This document shows, piece by piece, positions 1 to 64,000 of a stretch of 64,000 nt of DNA. The first letter of the stretch is position 1. Every line of letters starts with the position of its first letter. The notes under the pieces are model-generated. The model made no database searches, had not been told where the DNA came from, and worked only from the letters and a program-made list of their open reading frames with translations. The stretch lies in NCBI GenBank assembly GCA_015061545.1, contig SUWJ01000012.1, positions 1-64,000 of the forward strand. The letters are read 5' to 3'. The stretch comes from Lentisphaerota bacterium (GTDB lineage Bacteria > Verrucomicrobiota > Lentisphaeria > Victivallales > Victivallaceae). The position numbers and the translations under genes were made by a program.

Positions 1-92
1 ATATTAAAACGTTTTACAAATGCCAAAGCATGGGAGGACTATTGGCAAAACAAAATGAATTGTGTAGGCAATGTTGTCGTCAACATTGGCAA

Positions 93-3000
93 TTATAAAT
101 GTTTTTCACAAAATTTAGGACAATAACCATTTGCTACGCCGCCGCTGGAGATGTTCATATAGCCGCCGGACATGGTAGTGTCATTCGCCACGCCACCGCT
201 GGAGATGAACATACTGCCGCCGGACATGGTGGTGTTATTTGCAATACCGCCATCGCAGATAGTTATGTTGCCGTTTGATACAGTCGTGTTATCTACGGTA
301 ACTCCGTTGGAAATATTCAACGTTCCGCCGTCAACGACAGTACCATCAACGATTGCACCTTGAGAAATGTACATGGAACCACTGGTCTTGATGGTGGTGT
401 TACTGGCAATCGCACCGCTTAAAACGGTCAACGCCGCGTACTCATTCAAAGTAGCCCCAAGCGCCGATCCGCCCGACGAAACCATCATCGAGGCAAGGTG
501 ACTTGAATAATGATAACTGCCGATGGAATAAGTGTAAGTACGAACCCCTTTAAGATCAGTATTACTTGCCACGCCGCCATCATAAACAAGAAGTTTACCC
601 TGGGACCCGACCGCCACATCCAACGCCGTAGTGTTGGAGTGAACAGTCGCTGTTCTGCCCGAAATCGTGATCCCGCTGAAAGTATGTTCCGCAAACGCAA
701 CGGTAGCTCCATCTACAACTTGCACAGAACCACCATCTTCTACAATGTCGGAAGCTGTACCCCCGCTGCAGATGACCATATACCCATTTGATATGGTAGT
801 GCCGCTCGCCACCCCGCCGTAGGAGATGTTCATCTGTCCGCCAGATATGGTGATTTCATTTGCCACCCCGCCGCTGGAGATGAACATATATCCGCCGGAC
901 ACGATGGTACTATCCGCCGATCCGCCACCGGAAATTCTCATGTTTCCGGCGGCTATAGTAGTCGCGCTCGCTATCCCACCTTCGGAAATGACCATTGAAC
1001 CGCCAGTCATAGTTGTATCATTCGCGATCCCGCCGCTGGAGATGTGCATATTGCCGCTGCTGTTAACGGTAGTACTATTTGCTGTCCCGCCTTCATAAAC
1101 ATAGACAATGCCACTATTCACAACGGTATCATTCCCAATCCCCCCGTTGGAAATGAACATACTGGCTGTTACCGTTGTGCTGTTCGCCACCCCACCGGAA
1201 ACAATATGCAATTCAGAAGGATACCAATGATGGATCATGATTGTATTATTAGCAATCCCTCCAGATGAAACCGTTATTTTGGCGCAAGCGGACATAATGG
1301 TATTATTTGCGATGCCGCCGGAGTTGATCGTCATGGAGGCGAAGGTGGTTTCGTAGATATATTCACCGTTCACATACCTGCTGGATCTATACCCGCTCAA
1401 GGTAGCGCTTTCTATAGATGCTCCATCATACAGCAGAACATGACCATTTGAAACAACCCTCAATGATTTAACATTATTACTGCCAAATACGTGCAGTTTA
1501 CCACCTGAATTAACAGCTACATTTATAACTGTGGTATTAGAGTGAGCCGTTACATCGCGACCATAAATGTTAAATCCGCTTAGAGTATTTTCGACAAACG
1601 AAACATTTGCCCCGTCTTCCAGCATAACGAAACCGCCATTTTCCACGACTGCAGTAGCTGTTCCACCGCTGGAAATATACATTTTCCCGTTACCGTTCAC
1701 CGAAATATTGCTTGCCACACCACTATCAAAAATATGAACTTCTCCGGCATAATTTACATTGGCATCCAGCAGTTTAGTTTTTGAATGAACAGTTGCTGAA
1801 TGACCGATATTGATACCGCTTAGAGTATTTTCGACAAACGAAACATTTGCCCCGTCTTCCAGCATAACGAAACCGCCATTTTCCACGACTGCAGTAGCTG
1901 TTCCACCGCTGGAAATATACATTTTTCCGTTACCGTTCACCGAAACATTGCTTGCTACACCACTATCAAAAATGCGAACTGATCCGCTATTGATATTTGC
2001 GTCTAATAACTGGGTTTTTGAGTGAACAGTCATGTTATTGCTTACAGTAATGCCACTCAATGTATTTTCGAGAAACGAAACATTCGCCCCGTTTTCCGTT
2101 ATTACATATCCACCATTTTCAGTGATTTGCGTAGCCGTTCCGCCTTCGGAAACGTACATTTCGCCACCTTCGTTAGCAGTAATATTGTCCGCTATACCGC
2201 CGTTGAAAATATAAACTTTGCCGTAACGGTTTATATTTGCATCCAGCAAAGTAGTATTTGAGTGAACAGTCATGTTATTGCTTACAGTAATGCCACTCAA
2301 AGTGTTTTCAAGGAACGAAACATTCGCTCCGTTTTCCGTCATTACATATCCGCCATTTTCGGTGATTTGTGTAGCTGTTCCGCCGCTGGAAACAAACATT
2401 GTTCCGCGTTCATTCACCAAAATATTTTCTGCCACCCCGCCACTGAAAATATATGCACTGCCGTAACTGTTCACATTCGCATCCAACAAGGTAGTGTTGG
2501 AATGGACTGTTATTCTGCCGCTGATGTCAGCTCCGCTGATAGTATTTTGGGCAAAAGTGACATGAGCTCCTTCGTAAACTTCGACATACCCGCCGTTTTC
2601 CACGATATCAAGCGCAGATCCTTCTATTTCTAAAAAGCTATATTCGCTGACAGAAACGTTATTTACAATCCCGGAATAAATATACATACGACCATTGGAT
2701 GTAATTATTGCATTATTGATGATCCCGGGGCTTGCCAGAGAAGCATTACCACCGGCAATAACAAGATTGTTCACAACACCGCCGGAGTTGCTCAAATAGC
2801 CATCAGTGAAAACAGTAACGCTATTGGCTGTGCCGGAATATACATAAAGCGTGCCCAAATAGTTTACCGTAGTGTTGTCAGCAGTCCCGCCAGAGGAAAT
2901 AGTAAGACACCCTCCATTTGATATCTCTGTATTATTAGCGTATCCACCGCTTGGGCAAGTAGCATAGGAATCGCTTTCAATAAACATAACTCCATACAGT

Positions 3001-3491
3001 TTAGTATTATCCGCAGTCCCCCCATTGCGGATAGTAAGACTCCCTCCTTCATTGACTGTAGTGCTGTTTACATATCCAAAGCCATAAACACCGCTCCAGC
3101 CAGTGTATACATAGACACTGCCGTCTCGATTAACGGTCGTTTTGGTTGCTGAGCCGGTATCGACATTCATAACCCCGGAGCTGTTGATAATACTGTTGCT
3201 GACTTGGCCACTGATTCCTGCATTTAAGACTCCACCTTCATTGACTGTGGTACTGTTTGCCAGCCCGTCATATTTAACTGTCATTATCCCCGCAGAATTA
3301 ATAGTGGTTTTATTGGCATAGCCCCCGGAGACACAAACAGAGCCATTAATATAGCCTTGTTGATAATATCCGGAAGAATAGTAACTTCCGCTGATAAGTG
3401 TGTCAGTTGCCGATCCGCTGTGACCTACGCCTAAAAAACCATTGGCATTTACATTGGTATTACTGACAACCCCACCTTGAGATACTGACAA
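93..3491 (-). CDS. AIDA-repeat surface protein, C-terminal segment downstream of an in-frame TAG
   Basis: Almost the whole protein is short beta-solenoid units of the form (T)TVNxGGxMxISSGGxAx, about 19-20 residues each, as in AIDA-type autotransporter passengers. The middle (about residues 310-700) carries an 80-residue higher-order repeat, encoded by near-identical 240-bp units around 1561-2520. The apparent start is TTG directly after a TAG stop and has no ribosome site, so this is really the continuation of the reading frame at 3492-4079: the repeat register runs unbroken across the stop. The last complete repeat ends about position 130, then the protein stops after a non-repeat tail (GYCPKFCEKHL). 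No beta-barrel or anchor domain is present, so the 3' end also looks truncated. Likely role by family is a secreted or surface adhesin. It is probably not translated unless the amber codon is read through. Confidence 0.7.
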   Translation of the reverse strand: MSVSQGGVVSNTNVNANGFLGVGHSGSATDTLISGSYYSSGYYQQGYINGSVCVSGGYANKTTINSAGIMTVKYDGLANSTTVNEGGVLNAGISGQVSNSIINSSGVMNVDTGSATKTTVNRDGSVYVYTGWSGVYGFGYVNSTTVNEGGSLTIRNGGTADNTKLYGVMFIESDSYATCPSGGYANNTEISNGGCLTISSGGTADNTTVNYLGTLYVYSGTANSVTVFTDGYLSNSGGVVNNLVIAGGNASLASPGIINNAIITSNGRMYIYSGIVNNVSVSEYSFLEIEGSALDIVENGGYVEVYEGAHVTFAQNTISGADISGRITVHSNTTLLDANVNSYGSAYIFSGGVAENILVNERGTMFVSSGGTATQITENGGYVMTENGANVSFLENTLSGITVSNNMTVHSNTTLLDANINRYGKVYIFNGGIADNITANEGGEMYVSEGGTATQITENGGYVITENGANVSFLENTLSGITVSNNMTVHSKTQLLDANINSGSVRIFDSGVASNVSVNGNGKMYISSGGTATAVVENGGFVMLEDGANVSFVENTLSGINIGHSATVHSKTKLLDANVNYAGEVHIFDSGVASNISVNGNGKMYISSGGTATAVVENGGFVMLEDGANVSFVENTLSGFNIYGRDVTAHSNTTVINVAVNSGGKLHVFGSNNVKSLRVVSNGHVLLYDGASIESATLSGYRSSRYVNGEYIYETTFASMTINSGGIANNTIMSACAKITVSSGGIANNTIMIHHWYPSELHIVSGGVANSTTVTASMFISNGGIGNDTVVNSGIVYVYEGGTANSTTVNSSGNMHISSGGIANDTTMTGGSMVISEGGIASATTIAAGNMRISGGGSADSTIVSGGYMFISSGGVANEITISGGQMNISYGGVASGTTISNGYMVICSGGTASDIVEDGGSVQVVDGATVAFAEHTFSGITISGRTATVHSNTTALDVAVGSQGKLLVYDGGVASNTDLKGVRTYTYSIGSYHYSSHLASMMVSSGGSALGATLNEYAALTVLSGAIASNTTIKTSGSMYISQGAIVDGTVVDGGTLNISNGVTVDNTTVSNGNITICDGGIANNTTMSGGSMFISSGGVANDTTMSGGYMNISSGGVANGYCPKFCEKHL

Positions 3492-4079
3492 CTATCCACC
3501 GTTTATTGTAGTACTGTTTGCCTGAGCTGCTTCGTTGTCAACATTAACATATCCGGCATTGATTATCGTCTTGCTGATTGTAGCTGAATAAATCGTTATC
3601 TCTCCGTTGTTTACCGTAGTATCTGTTGCAACCCCATTTTTGATATATACATATCCATCGTTAACCGTAGTGTTAGAGATGGTTGCATTGTAGATTCCTA
3701 AGGTGCCGCTATTTAAAGTAGTATCTTCTACTAAACCGCAACTATATCCATAAGATTCATCAGAGCTCCACCACATTTTCCCTGATATATACATCGAACC
3801 TGCTGAATCTATCGTTGTGCCAATCGCAGAGCCTAAATATACTGATATAAATCCAGATGAATTGACGGTTGTCTCGCTGGCGACTCCTCCTTCAGAAATA
3901 GTCATGTTTCCACCGGAATTTACGGTGGTTTCGCTTGCCACGCCGCCGGAGGATACGGTCATGCTGCCGCCGTTGTTTACGGTGGTGTTGCTGGCGATGC
4001 CGCCGTCGTAGATCGTCATTTCATCGTAAGAAACCAGTACCCCTGTCGATATAACCCCGGAAGATATTTCGTAAGCCAT
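3492..4079 (-). CDS. AIDA-repeat surface protein, N-terminal segment ending at an in-frame TAG
   Basis: This is the true 5' end of the adhesin gene. A promoter lies at 4183-4211 and a strong ribosome site (GGAGGGGGG) sits 4 bases before the ATG. The 195 residues start MAYEISSGVISTGVLVSYDE, with no signal peptide, then run into AIDA repeats (TTVNNGGSMTVSSGGVAS and similar). The frame stops at TAG (complement of 3492-3494) at the variable residue after a GG, exactly where S, N, Y or F occurs in other repeats. The next codons read LSVSQGG in perfect repeat phase. A full-length product would be about 1,328 residues. Secretion without a Sec signal suggests a type I route, but no exporter genes lie in this window. 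As it stands the gene would make only a 195-residue fragment. Confidence 0.7.
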   Translation of the reverse strand: MAYEISSGVISTGVLVSYDEMTIYDGGIASNTTVNNGGSMTVSSGGVASETTVNSGGNMTISEGGVASETTVNSSGFISVYLGSAIGTTIDSAGSMYISGKMWWSSDESYGYSCGLVEDTTLNSGTLGIYNATISNTTVNDGYVYIKNGVATDTTVNNGEITIYSATISKTIINAGYVNVDNEAAQANSTTINGG

Positions 4080-4182
4080 TTTCCCCCCTCCAGTTTTTTC
4101 GGCGCCCCAAAAGGTGAAAATATTTCCCCCCTTGCGCGCGTGATTTTGTTTAATTCTTTAATTTTAAAATACTTCGATGCTA

Positions 4183-4211
4183 AGTATACCACATTTTTGC
4201 GCTTTTTTCAA
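4183..4211 (-). promoter_or_regulatory. Promoter of the AIDA-repeat gene
   Basis: On the minus strand TTGAAA, 17-bp spacer, TATACT. The leader to the ATG at 4079 is about 100 nt. The rest of the 4080-4501 gap is T-rich and shows no other gene. Confidence 0.65.
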
Positions 4212-4423
4212 CCCTTTACACCACTTTTTTTGCTTTTTTTTGACCATTTTCGGTAGTTTGGGGCTTTTTTTGCCGATTTTTTGCCGATCCGCGCATAAAT
4301 AATCCGCTTTTTTAAGGATCTGTTCCCAATAACTACAGGCAGATGGAAGATAATTTATATACCAGTGCCGACCTTTGTTGAAAACGGAGCTTTTTTATCA
4401 CTTTCCTTTTTTTTCTTTGCTGT

Positions 4424-4452
4424 TTGCCAAAAAACACTTTGCGCTGTATATT
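4424..4452 (+). promoter_or_regulatory. Promoter of the SGNH/HD/SAHH-like/deaminase operon
   Basis: TTGCCA (4424-4429), 17-bp spacer, TATATT (4447-4452), about 45 nt before the SGNH hydrolase start. It matches the TTGCAA/TATATT pattern found elsewhere in the window. Confidence 0.7.
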
Positions 4453-4501
4453 ATCCTTTCGAAATCTTGAACAACGCTCGATTAATTCTGAGGTATCTGT
4501 T

Positions 4502-5281
4502 ATGACTTCTACTTTTCAATCGCAATGGCTGGGGCGCAAGGTCGCGTTTCTGGGGGACTCCATTACCGATGCCGTCCATGTCGGCACCACCAGAAACTAC
4601 TGGCAGTTTTTGCAGGAATCGCTGGGCATCGAACCGCTGGTTTACGGCATCAACGGCCATACCTGGTGCGGGGTCTTTCAGCAGGCGGAAAAGCTTTATG
4701 CCGAACACCCCGGAGATCTGGATGCGATCATCGTTTTCGCCGGTACCAACGACTTCTGCATCGGTACTCCGCTGGGCGACTGGTATGATTATGACGCGCA
4801 GGAGGTGAATTATCACGGCAAAGTTTCGGTGCGTCCGCGCCGCCTTTTCAACACCGATGACTCCACGTTCCGCGGCCGGATCAACCGCGTAATGCAATTC
4901 CTTAAAACCCGTTTCCCCGCTCAGCAGATAATCTTGCTGACCATGATCCACCGCGGTTTTGCCGAATTCGGCGGCGACAATATTCAGCCCGAAGAGTCTT
5001 TCCCCAACGACTGCGGCCTTTATGTGGACAGCTATGTCGAGGTTATTAAAGAAGCCGGCAATGTCTGGGCGGTACCCGTAATCGACCTCAACGCCCTTTC
5101 GGGGTTGTTCCCCACTGCTGCGGTCTACGGCAAATATTTCCACAACGCCGATAACGACCGTCTGCACCCCGCCATCGGCGGGCATTGCCGCATGGCGCAA
5201 GCGCTGCATTATCAGCTTCTGGCGCTGCCTTCCAACTTTTCCGAAGCCTCGCAATTGGCGGATGGCGGTTCAGAGCAATGA
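4502..5281 (+). CDS. SGNH/GDSL-type hydrolase
   Basis: This 259-residue protein has the SGNH esterase/lipase blocks: FLGDSITDA with the nucleophile Ser about residue 20, a Gly in block II, AGTND in block III, and DRLHP near the C-terminus giving the Asp/His pair. No signal peptide is evident, so it is probably cytoplasmic. ATG at 4502 was chosen because it follows GAGG and because an upstream in-frame ATG lies inside the promoter. The stop overlaps the next gene's start (ATGA), so it is translationally coupled to the HD hydrolase. Substrate unknown. By family it would remove an ester or acyl group from a small molecule or sugar. Its place in a nucleoside/SAM-salvage operon gives no firm substrate. 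Confidence 0.85.
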   Translation: MTSTFQSQWLGRKVAFLGDSITDAVHVGTTRNYWQFLQESLGIEPLVYGINGHTWCGVFQQAEKLYAEHPGDLDAIIVFAGTNDFCIGTPLGDWYDYDAQEVNYHGKVSVRPRRLFNTDDSTFRGRINRVMQFLKTRFPAQQIILLTMIHRGFAEFGGDNIQPEESFPNDCGLYVDSYVEVIKEAGNVWAVPVIDLNALSGLFPTAAVYGKYFHNADNDRLHPAIGGHCRMAQALHYQLLALPSNFSEASQLADGGSEQ

Positions 5282-5880
5282 GTTTTAATGTCGATCTTTC
5301 TGACTCAACGCTTTACGGCAGGGTGATCGCGCACTTTTATCCCGCGGATTCACCCCTCCGGCGTCTGCTGCTCAAACACAGTTCGCAAGTGGCGGCCAAA
5401 GCGCTGGCCATTGCCGGAACTCTCCCTGCTGGTTCGGTGGATGAATATGTGGTTATCAACGGCGCCATGCTGCACGATATCGGCATTAAAGAGTGTCACG
5501 CGCCGGGTATACTCTGTTATGGCGACCGGAACTACATTTGTCACGGCACCATCGGCGCGGATATGCTGCGGAAATGTGCTGCGGAATGGGGAATCGATCT
5601 GGAGATTTACGCCCGGATCTGCGAACGGCATACGGGCAGCGGCATCACCGCCGATGAGGTCAGAATACAGGCGCTGCCGTTGCCGGTTCGGGATTATCTG
5701 CCCGAAACGGGGGAGGAAAAACTCATTGCGCTGGCGGATAAGTTTTTTTCCAAGTCAGGCGATATGGCAGAAAAACCCTTTGACAAAGTGCGGCGCTCCA
5801 TGGCAAAATTCGGTCCCGCAAGTCTGGCGCGGTTCGATGAATTGTGTGCGCTTTTCGGAGTAAAAGAAAATGCCGGTTGA
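5278..5880 (+). CDS. HD-domain phosphohydrolase (TIGR00295-like)
   Basis: A 200-residue HD-superfamily metal hydrolase. Visible metal ligands are His34 (KHSSQ), the HD pair at about 66-67 (MLHDIGI) and a later His in CERHTGSG. The segment PVRDYLPETGEEKLIALADK resembles the TIGR00295 group of HDIG proteins, best known from archaea. The start overlaps the SGNH stop by 4 nt, and its own 3' end overlaps the next gene by 11 nt, so it sits in the middle of a tight operon. It would be expected to hydrolyse a nucleotide or phosphate monoester in the cytoplasm. The exact substrate cannot be told from sequence. Confidence 0.8.
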   Translation: MSFNVDLSDSTLYGRVIAHFYPADSPLRRLLLKHSSQVAAKALAIAGTLPAGSVDEYVVINGAMLHDIGIKECHAPGILCYGDRNYICHGTIGADMLRKCAAEWGIDLEIYARICERHTGSGITADEVRIQALPLPVRDYLPETGEEKLIALADKFFSKSGDMAEKPFDKVRRSMAKFGPASLARFDELCALFGVKENAG

Positions 5881-6916
5881 TGCAGTCAGAAAATTTTTGC
5901 ACGGGCGTTACCGCGTGGAAGAGTATCCTGCGCTGAACCGTCAGTTCCTCGACTGGCAGCGCACCCGGCCGCTGGCAGGGAAAAAAATTCTGGACGGAAC
6001 ACCTGTCTTTGCCAACACGCTTTTGAAGTATATCAATCTGCTGGTCGGCGGGGCGGATCTCACCGTGGGGTATTGCGACTCGATACCCTACGATAAAACC
6101 GTGGTGGATTTTTTGCAATCCATTGGCGTTAAATGTGTTTATAATTGCAGCGCGGCCGGAGCTTTTGATGTGATTCTGGATTGCAACGCCGTTTATTGCA
6201 ACTTGCTGCCGCGATATGGTTTTGCCGAGTTGACCCGCTCGGGAGCTTATCATTTTGCCAAGGTCGATGCGGCGGTGGTCAATGTGGATGACAGCCGCAT
6301 AAAAGCGATCGAAACCTGTTTGGGGACCGGTGAAGGTTTTCTGCGCGCCATGCGGCAGTTGAATTTGGAGCTGAAGGGCAGAAAAGTTGTCGTTATGGGC
6401 TGCGGTAAAGTCGGGCGCGGCGTGGTCTTTTATGCTTTCAGAGCAGGGGCGGAGGTAGTGGCGTTTGACGATCCTGCGGTGGTGCAGAAGTGTGTGGGCG
6501 GCAAATTGTTGAGTTGTTTTGACCGCGATCGGGTGTGCGCCGAGCTGCAGCGCGCCGATGTGGTGGTTTCCGCCACCGGAAAAGCGCTGGCGCTGGCGGA
6601 TGATTCTTACATAAAATTGCTGCTCGAAGGTTCGCAGATCGTAGTGAATATGGGCGTGGAGGATGAGTGGGGACCGGCTTTGCCGCCGCAACGGGTTTTG
6701 AACGGTAAAGCGCCATTGAATTTTATCTTGGATGAACCGACTCTGCTGCGGTATATCGATCCGACCATGGCGCTGCACAATCACGCGGCGCTGGAGCTTT
6801 TGCTGGATTCCGGATCGGGGATCAGACGAGTATCAGATAATGTGCATGATTTTTATTGGCAGGAAGTTGTAAATAACGGAGTGATTGCATCCGAATTGGC
6901 GGCGGCGGAATTGTAG
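5870..6916 (+). CDS. S-adenosylhomocysteine hydrolase-like NAD-binding protein
   Basis: This 348-residue protein contains a Rossmann segment (VVVMGCGKVGRG, about residues 167-178) that matches the NAD site of S-adenosylhomocysteine hydrolase, preceded by VNVDDSRIKAIET where the classical enzyme has its NDS-TK-FDN catalytic segment. It is shorter than normal SAHH (about 400-490 residues), and the K/D/N catalytic set is only partly kept. It lies 12 nt upstream of an SAH/MTA-deaminase-type gene, so hydrolysis of S-inosylhomocysteine, as described for Methanocaldococcus, is an attractive inference. An NAD-dependent dehydrogenase of unknown substrate is the alternative. It is the only gene I found ending in TAG, and an in-frame TGA follows two codons later. 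Confidence 0.65.
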   Translation: MPVDAVRKFLHGRYRVEEYPALNRQFLDWQRTRPLAGKKILDGTPVFANTLLKYINLLVGGADLTVGYCDSIPYDKTVVDFLQSIGVKCVYNCSAAGAFDVILDCNAVYCNLLPRYGFAELTRSGAYHFAKVDAAVVNVDDSRIKAIETCLGTGEGFLRAMRQLNLELKGRKVVVMGCGKVGRGVVFYAFRAGAEVVAFDDPAVVQKCVGGKLLSCFDRDRVCAELQRADVVVSATGKALALADDSYIKLLLEGSQIVVNMGVEDEWGPALPPQRVLNGKAPLNFILDEPTLLRYIDPTMALHNHAALELLLDSGSGIRRVSDNVHDFYWQEVVNNGVIASELAAAEL

Positions 6917-6928
6917 AGGTGATTTATT

Positions 6929-8182
6929 ATGCGTATCAAAATTGAACAGGTGCAGTTTAAAGGCGGCATATGCGATATTGTAATTGAAAATAAAAATATA
7001 ACTCAGATCGTTCCGGCGGCAAGCGGCGAATTTGACCGGGTGATCGACGGTCGCGGCAAGCTGGCAAGTGCGCCTTTTTATAACACTCATTGCCATGCGG
7101 CGATGACGCTGCTGCGGGGAATTGCAGATAATCTGGAGCTGTTCGACTGGCTGAACAACTATATCTGGCCCGCCGAAGGGCGTATGCGCCGCGAAGATAT
7201 TTACATCGGCAGCAAACTGGCGATGCTGGAAATGATCAAGTCGGGTACGGTGTTTTTTAACGATATGTACTTTTCGCCTGCTGAAACTGTCCGGGCGGCT
7301 GAGGAAATGGGAGTCCGCGCGGCAATCGGCATGATCGCCATTGATACGGCTGCTCCCGATAAACGGGCTGAATATGCTGCGGACTGCCGCGAACTCTGGG
7401 AGCGCCGCGGGGAGTATTCGGATCTTATTCAGCTGACTCTGGCGCCTCATGCGATTTATACGGTAGGCGAAGCGGAGCTGCGGAAGATCGCGGAACGTTC
7501 CGAGGCCGAGCAGCTGCCGATCCATATCCATCTGGCGGAAACGGTGCGGGAGGTGGAGGAGTGCAAGGCTTTGCATGGCTGTTCGCCGGTGGAATATCTG
7601 GATAAACTCGGCTTGCTGGGACCGCGCACGCTGGCGGCTCACGCGGTGCATCTGTCGGAAAAAGATATTGAAATTATGAGCGAACGCTTTGTTACGGCAG
7701 CCTATATGCCGTGCAGCAATTACAAACTTTCCAGCGGGCGTTTTCAGTTCAGGAAGATGCTCGACAGCAAGGTGCGGGTAACTTTGGGTACAGACGGTTG
7801 CGCTTCCAACGACAATCTTTCCATGTTTGACGAAATGAAATTCGGTGCTTTAGGCGCTAAAATCCAGCTCGATACGCCCACCGCCTGCAGCGCAAGCGAG
7901 ATTTTTAACTGCGCTACAGCGGCGGGGGCGGAGGCTTTCGGCATCAACGGCGGAATTATTGCGGCGGGAAAAGTGGCGGATATCATGCTTATTGATCTGG
8001 ATTCGCCGATGATGGTTGCCGATCATAACCCGATCAGCAATCTGGTCTGGTCGGCGGATTCCAGCTGCGTGGATACAGTTATTTGCAACGGAAGAATTTT
8101 GATGCAAAACAGAATCGTGCCGAACGAAAAAGAGATCATTGCCCAGGCGCGCCGCTCGGCACGGCGGCTGTTGGCTCCCTGA
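6929..8182 (+). CDS. mtaD: Amidohydrolase, methylthioadenosine/S-adenosylhomocysteine deaminase type
   Basis: A 417-residue TRZ/ATZ-family amidohydrolase. It has the metal site HCH in YNTHCHAAMTLLRG, the family segment DWLNNYIWPAEGRM, LAPHAIYTVG, IHIHLAETVREVEE, AAHAVHLSEKD and the catalytic Asp in TLGTDGCASNDNLSMF, all in the order found in MtaD/DadD deaminases. By family it deaminates SAH, MTA or related adenosine derivatives to inosine forms. AGGTGA lies 7 nt before the ATG. It is the last gene of the four-gene operon from the promoter at 4424, directly after an SAHH-like gene. A different purine derivative as substrate remains possible. Confidence 0.85.
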   Translation: MRIKIEQVQFKGGICDIVIENKNITQIVPAASGEFDRVIDGRGKLASAPFYNTHCHAAMTLLRGIADNLELFDWLNNYIWPAEGRMRREDIYIGSKLAMLEMIKSGTVFFNDMYFSPAETVRAAEEMGVRAAIGMIAIDTAAPDKRAEYAADCRELWERRGEYSDLIQLTLAPHAIYTVGEAELRKIAERSEAEQLPIHIHLAETVREVEECKALHGCSPVEYLDKLGLLGPRTLAAHAVHLSEKDIEIMSERFVTAAYMPCSNYKLSSGRFQFRKMLDSKVRVTLGTDGCASNDNLSMFDEMKFGALGAKIQLDTPTACSASEIFNCATAAGAEAFGINGGIIAAGKVADIMLIDLDSPMMVADHNPISNLVWSADSSCVDTVICNGRILMQNRIVPNEKEIIAQARRSARRLLAP

Positions 8183-8251
8183 GTATTTGCAGTTTTTGTA
8201 ACTGATTTGTTCAATAAAAAAAATTACGGCAGTAAAAAAACAGCGTTTTAC

Positions 8252-8280
8252 TTGCATATTGTTGACCGACAGGCTATATT
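8252..8280 (+). promoter_or_regulatory. Promoter upstream of the small membrane ORF and secDF
   Basis: TTGCAT, 17-bp spacer, TATATT. No other convincing promoter was found before secDF, so the small ORF at 8338 and secDF probably share this transcript. Confidence 0.65.
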
Positions 8281-8337
8281 ACCCTGATTTGTTGGTTGAT
8301 TTGCTGAAAAACAGCAAGATTTAATTGCAGGAAGAAA

Positions 8338-8769
8338 ATGAGAGTATCGGGTCGCCAGAGCAGTAATCGCAGACAGCTGCATATTGCAGTTGCGCTGCTG
8401 CTTTTGCTTTTGAGTATACTCGGTTTGGGATATTCGCTCAAACACTCTGCCTGGAATGCGCCAAACATCGATCAAGGCAGCGTTGCGGTAAGTACGCTGA
8501 ACAGTCTGCCGATATCCGAAGCGGATGATTCGGCAGCGGTACGCTGGGATTCTCAGCGCAATCGGCAACTGCCTGCCCGACTTGAAATACGTTCGCAGCT
8601 GCGGAGCGTTTGCGTTCTGCGCGGATATACTCCGCTTTTGTTTTGCAGCAGTCAGACCTGCGAAGTTGTTTTATTATCAGGATCTTTACAGCATGATGAG
8701 GCTTTCTTTACCTTTTATCGGAGAATTTGGCAGCGTGTCCTGCCAGCCCGGGCGGGGCCGTTGGCTTGA
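8338..8769 (+). CDS. Hypothetical membrane-anchored protein, possibly frameshifted
   Basis: AGGAAG lies just before the ATG and a good promoter sits 58 nt upstream, so the 5' end looks genuine. Residues 1-14 are basic, and about 15-33 form one strongly hydrophobic helix (HIAVALLLLLLSILGLG), giving an N-in membrane anchor. Residues 34-80 are plausible periplasmic sequence. The second half is Cys/Arg/Leu-rich and atypical, while another frame stays open to 8848, so a frameshift or decay is possible. No family was recognised. Position before secDF is where yajC often lies, but this is not YajC by sequence. Confidence 0.4.
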   Translation: MRVSGRQSSNRRQLHIAVALLLLLLSILGLGYSLKHSAWNAPNIDQGSVAVSTLNSLPISEADDSAAVRWDSQRNRQLPARLEIRSQLRSVCVLRGYTPLLFCSSQTCEVVLLSGSLQHDEAFFTFYRRIWQRVLPARAGPLA

Positions 8770-8919
8770 ATCCGACAGGGCAGATGGAAGCGGTAAAAGT
8801 GTTTTTTCCGGGAGATACCGCTTCTGTCTGAAAGAGTTGAAATGCTAAAAAGAATTTGTGTGACAGCAGTAATATTTTAAGGTCAGACAAATTTATTTCA
8901 TGCGGAAGATTATTATAGA

Positions 8920-11466
8920 ATGAAAGATTTTTTGTGGTTCAGAACCTTCATGGTTCTGGGGGTAATTGCAGTTTTTGCCTTTGCCATGCACCCGCTGGCA
9001 CCGCTGGATTTTTACGAAACTTTCCGTAAGTCACTTCGGGAAGACGGCGATAAGATCCGGGCGGAAATGCTGGTGGATTCGGCAAAAAAAGCTCAGAGCA
9101 AACGTCAGGATCTCTATCCTGCGGCGGCGCTGCTTGAAGCTGCGGATAAGCAGTCGGTGGACTTGAAACAGCTGACGGTATTTCAGGAGGCATTTGATAA
9201 CTCCGAAGTGGTCAGTCTGGTGCGCAAACATTCATCGAGTGCCATCCGTCTGGGATTGGATCTTAATGGCGGGGTCGAGTTTGTACTTGATCTCAAGCCC
9301 GATTATGATACGCTGGCAGCCAGCGGAGTGAGTTACGCCGAAGCGCGTAAGAAGTTGGATGACAATTTTAATGAATACCGCGATCTGGCGATGGAAGCCT
9401 TGCGCAAGCGGTTGGAAAAGCAGAATATTTTTGAAAGCGAAATCGCGCCATTTGCGGCTACGGCACTTTCGTTGAAGGCGCCTATCGTGTCGCAGGACGA
9501 AAAAGATAAACTGCAGAAACTTATTCAGATGAGCAATAAGCTGGAGTTCCGGCTGGTTCATCCCCAATCCAGCGAGATCATTGCTTTCAAGCGGCCGATC
9601 CCGCCGGGATACGAAAAACTGCAGGAAGTCGGTGCCAAACGCGGCAGCGCCGCCAATGAGTATATCGTGGAAAAACGCAGCCAGATGACCGGCAGTACGG
9701 TCGATCGGGCGCAGGTGTCGCAAACTCAGTTCGGCGCCATCGCCATTGCTTTGCGGTTCAATACGCAGGGCGCGGCAAAATTTGCGGCAGTTACCGAAAA
9801 GAATGTGCAGCGTCAGCTGGCGATCGTGCTGGACGGCAAACTCTATTGCGCTCCGGTTATTCAACAGCGTATCGGCGGCGGCAATGCGGAGATAACAGGG
9901 CAGTTTTCCTTTGAGGAAGCTCAGAATATTGCCGATGCACTCAACAGCGGCAGTTTCCCCTTCCGGATCGACGTGGTTGCCGTTTACGATACCGACCCCA
10001 CGCTGGGGGCGGATAACGTAAGCAACGGGATCAAAGCCGGGTTGATCGCTCTGGTGCTGCTGGCGGTGTTTATGATCGTGTATTACCGCTTTGCGGGGGT
10101 GATCGCAGTCGCGGCGCTGATGGCAAATGTGGTGCTGATGCTGGGCGCAATGGCGGCATTCGGTGCAACCCTGACGATGCCGGGTATTGCGGGGATCATT
10201 CTGTCGCTGGGTATGGCGGTGGATGCCAATGTGCTGGTGTTTGAACGTATGCGCGAAGAATACGATGCCGGGAAAAGTTCTGCCAACGTAGTTAAAAATG
10301 GGTTCAGCCACGCTTATTCAGCGGTGCTGGACGGCAATTTGACCACGCTGGTAGTGGCTGTAATATTGTGTTATTTCGGCACCGGTGCGGTCAAGGGGTT
10401 TGCAGTCAGTCTGGCAATCGGGATCATCGCAAGTTTGTTTACGGCGCTGTTTATGAGTCGGGTCATGTTCGACTGGCTGCTGGTGTTCAAGCCCGATGTC
10501 AAACTGTCGATGCTGAGATTTTTCAGCAATCCGGCGATACCGTTCCTGCGGCAATCCCGCGTGGCGGTGGCGGTAAGCCTGACGCTGATCGTGCTGAGTT
10601 TCGGCTTGTTCGCCTGGCGCAACAGCGATATGCTTAATGTGGATTTTACCGGCGGTACGCTGCTGAGTTACAAATATGCTGAACAAGTGGCAGTAAGCGA
10701 ACTTGAAAGCACATTGAGTGCCAACGCGCTGCCCGGCAAGGTCAGCTATAAAAGCAGCGCTTCTCAGAGCGATAACCGCAAGGTGGAGATCCTGCTGCGG
10801 CAGGGCGTGGGCGACCAGTTGGCAACAGGCAGCGGCAGTGTTGCAGTAAGCGTGCGTGAGTTGTTGAACCAAAAGCACCCTGAATTGTGTCTTGAAGATG
10901 CATCCTCAACGCTTATCGGGGCGCTGGTGGGCAAAGAAATGACCCGCAATGCGATTATATCGCTGATACTGGCGTTTCTGGGTATGATCGTTTACGTTTC
11001 GCTGCGTTACGAGCTGAATTACGCGATTGCGGGTATTCTGGCGCTGGTGCACGACGTGATATTGTCGCTGGGGGCATTTGTGCTTATCGGCAGAGAAGTC
11101 AGTCTGCCGGTGGTGGCAGGGGTGCTGACGATCATCGGTTATTCGATCAACGACACGATCGTGATCTTTGACCGTATCCGCGAAGAACGCAAGCTGCATC
11201 CTGAGCGGAGCTTTGAAGAAGTGGTCGATGAAAGTTTGAACCGTACTCTGAGCCGTACAGTTCTGACCAGTTTGACCACCTTCCTGGTGGTGGCGGTCAT
11301 GCTGATAGCGGGCGGCACGGCGATCAACGACTTTATGCTGATCATTGCGCTGGGTATTGTTATAGGCAGCTATTCGAGTTTGTATATAGCTGCTCCTGTA
11401 ATCGTATTTTACAATAAGTGGAAAAACAGAAAACATAAGATTGCGGCAGATGATCCTGCCGTATGA
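8920..11466 (+). CDS. secDF: Fused protein translocase subunit SecDF
   Basis: At 848 residues this is a SecD-SecF fusion. The SecD half has a first membrane helix at about 8-25, the motif LGLDLNGGVEFVLDL, a periplasmic P1 domain to about 365, and a helix bundle with DANVLVFERMREE. The SecF half begins about 545, with a new first helix, VDFTGGT near 580 and SINDTIVIFDRIREE. It uses the proton-motive force to pull preproteins across the inner membrane together with SecYEG. The stop overlaps an ATG (ATGA) at 11463, but a hairpin follows, and the next gene's real start is probably further on. Transcription likely comes from the promoter at 8252. Confidence 0.95.
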   Translation: MKDFLWFRTFMVLGVIAVFAFAMHPLAPLDFYETFRKSLREDGDKIRAEMLVDSAKKAQSKRQDLYPAAALLEAADKQSVDLKQLTVFQEAFDNSEVVSLVRKHSSSAIRLGLDLNGGVEFVLDLKPDYDTLAASGVSYAEARKKLDDNFNEYRDLAMEALRKRLEKQNIFESEIAPFAATALSLKAPIVSQDEKDKLQKLIQMSNKLEFRLVHPQSSEIIAFKRPIPPGYEKLQEVGAKRGSAANEYIVEKRSQMTGSTVDRAQVSQTQFGAIAIALRFNTQGAAKFAAVTEKNVQRQLAIVLDGKLYCAPVIQQRIGGGNAEITGQFSFEEAQNIADALNSGSFPFRIDVVAVYDTDPTLGADNVSNGIKAGLIALVLLAVFMIVYYRFAGVIAVAALMANVVLMLGAMAAFGATLTMPGIAGIILSLGMAVDANVLVFERMREEYDAGKSSANVVKNGFSHAYSAVLDGNLTTLVVAVILCYFGTGAVKGFAVSLAIGIIASLFTALFMSRVMFDWLLVFKPDVKLSMLRFFSNPAIPFLRQSRVAVAVSLTLIVLSFGLFAWRNSDMLNVDFTGGTLLSYKYAEQVAVSELESTLSANALPGKVSYKSSASQSDNRKVEILLRQGVGDQLATGSGSVAVSVRELLNQKHPELCLEDASSTLIGALVGKEMTRNAIISLILAFLGMIVYVSLRYELNYAIAGILALVHDVILSLGAFVLIGREVSLPVVAGVLTIIGYSINDTIVIFDRIREERKLHPERSFEEVVDESLNRTLSRTVLTSLTTFLVVAVMLIAGGTAINDFMLIIALGIVIGSYSSLYIAAPVIVFYNKWKNRKHKIAADDPAV

Positions 11467-11474
11467 TAAATAAA

Positions 11475-11505
11475 CTGTCCGGCAGGATAAACTCCTGTCG
11501 GACAG
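11475..11505 (+). promoter_or_regulatory. 13-bp intercistronic hairpin between secDF and the DUF2062 gene
   Basis: CTGTCCGGCAGGA, loop TAAAC, TCCTGTCGGACAG pair over 13 positions (one G-U). There is no T-tract, so it is not a simple terminator. It ends 5 nt before the ATG at 11511, and the likely Shine-Dalgarno bases (ACAGGAAAG) run out of the 3' arm. It could therefore limit translation of the downstream gene or stabilise secDF mRNA. Confidence 0.55.
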
Positions 11506-11510
11506 GAAAG

Positions 11511-12017
11511 ATGGATATGAAATTAGGTAAGTATATCTCGCGGAAAATGCTGAAACTGTATGCCCGGATCGTGCATGAAAAGGCCGATTCAGGTTATATT
11601 GCCCGCGGTTGGGCGATCGGTATGTTTTGCGGGTGTTTGATTCCTTTTGGTTTGCAGTTGTTAGTTTCAATACCTGCGTCATTTATTCTGCGCGGCAGCA
11701 AGATCGGCGCTACATTGGGTACATTGCTGACCAACCATTTTTCAATATTTATCATTTATCCGCTGCAATGTTATGTGGGGAACCACCTTATCGGCGGTGA
11801 TCTTACCTGGGGACAAACCAAACAAGCTATGGCCAGCGTGCTGTCGGAGCAGAGCTTTGCTTCGTTGTGGGCGTTGGGCTGGGATTTGACGATATCTTTC
11901 TTTGTCGGCGGCGCCATACTGACTGCCATCACTACTCCACCGACCTACTACGGGGTCAAAAAACTTGTAGAGGCACGACGCAAGCGCAAGGCGGCGAAAA
12001 AAGCGTGCGCTGAATAA
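11511..12017 (+). CDS. DUF2062 domain membrane protein
   Basis: A 168-residue protein with the DUF2062 pattern: an amphipathic N-terminus, ARGWAIGMFCGCLIPFG, two or three hydrophobic helices, TLLTNHFSIFIIYPLQCYVG, and a basic tail ending KRKAAKKACAE. DUF2062 proteins are inner-membrane proteins of unknown biochemical role. ATG at 11511 (MDMKLGK) is preferred over the ATG at 11463, because the extra 16 residues would be encoded by the hairpin at 11475-11505. Co-transcription with secDF is likely from the spacing. Confidence 0.75.
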   Translation: MDMKLGKYISRKMLKLYARIVHEKADSGYIARGWAIGMFCGCLIPFGLQLLVSIPASFILRGSKIGATLGTLLTNHFSIFIIYPLQCYVGNHLIGGDLTWGQTKQAMASVLSEQSFASLWALGWDLTISFFVGGAILTAITTPPTYYGVKKLVEARRKRKAAKKACAE

Positions 12018-12044
12018 CGCAGGAAAAATATTGTTCTTATAAGT

Positions 12045-12072
12045 TTGAATGGTTTTATCCTTCAATTATACA
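12045..12072 (+). promoter_or_regulatory. Promoter of the symporter remnant
   Basis: TTGAAT, 16-bp spacer, TATACA, about 43 nt before the ATG of the broken symporter gene. It suggests the remnant may still be transcribed, towards the convergent dinG gene. Confidence 0.5.
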
Positions 12073-12114
12073 TAACATTGCTTGCGGACCTGATAAAAAA
12101 AGGACGCAAGAGAT

Positions 12115-12600
12115 ATGAGTTTAATAGACTGGCTTATTTTACTGATCCCTACTGCAATCGTGATGGGAGTCGGTATTTACAGTATGAGATATGTCCACAG
12201 CGTGGCGGATTTTCTTTCGGCAGGACGGGTGGCGGGCCGCTATGTGCTGAGCATGGGCGATGTGGCTTGTGCGCTGTCGATCATCGGATTGGCAGCGTAT
12301 GTGGAAGTTCATTATAAAACAGGCTTTGCGCTGGTATTCTGGAATAATATATTATTACCTCTGGGTATCGTGATCGGGCTGTTCGGATACTGCACCTACC
12401 GCTTCCGCGAAACGCGGGCAATGAGTCTGGGGTAGTTTCTGGAAATGCGTTACAACCGCAGTTTCCGGATTTTTGCTTCATTCCTGCGCAGTATATCCGA
12501 AATGCTTGCCAATATGATCATGCCTGCGATTGCGGCACGGTTCTTTATCTACTTTCTGGACCTGCCCCATAATGGCAAATACAGAATACTCGTGCCGTAT
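12115..12600 (+). pseudogene. Sodium:solute symporter, N-terminal remnant with in-frame TAG
   Basis: The translation MSLIDWLILLIPTAIVMGVG continues with the SSS-family N-terminus (FLSAGRVAGRYVLSMGDVA, RFRETRAMSLG). At 12433-12435 a TAG interrupts it, then the same frame goes on [20 protein letters not shown] and [11 protein letters not shown]. The stop falls where the family usually has Gln (AMxLGQFLEMRY), so one C-to-T change explains it. The frame then runs into the antisense of dinG at about 12600, so only about 160 of the usual 500 or more residues exist. Promoter and AAGAG ribosome-site remnants persist upstream. The nonsense codon plus loss of about two-thirds of the gene make it non-functional as a transporter. 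Confidence 0.8.
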
Positions 12601-14730
12601 TTATTGGCGTTTGTAGGCCGGCAGACTGTTGAGGAAGGTTCTGCCGTAGCGTTTGCTGACGATCCGCGAGTCGAGGATCACAATGATTCCGCTGTCGCCG
12701 GATGAACGGATCAGGCGGCCTGTTCCCTGACGGAATTTAAGTACTGCTTCGGGCAGGGAGTAATCAAAGAACGGGTTGCCGCCTTGCAAGCGGATCCGTT
12801 CGCTGCGGGCGTACATCAAGGGGTGGGAAGGTACCGCAAAGGGCAGTTTGGTAATAATAACATTGCTCAAACTTTCGCCGGGGACATCAACCCCGGTCCA
12901 GAAACTGTCGGTGCCGAACAGGACGCTGCGTACATCATTTTTAAACTCTCTCAGCAGCATACTGCGCGACATTTCGGCGCCTTGCACCAACAGTTTTATA
13001 TCGCGGTGAAAGCAGAATCCCTCCAGCGCATCGGCTGCTTTGCGCATCAGCGAATAACTGGTAAAAAGCACAAACGCTCTGCCGTCGCTCAAGGCTATGT
13101 AATGCTCCAATGCTTTGAAGAGTGCCGGTTCAAAATCCGCCTGAGCAGGGTCGGGCATCGTACCTTCCACATAGAGTGTAACTTTGGTCGGGTCGAAGGG
13201 CGAACTTAAACTTTTTACCGTACCGCCTGAAAAGCCTGTCCGCTCGCAAAAATAATTGAATTTACGGTCAACAGTCAAGGTCGCGCTGGTGGCTACAACC
13301 GGGAAATCGCGGGAGAAAAGTTCCTGCGATAATATTTCTGCCACATTCAGCGGTGCTGCCTGCAATATAAGCTGGCGCGAATCATTTTCCACCCAGTAGA
13401 CCGCATCGGGCAGATTCATATTGATAAATGAATCCAGACTGTCGATGTAATTATCGCACATATTGATCTTGCTTTCCAGCTCGCTGCGGAAATCGCCGTC
13501 GGTCTGTTCCAGCGCGTAATCGCCCAGTTTGGCGCGGAAGTTCAGCAGCACTTCCTGCAGCGGATTATCGAAAATCCCCGGTCGGGTAACTGCGCGGAGC
13601 GAATCATCCGCCTGCAGCAGATAATCTTCAAACTGAATAAAAAACTCTCGGCTGATGGCTTTGAGGGAGCTTATCTGCGAACGCAGTTCCAATGCGCTTT
13701 CGCCTTTCCGCATCAACAGTCCGCGGGCGGTATCCGGATTGTACAGACTGTTGAGAAATGCCTTGAAGCCGCCGCTGCTCAAATAGAGTCCCATGTGGGA
13801 TGCGGCATTATCTTCCAGCGTATGAGCTTCGTCGATTATCACGCTGCCGTAAACGGGGAGCAAACCGGAGTCGTCGCCTGCTTCCAGCTGCATTTTCAGA
13901 TCGGTAAAAAACAGCGCGTGATTGGCCACAATAATATCTGCCGCCGCCCACGACTCCCGCGCTTTGCGGTAAAAACACTCTTTGCGGAAACGGCATTTGG
14001 GGTAGGAGCAGTTGCCCGCTTCGCAGCAGACATAATTCCATGATTCGTTGTTGATATAGAATCCGGCATTATCCCGGTTGCCATCAGTCGTGCTCTGGCT
14101 CCAGGAATATATGCGGTCGATATCGCCGGTCATGCCCGGCTGGGCAAGGTATTCGCTCTGATACTCGCCTGCTGCCAGCGAAAGACGGCGCAAACATAAA
14201 TAGTTGCGCCGACCTTTGGCAAGGGCGCTGGTAAATCTTATTTTCAGCAGTTTCTTCAACAGCGGCAGATCTTTTTCGATCAACTGCTCCTGCAAGCTGA
14301 TCGTTTCGGTAGTGATGACCGTTGGTTTGCCTGAAAGACGGCTGTAAAGGATCGCCGGCACCAGATACGCAAAACTTTTGCCTACGCCGGTAGGAGCTTC
14401 GATGGCAAGATTGCTTTTCCCGGTCAATGCTTCCGCTACCGCAACTGCCATTTCCTGCTGCTGACTGCGGTATTCAAACTCTTTATTTTCGTTGATTGCG
14501 GCTTGTGCCAGCGCTCCGTCGGGAGCAAAAAATTTGCTGCATTGCTGCACGATCTCCGCCAGATTTTCTGCCGTAATGCCGTTATCTGCGGCAACGGAAA
14601 ACTCTTCCGGAAGAGCATCGATCCCGTCAGAAAATCCATCGGAATCTGCTGCGCCTGAGAGAATACCTTCAGGAATGTGATTTTCGATCAGGCAGGATTG
14701 CAGCAATTCGCTGGCAAAGGGTTTAATCAT
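12601..14730 (-). CDS. dinG: DinG-family ATP-dependent DNA helicase
   Basis: A 709-residue superfamily 2 XPD/DinG-type helicase. Walker A is [15 protein letters not shown] (about 112-126) and Walker B is [12 protein letters not shown] (about 297). A four-cysteine cluster ([18 protein letters not shown], about 232-250) would hold the 4Fe-4S cluster, followed by IIVANHALF. Motif VI is [14 protein letters not shown] near the C-terminus. The family unwinds forked or damaged DNA and R-loops. It is the last gene of the nusA operon and overlaps the upstream gene by 8 nt. The first 70 residues are a non-helicase extension without recognisable domain. It converges on the broken symporter gene. Confidence 0.9.
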
Positions 14731-16258
14731 CGCTGTCCAGCACTCCGCGCAGGGCGCTCAGCGCCTCTTCGCCGCTTTCAAGGGCATTTTCCACGCCTTC
14801 GCGCAGCTGCTCAAAATCAAAATCTTCGCCCAGCGAGGCAGGTGAATTGACCAGTTTGAGCGTTTCGTCCAGCAGCAACGCTACTTCGGCAAGCGCTTCA
14901 AAGAGTTCAGGCTTTATCTCCAGCTCGGTGGATAATTCGGCAAGTTCGCTCAAAAGCGTGCAGCGCTCCATGGTGAATTCCACGATCATGCTGCGGATTT
15001 CGGCGGTTTGATTGTCGTATTCGCGCGGATAAGTATCAAGCATTTCTTCAAAGCGGCTTTCCAACTCGTTGAAGAAGCACGCTTCCTGCATACCGTCGGC
15101 AAAATCCAGCTTGGTTTCGCCGAAACTGCGGCTGTAGAAGCTGTTGAAATCAAAATCATGATTTTTCAAGTTGTCCAGCAATATCGCATCCAGCTCCAGC
15201 ATATTGAGCATCGGGTAAAGTTTGGCAAGCATACTTTCAAGCGAACCGATTTCGCCGGAGCCGATCGTTACGTTATCGGGCAATTCCTGTTCGTGATGAT
15301 GGTGGTGGTGATGATGTTCGCCACAGGAGCAACTGTCATCGCCGCAGGAGCAGCTGTCCTCTTCGCTGCTGCGTCTTACCAGCGTACTGCCGTCTTCGTC
15401 GAAGGCGATATCGAATATGGAATCACTCATCAATATTTCGTCCAGCGACATGGCAGGCGCTTTCAACAGTTCAGGGTGATTGGCAAACATACATCTTATG
15501 CTTTCTACGATCGGCACTCCCGGCAGCAATTCATCTACTACTGCGGTCAGGGCATCTTCCGCTGCCTGACGGTAATTGCGGCGATTTTTTTCGCTGCGCT
15601 GTTTGCCGCTGTCCAGATGAAACTCAAATTCGCCTTTGCGGTAATCCACTACTTTTACCAGCAGCGCATCGCCTTCTGAAAAATCGGTTTCCGCATAAAA
15701 TTTCTGCATATCCAGCACCGCAAGTTTCAGTTCGGGATTGGCTGAATTGCGCGCCTTTTCCATATTTTCTTCCGCTTCGGCAGCAAAAAAGTCAAAAAGT
15801 GTTTCCGCCCCCATAAGCAGATGATATTTGATGATATTTTCTGCCTGACCGGAAAAACTTACGCTGCTCTGACGCTTTCTTGCCCCCGCTTCTTTAAGCG
15901 TTATTTCCGAAGGAAAAAGTTCCTGACTCATAAACGGCACAAAGCGGTGTCCCGGGATCAGGATATTATTTTCGATCTCAAACCCGTCAGGCACGATCAG
16001 AAATTCCCTGCCGTTGAAGAGCGTTTCCGCCGCCAGATATTTTTCGCCGGGGATCACGGGGATCAAATCTTCGTGAAAATCCAGCTCGCGGACGATTCTG
16101 GCAGTCAGCAGTTTCGCCGCCTCGCTGTCGGCAGACTCCGGTGCCAGCTTGAGAATATCCTGAATTGTAATCACACTCTGTTGTGCCGCCAGAAGCGAAT
16201 TGATGGCATCTTCAGGCGAAAAACAGCTTTTTTCCACATCTTTAATCTGCTTTATCAT
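14723..16258 (-). CDS. Hypothetical acidic protein with a Cys/His-rich hinge
   Basis: A 511-residue acidic protein that I could not assign to a family. The N-terminal half (1-290) is mixed alpha/beta with the segment LIPVIPGEKYLAAETLFNGR. A hinge at about 301-322 reads CSCGDDSCSCGE followed by eight consecutive histidines. The C-terminal half (330-511) is strongly helical and Glu/Leu-rich, perhaps coiled coil. The hinge could bind nickel, zinc or copper. There is no signal peptide or membrane helix. It lies between truB and dinG in the nusA operon (25 nt after truB; 8-nt overlap with dinG), so co-expression with translation and repair genes is likely. Function unknown. Confidence 0.7.
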   Translation of the reverse strand: MIKQIKDVEKSCFSPEDAINSLLAAQQSVITIQDILKLAPESADSEAAKLLTARIVRELDFHEDLIPVIPGEKYLAAETLFNGREFLIVPDGFEIENNILIPGHRFVPFMSQELFPSEITLKEAGARKRQSSVSFSGQAENIIKYHLLMGAETLFDFFAAEAEENMEKARNSANPELKLAVLDMQKFYAETDFSEGDALLVKVVDYRKGEFEFHLDSGKQRSEKNRRNYRQAAEDALTAVVDELLPGVPIVESIRCMFANHPELLKAPAMSLDEILMSDSIFDIAFDEDGSTLVRRSSEEDSCSCGDDSCSCGEHHHHHHHHEQELPDNVTIGSGEIGSLESMLAKLYPMLNMLELDAILLDNLKNHDFDFNSFYSRSFGETKLDFADGMQEACFFNELESRFEEMLDTYPREYDNQTAEIRSMIVEFTMERCTLLSELAELSTELEIKPELFEALAEVALLLDETLKLVNSPASLGEDFDFEQLREGVENALESGEEALSALRGVLDSDD

Positions 16259-16283
16259 ATTGGCAATACCCGTTGATACAATA

Positions 16284-17051
16284 TTATTTACCTGCTGCTT
16301 CGGCGGCGATTTTCAGCGCTTTGCCGTACAAAAATTTTTCCAGCATCTCTTTAAGCTCAGGCTGTTCAATGGTCTTCAACTCATCTACTGAAATAGCGTC
16401 TTCAATGGAAAATTTGCCCGAAGCTATCCGCCGCAGATTTGTCAGCACCGCTCCGCAGCCCAGTTTGCTGCCGATATCGCTGGCAATAGTGCGCACATAA
16501 GTACCCTTGGAACAATGCACCGTAAAATCGCAATCGGGCAGGGCAATGCGGTCGACTTTTATATCAAAAACTTCGATGGGACGGGCTTCCCGTTCGACTT
16601 CCACGCCTTTCCGGGCAAGTTCGTAAAGTTTTTTACCGTCTTTTTTCAGCGCCGAAACCATTGGCGGTATCTGCATGGATTTGCCCATGAACGACATTAC
16701 CGTATTGCGCAGGGCTTCTTCGGTTATACCGGCGGTATCGCACTCGCGGATCACGTTGCCGTCCATATCCTGCGAATCGGTTTCGATCCCCAGCCGCAGC
16801 GATCCGGAATAGATTTTATCCACTCCGCTGAGTGAGTTGCTTATGCGGGTGAATTTACCCAGCACCAGCACCAGCAGCCCCGTTGCCGCCGGATCCAGCG
16901 TTCCGCAATGCCCCACTTTGGGGATATTGAAGCGGGAACGGACGAAATTCACCACATCAAAACTTGTCCAGGTGGCAGGTTTATCCACCAGCAGAATACC
17001 GTCGGTATTAAAAATCGGCAGCCGATGGCGTTTGGGGTCAAATTTTCTCAT
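16284..17051 (-). CDS. truB: tRNA pseudouridine(55) synthase TruB
   Basis: A 255-residue TruB. It has LLVDKPATWTSFDVVN, the catalytic block KVGHCGTLDPAATGLLVLVLG with the nucleophilic Asp about residue 49, and GKSMQIPPMVSALKKDGKKLYELARKG plus CSKGTYVRTIASDIG, which bind the T-arm. It makes pseudouridine 55 in the T-loop of tRNAs. ATG overlaps the nrnA stop (ATGA), and the classical nusA-infB-rbfA-nrnA-truB order is preserved. The C-terminal PUA-type extension found in some homologues is absent. Confidence 0.95.
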   Translation of the reverse strand: MRKFDPKRHRLPIFNTDGILLVDKPATWTSFDVVNFVRSRFNIPKVGHCGTLDPAATGLLVLVLGKFTRISNSLSGVDKIYSGSLRLGIETDSQDMDGNVIRECDTAGITEEALRNTVMSFMGKSMQIPPMVSALKKDGKKLYELARKGVEVEREARPIEVFDIKVDRIALPDCDFTVHCSKGTYVRTIASDIGSKLGCGAVLTNLRRIASGKFSIEDAISVDELKTIEQPELKEMLEKFLYGKALKIAAEAAGK

Positions 17052-18067
17052 GCTTCAAATTCTTTCAATTCTTCTTCCGTAAACAGCATTCTGACCTCTT
17101 TGGCAAAGAAATCAGATGCTTCTGACAGCGTATCAAAATCCACGCTCATACCCGCAGCCATGGCATGACCGCCGCCGTTATGTTTGTGCGCCAGTTCAAT
17201 GACCGGGCGGCGGGGATTTTTTGAGCGCATGGAAATACGGCAGCTTTTTCCGCTGCGGCGGCTGATGATCGCCACGATCTCCGTCCCGGCAATGGTGCGT
17301 AATATATCAATAAGCCCTTCGGCATTGCGCAGGTCAAAATTATATTTTTCCAGCAGTTCGGGTTCCACACACGCCCACGCCACGCGTTTGCCGCAGCCCC
17401 AGCGTATATACTTTTCCAGCAGTTCCGATTCAAAAAGCTGCTGGTTGAACGGCTTGTTGAAGTAGACCTGATTGACCACTTTGTTCAGATTCGCCCCCGC
17501 ATCCAGCAATCTTGCCGCCGAACGCATGGCAGCGGCATTGGTATTGTCGAAGCGGAAGCCCCCCGTATCGGTCAGCAGCCCCATCAGGCAGTAATTTGCC
17601 GTTGCTTGGGGAATGCTTTGGCCGAAACTCTCGCACAACTCAAATACGATCTCTGCCGTTGCCGCCCGCTTTTCCAGATAATTCCAGCGCCCGAAGGCGG
17701 GATTATCGGGGTGATGGTCGATGATCTGCAATTTTTCCTGCAATATTTCAGGCACATAGCCGTTGGCGGTAAATCCCGCTCTGGCAGGAACTGCCGTATC
17801 CAGCAATATTGCCAGATCGTATTGAGCGGCATCTCCGGGCAGCGCCGCAAGATATTCGGCTTTTTCCAGCTGATACAACTCAGGTATGCCATCGGGCAGC
17901 ACCGCAACAGCTTTTTTGCCCAGCTGTTCCAGAAATGCCTGCAGCGCCAGCGTTGAGCCGATCGCATCGCCGTCCGGCTTCAAATGCGCCGCCAGCAATA
18001 TGCGCTCCGCATTCAGGATGCGCGTTCTGATTTCAGCAAAACACTCTTCAAGCTTCATCGGCTTCAT
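17048..18067 (-). CDS. nrnA: DHH-family oligoribonuclease/pAp phosphatase NrnA
   Basis: A DHH/DHHA1 phosphoesterase of about 339 residues. It has AAHLKPDGDAIGS near residue 28, a DTAVPARAG block, IIDHHPDN near 115, and the C-terminal DHHA1 signature HNGGGHAMAAGM near 298. By family it degrades nanoRNAs from the 5' end and hydrolyses 3'-phosphoadenosine 5'-phosphate. The start lies inside rbfA. ATG 18067 (MKPMKLEECF) follows AAGGCAGGG and is preferred, and ATG 18058 is the alternative. Neighbours rbfA and truB match the common bacterial arrangement. Confidence 0.9.
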   Translation of the reverse strand: MKPMKLEECFAEIRTRILNAERILLAAHLKPDGDAIGSTLALQAFLEQLGKKAVAVLPDGIPELYQLEKAEYLAALPGDAAQYDLAILLDTAVPARAGFTANGYVPEILQEKLQIIDHHPDNPAFGRWNYLEKRAATAEIVFELCESFGQSIPQATANYCLMGLLTDTGGFRFDNTNAAAMRSAARLLDAGANLNKVVNQVYFNKPFNQQLFESELLEKYIRWGCGKRVAWACVEPELLEKYNFDLRNAEGLIDILRTIAGTEIVAIISRRSGKSCRISMRSKNPRRPVIELAHKHNGGGHAMAAGMSVDFDTLSEASDFFAKEVRMLFTEEELKEFEA

Positions 18068-18437
18068 CCCTGCCTTGCTCCGCAGCGTGTTCCATTTCCG
18101 CCAGCAGTTCCAGCACCCGGTCGCCCGCGGCAACGCGGTTGTCGATGCGGAACGTCAGCACCGGCGTATGTTTGAACCCCAGCGAACGCGCCATGGCGCT
18201 TTGCAGATCGCGTCGGCAGCTGTTTAGATTTTCCAGCACGATACGCCGTGCAATGTTGTCGCCGCCGAATACGCTGACGCTGACCGTTGCGTTCCGCAAA
18301 TCCACCGATGTACGCACCTCGGTAACCGATACCAGTACCGATGCCGACGGCGAAACCGAATTGCGGTAGATAAGTTCGCTCAGCTCCCGTTTGATAAGTT
18401 CGTTGACCCGGGTCAACCGATCAGGTGCAGCTCCCAT
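18048..18437 (-). CDS. rbfA: Ribosome-binding factor A
   Basis: 129 residues with the RbfA KH-like fold pattern: RLTRVNELIKRELSELIYR at the N-terminus, VSVTEVRTSVDLRNATVSVSVFG, and the C-terminal FKHTPVLTFRIDN. It matures the 5' helix of 16S rRNA on the 30S subunit. GAGGAG lies about 7 nt before the ATG. It follows infB by 36 nt and overlaps the nrnA start. A short acidic tail (EQGRDEADEA) ends the protein. Confidence 0.93.
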   Translation of the reverse strand: MGAAPDRLTRVNELIKRELSELIYRNSVSPSASVLVSVTEVRTSVDLRNATVSVSVFGGDNIARRIVLENLNSCRRDLQSAMARSLGFKHTPVLTFRIDNRVAAGDRVLELLAEMEHAAEQGRDEADEA

Positions 18438-18473
18438 TGCTGTTCCTCCTCAGAATAACCTTGATCCGTCAGA

Positions 18474-20582
18474 TCAAAGTGTGGCCTTTTTGAGTTCGAT
18501 TTCATAAAGGTCGATCACGTCGCCTTCGATAAAATCCACAAAGTTATCCAAACGGATACCGCATTCCAGCCCGGCGCGCACTTCTTTGACATCGTCCTGG
18601 AAGCGCCGCAGCGAAGCCACTTCGCCGTTGTAAATCAGCTGTTTGTTGCGGAACACCCGCGCCTTGCTGCCGACTTTGACCAGTCCGTCTTCCACCAGAC
18701 AGCCGCAAACTTTAGGACCTTTATTCAGTTCAAAAATTTGCAGGATCTTGGCTTTACCCAGCTCTTTTTCCCGCTTTTCGGGTTCCAGTCGTCCGGTCAG
18801 AGCATCGGTGATATCTTCCAGCAATTCGTAAATGATGCTGTACAGACGGATCTCCACCTTGCTCTTTTCGGCAAGATCGTTCACTCCCGGATTGACCCGG
18901 ACGTGGAATCCCACCACGATCGCATCGCTGGCAGCTGCCAGAGTAATATCGTTTTCGGTGATGGCGCCTACGCCGTTCATAACCACTTCCACACCGATCT
19001 TTTCGCTGGGCAGCTGTTTAAGCGATTCTTCGATCGCTTCGCCCGAACCGCGCACGTCGGACTTGATGATCAGACGCAGGCTCTTGTGTTCCTGTTCGTT
19101 GAGCTTGCTGAACAAGTCTTCGGCGCTGCTGATCGTCTGATTTGCCAAATGCAGCGCACGGCTGGCGGCGCGGCGTTTTTCCGCTTCCTGACGGGCAAGT
19201 TTTTCGTTGGTGCAAACCACCAGCTTATCCGCTGCTTCCGGCACGCCCGACAAACCAACCAATTTAACCGGCGTGCTGGGCCCCGCACTCTTGATCCGTT
19301 CGCCGCGGTCGTTGATCAAAGTTTTGACCCGGCCGAACTCTTCTCCTGCCAGCACAATGTCTCCTACGGAAAGCGTACCATTCTGCACCAGAATACTTGC
19401 CGTGGGGCCCAGACCGTTTTCCACCTGAGCTTCGATAACCGTTCCCACAGCAGGACGTTTGGGCTGCGCCTTGAGGTCCAGCATTTCCGCTTCCAGCAGA
19501 ATACGTTCCAGCAGGTCATCGATTCCCGCTCCGGTCTTTGCCGATACTTTGACGACCCCGACCGTACCGCCCCAGTCTTCGCAGGTAAGGTTGTTCTGCT
19601 GCATATGCAAATAGATCTTGTCCGGATTGGCATCGGGCAGGTCGATCTTGTTGATTGCCACGATCAGCGGCACTTTGGCAGCCAGAGCGTGATTCATCGC
19701 TTCCACCGTCTGCGGCATAAAGCCGTCATCGGCAGCCACCACCAGCACCACAATATCGGTTACATTGGCACCGCGGGCGCGCATACTGGTAAAAGCCGCG
19801 TGTCCGGGAGTGTCGATAAACGTGATCGGCTTGCCGTTGAACACCACCGTCGAAGCCCCGATATGCTGCGTGATCCGCCCCGATTCGCCTTCCACAACGT
19901 GCGTGTTGCGCACGCGGTCCTGCAAGGAGGTCTTGCCGTGGTCAACGTGTCCCATAAAGGTTACTACCGGCGGGCGTTCGGGCCATTTTTCAGGATCGTC
20001 GGCAGGTGCGGGCATTTCGTAATCATTATCCGCTTCCAGCGCGGTTTTGACAGGCTCAGCCTTGACGATTTCCAGTTCCAGCGCAAAGTTTTTCAGCAGT
20101 TTGCGCAAAGTATTTTCCGAAATGGGCTGATTGATGCTCAGCAATTCGCCCAGCTTCATAAGTTCGCTGATAACTTCGTTGGGTTTTTTGCCGATCGCTT
20201 CTGCCACATTTTTGACAATAAAGGGTGCCGACAATCTGGCTACACCATCCACCACCGCACCGGCATTGCCGTTTGAACTGCTTTCGGAATTACGGTGATC
20301 TTTGTTTTTGCCGGGTTTGCCGCCGGATTTGCCCGAACGCTCAAACTCTTCTTTGCCGCGGTTTTTGCTTTTGTTGCGGGGGCGTTCGTCGTTTTTAACT
20401 ACGGGAGCATCTTCGCCGTGATAAAGATCGTCAAAATACGCCTCCACCAGCTCCACCATATCTTCAGGGATCTGGCTGCTGGCTGCTTTGACGGTGATAC
20501 CCTGACGGGTAAGCTCGGCAATAACCTCGTCGGTGGATACTTTATAAGTTTCCGCCAAATCTTTAACTTTAAGTTTCTTCAT
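18474..20582 (-). CDS. infB: Translation initiation factor IF-2
   Basis: 702 residues. The N-terminal IF2_N motif ([20 protein letters not shown]) opens the protein, and a second IF2_N-like block ([20 protein letters not shown]) occurs near 115-135 after a basic, low-complexity linker. The G domain has [10 protein letters not shown] (about 210), DTPGHAAF and NKIDLPDA. The C-terminal domains bind fMet-tRNA. It promotes initiator tRNA binding and subunit joining. The single short linker makes it smaller than E. coli IF-2 alpha (890). AAGAGGTGA precedes the ATG. It starts 20 nt after nusA. Confidence 0.96.
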
Positions 20583-20602
20583 AGCGCATCACCTCTTCTT
20601 TC

Positions 20603-21841
20603 TCACTCGTCATTGAGGCCTTTGAGCGCATTTTCCAAACTGTCGGCGTCGATCCCGGGCAGATTGGCAAGCTCTTCAAAGTCGGCTTCTTTAAGATCGT
20701 CGCCGCTGAGATAGCCGTTGGATACCAGCACTTCGGCAGTTATCTTGTCGATATTCAACTCCTGCGCCAGATTTTTCACTGCCTTGGCAATGCGGTCTTC
20801 CAGCGAGGCAGCCTTGTTGCCTTCGTCGATCTGAATATTGATGTTCCAACCGATGAGTTTGCTGGACAGACGCACATTCTGTGCCCGCTTGCCGAACGCC
20901 AGTTTGCTCTGTTCGGGGGTAACGTGTACCACCAATTCGTGCTTGGCTTCGTTCACTTCCACCGACTGAATGGCAGCAGGCTGCAAAGCGTTGGCGGCAT
21001 ACTGTTTGATGTCGCTGCTCCACGGCACGATATCAATGCGTTCGTTGCCCAGCTCTTTGGTGATTTCCTTGACCCGGTTGCCGCGTACTCCGACGCAAGC
21101 GCCTACAGGGTCGATGCGTTCATCGTTGCTGCGCACCGCCACTTTGCTGCGGCTGCCGACTTCGCGGGAGATCCCCATGATCTCAACTGTGCCGTCGTGG
21201 ATTTCGCTGACTTCGCGTTCAAAGAGCGCCCGCACAAAGTTCGGATGGCTGCGCGACACGATCAGGCTCGGACCCGCCGCTTCGGTATCGACTGCAATAA
21301 GCACCGCGTGAATATTTTCGCCGGGCAGATACTGTTCGCCGGGAATCTTTTCCTTGCTGGTCAGGATACCTTCGGCTTTACCGAAGGTGATTATCAGCGA
21401 GCCCGCTTCAAAACGGCGCACCGTCCCGCTCAGAATCTGACCCACCCGATCGGCAAATTCATCGTAAACGATCTGTTTTTCCGCTTTGCGCAGCTGCTGC
21501 ATGATCGCCTGTTTGGCGCTCTGGGCAGCAATACGGCCAAAGTTGCGGGGAGTTACTTCCCAATCCACAATATCGCCGACTTTGGCATCGGGGAACCGTT
21601 CCTGAGCGCGGGCGATTATCAGCTGATCCACCGTGGGCAGACCATCGACGACTTCCAGCTTTGCCCAGGCGCGGATATCGCCGGTTTTGGGGTCGATTCT
21701 GACCGTGATATCGTTGGCGGGGTGGATGCTCTTTTTGGATGCGGACAGGATCGCTGCTTCAAGTGCGCCGACCAGCTGATCGCGGTTGATGCCGCGTTCC
21801 TGTTCGATGTACTCGAGGATCGACAACAATTCATTGTTCAT
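20603..21841 (-). CDS. nusA: Transcription termination/antitermination protein NusA
   Basis: 412 residues beginning MNNELLSILEYIEQERGI. The order is the N-terminal RNA-polymerase-binding domain, S1 domain (GQILSGTVRRFEAGSLII), two KH domains (DPVGACVGVRGNRVKEITKELGNERIDIV as the KH1 GXXG) and one helix-hairpin acidic tail (YLSGDDLKEADFEELANLPGID). The ATG at 21841 follows AAGGAGAAA. Longer readings upstream would pass through the leader structure. rimP, which usually precedes nusA, is absent here. Expression probably passes through an attenuator-like leader at 21887-21987. Confidence 0.95.
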   Translation of the reverse strand: MNNELLSILEYIEQERGINRDQLVGALEAAILSASKKSIHPANDITVRIDPKTGDIRAWAKLEVVDGLPTVDQLIIARAQERFPDAKVGDIVDWEVTPRNFGRIAAQSAKQAIMQQLRKAEKQIVYDEFADRVGQILSGTVRRFEAGSLIITFGKAEGILTSKEKIPGEQYLPGENIHAVLIAVDTEAAGPSLIVSRSHPNFVRALFEREVSEIHDGTVEIMGISREVGSRSKVAVRSNDERIDPVGACVGVRGNRVKEITKELGNERIDIVPWSSDIKQYAANALQPAAIQSVEVNEAKHELVVHVTPEQSKLAFGKRAQNVRLSSKLIGWNINIQIDEGNKAASLEDRIAKAVKNLAQELNIDKITAEVLVSNGYLSGDDLKEADFEELANLPGIDADSLENALKGLNDE

Positions 21842-21886
21842 AATTATTTCTCCTTGCTTTATATAAAAACATATTGTCACAATAAC

Positions 21887-21987
21887 AAAAAAAGCGGATC
21901 GGAATCCCGAACCCACTTTACATTCCTGCGTTTTACATTAACGCGTATGTCGTGGAAAACCGATCCTTATGTTGAAACAACAGGATC
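21887..21987 (-). promoter_or_regulatory. Putative attenuator in the nusA operon leader
   Basis: Two mutually exclusive RNA structures can form. The 5' hairpin pairs GATCCT (21982-21987) with AGGATC (21962-21967), with an inner GTTG/CAAC stem. The 3' structure pairs GGATCGG (21960-21966) with CCGATCC (21896-21902), followed by GC and seven T residues (21893-21887), which is terminator-like. They share the GGATC bases, as antiterminator/terminator pairs do. Inside the large loop is a 5-bp/7-nt hairpin (GCGTT/AACGC). It ends about 45 nt before nusA. The ligand or factor is unknown, and NusA autoregulation is one option. Confidence 0.55.
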
Positions 21988-21999
21988 TGCTCTCACTAT

Positions 22000-22028
22000 A
22001 ATATACAGGACTTTTTACAAAGTATCAA
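22000..22028 (-). promoter_or_regulatory. Promoter of the nusA-infB-...-dinG operon
   Basis: TTGATA, 17-bp spacer, TATATT on the minus strand. Predicted start about 21993, immediately before the attenuator-like structure. Confidence 0.7.
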
Positions 22029-22083
22029 GGGCAAAAAGGCTTTTTTTATGAAACTTTTATGATTTTTTTCTGCTTTATGTTGT

Positions 22084-22112
22084 TTGCAATGATTTTCAAA
22101 CGGGGTTATATT
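22084..22112 (+). promoter_or_regulatory. Promoter of ybaK
   Basis: TTGCAA, 17-bp spacer, TATATT. The predicted start is about 35 nt before the ATG at 22153. It is back to back with the nusA promoter. Confidence 0.7.
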
Positions 22113-22152
22113 CCAATATGAGCATTAAAGATGAATCCTTGAGAAAGAAAAA

Positions 22153-22629
22153 ATGGCTGCAAACACCAAGACGAATGCGGTGCGGTTACTGGAAAATGCC
22201 GCAATAGAGTTTAAACTTTACGAATACGATATCAGCGACGGCAAAATCGACGCCCAGTCGATCGCCGGGAAACTGAATGTGGAAAGCGACCGTGTCTTCA
22301 AAACGCTGGTGGCAGAAAATCCCGACCGTGAACATTTTGTTTTTATAGTTCCCGCCGTGGCGGTTTTGAATCTGAAGAAAGCCGCCCGGGCTGCCCAATG
22401 CAAAAGTATAGCTATGATCAAACAAAAGGAGCTGCTGGGACTGACCGGCTACATACACGGCGGCTGTTCGCCGATCGGCATGAAAAAGCAGTTCCCGACT
22501 TTTATCGACGAAACAGCCATTCTGTTTGATACGATTTTTGTTTCAGGCGGCAAAGTGGGGCTGAATCTGGAGATCGCCCCCGAGTCGCTGGCGGGCTTTG
22601 TGGATGCCGAATTTGCCGATCTGGCATAA
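22153..22629 (+). CDS. ybaK: Cys-tRNA(Pro)/Cys-tRNA(Cys) deacylase YbaK
   Basis: 158 residues of the YbaK/EbsC editing domain. It has FKLYEYDISDG at the start, the catalytic-site segment DRVFKTLVAENPDREHFVFIVPA with the conserved Lys, LLGLTGYIHGGCSPIGMKKQFPTFID, and FVSGGKVGLNLEIAP. It hydrolyses Cys mis-attached to tRNA(Pro) in trans. It is a single gene, divergent from the nusA operon and convergent with the C10 protease gene 35 nt away. Confidence 0.93.
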   Translation: MAANTKTNAVRLLENAAIEFKLYEYDISDGKIDAQSIAGKLNVESDRVFKTLVAENPDREHFVFIVPAVAVLNLKKAARAAQCKSIAMIKQKELLGLTGYIHGGCSPIGMKKQFPTFIDETAILFDTIFVSGGKVGLNLEIAPESLAGFVDAEFADLA

Positions 22630-22664
22630 TCCACTTATCGTAAACAAAGCCCGCAAGTTCATCC

Positions 22665-25600
22665 TCAAGCCAGAAAACCTTTGTTGTCTTTTTCGTAGAT
22701 CTTTTCGCTTACGGCATCTTCAAAAGCTCCGCAAGCGGCAAGTTCGGCATATTTTACGCTGTCGGTATTGCCGAATTTCAGCGATACTTTATCTGCGCTT
22801 ATGCCCTTGAGTGTAACTGAGTTGGCGCCGGAGGTGTAAGTGAGCTTTTCCGCATTCCAGTTACTTATGCTGCCGCTGTCGAACCAGAGCGTTACGCTGC
22901 CTTCAGATAACTGTTCAACACTATCTTTGCCCCAGTTGCTGCCAAAGGTGAATATGTCGTTGCCGCCTCCTCCGTGCAATGAATCATTGCCGCTGCCGCC
23001 AGCGATGAGGTCGCTGCCGCTGCCGCCGATGATCCGATCATTGCCCCGGTCGCCGAAAAGTTGATTGTTGCCGCTGCCGGCCCAGATAGTATCATTACCA
23101 TCGCCCCCGGCAACAGTTATTGCGTCGGCGCTGTAGAACTCCTGACTGGTCATATCGATTACATCATCGCCGTTACCGGCACGGATCTGGTCAATATAGC
23201 AGAAACGGGCGGTGGTTTTTCCGGAAACCGTTTCCGGCAGCGCAGTAAAGGTGTCTTCCACAAACAGCGCATCGCCGTTTTGGCTGTCGGTAAGCAGCAG
23301 CACGTTGCTGTCCAGCGAACCTTCAAAGATATTGCCGAAAATATTTTTGCCAGCCAGCGACACGATTTCACCCGTGCCGTTCCATTCGCCCAGCATTCCG
23401 ATATGCTTTGCCATATAGCCCAGCTCCCAGTTGCCGATACTTTCGGCAAAAAAGATATCTTTGCAGTTGTCCAGCGCTGCCTTGAAATGCTGCTTGACGG
23501 CGTTGGAGCCCGCAGGAATGTTCAACGTGCCGCTGTTGTGTACGCCGTAGCCTTCGGCACTGATCTGCCATTGGTAGTTACCGGAGGGTACACCCAGAGT
23601 AAAGATCTGATTACCGCCGCCTGCGGAAATGAAGATTGAATTCTGGAAATTATCCTGAGAAAGCGTCAGCGAATAATTATTCACATCGGGCAATTCGTGC
23701 CATCTGATTTTGTTTTTGGCTTCGCGTACAGTAACGCTGTTGACGGCACTCCAGCTGATATTCCCCGCGCTGTCGCACACCCCCAACTGATAATAACATT
23801 TTTTGCCCGCCGACTTGGAAGACAAGGTGAATTTTCTGCCGGATACTGCGGTTGCACCTGCCAATGCTGCGCTGCTGAAAGCATACTTGACCATATAGGT
23901 AAGATCATCAAGTGCTGTAAGATTATCCCGGACATCGGCAGTAATGGTAAAAGAGCAGTCGCTGGCGCTTTGCAGAATGGATACGCTTTTTATTTCCGGA
24001 GCAGTAAAATCTTTGACTGTAAATTGATTGGCTCCGCCCCAAACCAGTTTGCCCTGCTGGTCGGGCGTACCGACCTGATAGTAGTAGGTTTTGCCCGCAT
24101 CCGCTATTTTCAACGAGAAATTTCTGCCGGTGATGATCTGACTCTTTTCCAGCGCATCAACGCTGGATGCGTATCTGATACGGTAGTTATCTGCTGCCAT
24201 TTCGCTGCTGCTGCCGGGAGCATAGGCGGTGACTGTAAACGAGTAACTTCCTGCCAGCTGGGTTATACTGGAGCGGAAATTGGCAGATGAATCCACCGCT
24301 TTGACCTTGAAACTCTGGGCCTGACTCCAGGTTTGATTCCCGGCTGAATCGGTAACGCCGATCTGATAATACAAGGTTTGATCGACCTCTTTTTCGGAAA
24401 GGATAAAACTTTTGCCGTCCAGCACTTTGGCTTTGGTCAGAGCGTTCTGGCTGGCGGCGTATCTGACATGGTAGACCAGCATATCCTGAGTTGTAAGATT
24501 GTCGGACGCATTGACCTGAACGGTAAAAGTGTATCCCAACGGACTCTGACTGATCGAGCAGCTGGAAATCACCGGAAATACCGAGTCGATCACCCGCGAA
24601 GATATTTCCATTTTCAGCGAGTAATTTTCGTAATAGAGTTTGGCATAGGTGCTGCTGGAAATGCCGTTGACGCTGAGTACCGCACTTTGTTTGCCCTGAT
24701 CGTTGATGGTGATCGACAGATTTTTCAGCGAGTTGATATTTTGAATACTCTGACTGCCTGCAAATAATGTATATACGCCGTTGGCAGCCTTGCTGATATC
24801 TGCACTGAGTGTGGTATTGGCTTGAATATTGTAAGCATTGCCGGTCAGGTGGAACATGGCATCGCTTTTTTCCACATTATGCTTGAGCACAAAACTCAAA
24901 TTGGTTTTGTTGTTGTAAATATTGCCGTAAATGGAACTGCTGCTGTCAACAGTTATATTGTTGCTGCCGCTGCCCATGTTGATCGTGCCGTACAGTTTGG
25001 AGCCGTTGAGCAGCGTCAGAGTGTCATTGCCGCCCTGGGTTTCCACCCTGCCCATGGCGATACTTTTATTGTCCAGTTCAAAAATATCCTCCTGATTGCC
25101 GGAGCGGAAGGAATAATTGGCTGTTTTTTCGGTGGCATTGATCAAATCAACGGAAAAACTACCATTGGAATTCTGCACGTTTTTGAGCAGACTGAGTACG
25201 GTAGAGGCGCTGTTTTTGATGCCTGAGCCGTTGTTGTAGCGCCCCGCAAAGAAGATCCCGCCGCTGGCTTTGACCGAAAGTTTGCCGCTGTTGGCAAGAA
25301 ATGCCGCGTTGCTCTGTTTATCGGTGTTGACGATCAAACTGCCGGAAAAATTATCGAATGAGGTCGATGAGTTGTTATTCCCTTGAAAACCGATCCCCCA
25401 GGAGTTGTCGAGCGACTCAACAAAGAGTGCATCTACATTGAAGTTGTCTATCTGGGTGATTTCTGCCATTTCGATATATCTGCGGTGTTCCTGCTTTTTT
25501 CCGCTGACGGAATCAGCGAAGGTGATCGTATTTTTGCCCGGAGTAAAACGGGCGCGCTCAAATGCCCGCAGCAAAGTACCGGTGCCATATAAATCGGCAT

Positions 25601-26441
25601 CATTTACAGTAAAATCTTTGGTGACGGTAGTGGAAAGATCGTAGACAAACTCATTGAAATTCAGCTTGATCATCTCGTCTTTGCTGTACCAGCGGCTGGC
25701 ACCGCTTTTGCCCCAGCCGTAGTTGAGGTGGAACTTGCCGTTGCTGCTGTCGTAACCATCGATCACAATGGCGTGTCCGGGGATGCTGGCTCCGACCACG
25801 CTGCCATTTTGCAGATTTTCGATCACAACTTCCCACATTCCGTCGGATACACTGAATTTATCTTCTCCCGTTTTGTATCCGCAGTAGTAATAGCTGTTCC
25901 AGTAAAGACGTCCGACGATTGCGCTGGTAAGACCTGAGCGTTGAAAAAGCTCTATATTCCATGCTGTACTTGTACTTTCTCCATAGTTGGCATGCTGAAC
26001 CACTCCGCAGGCGTACATCAACGCTGCAGCGTGATTGGCAGATTTTATATCGTAGCTGCGGAGCATACTGTTGATTTCGTTGAAGGAAATCGTACCTTTA
26101 GTGGATCCATCGGCCTTAATATCTACCGTTAAATTATCTCTGCTGCTGGTGTATTCATCGTCATCGTTAAGGGTCAGAGAAAGTTTAAGGCCCTTTTTTT
26201 CAATAAAATAGTAGATTATTTGCCCGGCAGCAGTATTGGTACAGCCGGTAATAGTTTTGATGCTGCCGATCTGCGGGCAATAGGCATTGTGAGTTACTGA
26301 ATAATTGGAACCGATTGAAATAATGCCGCTTTGATTCCACAAGGTGGACATCATGATTCCGGTTGATGTTTTGCTGTCGGCAAGCTCCCACGCCTGAAGA
26401 TTATCAACAGTCAACGTCGGATAGATATTTTTCCCGCTCAT
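22665..26441 (-). CDS. Secreted C10 (streptopain-type) cysteine protease with RTX repeats
   Basis: About 1,258 residues. Residues 50-290 form a peptidase C10 domain: the nucleophile Cys near 67 in TITGCTNTAAGQIIYY and the catalytic His in IPGHAIVIDGYD, followed by FHLNYGWGKSG. The middle holds repeated Ig/FN3-like modules (VFPVISSCSISQSPLGYTFT, APEIKSVSILQSASDCSFTI and others, each with YYQxGxxDSAGN). Near 1140-1200 are RTX calcium-binding nonapeptides (GGDGNDTIWAGSGNNQLFG and following). No signal peptide and no C10 propeptide are present, and RTX repeats indicate type I export. ATG 26441 follows AAAGGTG. A GTG at 26453 overlaps that site and is less likely. No exporter genes are nearby. Likely role: extracellular protein degradation. 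Confidence 0.85.
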   Translation of the reverse strand: MSGKNIYPTLTVDNLQAWELADSKTSTGIMMSTLWNQSGIISIGSNYSVTHNAYCPQIGSIKTITGCTNTAAGQIIYYFIEKKGLKLSLTLNDDDEYTSSRDNLTVDIKADGSTKGTISFNEINSMLRSYDIKSANHAAALMYACGVVQHANYGESTSTAWNIELFQRSGLTSAIVGRLYWNSYYYCGYKTGEDKFSVSDGMWEVVIENLQNGSVVGASIPGHAIVIDGYDSSNGKFHLNYGWGKSGASRWYSKDEMIKLNFNEFVYDLSTTVTKDFTVNDADLYGTGTLLRAFERARFTPGKNTITFADSVSGKKQEHRRYIEMAEITQIDNFNVDALFVESLDNSWGIGFQGNNNSSTSFDNFSGSLIVNTDKQSNAAFLANSGKLSVKASGGIFFAGRYNNGSGIKNSASTVLSLLKNVQNSNGSFSVDLINATEKTANYSFRSGNQEDIFELDNKSIAMGRVETQGGNDTLTLLNGSKLYGTINMGSGSNNITVDSSSSIYGNIYNNKTNLSFVLKHNVEKSDAMFHLTGNAYNIQANTTLSADISKAANGVYTLFAGSQSIQNINSLKNLSITINDQGKQSAVLSVNGISSSTYAKLYYENYSLKMEISSRVIDSVFPVISSCSISQSPLGYTFTVQVNASDNLTTQDMLVYHVRYAASQNALTKAKVLDGKSFILSEKEVDQTLYYQIGVTDSAGNQTWSQAQSFKVKAVDSSANFRSSITQLAGSYSFTVTAYAPGSSSEMAADNYRIRYASSVDALEKSQIITGRNFSLKIADAGKTYYYQVGTPDQQGKLVWGGANQFTVKDFTAPEIKSVSILQSASDCSFTITADVRDNLTALDDLTYMVKYAFSSAALAGATAVSGRKFTLSSKSAGKKCYYQLGVCDSAGNISWSAVNSVTVREAKNKIRWHELPDVNNYSLTLSQDNFQNSIFISAGGGNQIFTLGVPSGNYQWQISAEGYGVHNSGTLNIPAGSNAVKQHFKAALDNCKDIFFAESIGNWELGYMAKHIGMLGEWNGTGEIVSLAGKNIFGNIFEGSLDSNVLLLTDSQNGDALFVEDTFTALPETVSGKTTARFCYIDQIRAGNGDDVIDMTSQEFYSADAITVAGGDGNDTIWAGSGNNQLFGDRGNDRIIGGSGSDLIAGGSGNDSLHGGGGNDIFTFGSNWGKDSVEQLSEGSVTLWFDSGSISNWNAEKLTYTSGANSVTLKGISADKVSLKFGNTDSVKYAELAACGAFEDAVSEKIYEKDNKGFLA

Positions 26442-26495
26442 GCTTCCCCGCACCTTTCTTTATACTGCAAAACTCTTATGTTTACATTGTAAAAT

Positions 26496-26523
26496 AATAT
26501 AACAATGCAAAGTAATTTGTCAA
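26496..26523 (-). promoter_or_regulatory. Promoter of the C10/RTX protease
   Basis: TTGACA, 16-bp spacer, TATATT on the minus strand, the closest match to consensus -35 in the window. The leader is about 50 nt. Confidence 0.7.
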
Positions 26524-26642
26524 ATACAAAATAAAAAAATGCCAAAGTAAAATCGGGTTCCGCAGCCGGCGCAGGAGCTTCTTCTTGCAGACAATGCGCC
26601 AATCAGTAAGTTGCTGAACAGTTTTGCCGGAATCAAATTAAA

Positions 26643-26680
26643 GGCACTTTGACTGCGGTAACAGCTTCAGGCAAAGTGCC
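26643..26680 (-). terminator. Hairpin after the rdgC-like gene
   Basis: GGCACTTTG (26672-26680 on the complement) pairs with CAAAGTGCC (26643-26651), 20-nt loop, followed by TTTAATTT. Plausible intrinsic terminator 34 nt after the stop of the gene at 26714. Confidence 0.45.
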
Positions 26681-26713
26681 GATAAAATATGTTTTTACCG
26701 TAATTGGAGATTT

Positions 26714-27805
26714 TCAGAATGAGTTGCGGTTGGCGGCCCATTCCTGCAGCGCCTGATTGACGGCGGCGTGATCGTTGAACATATTTTCCGCGTAGCGTTT
26801 GAAACAGCACTTCCACGCCTCGTTGAAAATTAAGATGTTCTGCATCCGCTCGCCGAAACGGCTGTCCGGTTCCAATTCTTCGCCTTCCGGCAGATTCAGC
26901 GAACTGAAGATGAACTTATCGGCATCAAAAGTCCCGCTCCAGATATCATCGCCGCGGGTGAGGGTGACTTTGGCTTTTTTGAGTTTTTTGCCCACTGCCA
27001 GCGCAGCTTTGGCTTCGGCGCTCTGCTGCGGAAGATCTCCTTTTTTGACGATCGTTTCCGCTGAGCCTTTGGCAAGGTCGCCGGCGCCGAGTACCAGCGG
27101 CCCTTCGATCAGAATATCAAATTCGCCGTACTGTTCGTGTGTTATGGCGGCTTCGCCGGTTTCGCTCAAATACCATAAGTAGGTCAGGAAATCCCGCCCG
27201 GGGAGCATTTCGTCTGTTTCTTCCCCCGTCAGCGAGAGTATGGGCAGATCGGTTTCCAGTTTGCCGAACTCATCGTTGAGGATGGTGCCGGGGGTTATTT
27301 GCAGCGGTTCCAGATTCAAAGTTTGGTAGAAAAATCCGATAAAATCTTCGATCTGTTTGGCGGAGGCCGTACCCAGATAGAGCATTTTTGCCATTGGATC
27401 GTAGACCATCGGGGTAGAGGCAATTGACGGCGGCATCTTCATAAGGTACTGTTCGATTGCTTGAGCCTTGATTTCGCGTTTGACTTTTGATGGCACAAAA
27501 TCCAACTCGTTGGCACGCATATAAACGAGTTCTTCGCGCTTGATGATGGCGTTTAAAAGCGAGGAGGGGATCTTGCGTTCGGCTTTGCGCAGATTCAAGT
27601 ACCAGCAGCTGCCTGCGATCACGCTGTTTTCATCCAGATTGCTGTCCAGCAGACAGCGCCCCGTGGTCCAGCCGATCTGCACATCATCTTTGATGCTGTC
27701 GAGCGTACCCGCCCGGTAGGCATTGAATTGCTCCAACGCATCTTCGGGCCATTCCCCGTTGAGTCGAAAGGTCGATATCGTTACTCCGCCGCGTTCAAAA
27801 GGCAT
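26714..27805 (-). CDS. RdgC-like recombination-associated protein
   Basis: A 363-residue soluble protein whose middle part (LDFVPSKVKREIKAQAIEQY, then LMKMPPSIASTPMVYDP and LYLGTASAKQIEDFIGFF) follows the pattern of the RdgC family (PRAxxxE...LLPRAFSRSxxxxxxxDPxxxLLxVDAAS). RdgC is a ring-shaped dsDNA-binding protein that limits RecA. The C-terminal third contains a TRGDDIWSGTFDADKFIFSSL block also seen in RdgC. Overall similarity is recognisable but remote, so I give no symbol. It has its own promoter and a probable terminator, and is divergent from an HNH nuclease gene. Confidence 0.55.
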   Translation of the reverse strand: MPFERGGVTISTFRLNGEWPEDALEQFNAYRAGTLDSIKDDVQIGWTTGRCLLDSNLDENSVIAGSCWYLNLRKAERKIPSSLLNAIIKREELVYMRANELDFVPSKVKREIKAQAIEQYLMKMPPSIASTPMVYDPMAKMLYLGTASAKQIEDFIGFFYQTLNLEPLQITPGTILNDEFGKLETDLPILSLTGEETDEMLPGRDFLTYLWYLSETGEAAITHEQYGEFDILIEGPLVLGAGDLAKGSAETIVKKGDLPQQSAEAKAALAVGKKLKKAKVTLTRGDDIWSGTFDADKFIFSSLNLPEGEELEPDSRFGERMQNILIFNEAWKCCFKRYAENMFNDHAAVNQALQEWAANRNSF

Positions 27806-27889
27806 AATATTTCTCCTGTTTTTCCTGATGTTCCGTTCCCAGGTTGTTTGGGTTGCGAACAGAATTTTTCAAATTAAAAAATGCCTTGT

Positions 27890-27918
27890 ATTTTAACCGC
27901 TCAAAGGGTTTTTTGCAA
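27890..27918 (-). promoter_or_regulatory. Promoter of the rdgC-like gene
   Basis: TTGCAA, 17-bp spacer, TAAAAT on the minus strand. Confidence 0.65.
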
Positions 27919-27957
27919 GTCTTTTTTGTAAAAAAAACACTTTTTTTTATCGAAGAT

Positions 27958-27985
27958 TTGCAAAAGAGCAAAATGGTGATAAATT
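27958..27985 (+). promoter_or_regulatory. Promoter of the HNH nuclease gene
   Basis: TTGCAA, 16-bp spacer, TAAATT, about 40 nt before the ATG at 28026. Confidence 0.6.
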
Positions 27986-28025
27986 CACCCTCGAAAGAGC
28001 TTAACTTTTCAATACAGGGTATGCT

Positions 28026-28385
28026 ATGAGCGACTGGATAGATATAAAAAGCGATGCCAACCATATCAAACGCGAGCGTGAACGTGCCCGCGAACTGCGC
28101 AACAGCGATTGGTGGAAAAATCTTCTGGCTAAGGGCGAATGTTATTACTGCCGTCAGCATTTTGAAGCCGATGAGCTGACTATGGATCACATTGTCCCCG
28201 TGGCACGGGGCGGCAAGAGTACCCGCGGTAACATTGTGCCGTGCTGCAAAGAGTGCAACAACCGCAAAAAGTATCTTACCCCGGCGGAAATGATCATTTT
28301 TGAATTGGAAGCCAAAGAGCGCGCCGCTGCCAAAGCTGCTGTTGCGGATGGCTCGGCAGAAGTTGCGGAAGATCAAATATCATAA
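28026..28385 (+). CDS. HNH endonuclease-family protein
   Basis: 119 residues. It has a treble-clef HNH core: CYYC (about 39-42), MDHIVPVARGGKSTRGNIVP with the catalytic His, and CCKECNNRKK completing the four-cysteine zinc site. A basic N-terminus (KRERERARELRNSDWW) may contact DNA, and an Ala/Glu-rich tail ends the protein. HNH proteins cleave DNA, though many small chromosomal ones have unknown roles. It is divergent from the rdgC-like gene and overlaps the 3' end of the acyltransferase gene by 13 bp on the other strand. No methylase or restriction partner is nearby. Confidence 0.85.
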   Translation: MSDWIDIKSDANHIKRERERARELRNSDWWKNLLAKGECYYCRQHFEADELTMDHIVPVARGGKSTRGNIVPCCKECNNRKKYLTPAEMIIFELEAKERAAAKAAVADGSAEVAEDQIS

Positions 28386-29632
28386 TTTCTGCGGTAGAAA
28401 CTTTCTCCGAAATTTCGGATCGCTTCGGGGGTGATAAACATTCCGCCCGCCCGCAGCCGTCTGCCGGAAGCGTGTATGCGGTGAAATGCCCTGCGCAGCG
28501 AGTTGTCAGCGGGAAAGTTTTCCCAATCTTCGTTGTGTTTGCCGAAGACAAACGCCAAACCTTCCACCCCCACCGAGGCAAACGGGAACAAGTAAAGCTG
28601 CCGCATAAATTTTGCCAGATTCGATTCCGGCAGTTCCTTTTCAAAATCCGGGTTGAAGATCCAGGAAAAACATGATACTGCCGTCACCTGCCGTTTGAAG
28701 TAGCGGGGAAAGAAATCCAGCGCCTGATTCAGCGAGTCGCAGCACGCTTCGGGCGTCATATTGCCGCCGCCGGGAATATGCAATCCCGGTACCAGATCCC
28801 AGTTGTTCCAAAGGGGGATATATTCTGCCAGATCCAGCGTTACCCTGCGATCAACTTCGGCAAAGCCTTCGGGATTTACCGGAATACCGCTGATGCTTTT
28901 GCCATCGTTTTCCAGCGTGGCAATTTTGTATGCTTCCGCAGGCGAGTCGGAGTCAAACAGCAAACTGCCGTCGGCAGCCAGCAGCCAGTTGTGGCGGCAT
29001 AGCGCAATGACTTTGCCGTTGGTACGTTGCTTATAAGCTGCGGGCAGGTAGTTGAGCGGATCCTGAATCATATACTCAAAACGCCCGATACGGAAGAGTT
29101 TGCCCTGAACATAAAAACTGAACCAATGAAGTTTGCGCCCCGTAATGCCCAATTTATTATCGTGCCCCGCAGCGTATTCCGTGAGCGCGCCGCTGAGATA
29201 TTGAACTGTATCTTCTGCGTAGTGTCCGGGCAGCCCCAGCGCGGCGTATTTCCGGGCAATATATGGAAAACTTGCCAACGCGTTCAAAAGGTAATAGAGC
29301 CCTTCCTGCTCCGTATGAAGCGGATTCATGCCGTACCCCGGCAGTTCAGTTCCGTACATAACCATTTTCGGCGCACGAAACCAGTAATAATCGAGATAAT
29401 TGTAGCAGCTCAGGAGATATTTGCTGCTGCGGATCTCCTGCGCTGCTTTCAGCAATGGCTCCGCCGGCGGCGGATCGTGCAAAAGATTAAGCTGCTGCAA
29501 GATAAATTTTTCATCCAGCGAATCAGGCACCGTTTCCAGCGAATCAGCCATTGCTGTAAAACCGTACCGGGAGATAAAATCCTTTATCCCTGCGGTAAGT
29601 GAAAAATATTCTGCAAAATCTTCCAGCTGCAT
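28373..29632 (-). CDS. Acyltransferase-domain (GNAT-like) protein, tentative
   Basis: About 419 residues, soluble, and aromatic-rich in the middle (YNYLDYYWFRAPKMVMYGTE). The architecture resembles proteins annotated as acyltransferase-domain with a GNAT_C module: a helical N-terminus, then HWFSFYVQGKLFRIGRFEYM, a beta-rich centre, LHIPGGGNMTPEACCDSL and a C-terminal HRIHASGRRLRAGGMFI. The assignment is from pattern memory and only moderately secure. ATG 29632 (MQLEDFAEYF) is the likely start. A TTG 13 codons upstream is possible, and neither has a clear ribosome site. It is the last gene of the ilvE-panC-hisD-DUF486 operon. Confidence 0.5.
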   Translation of the reverse strand: MQLEDFAEYFSLTAGIKDFISRYGFTAMADSLETVPDSLDEKFILQQLNLLHDPPPAEPLLKAAQEIRSSKYLLSCYNYLDYYWFRAPKMVMYGTELPGYGMNPLHTEQEGLYYLLNALASFPYIARKYAALGLPGHYAEDTVQYLSGALTEYAAGHDNKLGITGRKLHWFSFYVQGKLFRIGRFEYMIQDPLNYLPAAYKQRTNGKVIALCRHNWLLAADGSLLFDSDSPAEAYKIATLENDGKSISGIPVNPEGFAEVDRRVTLDLAEYIPLWNNWDLVPGLHIPGGGNMTPEACCDSLNQALDFFPRYFKRQVTAVSCFSWIFNPDFEKELPESNLAKFMRQLYLFPFASVGVEGLAFVFGKHNEDWENFPADNSLRRAFHRIHASGRRLRAGGMFITPEAIRNFGESFYRRNYDI

Positions 29633-29648
29633 TATGAATAAATCCGAT

Positions 29649-30023
29649 TTACTTGCCGAAGGCAAAAACAAAGACCACCGCCAGCACCAGACAGATCCCC
29701 GCCGCCAGATGATTCCAGCGCAGACTTTCGTTCATATAAAAGAGCGCAAAGGGCACAAATACGCTTAATGTTATCACTTCCTGCATGATCTTGAGCTGCG
29801 CCAGCGTTACTCCGCCTGCGTGCCCCAGTCGATTGGCAGGCACCTGCAGCAGATATTCAAAAAGCGCGATCCCCCAGCTGACCATTGCCGCAATATACCA
29901 TGGTTTGTTCGCCAGATTTTTCAAATGGCCGTACCAGGCAAAAGTCATAAAGACATTGCTGCAGATCAGCAGAAGGACCACCCGCACGATCGGGGCAGAA
30001 ATAATTTGCCAGAGTTGGTTCAT
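29649..30023 (-). CDS. DUF486 family small membrane protein (DMT-like)
   Basis: 124 residues with four hydrophobic helices and the DUF486 pattern: NVFMTFAWYGHLKN, SWGIALFEYLLQVPANR, LKIMQEVITLSVFVPFALFY, SLRWNHLAAGICLVLAVVFVF. Related to half-size drug/metabolite transporters, so it probably works as an oligomer in the inner membrane. Substrate unknown. It starts 15 nt after hisD and ends 16 nt before the acyltransferase gene. Confidence 0.8.
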   Translation of the reverse strand: MNQLWQIISAPIVRVVLLLICSNVFMTFAWYGHLKNLANKPWYIAAMVSWGIALFEYLLQVPANRLGHAGGVTLAQLKIMQEVITLSVFVPFALFYMNESLRWNHLAAGICLVLAVVFVFAFGK

Positions 30024-30038
30024 TCCGTTGCTCCCCGA

Positions 30039-31331
30039 TTATTTGCTGCGGCGGGAGGAGGCGCTTCTGCCGTGGGCTGCCAAGCCTTCCATTTCGGCAA
30101 ACTTTTCTGCCACCGCAATCTCTTTCTGAATCGCTTTTTCGCTGTATTCAACTGTACTCATGCGGCGGAAAAATCCTTCCACGGTAAGTCCCGAAAAGAA
30201 TTTGGCGCTGCCTGCCGTGGGTAGTACATGGCTGGGACCTGCACAGAAGTCGCCGATGGGTTCCGGCGTCCAATGTCCGATAAACAGCGCACCGGCAGCT
30301 TGGATGGTTCTGGCGACCTTACGGGCATCCTGACAGCAGATTTCCAGGTGTTCAGGCGCATATTTACTTGCGATTTCGGCGGCTTGTGCCATATCTTTGA
30401 CCACGATTATCCACGAACCCTGATCCAGCACTTTGTCTACCGTTGCCATCCGCGGCAGCGTGGCTTTGCGTTCTGCCAACGCTTGCAGGATCTTTTCGGG
30501 CATAGCTGCATCGGTCGTTACCGTAAGTGCCTGTTCCAGACCGCTGCCGTGTTCGGCCTGAGAAAGCATATCCGCGGCAATTTTATCCGGATCGGCAGTT
30601 TCATCGGCAATGACCATGATTTCCGACGGACCTGCCACCATGTCGATCGCCACCGCGCCGTAGACCAGCTTCTTGGCGGCGGTAACATAGGCGTTGCCGG
30701 GGCCGACGATCTTTTCCACTTTGGCAACTGTTTCCGTGCCGTAAGCCATAGCCGCGATACCGTAAACTCCGCCGAGGCGGTAGATTTCGGTAACTCCTGC
30801 CGCCTTCATTGCGTAGAGAACTGCGGGGTGCACCTTGCCGTCTTTACCCGGCGGCGTTACTGCCACGATCTCTTTGACGCCCGCGGCTTTGGCAATGCCT
30901 GCGGTATGGATGACCGTCGATACCAGCGGAGCAGTTCCGCCGGGGATGTAGACCCCGACTCTTTCCATGGGTACAAACCGTTCGCCCAGCGTTACGCCCG
31001 GGCGGACAACTTTGCGCCACGCTTGGGGTATCCGCAATTTGGCAAAAGTCTGAACATTTTTCAACGCACTTTTGATCGCGCTTTTGGCGGCGCGGTCAAG
31101 AGATTTTTCTGCTTCGGCGATTTCGGCATCGCTGACTTGGAATTCCGCCGGAGTCAGTTCGGCTTTGTCGAACTCCAACGCATAGCGCACCAGCGCTTCG
31201 TCGCCCTTGCTGCGGACGTTTTCAACAATGCCCCGCACCGATTCTTCGATGGACGGCGGATAAGAAGGGCGGTTGTAGATGACCTGCAAGCCTTCATCGA
31301 AATCTGCACTGCGGTAGTCAAGTATCTTCAT
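30039..31331 (-). CDS. hisD: Histidinol dehydrogenase
   Basis: 430 residues beginning MKILDYRSADFDEGL. It carries GVYIPGGTAPLVSTVIHTA, PPGKDGKVHPAVLYA, VDMVAGPSEIMVIAD-like, the zinc/catalytic region ADMLSQAEHGSG, and APEHLEICCQDARK. It performs the last two NAD-dependent oxidations in histidine synthesis. ATG 31331 fits alignment to the family. It follows panC by 10 nt in an operon that mixes branched-chain, pantothenate and histidine steps. No other his genes lie in the window. Confidence 0.95.
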   Translation of the reverse strand: MKILDYRSADFDEGLQVIYNRPSYPPSIEESVRGIVENVRSKGDEALVRYALEFDKAELTPAEFQVSDAEIAEAEKSLDRAAKSAIKSALKNVQTFAKLRIPQAWRKVVRPGVTLGERFVPMERVGVYIPGGTAPLVSTVIHTAGIAKAAGVKEIVAVTPPGKDGKVHPAVLYAMKAAGVTEIYRLGGVYGIAAMAYGTETVAKVEKIVGPGNAYVTAAKKLVYGAVAIDMVAGPSEIMVIADETADPDKIAADMLSQAEHGSGLEQALTVTTDAAMPEKILQALAERKATLPRMATVDKVLDQGSWIIVVKDMAQAAEIASKYAPEHLEICCQDARKVARTIQAAGALFIGHWTPEPIGDFCAGPSHVLPTAGSAKFFSGLTVEGFFRRMSTVEYSEKAIQKEIAVAEKFAEMEGLAAHGRSASSRRSK

Positions 31332-31341
31332 TGGTAAAACC

Positions 31342-32199
31342 TCAATTTTTTCCGGGCATATCCACAAAACAATTGTCGATCAAGCGGGTGGTTCCGAAAA
31401 CTGCCGCCACCGCAAAAAGCACGCCCGAACTCTCTGCGGTCGGTTCGGTCAGATCGCTGCTGTCGAGCACTTCGACATAATCAACAATTCCACCTGCTTC
31501 GGCAATATGTTGTTCAGCATATTGAATAACTGTTCCGACGGCATCCACGCCGCGCTGTTTCAACTCTTTTTCGGCATAAAACACCGATTCGCTGATGCTG
31601 CGGGCGCGGCGGCGCTCATCTTCGCTCAAATAACGGTTGCGGGAACTCATTGCCACGTTGTCCGTATCGCGGATCAAATCGCCCAGCACGATTTCCACCG
31701 GGAAGTTCAAATCCCGTACCATGCGTTTGATAATGATCGCCTGCTGCGCATCCTTTTTGCCGAAAACAGCCACATCGGGCTGCGCCAGATTAAAGAGTTT
31801 GCTCACCACCGTCAGCACGCCGCGGAAGTGGATCGGGCGGCTCTTGCCGCACAGCACTTTGGAAAGCGTTGTTTCGTCCACCCAGATCGAGCGGTCAGGA
31901 GCGTACATATCTTCCGGCGCAGGAGCAAAGACCGCCGTGGCACCGTGTGCTTCGCAAAGTTTGCAGTCGCCTTCAAAATCTCTGGGGTATTTATCCAGAT
32001 CTTCATTGGGGGCAAACTGAGTGGGATTCACAAAAATTGATACGATCACTTCATCGCCGCGCTGACGGGCAATGTCGATCAGCGAGGCGTGACCTTTGTG
32101 CAGAAAACCCATGGTCGGAACCAGCGCGATCTGCTTGCCCGAACGTTTGCACTCCAAGGCGTATTTCTGTAATTCTGCCCCCTGACGGAAAATCTTCAT
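31342..32199 (-). CDS. panC: Pantothenate synthetase
   Basis: 285 residues. It has the nucleotidyltransferase signature PTMGFLHKGHASLID near the N-terminus, VSIFVNPTQFAPNEDLDKYPR, FGKKDAQQAIIIKRMVRDL and the KMSKS-like MSSRNRYLSEDER. It condenses pantoate with beta-alanine using ATP. ATG 32199 (MKIFRQGAEL) is preferred over 32211. It follows ilvE by 21 nt. Coupling with a branched-chain transaminase makes sense, because pantoate derives from 2-oxoisovalerate. panB is not present here. Confidence 0.95.
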   Translation of the reverse strand: MKIFRQGAELQKYALECKRSGKQIALVPTMGFLHKGHASLIDIARQRGDEVIVSIFVNPTQFAPNEDLDKYPRDFEGDCKLCEAHGATAVFAPAPEDMYAPDRSIWVDETTLSKVLCGKSRPIHFRGVLTVVSKLFNLAQPDVAVFGKKDAQQAIIIKRMVRDLNFPVEIVLGDLIRDTDNVAMSSRNRYLSEDERRRARSISESVFYAEKELKQRGVDAVGTVIQYAEQHIAEAGGIVDYVEVLDSSDLTEPTAESSGVLFAVAAVFGTTRLIDNCFVDMPGKN

Positions 32200-32220
32200 T
32201 TCAACAATCAAAGCTCCATA

Positions 32221-33228
32221 TTAGTCAACAATAAACATCCAGTTGTGTTTATCTTCGGCTTCGCCGTACTGGATAGCTTTAAGTCCGTGGTAGAGCTTGC
32301 TGCTGACTTCGCCGATTTCGCTGCCGTAGGTAAAGACCTGATCTTTGTAGTAAATGTGATGTACCGGGGTAATAACTACTGCCGTACCGCAGGCGCCGAC
32401 TTCGGCAAAATCTGCCAGTTCCGACTTGTGGATTCTGCGCCGTTCCACTTCGATCCCCAGATCCTGCGCCAGAGTCAGCAGCGAATCGTTGGTCACGCTG
32501 GGCAGCACCGAAGGTGATTCGGGAGTGACATATTTGCCCTCTTTGGTGATGCCGAAGAAGTTGCTGGTGCCGAATTCATCAATATATTCGTGAGTGGCGG
32601 GGTCAAGGAAAAGCGCCACGGGGCAGCCCGCCTTTTTCGCCATCTTACTGGAGTAAAGACTTGCCGCATAGTTGCCGGCGCATTTGATGTTGCCGGTGCC
32701 GTGGGGTGCCGCGCGGTCAAGTTCATCAAAAATCAGCGCGTCCACGGGTTTGATGCCGCCTTTGTAGTAAGGACCTGCGGGCATGACCATCATCACAAAT
32801 TCATAGTCAAAGCTGGGTGATACCCCGATCTGGGGCGAGGTGCCGAACATGACCGGGCGGATGTAGAGCGAGCCGTCCGTGCCGTAGGGCGGAATATAGT
32901 CGGCATTGTCTTTGATGACCATCTTGATCGCTTCAAGGAACATCTCTTCGGGCAGAGTCTGCATAAGGATACGTTCGGCGCTGTTGTTGAAGCGTTTGGC
33001 GTTCATCTGCGGGCGGAATACCCCGATTCTGCCATCCTTCATGCGGAACGCTTTCATGCCTTCAAAAATCGCCTGCCCGTAATGCATACAGTTGGCGGCT
33101 ACTGACATAGTGATGTTGTAGTCGTTGTGCAGCTTGAGTTCACTCCACTTGCCGTCTTTGAAACTGGCGCGCACGTTGGAGCGGGTAGGCATAAATTCAA
33201 AACCGAGTTTGTCCCATTGAATGTTCAT
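32221..33228 (-). CDS. ilvE: Branched-chain amino acid aminotransferase
   Basis: 335 residues of fold-type IV PLP enzyme. It has GQAIFEGMKAFRMKDGRIGVFRP, YIRPVMFGTSPQIGVSP, the PLP lysine in GTGNIKCAGNYAAS (about residue 182), YIDEFGTSNFFGI, LPSVTNDSLLTLAQDLGIEVE and ACGTAVVITPVHHI. It interconverts leucine, isoleucine and valine with their 2-oxoacids. GAGG lies 9 nt before the ATG. Its promoter lies within the 3' end of the upstream oppF gene. First gene of the ilvE-panC-hisD operon. Confidence 0.95.
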   Translation of the reverse strand: MNIQWDKLGFEFMPTRSNVRASFKDGKWSELKLHNDYNITMSVAANCMHYGQAIFEGMKAFRMKDGRIGVFRPQMNAKRFNNSAERILMQTLPEEMFLEAIKMVIKDNADYIPPYGTDGSLYIRPVMFGTSPQIGVSPSFDYEFVMMVMPAGPYYKGGIKPVDALIFDELDRAAPHGTGNIKCAGNYAASLYSSKMAKKAGCPVALFLDPATHEYIDEFGTSNFFGITKEGKYVTPESPSVLPSVTNDSLLTLAQDLGIEVERRRIHKSELADFAEVGACGTAVVITPVHHIYYKDQVFTYGSEIGEVSSKLYHGLKAIQYGEAEDKHNWMFIVD

Positions 33229-33280
33229 GATTTTTTACCTCTTGTTAAATATGTTTATATTGTAAAAAATAAATTGCTTT

Positions 33281-33309
33281 AATATACACGTTCTTATTCT
33301 TTTCCGCAA
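33281..33309 (-). promoter_or_regulatory. Promoter of the ilvE-panC-hisD operon
   Basis: TTGCGG, 17-bp spacer, TATATT on the minus strand. The -35 lies inside the last codons of oppF, so the operon is separately expressed. Confidence 0.65.
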
Positions 33310-34280
33310 GTAAAAAGACCATTTTCCTGAGCATGGAAGCAGGCGCTGAAGCGGCGGGGGGCAATTTCCCGCAGCGCGGGCCGTTCCCGTTTGCACCGTT
33401 CGGTGGCAAAGGCGCAGCGTTCGTGGAAAGCACATCCGCACGGCGGCGCCAGCGGAGTCGGCACATCGCCTGAAAGTTTGAGCCGTTTCCCGACGCGTTT
33501 TTCCAGAGTCGGTACCGCCGACAGCAGCGCAGCCGAGTAGGGGTGCAGCGGCAAAGCACAAAGTTCATCGGCAGGCGCCGATTCCACGATCCTGCCCAGA
33601 TACATTACCAGTATGCGGTCGCTGATATGTTCAACCACCGCCAGATCGTGAGCAATAAAGAGCAATCCGAACTGACTTTGCTTCTGCAATTCCTGCAGCA
33701 GATTTATAATCGACGCCTGAACACTTACATCCAGCGCCGAAACCGGTTCATCGGCTATCAGCAGCTTGGGTTCGCTTGCCAGCGCCCGGGCTATACCGAT
33801 ACGCTGGCGCTGACCGCCGGAAAACTGATGCGGATAACGGGGCAGCAGCTGACTGTCCAGCCCCACCATCTGCATAAGTTCCTTCATGCGCTGCAAACGC
33901 TCCGTTTTATTCAGATTTGTATGCAGCGCCAGCACTTCGTCCAGCGTGCTCTGGATCGACAGCCGCGGATTCAGCGAGCCGTAGGGATCCTGAAATACCA
34001 TCTGGAAATCTTTTCTGGCTTTACGCAGCGCCTTGCCGTGCAGATCGGCAATGTTCACATTATCTATCGTTATTGACCCGGCGGCGGGATTTTCCAGCCG
34101 CACCAGCGCTTTGGCTATGGAACTTTTGCCGCAGCCGCTTTCGCCGACCAAACCTACGGTTTCGCCACGCTCAACGGTAAAGGATACATCATCGACTGCG
34201 TGCAGAAACTTCTGTTTGCTCCAGAACGCTCCCCGCAGCGGGTAATCGACTTTCAGATTTTTCACTTCCAGCAGCGCCAT
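33294..34280 (-). CDS. Oligopeptide/dipeptide ABC transporter ATP-binding protein (OppF/DppF type)
   Basis: 328 residues. It has Walker A GESGCGKSSIAKALVRLE (about 42-58), Q-loop FQMVFQDPYGSLNPRLSI, signature FSGGQRQRIGIARALA (about 147), Walker B LLIADEPVSALDVS, and the C-terminal oligo_HPY region with CAFHERCAFATERCKRERP (four Cys typical of the OppD/OppF family). It energises peptide import. ATG 34280 (MALLEVKNL) fits family alignment. No permease, binding protein or OppD partner lies next to it in this window, so it is an orphan here. It has its own promoter. Confidence 0.9.
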   Translation of the reverse strand: MALLEVKNLKVDYPLRGAFWSKQKFLHAVDDVSFTVERGETVGLVGESGCGKSSIAKALVRLENPAAGSITIDNVNIADLHGKALRKARKDFQMVFQDPYGSLNPRLSIQSTLDEVLALHTNLNKTERLQRMKELMQMVGLDSQLLPRYPHQFSGGQRQRIGIARALASEPKLLIADEPVSALDVSVQASIINLLQELQKQSQFGLLFIAHDLAVVEHISDRILVMYLGRIVESAPADELCALPLHPYSAALLSAVPTLEKRVGKRLKLSGDVPTPLAPPCGCAFHERCAFATERCKRERPALREIAPRRFSACFHAQENGLFTCGKE

Positions 34281-34318
34281 AAAAATACTCTCTTCTCTCA
34301 AAAAATCCTGCTTCGGGA

Positions 34319-34347
34319 AAGATATCACCGCAACCGGTTTTTTGCAA
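34319..34347 (-). promoter_or_regulatory. Promoter of the OppF-type gene
   Basis: TTGCAA, 17-bp spacer, TATCTT on the minus strand, 38 nt before the ATG. Confidence 0.6.
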
Positions 34348-34369
34348 GGTTTGATTTACAAAAACTGCT

Positions 34370-35035
34370 TCACTTTTCCATGATTTTTTCCGCCAGACGT
34401 TTCCCCAGCGCAAAGGCATCGGCGCAATCCTGCGGAAATTGTTTTTCGCGTACGGCAGCTTTATGCACGGGATCGAACCGGTCTGCTTCGTAAAGGGCGT
34501 AGTCGCTGAATTGAAATGTATCACAAACGTAAAGAGTTTCCACGTCGGCACATTTCAGGATCAGACCGCTGAAGGCGTTGATTCTGCCCAGCTCCTCGTA
34601 ATAGCCCATTTCCTGCATCATTTCCCGGGGGATGTTCATGGTGTAGATCATCGCTGCGATGATCGGATGCTCCAGCACGCTGGCGGGCGGGTTGGTATAG
34701 CGCAGCAGCGAAAAATAAAAGCGTTCCATAAAACTGCGGAAATACCCGCTGACATTGCCGAAATAGACCGGCGACCCCATAATGATCGCATCGGCGGAGC
34801 GCAGTTTTTCCAGAATCGGCGTCAGTTCATCTTTTACGGCGCAGATCCCCTTGGTGGAATTTTCTTTCCTTTTGCAGTACATACAGCTGCGGCAGGGGGA
34901 ATAATTCAGCGTGCCAAGCTGGATAAGTTCGGTTTCAGCACCGGCAGCGGCGGCGCCGTCGAGGGCGCTTTGCAGCACTTCGGCGGTATTGAAATCAACT
35001 CGCGGACTGCCGTTTATTGCATAGATCTTTTTCAT
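34370..35035 (-). CDS. Iron-sulfur flavoprotein / flavodoxin-family NAD(P)H oxidoreductase
   Basis: 221 residues. The N-terminal INGSPRVDFNTAEVLQSAL is the FMN phosphate loop of the NADPH-dependent FMN-reductase family. A compact cysteine cluster follows (CRSCMYCKRKENSTKGIC, about 49-66), as in Isf-type iron-sulfur flavoproteins, then ADAIIMGSPVYFGNVSGYFR. It probably transfers electrons between a reduced carrier and an unknown acceptor in an anaerobe's cytoplasm. It is a single gene with its own promoter, divergent from the isomerase pair. The last cysteine is spaced further than in the classical Isf motif. Confidence 0.8.
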   Translation of the reverse strand: MKKIYAINGSPRVDFNTAEVLQSALDGAAAAGAETELIQLGTLNYSPCRSCMYCKRKENSTKGICAVKDELTPILEKLRSADAIIMGSPVYFGNVSGYFRSFMERFYFSLLRYTNPPASVLEHPIIAAMIYTMNIPREMMQEMGYYEELGRINAFSGLILKCADVETLYVCDTFQFSDYALYEADRFDPVHKAAVREKQFPQDCADAFALGKRLAEKIMEK

Positions 35036-35073
35036 ATTTAAACCTCATCCTGTCGAAAAAAATTTCAGTAGAG

Positions 35074-35101
35074 AATATACATTGGCAAAACAGAAAATCA
35101 A
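35074..35101 (-). promoter_or_regulatory. Promoter of the flavoprotein gene
   Basis: TTGATT, 16-bp spacer, TATATT on the minus strand, 38 nt before the ATG at 35035. Confidence 0.55.
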
Positions 35102-35161
35102 GCCCGATGCGTAATTTTGCCGTGCGAGCCGTTAAAAAAACTCTTTTTTTGTATTCCCTGC

Positions 35162-35189
35162 TTGAAGAATCTGCAAAAAGTGCTACCTT
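35162..35189 (+). promoter_or_regulatory. Possible promoter of the isomerase/epimerase pair
   Basis: TTGAAG, 16-bp spacer, TACCTT. Weaker than the other sites, but it is the only candidate in the 204-bp divergent gap. Confidence 0.4.
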
Positions 35190-35239
35190 AAAACCGGAAT
35201 AATTTTTTAACCTTAAGTCGAAAATACCGGAGCAATACA

Positions 35240-36133
35240 ATGAAAAAAATACCTCCCGTAACCTTTTATACCGACCTGCCGGAATTGGATGATTCGCTTA
35301 AAAGCTGTTTTCTGAACGAAATGGCAGCTTGCGGAGCTGAGCATCTGGTGCTGACCAGTTCGATCCTCGGTTCGATGCTGGGCAACCATGATCTGATCAA
35401 AAAATATGCTGCACAACTGAAAAGTGCCGGGCTGGATTTTGTCGATTCCCATGCGCTGTACGGTGCCAAGTGGGATCTGAACTGTGCTTGCGAAGCATGG
35501 CGGGATATGCTGGCGCTCAAGCACAAAATTTCGTTGAATATTGCCGCTAATCTGGGCGTTAAAAGTATGACTTTTCATATCGGCAACGATTTTACTCAGC
35601 CGGAAATTCCCGAAAAAGTGCATATGGAACGGATTTTCAGTATGCTGGATATCCTGCTGCCCGAGGCGGAAAAACTGGATATGGTCATCGCCATCGAAAA
35701 CAGCTGGACCTGTCTGGCTTCGGTGGATAAACTTCTGGAAATCAAAGCGGCTTACCCCACCGGTCATCTGGGACTTTGCTACGACAGCGGCCACGCCAAT
35801 ATTATGGATAACGGTCGCCTTTATCCGCAGGGCCCGGCTTACGAAACCTGGCAGCCCATGCAGACAGCTGTTCCCCGCTGGGAAGATAAAGCGCTGGAAA
35901 AAATGTTGAAAGAGGTGACGGTCTGCCATTTGCACGACAACGACGGCAGCGGCGATTATCACAACCTGCCCGGCTGCGGCAACATAGATTGGCGGAAAAC
36001 GGTTGAACTGCTGAAAAAAGCTCCGCGACTGATGGCGATCCAATCGGAGGTGTCGGCAGTACGGCACCGTATAAGCTGTCAGCAGCTGGTGAAAACCTTT
36101 GCAGATCTTTTTAATGACGGAGAAGAAAAATAA
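35240..36133 (+). CDS. Sugar phosphate isomerase/epimerase family protein (copy 1)
   Basis: 297 residues of a xylose-isomerase-like TIM barrel (AP endonuclease 2 superfamily). Likely metal ligands are Glu in MVIAIENSW (about 150), Asp/His in LCYDSGHANIMD (about 185), His in VCHLHDNDG (about 233) and Glu in AIQSEVSAVRH (about 270). No signal peptide. Such proteins isomerise or epimerise keto-sugars or inositols, and the substrate cannot be told. GGAG precedes the ATG. The stop overlaps the next start (TAATG), and the downstream gene is a clear paralogue, so this is a tandem duplication. Confidence 0.85.
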   Translation: MKKIPPVTFYTDLPELDDSLKSCFLNEMAACGAEHLVLTSSILGSMLGNHDLIKKYAAQLKSAGLDFVDSHALYGAKWDLNCACEAWRDMLALKHKISLNIAANLGVKSMTFHIGNDFTQPEIPEKVHMERIFSMLDILLPEAEKLDMVIAIENSWTCLASVDKLLEIKAAYPTGHLGLCYDSGHANIMDNGRLYPQGPAYETWQPMQTAVPRWEDKALEKMLKEVTVCHLHDNDGSGDYHNLPGCGNIDWRKTVELLKKAPRLMAIQSEVSAVRHRISCQQLVKTFADLFNDGEEK

Positions 36134-37008
36134 TGAAAAAGCTGCCTTTGACCTTCTGGTTTCAATTTTCCGATAACGAGCTGGCGCGGCGCATGATGCT
36201 GTGCGACATGGCTGCCAACGGCGCTGAACACATTGTTCTCTCCGAAAATATGATCAGCCGGATCATCCGCGACCCCGAATGGGCGGATAATATGCTTAAG
36301 GAGCTTGAGGCTTTCAACATGAGCTTTGTCGATGCCCACTCGCCCTTCGGCAATTCGCTGGATTTGAACAATCCTTATCCGGAAGATTTTGCCATACTGG
36401 CGCTTCGCCACCGGCTGCATATAAAAATTGCCGCTTATCTGAATATTGATACGATCACCATGCACGTCGGCAATAATCACTTTTGCCCTGAAATTCCGCT
36501 GAATGTACATATTGAGCGTATGGAACGGCTGCTGGATGCCATTCTGCCGACTGCGGAACAATGCAAGGTGATCGTGGCGCTGGAAAATTGCTGGACCCCC
36601 ACCAATACTGCTGATGTGCTGCTGCAGCTCAAAGCAAAATTCCCCACCGATTATCTGGGTTTTTGCTACGACAGCGGCCACGCCAATATCATGGATAAAG
36701 GCCGTTATCACGGTGAAGGCAATGCTACATGGTACTGGCGCAATGCGGGTATGGAAATATTGCCGGTGTGGGACGATCAGATTCTGGAAAAGATGCTGCC
36801 GCATATTGTCAGCTGCCATTTGCACGACAATACCGGTATGGGCGATCGGCACGATTTACCCGGAACCGGCAATCTGGATTGGGATAAGATCGTGCGGCTG
36901 CTTAAAACCGCGCCCCGTCTGCGGTCGATCCAGAGCGAAGTGGCTTACTCGCGGCACGGTATAGCCATGAAACCGCTGGTGGAAAAATTCAAAACGCTTT
37001 TTGCGTGA
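36133..37008 (+). CDS. Sugar phosphate isomerase/epimerase family protein (copy 2)
   Basis: 291 residues, colinear with copy 1. Matching ligand blocks are VIVALENCW, FCYDSGHANIMDKGR, SCHLHDNTGMGDRHDLPGTG and IQSEVAYSRHG. Differences are concentrated in the N-terminal third and in the loop after YDSGHANIMD (QGPAYETWQPM in copy 1, GEGNATWYWRNAGM here), which borders the active site. The pair may therefore act on different but related sugars, or as a hetero-oligomer. Translationally coupled to copy 1 through a 1-nt overlap. Confidence 0.85.
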   Translation: MKKLPLTFWFQFSDNELARRMMLCDMAANGAEHIVLSENMISRIIRDPEWADNMLKELEAFNMSFVDAHSPFGNSLDLNNPYPEDFAILALRHRLHIKIAAYLNIDTITMHVGNNHFCPEIPLNVHIERMERLLDAILPTAEQCKVIVALENCWTPTNTADVLLQLKAKFPTDYLGFCYDSGHANIMDKGRYHGEGNATWYWRNAGMEILPVWDDQILEKMLPHIVSCHLHDNTGMGDRHDLPGTGNLDWDKIVRLLKTAPRLRSIQSEVAYSRHGIAMKPLVEKFKTLFA

Positions 37009-37027
37009 AGCTCTGTTCACAATAAGG

Positions 37028-37060
37028 GTCGGTACTTGAGGAGGGGCAAGACCGATCTTT
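37028..37060 (+). terminator. Weak terminator after the isomerase/epimerase pair
   Basis: GTCGGT (37028-37033) pairs with ACCGAT (37051-37056, one G-U), followed by CTTTTATTTT. An overlapping alternative stem is GGGCAA/TTGCCC (37044-37049/37065-37070). Only one can form. Confidence 0.35.
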
Positions 37061-37530
37061 TATTTTGCCCACGGCGGACGGGGTATATTATTTTTATCGC
37101 TGATCGTACTGCTGCCGGCGGAACGGCCGCGGGCATCGCGGTAGATCACCCGATTGCCGGAAATTTGTGCCGAACCTGACAGTCTGCCCTGCGCATCGTA
37201 GTAGGTTATACGGTTGCCGTGGCGCTGTTCTCTGGAACTGAGTCTGCCCTGCGCATCGCGGTAGGTTGTGGTGTTGCCCGACTGCCGCGCAGTAGCTTTG
37301 AGTCTGCCCTGCGCATCGCGGTAGGTTGTGGTGTTGCCCGACTGCCGCGCAGTAGCTTTGAGTCTGCCCTGCGCATCGCGGTAAGTTGTGGTGTTGCCCG
37401 ACTGCCGCGCAGTGGAGCTGACTCTGCCTTGGGCATCGCGCTGAATGGTGTTGGAGCTTGACGGGGCGGCAAGCGCGACCGGCGCTGCTGCCAGAAGCAT
37501 TAGCAGAACAAAACTTGAAAATCGGTTCAT
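37060..37530 (-). CDS. Secreted protein with tandem 20-residue repeats
   Basis: 156 residues. Residues 1-22 are a Sec signal peptide (SFVLLMLLAAAPVALA, cleavage after ALA). The mature part is six units of about 20 residues built on SGNTTTYRDAQGRLKATARQ, reminiscent of YD/RHS-type repeats, ending with a short basic Pro tail. The DNA repeat is 60 bp, and two units (37261-37320 and 37321-37380) are identical. Function unknown, and a structural or wall-binding periplasmic/extracellular role is possible. A purine-rich ribosome site (AAGGGGGAA) precedes the ATG. It lies 31 nt after the MBL hydrolase gene and is probably co-transcribed. Confidence 0.75.
   Translation of the reverse strand: MNRFSSFVLLMLLAAAPVALAAPSSSNTIQRDAQGRVSSTARQSGNTTTYRDAQGRLKATARQSGNTTTYRDAQGRLKATARQSGNTTTYRDAQGRLSSREQRHGNRITYYDAQGRLSGSAQISGNRVIYRDARGRSAGSSTISDKNNIPRPPWAK
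37141..37440 (-). repeat. 60-bp in-frame tandem repeats (five full units)
   Basis: Five 60-bp units in exact phase. Units 37261-37320 and 37321-37380 are identical, 37381-37440 differs at a few bases, and the outer units have diverged more. A partial sixth unit continues to about 37470. Identical neighbours imply recent expansion and possible copy-number variation. Confidence 0.9.
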
Positions 37531-37561
37531 AAATTCCCCCTTGTCAGGCTGAGGAGCAAAT

Positions 37562-38170
37562 TCAACTCAGATACGGATTGGAAGTTTTTTCCAGTGCAAT
37601 AGTAGTGCGCGGGCCGTGCCCCGGATAAACCACGGTGTTATCGGGCAGCGTCAGCAGTTTTTGGCGGATACTTTTTTCCAGTTCGGCAAAGCTGCCGCCG
37701 GGCAGATCGGTCCGTCCGACCGACCCGGCAAAAAGCGTGTCGCCCGAAATCAGAATGTTGCGCTCAGGAAAATAAAAGCAGCTGCCGCCGGGAGAATGAC
37801 CCGGAGTATGGAGCAATTTTACGCTGCTGTAATTCCATTCGGCAGTAGTCGGCGGCAGTCCGTCCACCGGCGGCAGATAGGGCAGAATGTGGTTATCGGG
37901 ACTGTGGTAAAGTTCTTTATCGCCCGAATCCAGAAAAACGCTGACGGCGTTGAGGCGGGATTTCACTTCGGGAACCGCCCCGATGTGGTCAACGTGGGCA
38001 TGAGTCAACAGTATGGCGCATTGCTCAAACGGGTAGTCCGCCGCCGCCGAAATAATCAGATCCGCATCATCACCGGGGTCAATTATCAACAGCAGTTTTT
38101 CCTTTTCTTCGTAGACAAGATAACAGTTCACCGCCAGAGCGCCGACAGGAATGATACGGAAGTTTTCCAT
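37562..38170 (-). CDS. MBL-fold metallo-hydrolase (glyoxalase II-like)
   Basis: 202 residues. It has the metallo-beta-lactamase motif THAHVDHIG (about 54-62), then HTPGHSPGGSCFYFPE, SGDTLFAGSVGRTDLPGG and VYPGHGPRTTIALEK. This set is typical of the small YcbL/GloB-like hydrolases, which cleave thioesters such as lactoylglutathione or act as general hydrolases. The N-terminus (IIPVGALAVNCYLVYEE) matches the family start, so ATG 38170 was chosen. No signal peptide. Followed by the repeat protein gene. Confidence 0.88.
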   Translation of the reverse strand: MENFRIIPVGALAVNCYLVYEEKEKLLLIIDPGDDADLIISAAADYPFEQCAILLTHAHVDHIGAVPEVKSRLNAVSVFLDSGDKELYHSPDNHILPYLPPVDGLPPTTAEWNYSSVKLLHTPGHSPGGSCFYFPERNILISGDTLFAGSVGRTDLPGGSFAELEKSIRQKLLTLPDNTVVYPGHGPRTTIALEKTSNPYLS

Positions 38171-38366
38171 AACCGAAAATAGACCTTTCACGGTATTGTT
38201 TTGCTGAAAATTTTGCTCTTGCCTGCAGCGGAAATTCAACGCTGCAACCGGCTGAACCGAAGTCCGCGCCGTCCTGCCGCCGCAGAATCAGGGAAAAACT
38301 TTTGAGGAGAGTTTTTCCCTCTTCCCCAAACCCCATCTCCCTTTTCCCCTTGTCCGCCGTAGCCTT

Positions 38367-38389
38367 GGCGAAGGTGGAAAACCTTCGCC
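38367..38389. repeat. Hairpin of a probable dispersed repeat element (left part)
   Basis: GGCGAAGGT, loop GGAAA, ACCTTCGCC form a perfect 9-bp stem. The minus strand around it would translate as FAKATADKGK, a phrase I associate with non-coding repeats in several bacterial phyla. It is immediately followed by a second hairpin. Confidence 0.5.
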
Positions 38390-38392
38390 CGG

Positions 38393-38423
38393 ACTTTTCT
38401 TTTTGTGTCATAAAAAGAAAAGT
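38393..38423. repeat. 12-bp perfect A/T-rich hairpin (right part of the same element)
   Basis: ACTTTTCTTTTT, loop GTGTCAT, AAAAAGAAAAGT pair perfectly over 12 bp. It may act as a terminator-like or repeat-associated structure. No gene ends close to it on either strand. Confidence 0.55.
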
Positions 38424-38495
38424 GCCCTGCAAGTTTAGAAAATATATATTGATATTATTTTTAATCTTGTTATCAACCCATGTTGGGAACAGCAC

Positions 38496-38591
38496 AAAAA
38501 AGAAAGCAGGTTTTATTCGTCTCAGCGGACTACTGACAATAAGGCCTCGCGGCCCCGATGCATAACTTGTTCCGAGATTGACCTGCTTTCT
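38496..38591 (-). ncRNA. Candidate structured small RNA with own promoter and terminator
   Basis: The predicted +1 (38591) is the first base of an 11-bp closing helix, AGAAAGCAGGT (38591-38581) with ACCTGCTTTCT (38511-38501), whose 3' arm runs into six T residues (counting the last base of the arm) as an intrinsic terminator. Inside, TCTCGGA pairs with TCC-GCT-GAGA (3-nt bulge), ACAA with TTGT, and GGGGCC with GGCCTT around a GCGA (GNRA) loop. The RNA would be about 97 nt. I checked for the SRP domain IV consensus, tRNA and tmRNA features and found none. It lies between the dispersed hairpins and the mraZ promoter, pointing away from mraZ. Class unknown. Confidence 0.6.
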
Positions 38592-38598
38592 GGAGTGT

Positions 38599-38627
38599 AA
38601 TATAAACGGCAATTTTTCATTATGCAA
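38599..38627 (-). promoter_or_regulatory. Promoter of the candidate small RNA
   Basis: TTGCAT, 17-bp spacer, TATATT on the minus strand, 7 nt before the first base of the RNA's closing helix. Its -10 equals that of most other promoters here. Confidence 0.65.
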
Positions 38628-38680
38628 ATTTTTGAACCGCCGTAATCAGGACTTTTTTGCAAAAAAAATCAGTTCCGGAT

Positions 38681-38708
38681 TTGCAAAATGGGAAAAAGAG
38701 GGTAATAT
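38681..38708 (+). promoter_or_regulatory. Promoter of the mraZ-rsmH-ftsL-ftsI operon
   Basis: TTGCAA, 16-bp spacer, TAATAT. The -10 abuts the first MraZ-type box, so repressor binding would cover the -10 and the start site. Confidence 0.65.
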
Positions 38709-38752
38709 AGGTAGATGTAGGAGCGTTTAGGAGTAAAAAGGGAGCTGTAGGA
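38708..38752 (+). promoter_or_regulatory. Five MraZ-type operator boxes at 10-bp spacing
   Basis: TAGG or AAGG begins at 38708, 38718, 38728, 38738 and 38748, exactly every 10 bp (TAGGT, TAGGA, TAGGA, AAGGG, TAGGA, each followed by 5 unconserved bases). MraZ is known to bind tandem 5-bp boxes separated by 5 bp upstream of its own gene (TGGGN in E. coli). The last box (TAGGAG) is also the only Shine-Dalgarno candidate for mraZ. Confidence 0.7.
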
Positions 38753-38766
38753 GTATTTGTCTCAAA

Positions 38767-39258
38767 ATGGATGAAGAGCTGTTTTTTTGCGGCGATTTCA
38801 AGCACAGTTTGGATGCCCAGAACCGTGTAACGTTGCCCAGCGCATGGCGTGATGGGGCAAACGGCGTGCATCTGGTGCTTTTTCCCGGTCGTGACCGGGA
38901 TCTTCTGCTGTTCCCTTATGCCATGTTCAAAGAGTTTCTTGTACGCGCGCGTTCGAGCGCGCTGGCGAATCCCGCTGCTCAGATGGCGCTGGCGCAGCTG
39001 GGGCGGGTGGTGCGCGACATCAAGCCCGATAAACAGGGGCGCATCAAGCTGGAAAAAGAGATGCTGCAGTCGATCGGGGTGGAAAATCAGCTGGTTATGA
39101 TCGGTGCGATAACCCACATCAAACTCTGCGCTCCGCAAAATTGGAACCCTGTGGAACTGGGTGATGCAGGGGTTTTTCTGGACGAGGTCCAAAAGCTCAA
39201 TCAATCCGACAGCAACGGATTCAGCGAACTGCTGGCCAAGTTGATTGCAAAGGGTTGA
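38767..39258 (+). CDS. mraZ: Transcriptional regulator MraZ
   Basis: 163 residues with two AbrB-like swapped-hairpin halves: FKHSLDAQNRVTLPSAWRD (first) and PDKQGRIKLEKEML (second), each with the D-x-x-x-R-x-x-L-P signature region. Slightly longer than E. coli MraZ (152). It binds tandem boxes upstream of the division/cell-wall cluster and autoregulates it. Five such boxes are visible at 38708-38752. First gene of the cluster, 3 nt before rsmH. Confidence 0.93.
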   Translation: MDEELFFCGDFKHSLDAQNRVTLPSAWRDGANGVHLVLFPGRDRDLLLFPYAMFKEFLVRARSSALANPAAQMALAQLGRVVRDIKPDKQGRIKLEKEMLQSIGVENQLVMIGAITHIKLCAPQNWNPVELGDAGVFLDEVQKLNQSDSNGFSELLAKLIAKG

Positions 39259-39261
39259 GTT

Positions 39262-40209
39262 ATGAGCAGCGCTGAGCAGAACTGGGTGCATATTCCTGTG
39301 CTGGCTGCCGAAGCCGTGGAGCTTTTGAGCAGCGTTAAACCGTTGCGGCGTTTGGTAGACGGAACTCTGGGCAACGGCGGACACAGCCGTATGCTGTTGG
39401 AAAACAACCCCGAACTGCAGATTCTGGGAATCGACCGCGACAGCGCAGCGCTGGAGCGTGCCAATAAAAATTTGCAGCAGTTCGGCAGCCGTTTTACGGC
39501 GGTGCATGGCGAATTTGCCGATTTGGATAAACTGGCGGCGGCGCATGGCTGGGATCAGGTGGATGCGGTGCTGCTGGATATTGGTGTATCCAGTCCGCAG
39601 CTGGATGATCCCGCGCGGGGATTTTCGTTCCGCGGCGACGGACCGTTGGATATGCGTATGGACAGGCAGCAGAAACTGACTGCCAGTCGGGTGCTGAACT
39701 TTTACAGCGAAGAGGAGCTGGCAAGAGTTTTCCGCGACTACGGTGAACTGCGCGAAAGCCGTCAGCTGGCGCGCAGGATCGTGCAGCTGCGGGAAGAAAA
39801 GCCTTTCAGCACCACCGCAGAACTGACTGCAGTTTGCGACAAAGTTCTGCGTAAAAAGCGCCCCGGCGAGCTGCCCAGCCCGACGCTGGTTTTTCAGGCG
39901 TTGCGGATCGAGGTCAACGGCGAGCTGGAGCAGTTGAAAAGCGGTTTGCAGGCGGCAAAAAATATACTGCGTCCGGGCGGGCGTCTGGCGGTGATATCGT
40001 TTCATTCGCTGGAGGATCGGATCGTCAAGAATTTTATGCGCGACGCGGCGCAGAACTGCATTTGTCCGCCGGGATTGCCCGTTTGCGTATGCAATCACCG
40101 GGCGGAATTCACGCTGCCGGTACGGGGCGTGATAAGTGCAAAAGAGGAAGAATTGAACCGCAACCGTCGGGCGGCGTGTGCCAAACTGCGGGTGGCGGAC
40201 AGAACATAA
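39262..40209 (+). CDS. rsmH: 16S rRNA (cytosine(1402)-N(4))-methyltransferase RsmH
   Basis: 315 residues. It has VHIPVLAAEAVELL, the SAM motif VDGTLGNGGHSRMLLE, LGIDRDSAALERANK, LDIGVSSPQLDDPARGFSF and DGPLDMRMDR, and the C-terminal AVISFHSLEDRIVKNFM. It methylates N4 of C1402 in 16S rRNA. rsmI, which modifies the 2'-O of the same nucleotide, lies at 44643-45362. Start 3 nt after mraZ. Confidence 0.96.
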   Translation: MSSAEQNWVHIPVLAAEAVELLSSVKPLRRLVDGTLGNGGHSRMLLENNPELQILGIDRDSAALERANKNLQQFGSRFTAVHGEFADLDKLAAAHGWDQVDAVLLDIGVSSPQLDDPARGFSFRGDGPLDMRMDRQQKLTASRVLNFYSEEELARVFRDYGELRESRQLARRIVQLREEKPFSTTAELTAVCDKVLRKKRPGELPSPTLVFQALRIEVNGELEQLKSGLQAAKNILRPGGRLAVISFHSLEDRIVKNFMRDAAQNCICPPGLPVCVCNHRAEFTLPVRGVISAKEEELNRNRRAACAKLRVADRT

Positions 40210-40259
40210 TTACAAATTGGAACATTTTTTTACAGCAAAGAGAAAAACGGAGCAGCAGG

Positions 40260-40688
40260 ATGAATTTGCAGAGGCACAGCACAAAATTGTCACGCTCCAA
40301 TGTCCGGCGGGGCAGGGAGCATAAATCGTGGGCATTCAAATTTTATGTATTGATCTACTTGCTGATGATCGCATCGGTCTTTTTCGGTGCGGTCAACTAC
40401 CGTATTGACCTGAACCGTAAGATCAACGATCTGCGTCGTGCCAGCAGTCGTGCCAAAGTTGAAATCTACGAATTGGAGCGGGATATCCAGGCGTTGAAGC
40501 TGGATAAGGAGCGCCTTTGCAGCGCAGATAATATCAACCGCTGTATTGCAGCATATAATCTGCCGCTCCGTCAGGCGGTGCCGGGGCAGGTGCGCTACTT
40601 TACGGTCAGAAATACTTATGCTCCGCAGCATACTGCCGAATCTCAGAACGCGCGCCGCAATTATTCCATGAATTCCCGCGGACTCTGA
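40260..40688 (+). CDS. ftsL: FtsL-like cell division protein
   Basis: 142 residues: a basic cytoplasmic N-terminus (1-25), one membrane helix (about 29-48, FYVLIYLLMIASVFFGAV) and a periplasmic coiled coil (IDLNRKINDLRRASSRAKVE, continuing to KLDKERLC). This is the FtsL topology, and the position between rsmH and ftsI is the conserved one. FtsL forms the FtsQLB complex that activates septal wall synthesis. Sequence similarity in this family is low, so the call rests on topology and position. The start follows AGCAGGA. Longer upstream frames overlap rsmH and were rejected. Confidence 0.8.
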   Translation: MNLQRHSTKLSRSNVRRGREHKSWAFKFYVLIYLLMIASVFFGAVNYRIDLNRKINDLRRASSRAKVEIYELERDIQALKLDKERLCSADNINRCIAAYNLPLRQAVPGQVRYFTVRNTYAPQHTAESQNARRNYSMNSRGL

Positions 40689-40728
40689 ATCTGACAAATT
40701 ATTTCTGCCGGGGAAGAGGGCAATATAA

Positions 40729-42516
40729 ATGCGCAGCTGTAATGATATAATGCGGGGCAGGATCCGCTTTCAGGCACTTTTGATCGTGCTGTTTTTTGCC
40801 TATCTGATCGGCAAACTCTACTGCGAACAGATCCGCCGCCACGATTACTACTACACCGAAGCCCGCAATAAGTACGTTACCAGCAAAAAACTCAAAGGGG
40901 TCCGCGGCGAGATTTTTGATATGCACGGCAATTTGCTGGCGGGTAATATGCCCTGCCAGAATGTGTCGGTAACTCCATGCAATATCAAAGCCCAAGATGA
41001 TGAAAAAATTTCCCGCCTGATTGCCGAAACGCTGGGGCTGGATTACGAATATGTACTTAAACGTGTATCGCTTAAAACCAGAACGGTGAAAGATGAATCG
41101 GGCAAAGTGCTGACTCTGCCGCTGAAGTACGCCCTGATCGCCAACAATATCCATCTGGAAGATGCCCGGTATCTCCGTCAGGTGCTGAAGAAACACTCTC
41201 TGGCGCGGAATGTGCATTTTGAAGATACCTTTACCCGCTATTACCCCAAAGGTACATTTCTTTCCAACGTAGTGGGGATAACCACCCGCAATCAGGGTTC
41301 CAACCGGGGCGAGATGGGGCTGGAAAAGCGCTTTGAAAAGCAGCTGCGTTCCGACTCGGGCAAAAAGACTTATATGCGCAGTCTGGATGGCTGGCAGGTG
41401 GGGGATAAGCCTTTGCAGGAGGTCAGCAGTCACGACGGCAGCAATATATTCCTGACCGTAGTGGAGCCGCTGCAGTCGATTCTGGAAGATGAACTGGACA
41501 AGGCTTGGGAAAAATTCCGCCCCAGAGCCGCTTATGCGGTGATGATCGACCCCGCCACGGGCAATGTGCTGGCAATTGCCGAACGGCCCTCCTTTGACCC
41601 CAACGACCGCAAATCGCTGGATAACTCCGCATTCAAGATCCGACTGATCAGCGATATTATGGAACCCGGTTCGATCATGAAACCCCTGACGGTAGCCGGT
41701 GCGCTGGAGTGCAAAGCAATTACTCCCGATACTGTGATCGACTGCGGAAACGGTACCTGGTATTACAACAACCGCCCGCTGACCGATACCCACGGCTACG
41801 GTCGGCAGGATGTTACGGGCGTTATCCGCAAATCCAGCAATATCGGTATCGCCAAGATCGGGCTTATGATGGGCGAGCAGAATTTGTACAACTCTTTGCG
41901 CAAATTCGGCTTCGGCTCCCGGACTGGATTGCCGCTGTCGCCTGAATCTTCCGGCATATTTCACCCGGTAAAAAGATGGGACGGTCAAACCATAACCCGT
42001 CTCGGGATCGGTTATGCTTCGGCGTGTACTCCCGTGCAGATGGCCCGGGCGTATTGTGCGCTGGCAAATAATGGCAAACTGCCCAAACTGCGGCTGATCG
42101 ACCGCACCGTGGATACTGAAAGCGGCAAGGTTACAGTTATGCCGCCGGCTGAAATGCAGCAAATATATCCGCCTGAAGTTATTCAGCAGGTGGTCAAAAT
42201 GATGATTGCGGTTACGGAGCCGGGGGGAACCGCCACCCGCGCGGCTATTCCGGGCTATCATGTGGCGGGCAAGACCGGTACATCCCACAAAGTTGCCAAC
42301 GGCGGTTATGTGGGGAAATATTTCGCCAGCTTTGTCGGATTCGTTCCTGCGGAAAAACCTGCCTTTGTGCTGCTGGTGACGGTGGATGAACCCAAAGGTG
42401 CCAAATTCGGCGGTACCGTATCTGCCCCGGTCTGGAAAGCGATGGCGGAACGGGCGCTGAAATATATGAATATCCCGCCGGATGTACCGCAAGATGAGTC
42501 AAAAAAGCGGCATTAA
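40729..42516 (+). CDS. ftsI: Septal peptidoglycan transpeptidase FtsI (class B PBP)
   Basis: 595 residues. It has one N-terminal membrane anchor (about 14-32), a PBP dimerisation domain (GVRGEIFDMHGNLLA onward), and a transpeptidase domain with SxxK in MEPGSIMKPLTV (Ser about 315), SxN in RKSSNIG (about 370) and KTG in VAGKTGTSHK (about 514). It cross-links septal peptidoglycan. 40 nt after ftsL. The mur genes that normally follow are missing, and the gene converges with a membrane-protein gene 3 bp away, so the cluster is cut short here. Confidence 0.94.
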   Translation: MRSCNDIMRGRIRFQALLIVLFFAYLIGKLYCEQIRRHDYYYTEARNKYVTSKKLKGVRGEIFDMHGNLLAGNMPCQNVSVTPCNIKAQDDEKISRLIAETLGLDYEYVLKRVSLKTRTVKDESGKVLTLPLKYALIANNIHLEDARYLRQVLKKHSLARNVHFEDTFTRYYPKGTFLSNVVGITTRNQGSNRGEMGLEKRFEKQLRSDSGKKTYMRSLDGWQVGDKPLQEVSSHDGSNIFLTVVEPLQSILEDELDKAWEKFRPRAAYAVMIDPATGNVLAIAERPSFDPNDRKSLDNSAFKIRLISDIMEPGSIMKPLTVAGALECKAITPDTVIDCGNGTWYYNNRPLTDTHGYGRQDVTGVIRKSSNIGIAKIGLMMGEQNLYNSLRKFGFGSRTGLPLSPESSGIFHPVKRWDGQTITRLGIGYASACTPVQMARAYCALANNGKLPKLRLIDRTVDTESGKVTVMPPAEMQQIYPPEVIQQVVKMMIAVTEPGGTATRAAIPGYHVAGKTGTSHKVANGGYVGKYFASFVGFVPAEKPAFVLLVTVDEPKGAKFGGTVSAPVWKAMAERALKYMNIPPDVPQDESKKRH

Positions 42517-42519
42517 ACC

Positions 42520-44646
42520 TTACTTGGCATCAAACTTCTTCTTCAATTTCAGTTCAGGCGGAACCCGGCGGCAGATCCGGGCGTATTCATTGTAGATCGC
42601 ACCCGGTCCGGGGGCTTTGCGGTATGCCTGAGCGATAAGTTTGCGTGCCTGTTTGGTGTAGCCCAGCTCGAACAGCTGCTTTGCCTGCCGGCAGAGCCTT
42701 TGCGCTTCGGCGCGCTGAGCGGGGGATACAAAGTAATAAAAGCGGTATCCGGCATTGCCGCCGGCGGCTTCGGGCAGCGTGATTTCATAGAAATTTTCCG
42801 ACGCATATTGGTCTATTGTCAGTTTTACCGCCGCAGAATCAGCCCGCAGTTTTTTGACGTTGGCAATGTAAGTACAGCTGTATTTTACACTTGGCGGCGT
42901 AAGCGTTACAGGTATATGCACCAGCACGAATTTAACTTGATTGTCGCTGCAGAAAATAGCAAATTCATCCAGCGAAGCATGAAAATATTTCTGCATATAT
43001 TCCTGCGTAAGTTTCCGTACTTCAGGTAATTCATATTTGGGTTGGATCAGGATTCCTGCATTGGTGTAGCCCTTTATATAGGCTGAACTTTGCATATCGC
43101 TGAGGATGGTTTTGCCCTCCAGATCGTACTGCCGCAGCGCTTTTAACATATTGGCGGTTGCCCGGAGCGTTTCGGGGTAGCCGCGGGTGGTGCGGCAGGC
43201 GGTTCGGAACTCCAGAACAACAGCGCCCAGCAGCAATATGGTCAAAGTCCAGCGCCAGACGCGCGCGGCGGAAAATTTCTGCAACGCATGAACCGTTACA
43301 GCCAGAGCAATGGCACCGAACAGCATGGTTATATCGCGAAAACGCATAAAATATATGTAAAGAATAAAGGCGATAGCGGTAAGGAAAAGATATTGTCCGC
43401 ACCGCAACCCCCGCGCCTGACGCAGTTTCAGCGGAGATTTTTTCCGTATTGCTCCCCGCAGCCACAGTGCGGAAATCAGCAGCGCAGATATCAACAGCAG
43501 AGGCAATGCCGCCGGATAGATGACCCGGGTTATCCGCCAGTCGGCGCTGTGCAGTTCCGGAGTCCACAAATAACGCTGGTCAAAGGTCAGCTGTTCAGGA
43601 TCATCGGGCAGGGTATTGGCAAATTTCAGCTTGGCGCAAATCAGCTCTGCAAAATGGCTGTAATTGACCTGAAATTGCGATACAGCCAGGGTAATTGCTG
43701 TAGATGCAAATATCAATGCTGCCAACACGATTGCCCGATGGAGCCGTCGGCATTTTTCCGGCAGCATATTCAGCAGCGCCGCCAGCGGCAGCGCCAGCAG
43801 CATTACGGGCGAAAACATTGTGCCGTGTACACGGTAATACGGATGCAGCAGACAAGTCAATGCTGCTGCCACAAAGGTTATCAGCCAGAAATCCCGTTCC
43901 TTGCGGCTGCTTCGGTTGCTGAGCAAATTCAAGCCCGCCGCGCTGAGTGCCAGCAGCCCGATAACGATCTGGCTGGCATCCCATGCAATAAACGACAGTA
44001 CGCAGCAAACCGCCGCCCCTGCCAGAAACCATTTGTTGCGGGAGCGGCAGCAGAGTACCCCGGCGTAACAGGCTATATATGCGCACAGAAAGGGCCACGC
44101 CGCTGCACCTTTGATCAAATCCTGACCTGTATATCTGCCCAGCGCCGCGGGGGAAAAGGTGTTGACAAGCGCACCGGCAACTGCCAGAATCCACGGGAGT
44201 TTCAGCAGCCGCAGCGCAAGAAAGATCATTGCCGGTGCCAGCGCAATAAAGGCGCTGAAGGCGTAACGGATAAAGCGGCTTTCGGCGTAGGATCGCTCGT
44301 ATTCGCCTTCCGGTGGGGTGTTGCAAAGTGCGCGGCGGAGTTTCAGCAGCCAACCGCCGGCGTATTCCAGCGAAAGCGTCATTTGCTCGCAGGTTTTACG
44401 ATGCTGCAAGGCGGGCAATGCCGGGTCGCTTGCGGCAATATCTTTGCCGTCGGCACAGGCATTTATATAGCTGTACATCACGGCGCTTTCGGCAAGAAAC
44501 GGAGCAAAGCGGCAGCCCGATGTTTGTTCCATTTTATCCAGATCGCGCTGGGCTACTGCGTTGCGGAAGGTGAATGCGGCAAAGTAGATCAGGATAAAGC
44601 CGATCAGCGTCTGATGTTGCCGCAGCAGCTCAAAAAGTTTTTTCAC
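42520..44646 (-). CDS. Large polytopic membrane protein, GT-C/oligosaccharyltransferase-like
   Basis: 708 residues. About 11-12 hydrophobic helices span residues 12-480, with a long first external loop after helix 1 (RNAVAQRDLDKMEQTSGC...). A soluble C-terminal domain (490-708) ends with a TPR-like helical pair (LCRQAKQLFELGYTKQARKL) and a basic tail. The layout resembles GT-C glycosyltransferases such as STT3/PglB or Wzy/ArnT-like enzymes, but I see no decisive WWDYG-type motif. Such proteins use lipid-linked sugars at the periplasmic face. It overlaps rsmI by 4 nt (ATGA) and ends the lolC operon. Confidence 0.5.
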   Translation of the reverse strand: MKKLFELLRQHQTLIGFILIYFAAFTFRNAVAQRDLDKMEQTSGCRFAPFLAESAVMYSYINACADGKDIAASDPALPALQHRKTCEQMTLSLEYAGGWLLKLRRALCNTPPEGEYERSYAESRFIRYAFSAFIALAPAMIFLALRLLKLPWILAVAGALVNTFSPAALGRYTGQDLIKGAAAWPFLCAYIACYAGVLCCRSRNKWFLAGAAVCCVLSFIAWDASQIVIGLLALSAAGLNLLSNRSSRKERDFWLITFVAAALTCLLHPYYRVHGTMFSPVMLLALPLAALLNMLPEKCRRLHRAIVLAALIFASTAITLAVSQFQVNYSHFAELICAKLKFANTLPDDPEQLTFDQRYLWTPELHSADWRITRVIYPAALPLLLISALLISALWLRGAIRKKSPLKLRQARGLRCGQYLFLTAIAFILYIYFMRFRDITMLFGAIALAVTVHALQKFSAARVWRWTLTILLLGAVVLEFRTACRTTRGYPETLRATANMLKALRQYDLEGKTILSDMQSSAYIKGYTNAGILIQPKYELPEVRKLTQEYMQKYFHASLDEFAIFCSDNQVKFVLVHIPVTLTPPSVKYSCTYIANVKKLRADSAAVKLTIDQYASENFYEITLPEAAGGNAGYRFYYFVSPAQRAEAQRLCRQAKQLFELGYTKQARKLIAQAYRKAPGPGAIYNEYARICRRVPPELKLKKKFDAK

Positions 44647-45362
44647 GATTCTTCTTCTTCCATATTTGAGTTTCCGGGAACATAACCTGCGGGGGCGACA
44701 CCGATTACGAATTCACCTTTCCAGCTGCCCCGCTGACGGGCAACGGTCAGCAGTTCGTTTACGGTTCCGCGCAGAATTTCTTCGTGCAGTTTGGTCGCTT
44801 CGCGGACAATGGCGATTTGCCGCTCGCCCGAACAGTATTCAAGCAGATATTCCAGCGCACCTGTTACGCGGAAGGGCGATTCGTAGAAAAACACCGTCTT
44901 GTCTTCCTGAGCCAGCGCTTCAAAGAATTTTCCCCGCCGCCCCGATTTGACCGGCGGAAAGGCGTAAAAAGCAAATTTATCCACGGGCAGTCCGGTAGCT
45001 GCTGCCGCGAAAGTCAGGGCGGAAACTCCGGGGATGATTTCGGTCTTTATTCCCAGCAATGCAGCTTCGCGGACAATAAAAAATCCCGGATCGGCAATGG
45101 CAGGAGTTCCGGCATCGGTCACCAGCGCCACATTGGCTCCGTCGGCGACTTTGTCGAGCAGACTTTTGCACTTGCCCCGCTCGTTGAACGCATGATAACT
45201 GGTCAAAGGCGTGTGAATATCGTAATGCGCCAGCAAGCCGCGGCTGTGGCGGGTGTCTTCGGCGGCGATCAGATCGGCTTCTTTTAAGATCCGCAACGCC
45301 CGCAACGTGATATCTTCCAGATTGCCGATGGGGGTACTTACTATATACAGAGTTCCGCTCAT
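44643..45362 (-). CDS. rsmI: 16S rRNA (cytidine(1402)-2'-O)-methyltransferase RsmI
   Basis: 239 residues of the tetrapyrrole-methylase fold. It has GTLYIVSTPIGNLEDITLRA, AAEDTRHSRGLLAHYDI, LVTDAGTPAIADPGF, PGVSALTFAAAATGLP, FYAFPPVKSGRR and VFFYESPFRV. It methylates the ribose of C1402 in 16S rRNA, the same base as RsmH. The start overlaps the glycerate kinase stop (ATGA). The C-terminus is shorter than in E. coli (286). Confidence 0.95.
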   Translation of the reverse strand: MSGTLYIVSTPIGNLEDITLRALRILKEADLIAAEDTRHSRGLLAHYDIHTPLTSYHAFNERGKCKSLLDKVADGANVALVTDAGTPAIADPGFFIVREAALLGIKTEIIPGVSALTFAAAATGLPVDKFAFYAFPPVKSGRRGKFFEALAQEDKTVFFYESPFRVTGALEYLLEYCSGERQIAIVREATKLHEEILRGTVNELLTVARQRGSWKGEFVIGVAPAGYVPGNSNMEEEES

Positions 45363-46504
45363 ATTGAATTTTTCCGTTTTAAAAGCATATTGATTATGGA
45401 GCGCGCCATGCGCCGCAGATTAATTTCGGTATCGCGCAAGGCTTCGTCCAGCGAACAGGGTTTGGCGGCAAGGGCGAATACGGCATCAAAAATATCTTCC
45501 AGCTCCTCTGCACGTTCGCCCAGCGCGCCAGATAAAAGCAAAACAGGTACATTCTGCCGGCGGCAATGATTTGATACAACGCTGCAAAGTTTGCCGTGAG
45601 CCGTCTGGAAATCCGAACAGCCTTCTCCGGTTATCACCCAGTCGGCATCCTGTAGCGCGGAGTCAAACTTGAGCATATCCAGCACCAGTTCCGCACCTGA
45701 TACACTTTTTGCTGCCAGGAAGTTGCGCAAAGCAAAACCCAGTCCGCCCGCTGCACCGTCGCCGGGCGTGGTAATATTATCTGCCAGATTGGAACGCACT
45801 GCCAGCAGTCCGAAGTTGTACAGATTGTTTTCCAAAGCCCTGACCATTGCCGGATCTGCCCCTTTTTGCGGAGCAAAGACCGCTGCGGCTCCATTTTCTC
45901 CGCACAGCGGATTAGTTACATCCGAAGCAATGCGTATATTGCATTGGGCAAGTTCCCGGGGCAAATTTGAATTGTCGATCCGGGCGATCCGGGCAATATC
46001 GCTGCCTGTTGCCGGAGCATTTATCCGCTGATTATCTGCATCGTAAAATTCAACTCCCAGCGCCTGCAGCATACCGATCCCGCAATCCACCGTAGCGCTG
46101 CCGCCGATGCCGATGGTCAGATTCCGCACCGCTTTTTCGCAGATGATATGTTTGAGCAGTTCCCCCGTGCCGTAAGTGGTGGTCAGCATCGGGTTGCGCT
46201 CTTCGCGGGTGATAAGTTCTATACCGCTGGCGGCTGCCATTTCCAACACCGCCGAGTTATCGGGCAGCAGCCCCCATGGAGCGTTGATCGGGCGGAACAG
46301 CGGGTCGTGGACGGTAGTCTGCTGCATGATTCCGCCTGCTGCGGAACAGACCGCCTGGGCGGTGCCTTCGCCGCCGTCGCCCAGCGGTATGGAAATTATT
46401 TGGCAATCTGGAGCATATTCCAGCATAGTGTCGCGCAAAACGCGGCAGATATCAGGGCTGCTCATGCAGTTTTTAAAAGAGTCAAAAGCCAGAATGATTT
46501 TCAT
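45359..46504 (-). CDS. Glycerate kinase
   Basis: 381 residues of the GlxK/GckA type-1 glycerate kinase family. It has MKIILAFDSFKNCMSS, IPLGDGGEGTAQAV, LEMAAASGIELI, TYGTGELLKH, IGIGGSATVDCGIGMLQALG, GDGAAGGLGFALRNFL and DWVITGEGCSDFQTAHGKL. It phosphorylates D-glycerate to 2- or 3-phosphoglycerate, which cannot be told from sequence. It lies 4 nt after lolD, so it is translated from the same mRNA as the lipoprotein exporter, although no functional link is obvious. Confidence 0.92.
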   Translation of the reverse strand: MKIILAFDSFKNCMSSPDICRVLRDTMLEYAPDCQIISIPLGDGGEGTAQAVCSAAGGIMQQTTVHDPLFRPINAPWGLLPDNSAVLEMAAASGIELITREERNPMLTTTYGTGELLKHIICEKAVRNLTIGIGGSATVDCGIGMLQALGVEFYDADNQRINAPATGSDIARIARIDNSNLPRELAQCNIRIASDVTNPLCGENGAAAVFAPQKGADPAMVRALENNLYNFGLLAVRSNLADNITTPGDGAAGGLGFALRNFLAAKSVSGAELVLDMLKFDSALQDADWVITGEGCSDFQTAHGKLCSVVSNHCRRQNVPVLLLSGALGERAEELEDIFDAVFALAAKPCSLDEALRDTEINLRRMARSIINMLLKRKNSI

Positions 46505-46508
46505 TTTT

Positions 46509-47207
46509 TTACGCCATTTCCTTAAGTATGCCGTCCGTCAGATACAGCACTTTGTCGGCGCGGGCGGTAAGCGCTTCGTTGTGGGTGATCATAATGATCG
46601 TATGATCGGCTGCCAGTTCGCGGAAGAGTTCCAGCAGCCGTTCGCCGGTCTGCGAATCAAGGTTGCCGGTCGGTTCGTCGGCAAGGATCAGTTCGGGATC
46701 ATTGATCAGCGCCCGCGCTACTGCCGTCCGCTGCTGTTCGCCGCCTGAAAGTTCCATGCTGCGGTGGTGGAGCCGATCCGCCAGCCCCAGCTTTTCCAAT
46801 AGTTCCAGCGCCCGATGGCGGGCAGCTTTAGCCGGTGTGCCAGCCAGTTTGGCAGGAATCAGAACATTTTCGAGAATGGTGAATTCGGGCAGCAGCTGGT
46901 AATTCTGGAAGATGAACCCGATTTTCCGATTGCGGAAATCCGCTGCGGCTGCTGCCGAGCTGAAAAGCTCGCTGTAAGGCTTGCCTTTAAATTCCACCGT
47001 ACCGGAGTCAGGCGTTTCCAGCGCTCCGATCAAATTAAGCAGTGTAGTTTTCCCTGATCCCGATGCCCCCAGCAGAATGTTCCAGGCATGGCGTGGAAAA
47101 ACGGCATTTACATTGTGCAATATCTCCAGATGGCGGTTGCGGGAAAGGGTGTAACCTTTGCAGATATTTTTCAGTTCGATCATAACGTCATTGTTCATAT
47201 TACTCAT
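46509..47207 (-). CDS. lolD: Lipoprotein-releasing ABC transporter ATP-binding protein LolD
   Basis: 232 residues. It has Walker [20 protein letters not shown] (about 41-59), [19 protein letters not shown], signature [17 protein letters not shown] (about 141) and Walker [18 protein letters not shown]. This is the LolD/MacB-type ATPase family, and pairing with the permease directly upstream supports LolD. It energises extraction of lipoproteins from the inner membrane. The first ATG (47207) overlaps lolC by 8 nt, and an internal ATG at 47198 is possible. Confidence 0.9.
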
Positions 47208-48468
47208 ACCTCAACGCCCGTGCCGGATCCAGTTTAGCTGCGCGCAACGCCGGGACGATGGCGCCTGCGGTACAGAGAATTATTGCCGAAATTGCCACAA
47301 TTGCCACATCCGCAGGAACAATATGGGCAGGAAGTTCGTTAAAATAGTACATTTCGGGCGGAAAAAGCTGCTGCCCGGTGATTCCGGCAACCGTGTTCAA
47401 TATGTTCATCCGCAAAGCAATAACTGTGCTGCCGAGAATGATCCCTGCCAGACTGCCGATAAAGCCCACCAGCAGCCCCTGCAGCAGAAAGATCTTCATT
47501 ACCACCCCCGGCGCAGCACCCAGCGCTTTGAGCAGCCCGATCTCGCGGGTTTTCTGGTAGACCGAAGTAATCAGTGTGTTGGCAATGCTGAACGCTGCCA
47601 CCAGCACAATAAATATCAGCAGAAAGAACATCATATTTTTTTCCACCGCCAGCACTCCCAGCAGCTGGGCGTTGCGATTTTGCCATGACTCCACGCGGTA
47701 AGGGGCATCGGCAAAGGCTGTTTGCAGAGTTTGCAGCTCTTTTTGCAGATCAAAGGGATCTTTCACCCAGCCGTAAACGCTGGTGGCGCTGCCCCAGGGC
47801 AGATTGAAAAGTTCGGCGGCATCATCCAGATTCATAAAAATAACATCACGGTCAAAGTCGTATTTGCCGAAACTCACGATCCCGGCAACCGTCAGTTCCG
47901 TCGGCAGCACGATCTTGCCGCTGTCGCTGAACTCAACGCCGCCGGAAGGTTTCACTTTTATCATCTCCGCCAGTTTTGCCGAGCTGTGCAGAATTATCTT
48001 GCTGCCCAAGCGCAGCCCCTGCTGATCCGCCAGACGGCTGCCGATGACCGCCTGACCGTGTTCAAGCTCAAAAACGCCTTCCTTCAAGGCGCTTTTTATA
48101 TCCATGACCTGTGCCACATCGCCGGCGTTTACCCCCATGACCAGACGGGGGGTGAAGCTGGAGCGGTTCTGCAGCATTGCCGCCTGGATCGTAACCGGGG
48201 CGCTGTGGAGCACCCCGGAGTCGCTCAGCACACTCTGCACCCTCTCAATATTCATTATCGGGTAGTGCAGACCGCTGACGTGAATATGCGCCTGAGTCTG
48301 GATAAGTTTACTTTTCATAATATCGGTAAAACCGGTCATAACTGCCAGCACAACTATCATAACCGCCACGCCCAGCATTACACCGATCACGGATATAAGT
48401 GTTATTACTGATACAGCATTGCGGCGCGGTTTCAGATAGCGCAGCGCAATAAAAAGTTCTGTTTTCAC
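47200..48468 (-). CDS. lolC: Lipoprotein-releasing ABC transporter permease LolC/E
   Basis: 422 residues with four membrane helices in FtsX/LolCE arrangement: one near residues 20-45 (SVITLISVIGVMLGVAVMIV), a large periplasmic domain to about 270, then three helices, with ARALRYE at the end. The N-terminal block ELFIALRYLKPRRNAVS is typical. It forms, with LolD, the transporter that hands lipoproteins to LolA. Only one permease gene is present, so it may act as a homodimer (LolF-like). The start codon is GTG. First gene of a five-gene operon, and no clear promoter was found in the 135-bp divergent gap. Confidence 0.9.
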   Translation of the reverse strand: MKTELFIALRYLKPRRNAVSVITLISVIGVMLGVAVMIVVLAVMTGFTDIMKSKLIQTQAHIHVSGLHYPIMNIERVQSVLSDSGVLHSAPVTIQAAMLQNRSSFTPRLVMGVNAGDVAQVMDIKSALKEGVFELEHGQAVIGSRLADQQGLRLGSKIILHSSAKLAEMIKVKPSGGVEFSDSGKIVLPTELTVAGIVSFGKYDFDRDVIFMNLDDAAELFNLPWGSATSVYGWVKDPFDLQKELQTLQTAFADAPYRVESWQNRNAQLLGVLAVEKNMMFFLLIFIVLVAAFSIANTLITSVYQKTREIGLLKALGAAPGVVMKIFLLQGLLVGFIGSLAGIILGSTVIALRMNILNTVAGITGQQLFPPEMYYFNELPAHIVPADVAIVAISAIILCTAGAIVPALRAAKLDPARALRYE

Positions 48469-48603
48469 AATTCAATATCCATTATTTCAACTTTTTTATA
48501 CGAAAAACGTTATTAAATTAATACCAATTCTCCAAAATGGAAATATATTATAGAATAAAAGTGTTAAAAAAACAGATTTTTTCAGAAAAAACGGTTTCAA
48601 TAT

Positions 48604-50823
48604 ATGTCAAAAATAGAATTGCTTGCTCCCGCCGGTTCGCCTGAAGCGTTGGCGGCGGCTCTGGCGGCAGGGGCCGATGCAGTTTATGCCGGACTGCCCC
48701 GATTCAACGCCCGCGAACGGGGCGAAAATTTTACGGTGGAAAATATGCGTCAGGCGATCGCTTTTGCGCATAAACTCAAGCGCAAAGTCTACATCACGCT
48801 CAATACGCTGGTCAAGGAGCAGGAACTGCCTGAACTGTCTGAGTATGTTGCCGAAATAGCCGATATGAATCCTGATGCGGTTATTGTGCAGGATCTGGGC
48901 GTTTTGCGGATGATCCGGGAGTTTTTTCCGCAGCTGACTGTTCACGCTTCAACTCAGATGGGCATCCATAACTCCGCCGGGGTGCGTATGGCGGAACGCA
49001 TGGGGGCAAAGCGGGTGATTCTGGAGCGGCAGATAACGCTGGAAGAGTTGACTTTGCTGCGGAAAAATTCGTCGCTGGAACTGGAAATATTCTGCAACGG
49101 CGCTTTGTGCTGCTCGCTTTCCGGCTCCTGTTTATTCAGCAGTTATCTGGGCGGCGCCAGCGGCAACCGCGGCAAGTGCAAACAGCCCTGCCGACGGAGA
49201 TTTTTCAGCAAAGAAGGCAACGGATTTTTCTTTTCCACAGCGGATCTGGCAACGCTGGAAATGATTCCCGAATTCCGCAAGCTGGGGATCGCTTCGCTGA
49301 AGATAGAAGGGCGGCTCAAGCAGCCTGACTATGTAAGCAATGCCGTTAAAGCCTATCGGCTGGTGCTGGATGCGCCCGAAGTCAACGCCGGAGTTATCGG
49401 CGAAGCGCGGCAAATCCTCAGCAATACCTGCGGACGCCGTTGGAGCGATGGATTTTTCAGCGAAAAATCTATGAAAAATCTGGTTCGGCACGATGCATTG
49501 GGCGCTTCGGGTACTTTGCTGGGCAGAGTTGTGGCGGTGGGCGAAAGCGGCTTTAATGCTGAACTTAAACAGCGGCTGCATATTGGCGACCGTTTGCGGG
49601 TGCAGCCCCTCAGCGGCGATGAAGGCAGCGCGTTTACTTTGACCAAACTTTTTATCGACCGCAAGATCGTTTCAGTAGCCCGCCCCGGGGATACGGTGTA
49701 TATACCCTGCGACAAACCTGTAGCACCCAACGGTTTGCTCTATAAGACAGGCGTGGCTCAAACGGTGGATATGAAGGCGCTGGAATCCTGCAAAGTGCGG
49801 GAAAAACTGGAGCTGACTTTGAACCTGGAAGCCGATAAGCTGGGTATTGAGATCCTGAATTGCGATGCTTTGCGTTACTGGCAGTATGATGCTCCGTGGC
49901 AGGAAGCCCGACAGCACCCGATAGCGCCGGAAAATCTGCAGGAGGCTTTTGCTTCGGGGACGGGGGATTTTGAGTACGATATAAAGAGTGTAAATATTGC
50001 TTCGTCGGCACAAGGTGTGTTTATTCCTGCCTCGGTGCTGAAAAAGGTGCGCCGTACCTTTGATGAAGCAGTAAGTGTTATTGCTCCGGCGTCGCTGCAT
50101 AAATCGGGCGGAATCGGTTTGATGAAGTTTTTTGAGTATTACCAGAGCCGTCCGGTTCTGCCGCTGAATCAGCAGCGGATGCGCGAAACTGTGGCAATGC
50201 GTCCCCACGGCGCTTCCGCCGGTAATCCCAAAGCGTGGAAAGCAGTAAGCGTGCTGGATATCAACAACGCTACCGATGAAGCTGTGTTGCCTGATTTTTG
50301 CAGCGAGAGCAAACTTGACTCGCTGCAGCGGGCGATTCAGCGCGCTTACGATCAGGGTATCCGCCGTTTCCGGGTGTGCAGTCTGTTTGAATTGGAGCTG
50401 TTGAAAAAATATTCCGATATCGTTATTACCGCAGCTTATCCGCTGCCGATTGCCAACTCGCTGGCGGTGGACGAACTGGCTGCGCTGGGCGTCGATCGGG
50501 TGCAGGCGGCATTGGAGCTGGAAAAAGAGTCGATCGAAGCACTGCGCAAACAATCCTGCCTGGAGCTGGAAGTTTACCGTTACGGCCGTCCCGCGCTGCT
50601 GACCACGCGGGCAGTATTACCTGTAGAGGGAGATATCGAGGATAACCGCGCCAATAAATTTTCTGTCCGCAGCGAAAAACGGCTGGGGTTGACCAGACTT
50701 TACGCCCGTTCGGTCTTCAGCATACCCCACGTTGCAGGTACTGCCGACTATTACGATCTGACTCAGGCGCGTTGGAACGAAGCCGAAACCAACACCTTTA
50801 ATTTTGAGAAAGACTGGCTGTAA
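48604..50823 (+). CDS. Peptidase U32 family protein (RlhA/YhbU-like)
   Basis: 739 residues. The N-terminal TIM-barrel block IELLAPAGSPEALAAALAAG and VHASTQMGIHNSAGVRMAERM are family signatures. A four-Cys set (CNGALCCSLSGSCLFSSYL then GKCKQPCR, about 160-200) would hold an Fe-S cluster. SLKIEGRLKQPDYVSNAVKAYR follows, then a C-terminal DUF3656-like region. Homologues such as RlhA hydroxylate 23S rRNA C2501 rather than acting as proteases, and the length fits RlhA-type proteins. No clear Shine-Dalgarno is seen. The 3' end overlaps convergent prmC by 26 bp. Confidence 0.85.
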   Translation: MSKIELLAPAGSPEALAAALAAGADAVYAGLPRFNARERGENFTVENMRQAIAFAHKLKRKVYITLNTLVKEQELPELSEYVAEIADMNPDAVIVQDLGVLRMIREFFPQLTVHASTQMGIHNSAGVRMAERMGAKRVILERQITLEELTLLRKNSSLELEIFCNGALCCSLSGSCLFSSYLGGASGNRGKCKQPCRRRFFSKEGNGFFFSTADLATLEMIPEFRKLGIASLKIEGRLKQPDYVSNAVKAYRLVLDAPEVNAGVIGEARQILSNTCGRRWSDGFFSEKSMKNLVRHDALGASGTLLGRVVAVGESGFNAELKQRLHIGDRLRVQPLSGDEGSAFTLTKLFIDRKIVSVARPGDTVYIPCDKPVAPNGLLYKTGVAQTVDMKALESCKVREKLELTLNLEADKLGIEILNCDALRYWQYDAPWQEARQHPIAPENLQEAFASGTGDFEYDIKSVNIASSAQGVFIPASVLKKVRRTFDEAVSVIAPASLHKSGGIGLMKFFEYYQSRPVLPLNQQRMRETVAMRPHGASAGNPKAWKAVSVLDINNATDEAVLPDFCSESKLDSLQRAIQRAYDQGIRRFRVCSLFELELLKKYSDIVITAAYPLPIANSLAVDELAALGVDRVQAALELEKESIEALRKQSCLELEVYRYGRPALLTTRAVLPVEGDIEDNRANKFSVRSEKRLGLTRLYARSVFSIPHVAGTADYYDLTQARWNEAETNTFNFEKDWL

Positions 50824-51646
50824 CAAAGCGTTTGCGTCCGGTATAGTCGCAAATGGTGTCGGCATTGCCGAAGCACTCCGCGCAGCGCAGGATCTCTGCA
50901 ACTGCATCGGTTTGCTGCGGCGCCATTTCCAGAATTATTTTACCGTTGTCATGCAGAAAGCCCGGCGCCTGAAGAATAAGTTCTTTTATCAGCGCCAGCC
51001 CGTTATCTCCGGCAGTCAGCGCGATTTGCGGTTCAAAATTCCTGACTTCCTGCGGCAGAACGGCGTATTCGTCGTTGGTTACATAGGGTAAATTAGCCGC
51101 AATAATGTGGAATTTTTCGGTACTGAATGAACTCAGCAAATTACTTTGCACAAACCTTACTGCGGTCAATCGGGCAAGTTCGGCATTGTGTTTTGCCACA
51201 TTCAAAGCTCCGGAACTTATATCGCAGGCAGTGACTTGAGCATCGCTGCGCTCCTGCTGCACGGCAAGGGCGATCGCACCGCTGCCGGTACCGACATCCA
51301 GCAGCGAACCGCCGTTTTCCAGATGCTCTATGCACCACCCTGCCAGCAATTCCGTTTCGGGGCGGGGAATCAGAACCGACGGATCCACATACAGCTCCAA
51401 ATCCCGGAAATAGGCGCGGTTGAAGATATACTGCCACGGCTCGTCGTTCAAACGGCGTCGGATTATTTCCCGCCCCCGCTCAAAGAGTTGATCCTCCACT
51501 TGGCAGCTGCGGTCAAGTTTGGCTTGCAATCGGTTGCAGTTGAGCAATTCAGCCATGATCGCAGCGGTTTCGGCTTCAGCCTGCTCCATATTGTGTTGGC
51601 TGAATGCCTGAAACATAAGGTCAAAGAGTTCGCCTGACGTGTGCAT
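50798..51646 (-). CDS. prmC: Release factor glutamine N5-methyltransferase PrmC
   Basis: 282 residues. It has an N-terminal helical RF-binding domain, PWQYIFNRAYFRDLELYVDP, VLIPRPETELLAGW, SAM motif LLDVGTGSGAIALAVQQE and catalytic NLPYVTNDE (NPPY variant with Leu). It methylates the Gln of the GGQ motif in RF1 and RF2. ATG 51646 was chosen because the codon three positions upstream is TTG without a better ribosome site. prfA, its usual neighbour, is not in this window. Confidence 0.92.
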   Translation of the reverse strand: MHTSGELFDLMFQAFSQHNMEQAEAETAAIMAELLNCNRLQAKLDRSCQVEDQLFERGREIIRRRLNDEPWQYIFNRAYFRDLELYVDPSVLIPRPETELLAGWCIEHLENGGSLLDVGTGSGAIALAVQQERSDAQVTACDISSGALNVAKHNAELARLTAVRFVQSNLLSSFSTEKFHIIAANLPYVTNDEYAVLPQEVRNFEPQIALTAGDNGLALIKELILQAPGFLHDNGKIILEMAPQQTDAVAEILRCAECFGNADTICDYTGRKRFVTASLSQN

Positions 51647-51656
51647 TTTTTTCAAC

Positions 51657-52205
51657 TTATTTGCTGCTTTGTACCGCTGCGGGCGGAGTTTTTACCGGGT
51701 GAAAGGGTATGAGTGTATTAGTATCCTGCAGCACGATCACCGCACAAATTACCAGCTGCAAAATTCCCCAACCGGCAAAGATCAGCATAAAATGCCCCGC
51801 CGAACGCAACCCGCTGACTCCGAACCAGGCGATTCCGTAACGGCGGAAGAGCAGATAGATCACCCCCAGCAGCATAGCCGCAAGTATTGCCAGTACCAGC
51901 GCTGGATTGGTGTCAATAAGATAGTGCATAACCGGTGTATTGTGCGCCCAGCTTATATTGTTGACCACCCCCGGCAGAAAGAGCAGCGGCCATGCGGTCA
52001 GGTGCAGAAACCACAACGCAGGTCCGTGTACCGAGGGTTTTGCCAATTCATACGGGCGGTCAAAACATACCGCCAGCGAAACGAGTATCACAATAAGCAA
52101 AAGCAGCGTACAGCGGTTGAAAAATTCCAGCGCGCGCTTCTTTTTGGAGTCGGAGGCTTTGATGTAATTATTGCGCTTCTTGGAGCTGTTTTTATTTTTT
52201 TTCAT
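51657..52205 (-). CDS. Hypothetical four-helix membrane protein
   Basis: 182 residues. The N-terminus (1-30) is very basic (KKNKNSSKKRNNYIKASDSK). Four hydrophobic helices follow at about 32-48, 64-80, 100-118 and 138-158. A short polar tail ends the protein. No family recognised. AAGGAGC lies before the ATG. It is between corA (upstream) and prmC, probably co-transcribed with corA (12 nt after its stop). Confidence 0.65.
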   Translation of the reverse strand: MKKNKNSSKKRNNYIKASDSKKKRALEFFNRCTLLLLIVILVSLAVCFDRPYELAKPSVHGPALWFLHLTAWPLLFLPGVVNNISWAHNTPVMHYLIDTNPALVLAILAAMLLGVIYLLFRRYGIAWFGVSGLRSAGHFMLIFAGWGILQLVICAVIVLQDTNTLIPFHPVKTPPAAVQSSK

Positions 52206-52217
52206 TGCTCAAGCTCC

Positions 52218-53159
52218 TTATTTATGCGTGTTGATCCCGATACGTTTGAATATCAGGAAGGTTATATATGCAATCAGCACCGCCCCCAGGAAGAAACCGC
52301 TGTAGGCATAGGGCCACCAGATGCCCTCGGTCATCATGGTAAACTCCGACATACCGCCCATACCGGTCAAAACGTTGATCGGCATAAAGACCAGATTTAT
52401 CAGCGCCAGATATTTCATAACGTTGGAAAGGGTGTTGTTCACAATGGATACCCGCGCCGTGGACATATCGTTGAGAATTTCCGAATAAATGTGGGCAAGA
52501 TTGTCGCACTGTTTGTTTTCTACGGTGATATCTTCCAGAAAGTCGATCTCCTCTTCGGTGAATCCGATCTTGCGGGCATCAGCTTTGAGCTTGAGCAGCA
52601 GCAGCTGATTGGCGCCCGTGGCGCTCTGATAATAGGTCAAACCTTTGAGCAGCGAAAAGATCCCCGCCAGCGCTTTGTTGGTGACGGAATTTTCCATCTT
52701 ATTTTCAAAGCTGTCGGAAATCGACCGTATGATCCGCAGATTTTCCAGAAAGTGGCGGGTCGAGTGATAGACCAGCCGCAGCAGTACCCCCGGAATAGTG
52801 TTGCCGCGCAGAGGCATCTTGCCGTATTCAAAGATCGGCACCGAGTCCGCCTGAACAATGATGATCTTATCCCGAAACAGAAACACCCCCGCAGATGCCA
52901 CGCGGAAAATCAGTTTATTGTCGCGGTTGTAGCGCCGCGGCTGTTTCATAATTACGGCAATATGATCGGGCTCGTACTCTACACGGGAGATTTCGTCTTC
53001 GTCCAGCGCCGAGTAGTAGGTGTGTTCATCAATGCCGCACTCCTCGACCAGAAATTTCCGATCGTCATCGGTGGGGTTGCTGTAAAGCTGGATCGGGCCG
53101 ATCGTATCTTCGGGACATTCGACCACCCGACCGTCAGCTATTTTATAACTTTTGAACAT
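52218..53159 (-). CDS. corA: CorA-family divalent cation transporter
   Basis: 313 residues: an N-terminal alpha/beta cytoplasmic domain, a long helix rich in charged residues (about 120-235), and two C-terminal membrane helices (about 245-265 and 280-300). The loop after helix 1 reads LTGMGGMSEF where classical CorA has YGMN, so the selectivity motif is altered. Helix 1 retains PINVLTGM. It would carry Mg2+ or another divalent ion across the inner membrane as a pentamer. ATG 53159 (MFKSYKIADGR) fits the family. The ribosome site is weak. A promoter about 300 nt upstream indicates a long leader with a small ORF. Confidence 0.85.
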   Translation of the reverse strand: MFKSYKIADGRVVECPEDTIGPIQLYSNPTDDDRKFLVEECGIDEHTYYSALDEDEISRVEYEPDHIAVIMKQPRRYNRDNKLIFRVASAGVFLFRDKIIIVQADSVPIFEYGKMPLRGNTIPGVLLRLVYHSTRHFLENLRIIRSISDSFENKMENSVTNKALAGIFSLLKGLTYYQSATGANQLLLLKLKADARKIGFTEEEIDFLEDITVENKQCDNLAHIYSEILNDMSTARVSIVNNTLSNVMKYLALINLVFMPINVLTGMGGMSEFTMMTEGIWWPYAYSGFFLGAVLIAYITFLIFKRIGINTHK

Positions 53160-53267
53160 AATAACACGCTTGATTCCGGTTTTTCGCATGGTTGGCACAA
53201 TGCTTTTCCATGCGCTGTGTTGCATACATTTTCAGATGCAAGTATTACCGCAAGCGTCGGCAGAGGT

Positions 53268-53363
53268 TCAGCGCAGCGAGCCTTTTGCAAACGGATGCGG
53301 CAGACTTGTACTGCACGACGGCGGTTCAGCATCCAAACTGGTGTTGACCGTACTTGCTTTCAT
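53268..53363 (-). CDS. Small ORF (31 codons) in the corA leader
   Basis: ATG at 53363 preceded by AGGAGAAA, a better ribosome site than that of corA itself. The peptide starts MKASTVNTSLDAEPPSCSTS and includes PP and HP pairs. It lies between the promoter at 53464 and corA, so it could be a leader peptide acting on corA expression, as corL and mgtL do in enterobacteria. This is inference, and the peptide itself has no recognised family. Confidence 0.4.
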   Translation of the reverse strand: MKASTVNTSLDAEPPSCSTSLPHPFAKGSLR

Positions 53364-53463
53364 AAGTCAAACTTTCTCCTGTTTACAAAATTAACAAAAT
53401 CTACAGCTTTAATTGAACAGCGCAACAGTTCAGAAGCAGAATAAAAACCATTGCGTATTGCAA

Positions 53464-53492
53464 AATATACAATTTCAAAACCGATATTGCAA
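53464..53492 (-). promoter_or_regulatory. Promoter of the corA transcript
   Basis: TTGCAA, 17-bp spacer, TATATT on the minus strand, about 300 nt before the corA ATG. The 53160-53588 gap otherwise holds the small ORF at 53268-53363 and a terminator at 53514-53556. Confidence 0.7.
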
Positions 53493-53513
53493 GTCGTAAA
53501 ATGCAGTTTTTGT

Positions 53514-53556
53514 AAAAAAATATGGAACTGCGGCAATTTTTTTTTACCGCAGTCCC
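53514..53556 (-). terminator. Intrinsic terminator of the accessory three-gene unit
   Basis: On the minus strand GGGACTGCGG (53556-53547) pairs with CCGCAGTTCC (53533-53524, one G-U), followed by ATATTTTTTT. It lies 33 nt after the stop of the Stealth-like gene. Confidence 0.65.
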
Positions 53557-53588
53557 GACTTTTACCGCATTTTCTTAAAGTTGCAGAA

Positions 53589-54320
53589 TCAATATTTTTC
53601 GTAGCTGCACGGAGTGGGGAAATATGCTTCCAGCAGGGGTTTGAGTCCGCCTTGCAGCGCGGCATCGTTGTACCCCAGAAAGAGTTTATCCGCAGGCAGT
53701 TGATTCAGTTTTAACGGTTGCTCGCAGGTCGATTTGACCATGCTTTGTTCCAGCTTGCCGCCTGTGCCGTAGAAGCCGAAGTAGAGCGTATTTATGCAAT
53801 ACCCGGGTTCGCGGGCATAATCTGTTGAACGGAAAAGTTCGGAAAACAGTTTTTTATTGAACCGCTGCGGAGTGTGACTTTCGTAGTTGCATTCCAAAAA
53901 TCGATTCCGCTTTTGCAAATAATCAAAGGTGTTGCGCATACGGCGGTGCCAGATTCGCGGGGCGTTGAAATCCCGTCGTCGGCGGGGATTATAGATCGCA
54001 GGCAGTTTGTGCAAACAGCAAGGCTTGAGCAGAATCTGGTCGTCGCTCCAGAAAATAAACTCTTCGCTCAGCTCCGGACAGGCTGTTGCCAGCAGCAGTT
54101 TGTCAATAATATTGGCATCTTTATTGTGTTTGTGCGGATCATCTGCCGGCAGGTGGATAACATTCTGCACCCATTCGGGCAGTTGATCGCTTACAATATA
54201 CACTTGCCCGGGATCGCGGACAAAGCGGGCGATTCCCCGCAGCGCCATACGCAGTTCAAAGTTATTGTGTTTACTGCCTGAACCCAGCGGAATAACAATA
54301 TCAGGAGTCTGATGTTTCAT
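53589..54320 (-). CDS. Stealth-like sugar-phosphate/glycosyl transferase
   Basis: 243 residues, soluble. It has the block DIVIPLGSGSKHNNFELRMALRG (resembling Stealth CR1: I-V-x-W-V-D-x-x-D/S region), VYIVSDQLPEWV, and the acidic metal-binding segment EFIFWSDDQILLKP (like the NDD of Stealth CR2), then a His/Arg-rich stretch. Stealth proteins are phosphosugar transferases for capsules. The match is by motif spacing only. It is 3 nt after the poly-Ser gene and last in a three-gene unit. It may decorate a surface or virion structure encoded by its neighbours. Confidence 0.5.
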   Translation of the reverse strand: MKHQTPDIVIPLGSGSKHNNFELRMALRGIARFVRDPGQVYIVSDQLPEWVQNVIHLPADDPHKHNKDANIIDKLLLATACPELSEEFIFWSDDQILLKPCCLHKLPAIYNPRRRRDFNAPRIWHRRMRNTFDYLQKRNRFLECNYESHTPQRFNKKLFSELFRSTDYAREPGYCINTLYFGFYGTGGKLEQSMVKSTCEQPLKLNQLPADKLFLGYNDAALQGGLKPLLEAYFPTPCSYEKY

Positions 54321-54323
54321 TTT

Positions 54324-55715
54324 TTATGCTTTCGTAAAGTTGAGGGTGAAGCCGGTGGTTATCTCGCGTCTGGGCATGATCGACTTGTCGCCGTAGTTGA
54401 TCTGGTGATCGACAAGTATCTCGCCCAGCGGATAGACCGGGTAGTCAATGGTGCTGATAAAGTTATACAGCATGGTGCCGTAACTGATATCCCGTTCGCT
54501 GTCGTAGTAAGAAAGATATTCGTCCCAATCTTCGCTTTCGTTGCAGAAGAAATCCCATCTTAAATAGGTTTCGTCCCGATAGATGAATATTTCCATTTGT
54601 TTATCGTAGAAAATACCGTTTTCCGCGCTGCCGTCAGCAAGCATTTCGGTTCCTGTAAGGATGATCCGGTAACTGGCATCGGTCAGCGGGGTAAAACTGC
54701 CTTTCAAATTCAGCTCGCGGATCTGCAGCGGCAAAGGATCGCTTTCCAGATACGGCGTGGATACCTCGCGGTAACAGAGTGTTACATTGATCAGATCGCC
54801 CGACACGCCGGAACTTGACGAACTTGAGCTGGAGGAACTTGAGGAACTGGAGCTGTCGGACGAACTTGAACTTGATGAATCGGAGGAACTTGAGGAACTG
54901 GAGCTGTCGGACGAACTTGAGCTTGACGAACTTGAGCTGGATGAACTTGAGGAGCTTGATTCCGAATTTGAGTCGGACGAACTTGAACTTCCGGATTCAG
55001 AGTCGGAGCCGGAACTGCTGGACTCGGAAATCGAATCTGACGAACTTGATGAACTTGAGGAGCTTGAGGAGCTTGATTCCGAATTTGAGCTTGAGGAACT
55101 GGATTCCGAAGAATCACCTTCGGATGGAACGCTCAAAAACATACAGCCCGGGCCGAATTGCTGCTGCACAACTTCCACGCCGTTGCCGTACTCGTTCATT
55201 ATGATCGAAGCAATGGGCAGGTAGTTATCCTTTTCGTCGGAATCAGGCAGCGCGCTTTGCATTATCCAGTTGAATTTGAGTTTGACCTCTCCCAACAATT
55301 TATCGCTGAAGGAGTAATCGGCATTGTCGGCACTTTGTGATACTTTCAATATCAGCCAGCCGCTGTTCTGTACGGTGAACTCGTGCAGAACAGGTATATC
55401 AACAAATTTATTGTGCATTTTTACGGCACATTGACCATTCTCCGCAGACGTGATTTCCAGCCAGCGCAGTTCCACGCAGCCTGCGCGGAGCATAAGGTCG
55501 CTCTGATCGCTTTCCAGCAGCGTTGTATCATAGACAGATATAAACGTTTCAGCGGGATTTATTACATGGAAACACCCGCGGTAGGCACCTTCCAGCACCG
55601 GTAATTCAGGATTCAGATCCAGCGAGATATGGTTGATGCTCTCATTGGCAGTCAGCCACTCACCTGTATCAATATTGATGTAGCTATTGCGGATATCGGT
55701 TCTCTTTTTAAGCAT
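54324..55715 (-). CDS. Poly-Ser linker protein, possibly phage- or surface-structure related
   Basis: 463 residues in two folded parts joined by a run of about 100 residues that is nearly all Ser, with sparse Asp, Glu, Asn and Gly (about 200-302). The N-terminal part (1-195, TDIRNSYINIDTGEWLTANE) and the C-terminal part (303-463, with LYNFISTIDYPVYPLGEILV) are beta-rich, and no signal peptide is present. Ser-rich linkers of this kind occur in tail or virion proteins of this bacterial group, in my recollection. AAGGAAG precedes the ATG. It follows the virion-like gene by 21 nt. No family assigned. Confidence 0.55.
   Translation of the reverse strand: MLKKRTDIRNSYINIDTGEWLTANESINHISLDLNPELPVLEGAYRGCFHVINPAETFISVYDTTLLESDQSDLMLRAGCVELRWLEITSAENGQCAVKMHNKFVDIPVLHEFTVQNSGWLILKVSQSADNADYSFSDKLLGEVKLKFNWIMQSALPDSDEKDNYLPIASIIMNEYGNGVEVVQQQFGPGCMFLSVPSEGDSSESSSSSSNSESSSSSSSSSSSSSDSISESSSSGSDSESGSSSSSDSNSESSSSSSSSSSSSSSSSSDSSSSSSSSDSSSSSSSDSSSSSSSSSSSSSSSGVSGDLINVTLCYREVSTPYLESDPLPLQIRELNLKGSFTPLTDASYRIILTGTEMLADGSAENGIFYDKQMEIFIYRDETYLRWDFFCNESEDWDEYLSYYDSERDISYGTMLYNFISTIDYPVYPLGEILVDHQINYGDKSIMPRREITTGFTLNFTKA
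54812..55122 (-). repeat. Low-complexity poly-Ser coding tract
   Basis: About 310 bp of degenerate TCx/AGx serine codons interrupted by GAT/GAA. The complement reads as repeated GAACTTGAGGAACTGGAGCT-like units. Several frames stay open through it on both strands for this reason. Confidence 0.85.
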
Positions 55716-55736
55716 AAAAATCTTCCTTTCGCTTGC

Positions 55737-57197
55737 TCATATCCAGTAAAACTGGTTCCATTGCCGATTGACAGGGGCCAGACGGTAAATTTTAGTAATG
55801 CGGGTAAATTCACGGTTGCGGCTGTCGGTTACATCGTCAATATCCAGATCGTGACAGAGAAAACTGCCGTAAATATTGCCTACATAACCTACAAAAGTCC
55901 GATTGCTGAAAAAATCTGTATAGGCAAAAAGATTTTCCGTACTGCTGCCGCGCTGGTAGCTTACTTCGACCACCTCCAGAATTTTCACCGGCTGATTTAT
56001 CCAGTTTACCGGCAGCGGCGCGGTGGTATCCAGCGGACATTGCAGCTGCGGCTGCCAGCGGTTGAGCATCACATAATTGCCGTTGCTGCGATAGCTGTAG
56101 CCGCATTGGACCGCCGACAGCCGCAGCGACCCGGTGCGGATATAATACTCCACCCGATCAGGCAGATCGTCGTCGCGCCAGTCGCGGAAGTTGGGCGATT
56201 TGCCGATATCTTCAGGATAACGGGCTTCCAGGGTGTATTCATATTCCTGATCCGATATCCGTTTGGGTTCAACTTTATTGACGATGGTGTTGTAGTTGCC
56301 CGTCCATTCGCCGGCACTGCTGCCCAGCATGGATTCAAAAATCGCCTTGTCTTCGGCGCGGGCGCGCCAGATACTGGTCCAGACCTGCAATGTTTTTGGT
56401 ACATCGTAAAAATTTTCCATCGCCACGACTTCTTCGTGACGCAGAACTTCGATCATCTTCATATCAGAATACCTTGCCTGCAAGGTCACCAGAGTACGGT
56501 TGGCAGAATCTGCACTTTGGGTTTTGATGCTGCTTATGTAGTAGTTTTCTCCTGCCCAGGCGGCAGCAGCGTGCAGCTGATTGGCATTCAGAAAATCCTC
56601 CAGCGCTTCGGGCAGCAGCAGCCAGTCGGCGCTTTTTATCTGCCTGAAATCGCTGCTCTCTATGCTGGTGACCGTTCCCGTGCTGGTGATGGCGGTGTTG
56701 ACCGCTTCAATACTGGCAATACTGCTGCCGTCGGTTCGGGTTTTTACGCTTACAGCTTCGCAGCGGTAATTGCTGCCTGCCCAGTCAAGGGTGTCGCCAA
56801 TGGCAGGCAGCATAGTTTCGGCATTGCCGTTAAACTTGAATTGGGCGCTTTTGTGTTCGGTGAGATCTTTCCGCCGCTCAAATTTACAGCTGTCGGGAAT
56901 GATTTGCAAAGTGTCTGCCGCTGCGGGATCGACCCCGTAAAAGGTTACTTCGCAGCTGCGGCTGTCCAGCGGTTTGCAGCTGATGCGGGTGATTACGGAA
57001 CTTTCATCCAAGGTGTAGCTTTGTCCGTCGGTAGCGGGTACGCGCCACGGGGAATTGATCGACCCTGCCCATTGTTCGGCACTCTTTACTACATCATCTT
57101 CCGCGTTGTCGCAACTCAGCAGCCATACCGCGCTGCGGCTGAGTTGACCGTTTTCATCAATGGCGAAAGTCGGCGAATTCAAAAATTGAACGTGCAT
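55737..57197 (-). CDS. Hypothetical beta-rich protein, possibly virion/tail-like
   Basis: 486 residues, no signal peptide or membrane helix. It starts MHVQFLNSPTFAIDENGQLS. Content is mostly short beta strands with many Trp and Tyr (AVWLLSCDNAEDD, WAGSINSPWRVPATDGQSYT, LQVWTSIWRARAEDKA, YYIRTGSLRLSAVQCGYSY), compatible with phage baseplate or tail proteins, but no family was recognised. AAGGAGA precedes the ATG and can be masked by an upstream hairpin (57205-57244). First gene of the three-gene unit, beside ksgA. Confidence 0.5.
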   Translation of the reverse strand: MHVQFLNSPTFAIDENGQLSRSAVWLLSCDNAEDDVVKSAEQWAGSINSPWRVPATDGQSYTLDESSVITRISCKPLDSRSCEVTFYGVDPAAADTLQIIPDSCKFERRKDLTEHKSAQFKFNGNAETMLPAIGDTLDWAGSNYRCEAVSVKTRTDGSSIASIEAVNTAITSTGTVTSIESSDFRQIKSADWLLLPEALEDFLNANQLHAAAAWAGENYYISSIKTQSADSANRTLVTLQARYSDMKMIEVLRHEEVVAMENFYDVPKTLQVWTSIWRARAEDKAIFESMLGSSAGEWTGNYNTIVNKVEPKRISDQEYEYTLEARYPEDIGKSPNFRDWRDDDLPDRVEYYIRTGSLRLSAVQCGYSYRSNGNYVMLNRWQPQLQCPLDTTAPLPVNWINQPVKILEVVEVSYQRGSSTENLFAYTDFFSNRTFVGYVGNIYGSFLCHDLDIDDVTDSRNREFTRITKIYRLAPVNRQWNQFYWI

Positions 57198-57204
57198 AAA
57201 AAAT

Positions 57205-57244
57205 CTCCTTGTGCAACACAATTTTGTTTGGGTTACTCAAGGAG
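57205..57244 (-). promoter_or_regulatory. Hairpin that can mask the ribosome site of the accessory unit
   Basis: CTCCTTG (minus strand, 57244-57238) is an exact complement of CAAGGAG (57211-57205), which is the Shine-Dalgarno of the gene starting at 57197. Forming the 7-bp stem would block initiation. Confidence 0.45.
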
Positions 57245-57271
57245 AGATTTTGTCAACAAACGAGGAGCTTT

Positions 57272-58096
57272 TCAGCGGCAGTTGAGCAATTTTGCCAGTT
57301 GTTCAAATTCGGCAACTGTAAGTTTTTCGGGGCGGATCTCCCACGGATGCCCCACCGCTGCCAGCGCGCTGCGGATAGCTTCTTCGCTGTAATTCTGCTT
57401 CAGCACTTTCCCCAGCTGTTTGCGGCGGTTGAGAAAGGCAAGTTTGACTACTTTTTCCAGAATTTTACGCTCTTCCAACGGCACGATTTCAGCTTTGAGT
57501 CTGAACTCCACCAAAGCTGAATCCACCTTGGGCGCAGGGTAAAATACTTCGGGCGGAACGATCCGCAGGATCTTTACCTCGTAAAGCTGCTGCACGCGGA
57601 CCGACAACGCGCCATAGCTGCCTTTGCCCGGTTGTGCTGCCAGCCGTTCGCCCATCTCTTTTTGCAGCATAAAAATCATCTGACGGGGCGGATTTTCAAG
57701 CTCCAGAAACTTGGCGATAAGTATGCTGCTGACTGCGTAGGGCAGATTGGCAATGGCGCGGAACGGAGTAGCTTTGCCCAGCAATTCTGCGTAATCGACT
57801 TTGCAGCCGTCACCTTCGGTCAGATGAAAATTGCTTTCCTGATGATTGGCGCGCAGAAACTCGCAGACACGATGGTCGAATTCCACCGCATAAAGTTCCG
57901 CTCCGCTTGCCAGCAGTTTTTCGGTCAGCGCACCGAAGCCGGGGCCTACTTCCAGCACCGTTTCGCCAGGGGTGATATCAGCGCTGCGAACAATAAAATC
58001 CAGCAGATTATTATCCAGCAGAAAATTCTGCCCCAAGCCCCGTCCGGGCCGCATATCCAGTTTTTCGAGATTTTTCAGTAAGTCGTTTTTATTCAT
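57272..58096 (-). CDS. rsmA: 16S rRNA dimethyladenosine transferase KsgA/RsmA
   Basis: 274 residues. It has MRPGRGLGQNFLLDNNLLDF, SAM motif VLEVGPGFGALTEKLLASG, VEFDHRVCEFLRAN, catalytic AIANLPYAVSSILIAKFLE (NLPY), MLQKEMGERLAAQPG and the C-terminal FLNRRKQLGKVLK. It dimethylates two adenosines near the 3' end of 16S rRNA. It starts 9 nt after obgE and is probably expressed with it. Confidence 0.96.
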   Translation of the reverse strand: MNKNDLLKNLEKLDMRPGRGLGQNFLLDNNLLDFIVRSADITPGETVLEVGPGFGALTEKLLASGAELYAVEFDHRVCEFLRANHQESNFHLTEGDGCKVDYAELLGKATPFRAIANLPYAVSSILIAKFLELENPPRQMIFMLQKEMGERLAAQPGKGSYGALSVRVQQLYEVKILRIVPPEVFYPAPKVDSALVEFRLKAEIVPLEERKILEKVVKLAFLNRRKQLGKVLKQNYSEEAIRSALAAVGHPWEIRPEKLTVAEFEQLAKLLNCR

Positions 58097-58105
58097 ATAA
58101 ATAAC

Positions 58106-59233
58106 TTAAAAATCGCTGCTGTTGCCGTCCAGTTCTATGCCCAATTCAGCTAGATCAATATCATCATCGCTGTTGTCCACGCTGACCAGATCCACTCCGC
58201 CGGTATGTTTGGCGCCGACAAAGAACGGCGATGATTTCTGAATAGAACCCACTTTTTCCCGCAACAGCGCCTTGAGATTATCCAACTCGCACTTATCAGC
58301 GGAAATCGGCACGATATCAATTACTTCGCTGGCAAGTTCCTCCCGCAGCAGCGCCAGATTTTCGGCACTCTCTGCCAAATCCATCTTGTTGGCGGCGATC
58401 AGAGCGGGGCGTTTGCTCAAACCCTTCATATAAAGCTCCAGCTCGCTTTGCAGATGGCGGAAATCTTCCCACGGAGTGCGGCCGTCAATACCTGCCATAT
58501 CCAGAACGTAGACCAACAGATGGGTCCGCTCGATATGCCGCAGAAAATGATGTCCCAGACCCACGTTGCGGTGCGCTCCGTCGATCAACCCGGGAATATC
58601 GGCAACCGTCAGACGGCTGAAGTCTTCGTATTCCACAACCCCCACCATGGGGTGCAGCGTGGTAAAAGGATAGGGCGCCACTTTGGGTTTGGCTGCCGAC
58701 AACGCCCGCAACAGCGTCGATTTGCCCGCATTGGGATAACCCACCAAGCCGACATCGGCAATGGTTTTAAGCTCCAGCAGCAGCAACCGCTCTTCGCCTT
58801 CGGTGCCTTCTTCGCAGATTCGCGGCGCACGGTTGCCGCTGGTGGCAAAAGCTGCGTTGCCTTTGCCGCCTTTGCCGCCCTGAGCCACGACCAGTTCCAT
58901 GCCGGCAGTTTCCAGATCGCCCAGAAATTCCCCGGTTTCTTCGTCGTAAACCACGGTGCCGATCGGCACTTTGACTACTACGTTATCGGCATTTTTGCCG
59001 TACATATTTTTGCCTTTGCCGTTGGGCCCGTTGGGGGCATCGTAGTGGCGGTTGTAGCTCAGATCGATCAAACTCTGCTCGTTGACATCGGCTTTAAGCA
59101 CCACGCTGCCGCCGTTGCCGCCGTTGCCGCCGTCAGGCCCGCCCCGCGGCACGAACTTTTCGCGGTGAAAGCTGACGCATCCATTGCCGCCCCGACCGCC
59201 TTTTACTGAGATCTTTACCCGATCAACAAACAT
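58106..59233 (-). CDS. obgE: GTPase ObgE/CgtA
   Basis: 375 residues. The Gly-rich Obg fold is at 1-155 (KGGRGGNGCVSFHREKFVPR and later GGKGGKGNAAF). The G domain begins about 160: G1 VGYPNAGKSTLL, switch PYPFTTLHPMVG, G3 VADIPGLIDGAH, G4 AANKMDLAES, G5 VPISADK. A short acidic C-terminus ends the protein. It is a ribosome-assembly and stress-response GTPase. It has its own promoter after the rpmA terminator, so it is not simply co-transcribed with rpmA. Confidence 0.96.
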   Translation of the reverse strand: MFVDRVKISVKGGRGGNGCVSFHREKFVPRGGPDGGNGGNGGSVVLKADVNEQSLIDLSYNRHYDAPNGPNGKGKNMYGKNADNVVVKVPIGTVVYDEETGEFLGDLETAGMELVVAQGGKGGKGNAAFATSGNRAPRICEEGTEGEERLLLLELKTIADVGLVGYPNAGKSTLLRALSAAKPKVAPYPFTTLHPMVGVVEYEDFSRLTVADIPGLIDGAHRNVGLGHHFLRHIERTHLLVYVLDMAGIDGRTPWEDFRHLQSELELYMKGLSKRPALIAANKMDLAESAENLALLREELASEVIDIVPISADKCELDNLKALLREKVGSIQKSSPFFVGAKHTGGVDLVSVDNSDDDIDLAELGIELDGNSSDF

Positions 59234-59255
59234 AAAATATTACCTCGCTGTCAAA

Positions 59256-59284
59256 ACAATATGACACGCTTTACTGCATATCAA
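59256..59284 (-). promoter_or_regulatory. Promoter of obgE-rsmA
   Basis: TTGATA, 17-bp spacer, TATTGT on the minus strand, directly after the rpmA terminator and 22 nt before the obgE ATG. Confidence 0.55.
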
Positions 59285-59287
59285 AAC

Positions 59288-59325
59288 AAAAAGCCCGCAA
59301 CTCTGCTTTAAACAGAGTACGGGCC
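59288..59325 (-). terminator. Intrinsic terminator of rpmA
   Basis: GCCCG-TA-CTCTG pairs with CAGAG-TTG-CGGGC (stem 59293-59324), followed by TTTTTGTTTTG on the minus strand. Strong and well placed, 28 nt after the rpmA stop. Confidence 0.85.
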
Positions 59326-59352
59326 TGAACTTTGCTCGGAAAAGCGTCAAAC

Positions 59353-59604
59353 TTACGCTTCGACCGGAATCACGCTGACGGTACGGGCGGATTTGCGGAA
59401 TTCCACAACGCCGTCGCAAAGCGCGAAGAGCGTGAAATCGCGGCCGCAGCCAACGTTTTTGCCCGGGTGAAATTTGGTGCCGCACTGACGGACGATGATG
59501 TTGCCGGCGAGGACGCTCTGCCCACCGTATTTTTTGACGCCCAGATACTGCGGATTGCTGTCGCGGCCGTTACGGCTGCTGGACTGACCTTTCTTATGTG
59601 CCAT
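59353..59604 (-). CDS. rpmA: 50S ribosomal protein L27
   Basis: 83 residues beginning [20 protein letters not shown], with [20 protein letters not shown] and [18 protein letters not shown]. It stabilises tRNA at the peptidyl-transferase centre. rplU (L21), nearly always directly upstream, is not here, and the gene has its own promoter and terminator. The N-terminal propeptide found in Firmicutes is absent. Confidence 0.97.
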
Positions 59605-59665
59605 AATAAAATCCCTTTATGTAAAAATTAGTAATTTTTCTTCAATTCCATATTGACGAAGTATT

Positions 59666-59693
59666 AATTTAGCCTGATTTTAAAATTTTGCAA
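59666..59693 (-). promoter_or_regulatory. Promoter of rpmA
   Basis: TTGCAA, 16-bp spacer, TAAATT on the minus strand, about 60 nt before the rpmA ATG. Confidence 0.5.
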
Positions 59694-59720
59694 ATTATAA
59701 AGCCTATTTTCCGCAAAATT

Positions 59721-60446
59721 TTAATTGCCGATGTTTTCCGAGATATCTTTTTCGACCACATTGGCAATGTATTTGAGTACGGCAGTGGTCTTTACCTGAT
59801 TGGCATCAGGGATGATAAAGGTGTTCACATGACCGCCCAAGCGGACAATATTGAGATTCTTGGGGTGGATAAAGTCCGGCGTTGCCCCTGACTTGGTAGT
59901 CGCACCCTTAGTGGGCATATTGTCAAAGCAGACCGAGCACTCCGGATTGTCACGTCCCACGATAATACGGTTGCAGGCAGGACTGCTGGCGGAAATCGTC
60001 CATTGGCCGCAAGTACCGCCGCTGACAATAAACACATTGTAGGACCCCGACTGATCTTTCATGAACCAGATGCTGTCGCTGGGGCAGCGGAAGAGGTTGT
60101 TCTGATCGCTTTCGCTGCTTTCGCCCACTGCGTTGTTGGTGTGTCCGCCGAAATATCCGCCGTTGATAAGCATGGAAGGTACATCGTTGCCCGAGAAGGT
60201 GGAGCCGTTGATAATAACGCAGCGGCCGCAGGAGCAAGTCCCGCGCAGATTGTTGACCGGCAGATAATCTTTGTTATCGCCTGCGTACATTTGCATAGCC
60301 AGTCCGATCTGCTTGAGTTTGCCGATGCAGCTGGCATTACGGGCGCGTTCGCGGGCGGCGGAAAGGGCGGGCAGCAGCATGGCAGCGAGAATCGCAATGA
60401 TGGCAATTACCACCAGCAGCTCGATCAGGGTAAACTTCTTGTTCAT
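59721..60446 (-). CDS. Type II secretion-like pseudopilin (prepilin N-terminal methylation domain)
   Basis: 241 residues. The class III signal [20 protein letters not shown] has Lys instead of Gly before the Phe at the prepilin-peptidase site, with the Glu5 equivalent present. The helix continues [20 protein letters not shown]. The mature domain has paired cysteines (CSCGRC; CPSDS; CGQW) and [17 protein letters not shown] near the end, like the H-x9-DG region of DUF1559 pseudopilins but without the DG. Such proteins are very numerous in Lentisphaerota. AAGGAGAAG precedes the ATG at 60446. Single gene. Confidence 0.85.
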
Positions 60447-60493
60447 AGTTATCTTCTCCTTGGGTATGAATAATTTTATCTGTATAATCATAT

Positions 60494-60522
60494 AATATAT
60501 CATACTTGTTTGAATTTTACAA
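60494..60522 (-). promoter_or_regulatory. Promoter of the pseudopilin gene
   Basis: TTGTAA, 17-bp spacer, TATATT on the minus strand. Confidence 0.65.
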
Positions 60523-60602
60523 AATTTTTGTTGCGGGGCAATATGTTCGGAGAAGATTTCTCCGCTTAAGAGCAAGGATGTTCCGCAGAAAACAATGCTG
60601 TG

Positions 60603-60630
60603 TTGCAAATATCATTAAATGTGCTATATT
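60603..60630 (+). promoter_or_regulatory. Promoter of the methyltransferase gene (probably leaderless)
   Basis: TTGCAA, 16-bp spacer, TATATT. The -10 ends 7 nt before the ATG at 60638, so transcription should start at or next to the start codon. No Shine-Dalgarno is present. Confidence 0.6.
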
Positions 60631-60637
60631 AACGGTT

Positions 60638-61627
60638 ATGGAAAGAGATTTGGAACAACTTTTAGCCGATGCGTTTATGCGTCGGACATCGCTTCTGGCA
60701 GCTGATTCGCGTCACCGTCAGGCGCTGCGTCTGTTCAACGGTTTTACCGAAGGCGCGCCTGAGCTGGTGATCGACCTGCTGGGACGCACGGCGGTTATTC
60801 ACGACTATGCCGAAGATTGCCCCGAACGCAGCAGTACAGTCGATCTTTTGCTGCATAAATTGGATTTTCTGCAGGCAATCTTGCTGAAACGCCGCAATTC
60901 CGAATTGCCTGAAGAACGCAACGGAGTCTTGCTGCACGGCGAAAAATGCGATTCTTTTATCGAAGAGCACGGCGTTTGTTATGCGCTTGATCTGACTATG
61001 AATCACGACAACAGTTTTTATGGCGATACCCGTAATCTGCGGCAATTTCTGCTGGAAAATATGCAGGGTAAACGGGTGCTGAACACCTTTGCTTATACCG
61101 GCAGTCTGGGCGTGGCGGCGGCAGCGGGGGGCGCCGCGGAAGTTATCCAGACCGATTTATCCGGCAAATTCATGCAATGCGCCTATCGCAGCGCTTCGTT
61201 GAACGGTTTTGCTTTTACCCGCAAAAATTTCCTGATCGGAGATTTTTTCCCCACCATAAGCCGTATGCGTAAACAGCATTGTAAATTTGATTGTGTGATC
61301 CTGGATCCGCCCTTCTTTTCTTCCACTTCCCGCGGGGTGGTGGATCTGGCAAAAAATCCGCTGGGCGTTATCAATAAAGTCCGTCCGCTGGTGGCAGATA
61401 ACGGCTGGCTGATCGTGGTGAATAATTCTTTGTATCTGTCAGGAGCGGCGCTGCTGGCGGAACTGGAAACAATCTGCGGTGAGGGCTGTCTGGAAATTGA
61501 ACGATTCCTGACGGTGCCCGATGATTACTGTTTCTGCAGCAGTAAGGAAGAGCAAAACTATCCAGCCGATCCGGCGCCCTTCAACCACCCGACCAAGATC
61601 GTGCTGCTTAAAGTCCATTGCCGCTGA
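60638..61627 (+). CDS. Class I SAM-dependent rRNA methyltransferase (RlmI-like)
   Basis: 329 residues. It has ALRLFNGFTEGAPELVIDLLG (EEHUD-like N-terminal part), LDLTMNHDNSFYGDTRNLRQ, SAM motif VLNTFAYTGSLGVAAAAGGA, TDLSGKFMQCAYRSASLNG, and catalytic VILDPPFFSS. The order matches RlmI/YwbD-type 23S rRNA cytosine-5 methyltransferases, but the N-terminal PUA domain is missing and the protein is shorter (396 in E. coli). ATG 60638 was chosen by domain start and promoter position. It converges with a small membrane-protein gene 5 bp away. Confidence 0.82.
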   Translation: MERDLEQLLADAFMRRTSLLAADSRHRQALRLFNGFTEGAPELVIDLLGRTAVIHDYAEDCPERSSTVDLLLHKLDFLQAILLKRRNSELPEERNGVLLHGEKCDSFIEEHGVCYALDLTMNHDNSFYGDTRNLRQFLLENMQGKRVLNTFAYTGSLGVAAAAGGAAEVIQTDLSGKFMQCAYRSASLNGFAFTRKNFLIGDFFPTISRMRKQHCKFDCVILDPPFFSSTSRGVVDLAKNPLGVINKVRPLVADNGWLIVVNNSLYLSGAALLAELETICGEGCLEIERFLTVPDDYCFCSSKEEQNYPADPAPFNHPTKIVLLKVHCR

Positions 61628-61632
61628 TATTT

Positions 61633-61923
61633 TCAGACTGCTGCTATTGTCAGATACAAGCGCCAAAGGCACGGCAGCAGCAGCGCTGCAGCGGTAAATA
61701 CCTGCGTAAGCAGCAAATACTTCCCAAGTTCAGTCCAACTGTTCAGCTGTACAAATATCAACAATGCTTCCAAACCGAGCCAAAGCAGGTTCCAAAGTCG
61801 GTATTCCCAATGAGTTATCATTACGTTGGCTGCCATAAAACCGCTGAACAAAGTTGCGGCACTCAGCAACAGCAGCAGTAACGGCGACAGGGCAAAGAAA
61901 TCCAGCTTTTTCATCTTTTTCAC
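61633..61923 (-). CDS. Hypothetical small membrane protein
   Basis: 96 residues with three hydrophobic helices (about 9-32, 44-60, 70-90) and a short basic N-terminus (KKMKKLD), so the N-terminus is inside. No family recognised. Its start overlaps the stop of the preceding membrane protein (ATGA), implying coupled synthesis and perhaps a two-subunit complex. Last in the yifB operon. Confidence 0.6.
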   Translation of the reverse strand: MKKMKKLDFFALSPLLLLLLSAATLFSGFMAANVMITHWEYRLWNLLWLGLEALLIFVQLNSWTELGKYLLLTQVFTAAALLLPCLWRLYLTIAAV

Positions 61924-62270
61924 CTGCCGAAGAAAAGGTATTCAGATAAAATCTGCATCAAGTCGCAGCCCACGGTTGCCAGCAGCAGACCGATCAGCGC
62001 TGCACTTCTGAAACGCAAACGCAAATAAAGCGCTGCTCCGGCAGTCAGCAGAGTGGAAAATCTCAGCATTACCAACACCGTTTGCAGGATAATTGTCGCG
62101 CCGGGCGGCTGTGCGAGAATAAAGTCGGAATAATTGATAAATAAAAAAACGCTGAGTACAAACACCGCCGTTCCGCTGCCGCTTGCCAGCAGGGGAATCA
62201 ATATTGCTACCGGCAGAGTGACCTGACTTGCCGCAGGTGATCCGTTGATTTTATACAGCTGTGTTTTCAT
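61920..62270 (-). CDS. Hypothetical small membrane protein
   Basis: 116 residues with three hydrophobic helices (about 18-46, 58-80, 88-106). The N-terminus MKTQLYKINGSPAASQVTL is polar. No family recognised. Overlaps the next gene by 4 nt and follows the zinc-ribbon gene by 18 nt, in one operon. Confidence 0.6.
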   Translation of the reverse strand: MKTQLYKINGSPAASQVTLPVAILIPLLASGSGTAVFVLSVFLFINYSDFILAQPPGATIILQTVLVMLRFSTLLTAGAALYLRLRFRSAALIGLLLATVGCDLMQILSEYLFFGR

Positions 62271-62288
62271 TGCATCAGTCGAACCGGC

Positions 62289-62633
62289 TCAGTTGTCATC
62301 CCGGCGCGGTACAATGCGCGGCAGCCGGTCAAAGTCGGGGTGTTCATCTGGCCGGGGAGGTTCGGCAGCGGTTTGGGCGGTCACCGATTGCTGCAATATG
62401 GCGGGGATTTTCAGCTGAGTATCCGGCTGAGTTCCGGCAAGGGTAAACTTTTTCAGCGAAAATGCGCTCAGATCCACCAGCAGTTGACCGTTTTCAGTCT
62501 GTGTTACGGGGAACTCGGGTATTTGCAGTTCTCCGCCGCAATTGGGGCAATGGGTACGCAAATTTTTCCACGCTTCCTCAGCGATGATATGCTGCCCGCA
62601 ATGTTCGCAGGAAAACTTAAATTCGATTTGCAT
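62289..62633 (-). CDS. Zinc-ribbon protein
   Basis: 114 residues. The N-terminus MQIEFKFSCEHCGQHIIAEE followed by LRTHCPNCGGELQIP is a CxxC-CxxC zinc ribbon (Cys 9, 12, 29, 32). The rest is polar, with SAFSLKKFTLAGTQPDTQLK and a Pro/Arg/Asp-rich tail (PPRPDEHPDFDRLPRIVPRR). It probably binds zinc and a protein or nucleic-acid partner. Function unknown. 31 nt after yifB. Confidence 0.7.
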   Translation of the reverse strand: MQIEFKFSCEHCGQHIIAEEAWKNLRTHCPNCGGELQIPEFPVTQTENGQLLVDLSAFSLKKFTLAGTQPDTQLKIPAILQQSVTAQTAAEPPRPDEHPDFDRLPRIVPRRDDN

Positions 62634-62664
62634 ATTCTACCTCACTTGATGGGTTGTTATTTTT

Positions 62665-64000
62665 TCACAATGCCCAGTCTGCCCGATCAATGGCGCGATA
62701 GGTAATAGCTTCCAGCAGGTGTTCGCCCGAGATATTCTCTGCCCCCGCCAGATCGGCAATGGTGCGTGCCACTTTGATTATGCGGTCGTGCGCACGCGGA
62801 CTTAAATGAAACTTGTTGATCGCAGCCCGCAGCATAAGTTGTGAATCCGGTTGCAGGCTTCCGAATTGTGCCAGTTCCCGCGGTCCCATCTGGGCGTTGC
62901 AATAGATACTGTTCCCGCAGGTGGCAAAGCGCTGCTGTTGAATCTTCCGGGCCGCAATTACCCGCGCCCTGATCTGACTGCTGGGTTCTCCCGCCGGTGC
63001 ACTGAGCAGTTCATCTTCGGTCAGATTCAAAACCGGAACGTGCAGATCAATACGGTCGAGCAGCGGACCGGAAATCTTCTTCTGATAACGCTTTTTTTCT
63101 TCGATCTTGCAGCGGCAGCCCAACTCCACCGAGCCTCTTCCGCAAGGGCATGGATTCATTGCCGCCACCAGCATAAAGCGGGCTGGAAATACACAGCTGC
63201 CGCTGGCGCGGGATACGGTAATATCGCCATTTTCCAGCGGCTGCCGCAGAACTTCCAACACATTACGCTTGAATTCAGGCAATTCATCCAGAAAGAGTAC
63301 GCCGTTGTGCGCCATGCTTATTTCGCCCGGGCGGGGATTTTTGCCGCCGCCGATCAGCGCTACATCGCTGACTGTATGGTGGGGCGCCCGGAATGGACGG
63401 CGGTTCAGCAGCGGTTCTCCATCGGAAAGCATCCCCAATACGCTGTGGATCCGACTGGTTTCCAACGTTTCATCCAGTGTCATGGGCGGCAGAATTCCTG
63501 CCAAACGCTTGGCGATCATGCTTTTGCCTGTGCCCGGCGGCCCGATCATCAACGAGTTATGCCCGCCTGCCGCGGCAATTTCCATGGCGCGTTTGGCTGC
63601 CAGCTGACCCTTGACTTCGGCAAAGTCAGGCTCGTATTCCGTATTGCGCATTGCCAGATAGTCCTGCAAGTCGGTACGTTTTTCCGTCAGAGCTTCGCCG
63701 CGGAAAAATCCGCACGCTTCCCGCAGATCCTTTACCGGATAAACTGCAATACGGCCATTGGCGACCAGCGCACTTTCTTCGGCATTGCCATAGGGTACGA
63801 TCATCATTTTTATCGCGGGATTTTCCGACGCCATGGCGCTGATGGGCAGCGCACCGCGCACCGGGCGGATGCTGCCGTCCAGCGCCAGTTCGCCCAGCAC
63901 CATGGTCTGCGATAATTTTTCTTTCGGTATCTGCCCGATCGCCGCCAGCATCCCCAGCGCGATTGCCAGATCGAATCCCGCGCCTTCTTTGCGCAGATCC
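62665..64000 (-). CDS. YifB/ComM-family Mg-chelatase-like AAA+ ATPase, 5' end outside the window
   Basis: The frame stays open to the window edge (…DLRKEGAGFDLAIALG before MLAAIGQIPKEKLS), so the start lies beyond 64000. Visible parts: the end of the N-terminal Lon-S5-like ChlI domain (VLGELALDGSIRPVRG), Walker A IGPPGTGKSMIAKRLAG, Walker B GVLFLDELPEF, AAMNPCPCG, and the C-terminal Mg_chelatase_C (SPRAHDRIIKVARTIADL). ComM in this family is a branch-migration helicase for integrating transforming DNA. It heads the operon with the zinc-ribbon and membrane proteins. Confidence 0.93.
   Translation of the reverse strand, partial: DLRKEGAGFDLAIALGMLAAIGQIPKEKLSQTMVLGELALDGSIRPVRGALPISAMASENPAIKMMIVPYGNAEESALVANGRIAVYPVKDLREACGFFRGEALTEKRTDLQDYLAMRNTEYEPDFAEVKGQLAAKRAMEIAAAGGHNSLMIGPPGTGKSMIAKRLAGILPPMTLDETLETSRIHSVLGMLSDGEPLLNRRPFRAPHHTVSDVALIGGGKNPRPGEISMAHNGVLFLDELPEFKRNVLEVLRQPLENGDITVSRASGSCVFPARFMLVAAMNPCPCGRGSVELGCRCKIEEKKRYQKKISGPLLDRIDLHVPVLNLTEDELLSAPAGEPSSQIRARVIAARKIQQQRFATCGNSIYCNAQMGPRELAQFGSLQPDSQLMLRAAINKFHLSPRAHDRIIKVARTIADLAGAENISGEHLLEAITYRAIDRADWAL

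Follow-up and report, generated by a model that had tools for sequence, protein, structure and literature searches.

Most genomes of the class Lentisphaeria carry a conserved, previously unlisted RNA without an Rfam entry, recognised here by sequence comparison. We think it likely that this RNA of about 96 nt is a stand-alone housekeeping molecule, a miniature 6S-like mimic of the open promoter. Few regulatory RNAs are as nearly universal in bacteria as 6S RNA, and where it is missing the question arises of what takes its place. A candidate replacement for it can be named here for a whole class, the RNA suggests how small an RNA promoter mimic can be, and a gap in the annotation of most Lentisphaeria genomes could be filled in.

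A free-standing small-RNA gene

The gene lies on the minus strand of the window (the whole 64,000-nt stretch of DNA that was analysed). A first-pass annotation had described here a promoter, TTGCAT-17-TATATT, with its +1 on the start of an 11-bp helix and with a T-run, all of which are found in the sequence. The elements of the gene are as follows:

38622–38627, minus strand: −35 box TTGCAT (sequence; the −35/−10 pair lies at a constant distance 5′ of the RNA in homologues)
38599–38604, minus strand: −10 box TATATT, 7 nt ahead of the predicted +1 at 38591
38496–38591, minus strand: small RNA of about 96 nt, predicted transcript (fold, class-wide homologues, covariation)
38581–38591, minus strand: P1 5′ arm, closing and terminator helix, AGAAAGCAGGT (two-sided compensatory changes in all 11 pairs)
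38501–38511, minus strand: P1 3′ arm, also the terminator stem, ACCTGCTTTCT (pairs with AGAAAGCAGGT; covariation)
38496–38500, minus strand: U-run finishing the intrinsic terminator (sequence; T-rich in homologues)

TTGCAT (38627–38622) and TATATT (38604–38599) are separated by a 17-nt spacer on the minus strand, and the predicted +1, A38591, is the first base of the 11-bp P1 helix. Folded alone, the 97-nt RNA reaches −33.5 kcal/mol (z = −3.1), a stability that none of 200 dinucleotide shuffles equals. The wider 137-nt stretch gives a weak signal in single-sequence folding (z = −1.9, with 10 of 200 shuffles as stable), and the single-sequence promoter scan is by itself not significant, one promoter being found and 1.4 expected in shuffles. 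The case therefore rests on comparison across genomes. A promoter that ends 4–10 nt 5′ of the RNA and matches at least 8 of 12 positions precedes 62% of the 82 class-wide copies, compared to 6.5% of shuffled upstream sequences, and in the copies of the family the boxes stand at an equal distance ahead of the RNA. By these comparisons the locus is a free-standing small-RNA gene that has its own promoter and terminator and a predicted transcript.

A single-axis fold supported by covariation

The structure alignment comprises 82 distinct sequences fitted to a covariance model. MAFFT alignments put the variable 3′ arm wrongly, so model-fitted alignments were used. The core, for which a branched structure had been proposed, is instead a single axis with a large bubble, built from the following elements:

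38572–38577, minus strand: P2 5′ arm UCUCGG (class consensus YCUCUG), putative downstream-duplex equivalent (covariation, consensus)
38557–38571, minus strand: 5′ bubble strand, 15 nt, putative template-strand equivalent (14–15 nt in 77 of 82 sequences)
38567–38570, minus strand: P3 5′ arm ACAA, its pairing with UUGU at 38536–38539 conserved in part (65% of cells paired)
38551–38556, minus strand: P4 5′ arm GGGGCC (98.8% of cells paired, compensatory changes)
38547–38550, minus strand: GCGA (GNRA) loop, with UCUUUU-type loops instead in some genera
38541–38546, minus strand: P4 3′ arm GGCCUU, whose last U is paired and is the putative −12 equivalent
38526–38540, minus strand: 3′ bubble strand, 15 nt (median 15), putative non-template-strand equivalent (bubble geometry)
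38536–38541, minus strand: −10-like hexamer UAUUGU (69 of 82 sequences have TANNNT, and the unpaired A38540 is the same in all 82)
38520–38525, minus strand: P2 3′ arm CUGAGA (covariation, consensus)

In the 82-row alignment, which leans to structure by its model fitting, 90.0% of the cells are paired, compared to 42–53% when the partners are slid by 1–3 columns. At 23 of the 27 base pairs both sides have changed with pairing kept, and two-sided compensatory cells number 406, as against 110 ± 9 in shuffles and 49–74 in the slid controls. Homologues with compensatory base changes, by which the first-pass annotation had set store, thus exist across the class alignment. Covariation places P1 and P4 beyond doubt, and P2, with 89% of its cells paired, is firm. 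The hairpin GGGGCC-GCGA-GGCCTT with its GNRA loop, also predicted earlier, was located at 38556–38541. The predicted ACAA/TTGT stem can indeed pair at this locus, but P3 was not treated as a generally conserved helix because only 65% of its cells pair.

Taken by themselves, the weak statistics of the single-sequence promoter and of the wider fold would allow a chance fold or a repeat element. This explanation can be dismissed, being refuted by the single copy, the class-wide homologues and the 406 compensatory cells set against their controls; despite the lean of the alignment, the slid controls together with the diversity among P1 sequences rule out chance.

Aligned copies measure 89–134 nt and typically 92–100 nt. 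In two genera (L088:933–1066 and L087:2769–2871) the P4 hairpin is swapped for a far longer or different apical hairpin, which indicates that the size of the apical arm can vary while the TA..T fork is retained.

Distribution and exclusion of known families

The RNA is single-copy in its own genome (2.35 Mb), and a multicopy repeat element, against which the first-pass annotation had cautioned, was rejected on this count. Of 78 genomes in the family, 59 have the RNA by BLASTN. Covariance models, the E-values of which are rough, detected it in 106 of the 137 order genomes (model built from five close sequences) and in 163 of the 198 class genomes (65 sequences). A model built from 82 sequences matched 115 of 388 genomes of the phylum, all within the class, and none of the approximately 256 genomes of the other classes; the large searches used stricter filters, so that weakly scoring copies could have escaped on either side of this comparison. 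When 24 class genomes without a match were rescanned with laxer filters, two gave clear matches and three gave marginal ones. Most of the genomes compared are incomplete metagenome assemblies, and several fairly complete genomes of the class also have no detectable copy. A plasmid collection contained no match to the RNA.

There is usually one copy per genome. Some genomes carry extra diverged copies, in tandem or dispersed (L083:5001–5098 with L083:5180–5276; L105:2895–2991 with 3001–3096), which recall the 6S-1/6S-2 pairs of other bacteria, and one genome (G139) gave seven matches to the RNA model.

A search of the locus against 4227 Rfam families gave no match, and the homologous loci matched no family at E ≤ 5, which bears out the earlier view that the RNA is unassigned. 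Together with the compensatory homologues and the single copy, this result supports the proposal of a complete gene for a structured RNA of about 97 nt in which promoter, +1, fold and terminator coincide. Small SRP RNA (RF00169) is alike in its similar length, its one hairpin-like axis and its GNRA-type loop; it had been set aside in the first-pass annotation, correctly, as it has a separate locus elsewhere in the same genome (G000:C27), was found in 20 of 21 genomes searched, and gives no match at the RNA locus. Canonical 6S RNA (RF00013) does not match the locus even at E ≤ 10, and was rejected as a family assignment since the gathering cut-off is not reached and the RNA is too short. The 6S-Flavo family (RF01685) was likewise rejected, as none of 21 relatives gave a match above its cut-off; in the RNA's own genome it produced only a weak match (E ≤ 5), on another contig than the RNA. 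Acido-Lenti-1 (RF01687), a predicted RNA recorded from Lentisphaerae (PMC2864571), does not match the locus even at E ≤ 10. In the literature that was searched, no publication on a Lentisphaerota RNA of this kind was found.

A promoter-like bubble with a −10-like element at the fork

The bubble between P2 and P4 has 14–15 nt on its 5′ side in 77 of 82 sequences and a median of 15 nt on its 3′ side, and so comes close in size to a promoter bubble, which spans 13–14 nt. At the point where the 3′ strand leaves P4 it reads U, then an invariant A, three variable bases and a U (92%); the first U is paired in 75 of 82 sequences, its partner being G or A. The invariant A at the P4 fork, found in 82 of 82 sequences, is the most conserved position of the RNA. 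In bacterial promoters, the −10 element is defined by T−12, A−11 and T−7, of which A−11 is the base flipped at the fork. TANNNT occupies the fork in 69 of the 82 sequences compared to a background of 2.6% per position, and does so independently of the ability of P3 to pair (34 of 42 and 35 of 40 sequences in the two groups). The opposite strand of the bubble carries a pyrimidine (C or U) in column 39 that is conserved in 74 of 82 sequences, at which a product RNA could start. The closing helix, large central bubble and apical helix of the open-promoter-like 6S architecture are all present, as P1 and P2, 15 + 15 nt and P4, respectively, and the long apical arm is absent.

The bubble lends itself to two other readings. 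In a trans-acting antisense small RNA, the 5′ bubble strand (GAACAAU..UGCAUC) would be the seed that pairs with an mRNA and the strong P1 a stabilising terminator; a stand-alone gene with promoter and terminator agrees with this, as does the sequence conservation of the 5′ strand, compared to the variability of most of the 3′ strand. We regard this role as improbable. It is weakened by the lack of an Hfq (PF17209) match in 21 order-level genomes, the RNA's own included, and by the one-copy conservation of the RNA across the class, which is unusual for antisense RNAs. Furthermore, the base that varies least is found at the P4 fork on the 3′ strand, and a fixed bubble length is not expected of a seed. 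Alternatively, the bubble could be the binding site of another RNA-binding protein, such as a translational regulator, for which the RNA would act as scaffold or decoy. An internal loop that is conserved on both strands, flanked by helices and carried by a stand-alone, single-copy RNA would suit such a protein, but neither the distribution complementary to 6S RNA described below nor the TANNNT at the fork of a 15-nt bubble would be explained, and we hold this reading to be decidedly improbable.

Relation to 6S RNA

In the phylum sample RF00013 matched 147 of 289 genomes, in 100 of them above the cut-off, and among the matches listed all are outside Lentisphaeria. Within the class it exceeded the cut-off in none of 198 genomes, and the lone sub-threshold match (24.4 bits, E = 0.011) is without a proper closing stem. 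At this search sensitivity, the distributions of the two RNAs are thus complementary. The first-pass annotation had excluded 6S RNA on its features; this stands for the family assignment, given that RF00013 does not match, but both anatomy and distribution point to a 6S-like role. The RNA probably works like 6S, a statement that carries no claim of membership in RF00013.

6S RNA resembles an open promoter and is usually about 180 nt long, with about 160 nt one of the shortest lengths (PMC11077062). The RNA described here is similar to 6S RNA (RF00013, SsrS) in being stand-alone and near-universal in its lineage and in arranging a closing helix, a bubble and an apical helix on one axis. It differs in its length (96 versus about 180 nt), in its apical arm, which is cut to a 6-bp hairpin, and in the TANNNT at the fork, which the canonical 6S RNAs of the phylum do not have at the corresponding place. 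6S-Flavo RNA (RF01685) of Bacteroidetes, named as a lineage-specific form sharing the function of 6S (PMC2864571), is also short, with a 108-position model, but has a different sequence. Ms1 and CoRP RNA of actinobacteria and scr0792 (~85 nt) of Streptomyces, each specific to its lineage, associate with RNA polymerase in bacteria in which 6S is absent or unseen (PMC11077062). These belong to other lineages; Ms1 binds core enzyme that lacks sigma, in contrast to the sigma-dependent binding which the −10-like element found here predicts. A proposal that every species possesses one abundant RNA associated with its polymerase, which may escape bioinformatic searches (PMC11077062), matches the situation of the RNA in Lentisphaeria.

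The border of P2 and the bubble, YCUCUGA..C, resembles the RF00013 consensus cCcCuGAgCC and the sister-class 6S sequence UCUCUGACCC. Comparison of the class consensus with 50 sister-class 6S RNAs placed the best local matches at the corresponding border in many cases; matches with p ≤ 0.01 were obtained for six of these 50 related, and thus not independent, sequences, five of them at the border. A search of canonical 6S loci with model R3 of the RNA found only P1-like terminators, and a nucleotide profile of sister-class 6S found nothing above shuffles in the RNA set. The RNA has half the usual length of 6S, and a search with either profile misses the other RNA, so we do not count it as a member of the family; it may have descended from 6S by loss of the apical arm or may have arisen independently.

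A weak 24-bit 6S candidate of 125 nt from a sister class (L190:501–625) has its apical arm cut to GGGGC-GCAA-GCCCC, which is close to P4 of the RNA. Its relatives in the same family measure 155–157 nt, a difference that suggests progressive loss of the apical arm in the phylum.

A model for the action of the RNA

We infer that the RNA is transcribed, binds RNA polymerase, gives rise to a product RNA and has a regulatory effect, and propose the following model. P1 and P2 would stand for the downstream duplex of a promoter, the bubble of about 15 + 15 nt for the melted region and P4 for the upstream duplex. The 3′ bubble strand would offer a −10 element (the paired U at −12, the unpaired invariant A at −11 and the U at −7) to sigma region 2, and the RNA would dock in the holoenzyme of primary sigma and RNA polymerase, keeping the polymerase off promoters. 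Release would probably occur when a short product RNA, the start of which is predicted near G/AUUCNGAG, is made by the polymerase on the 5′ bubble strand as template.

Among the points against a 6S-like role are the length, 96 nt being far below the known lengths of 6S, the class genomes without a detectable copy, and the apical hairpin, which with its 6 bp would not extend as far as sigma region 4. Klocko and Wassarman are said to have reported in 2009 that 6S of E. coli requires sigma region 4.2. A possible but doubtful alternative is that the RNA is a lineage-specific promoter decoy which is not derived from 6S and has replaced it in Lentisphaeria, and which would read sigma mainly via the −10 element at the fork junction (U at −12 paired, A at −11 flipped, U at −7). 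It would then be a polymerase-binding RNA of independent origin and, at about 96 nt, among the smallest known.

Genomic neighbourhood

In the window, the RNA is flanked by a divergent mraZ gene (PF02381) upstream and by a gene for a metallo-beta-lactamase-fold protein (37562–38239) downstream. The location upstream of mraZ, which the first-pass annotation had put forward, does not extend to other genomes, where the RNA is unlinked to mraZ; its neighbours differ in identity and orientation between genera. As these genes are not conserved, the RNA is best described as a stand-alone, presumably trans-acting gene with mraZ incidental to it, and cis-regulation of either mraZ or the metallo-beta-lactamase gene was rejected. 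Control of the downstream gene in cis, by a leader or attenuator, would agree with the four genomes of the genus (the window and L091–L093) in which the same gene (cluster F0) follows the RNA on the same strand. The variation of the downstream genes between genera largely refutes it, however, and the RNA has its own terminator and no conserved alternative antiterminator, so that we find a leader very hard to credit.

Elsewhere on the minus strand of the window, positions 37060–37530 encode a secreted-looking 156-aa protein of GNTTTYRDAQGRL-type RHS/YD repeats (PF05593), unusually small for an RHS-repeat protein.
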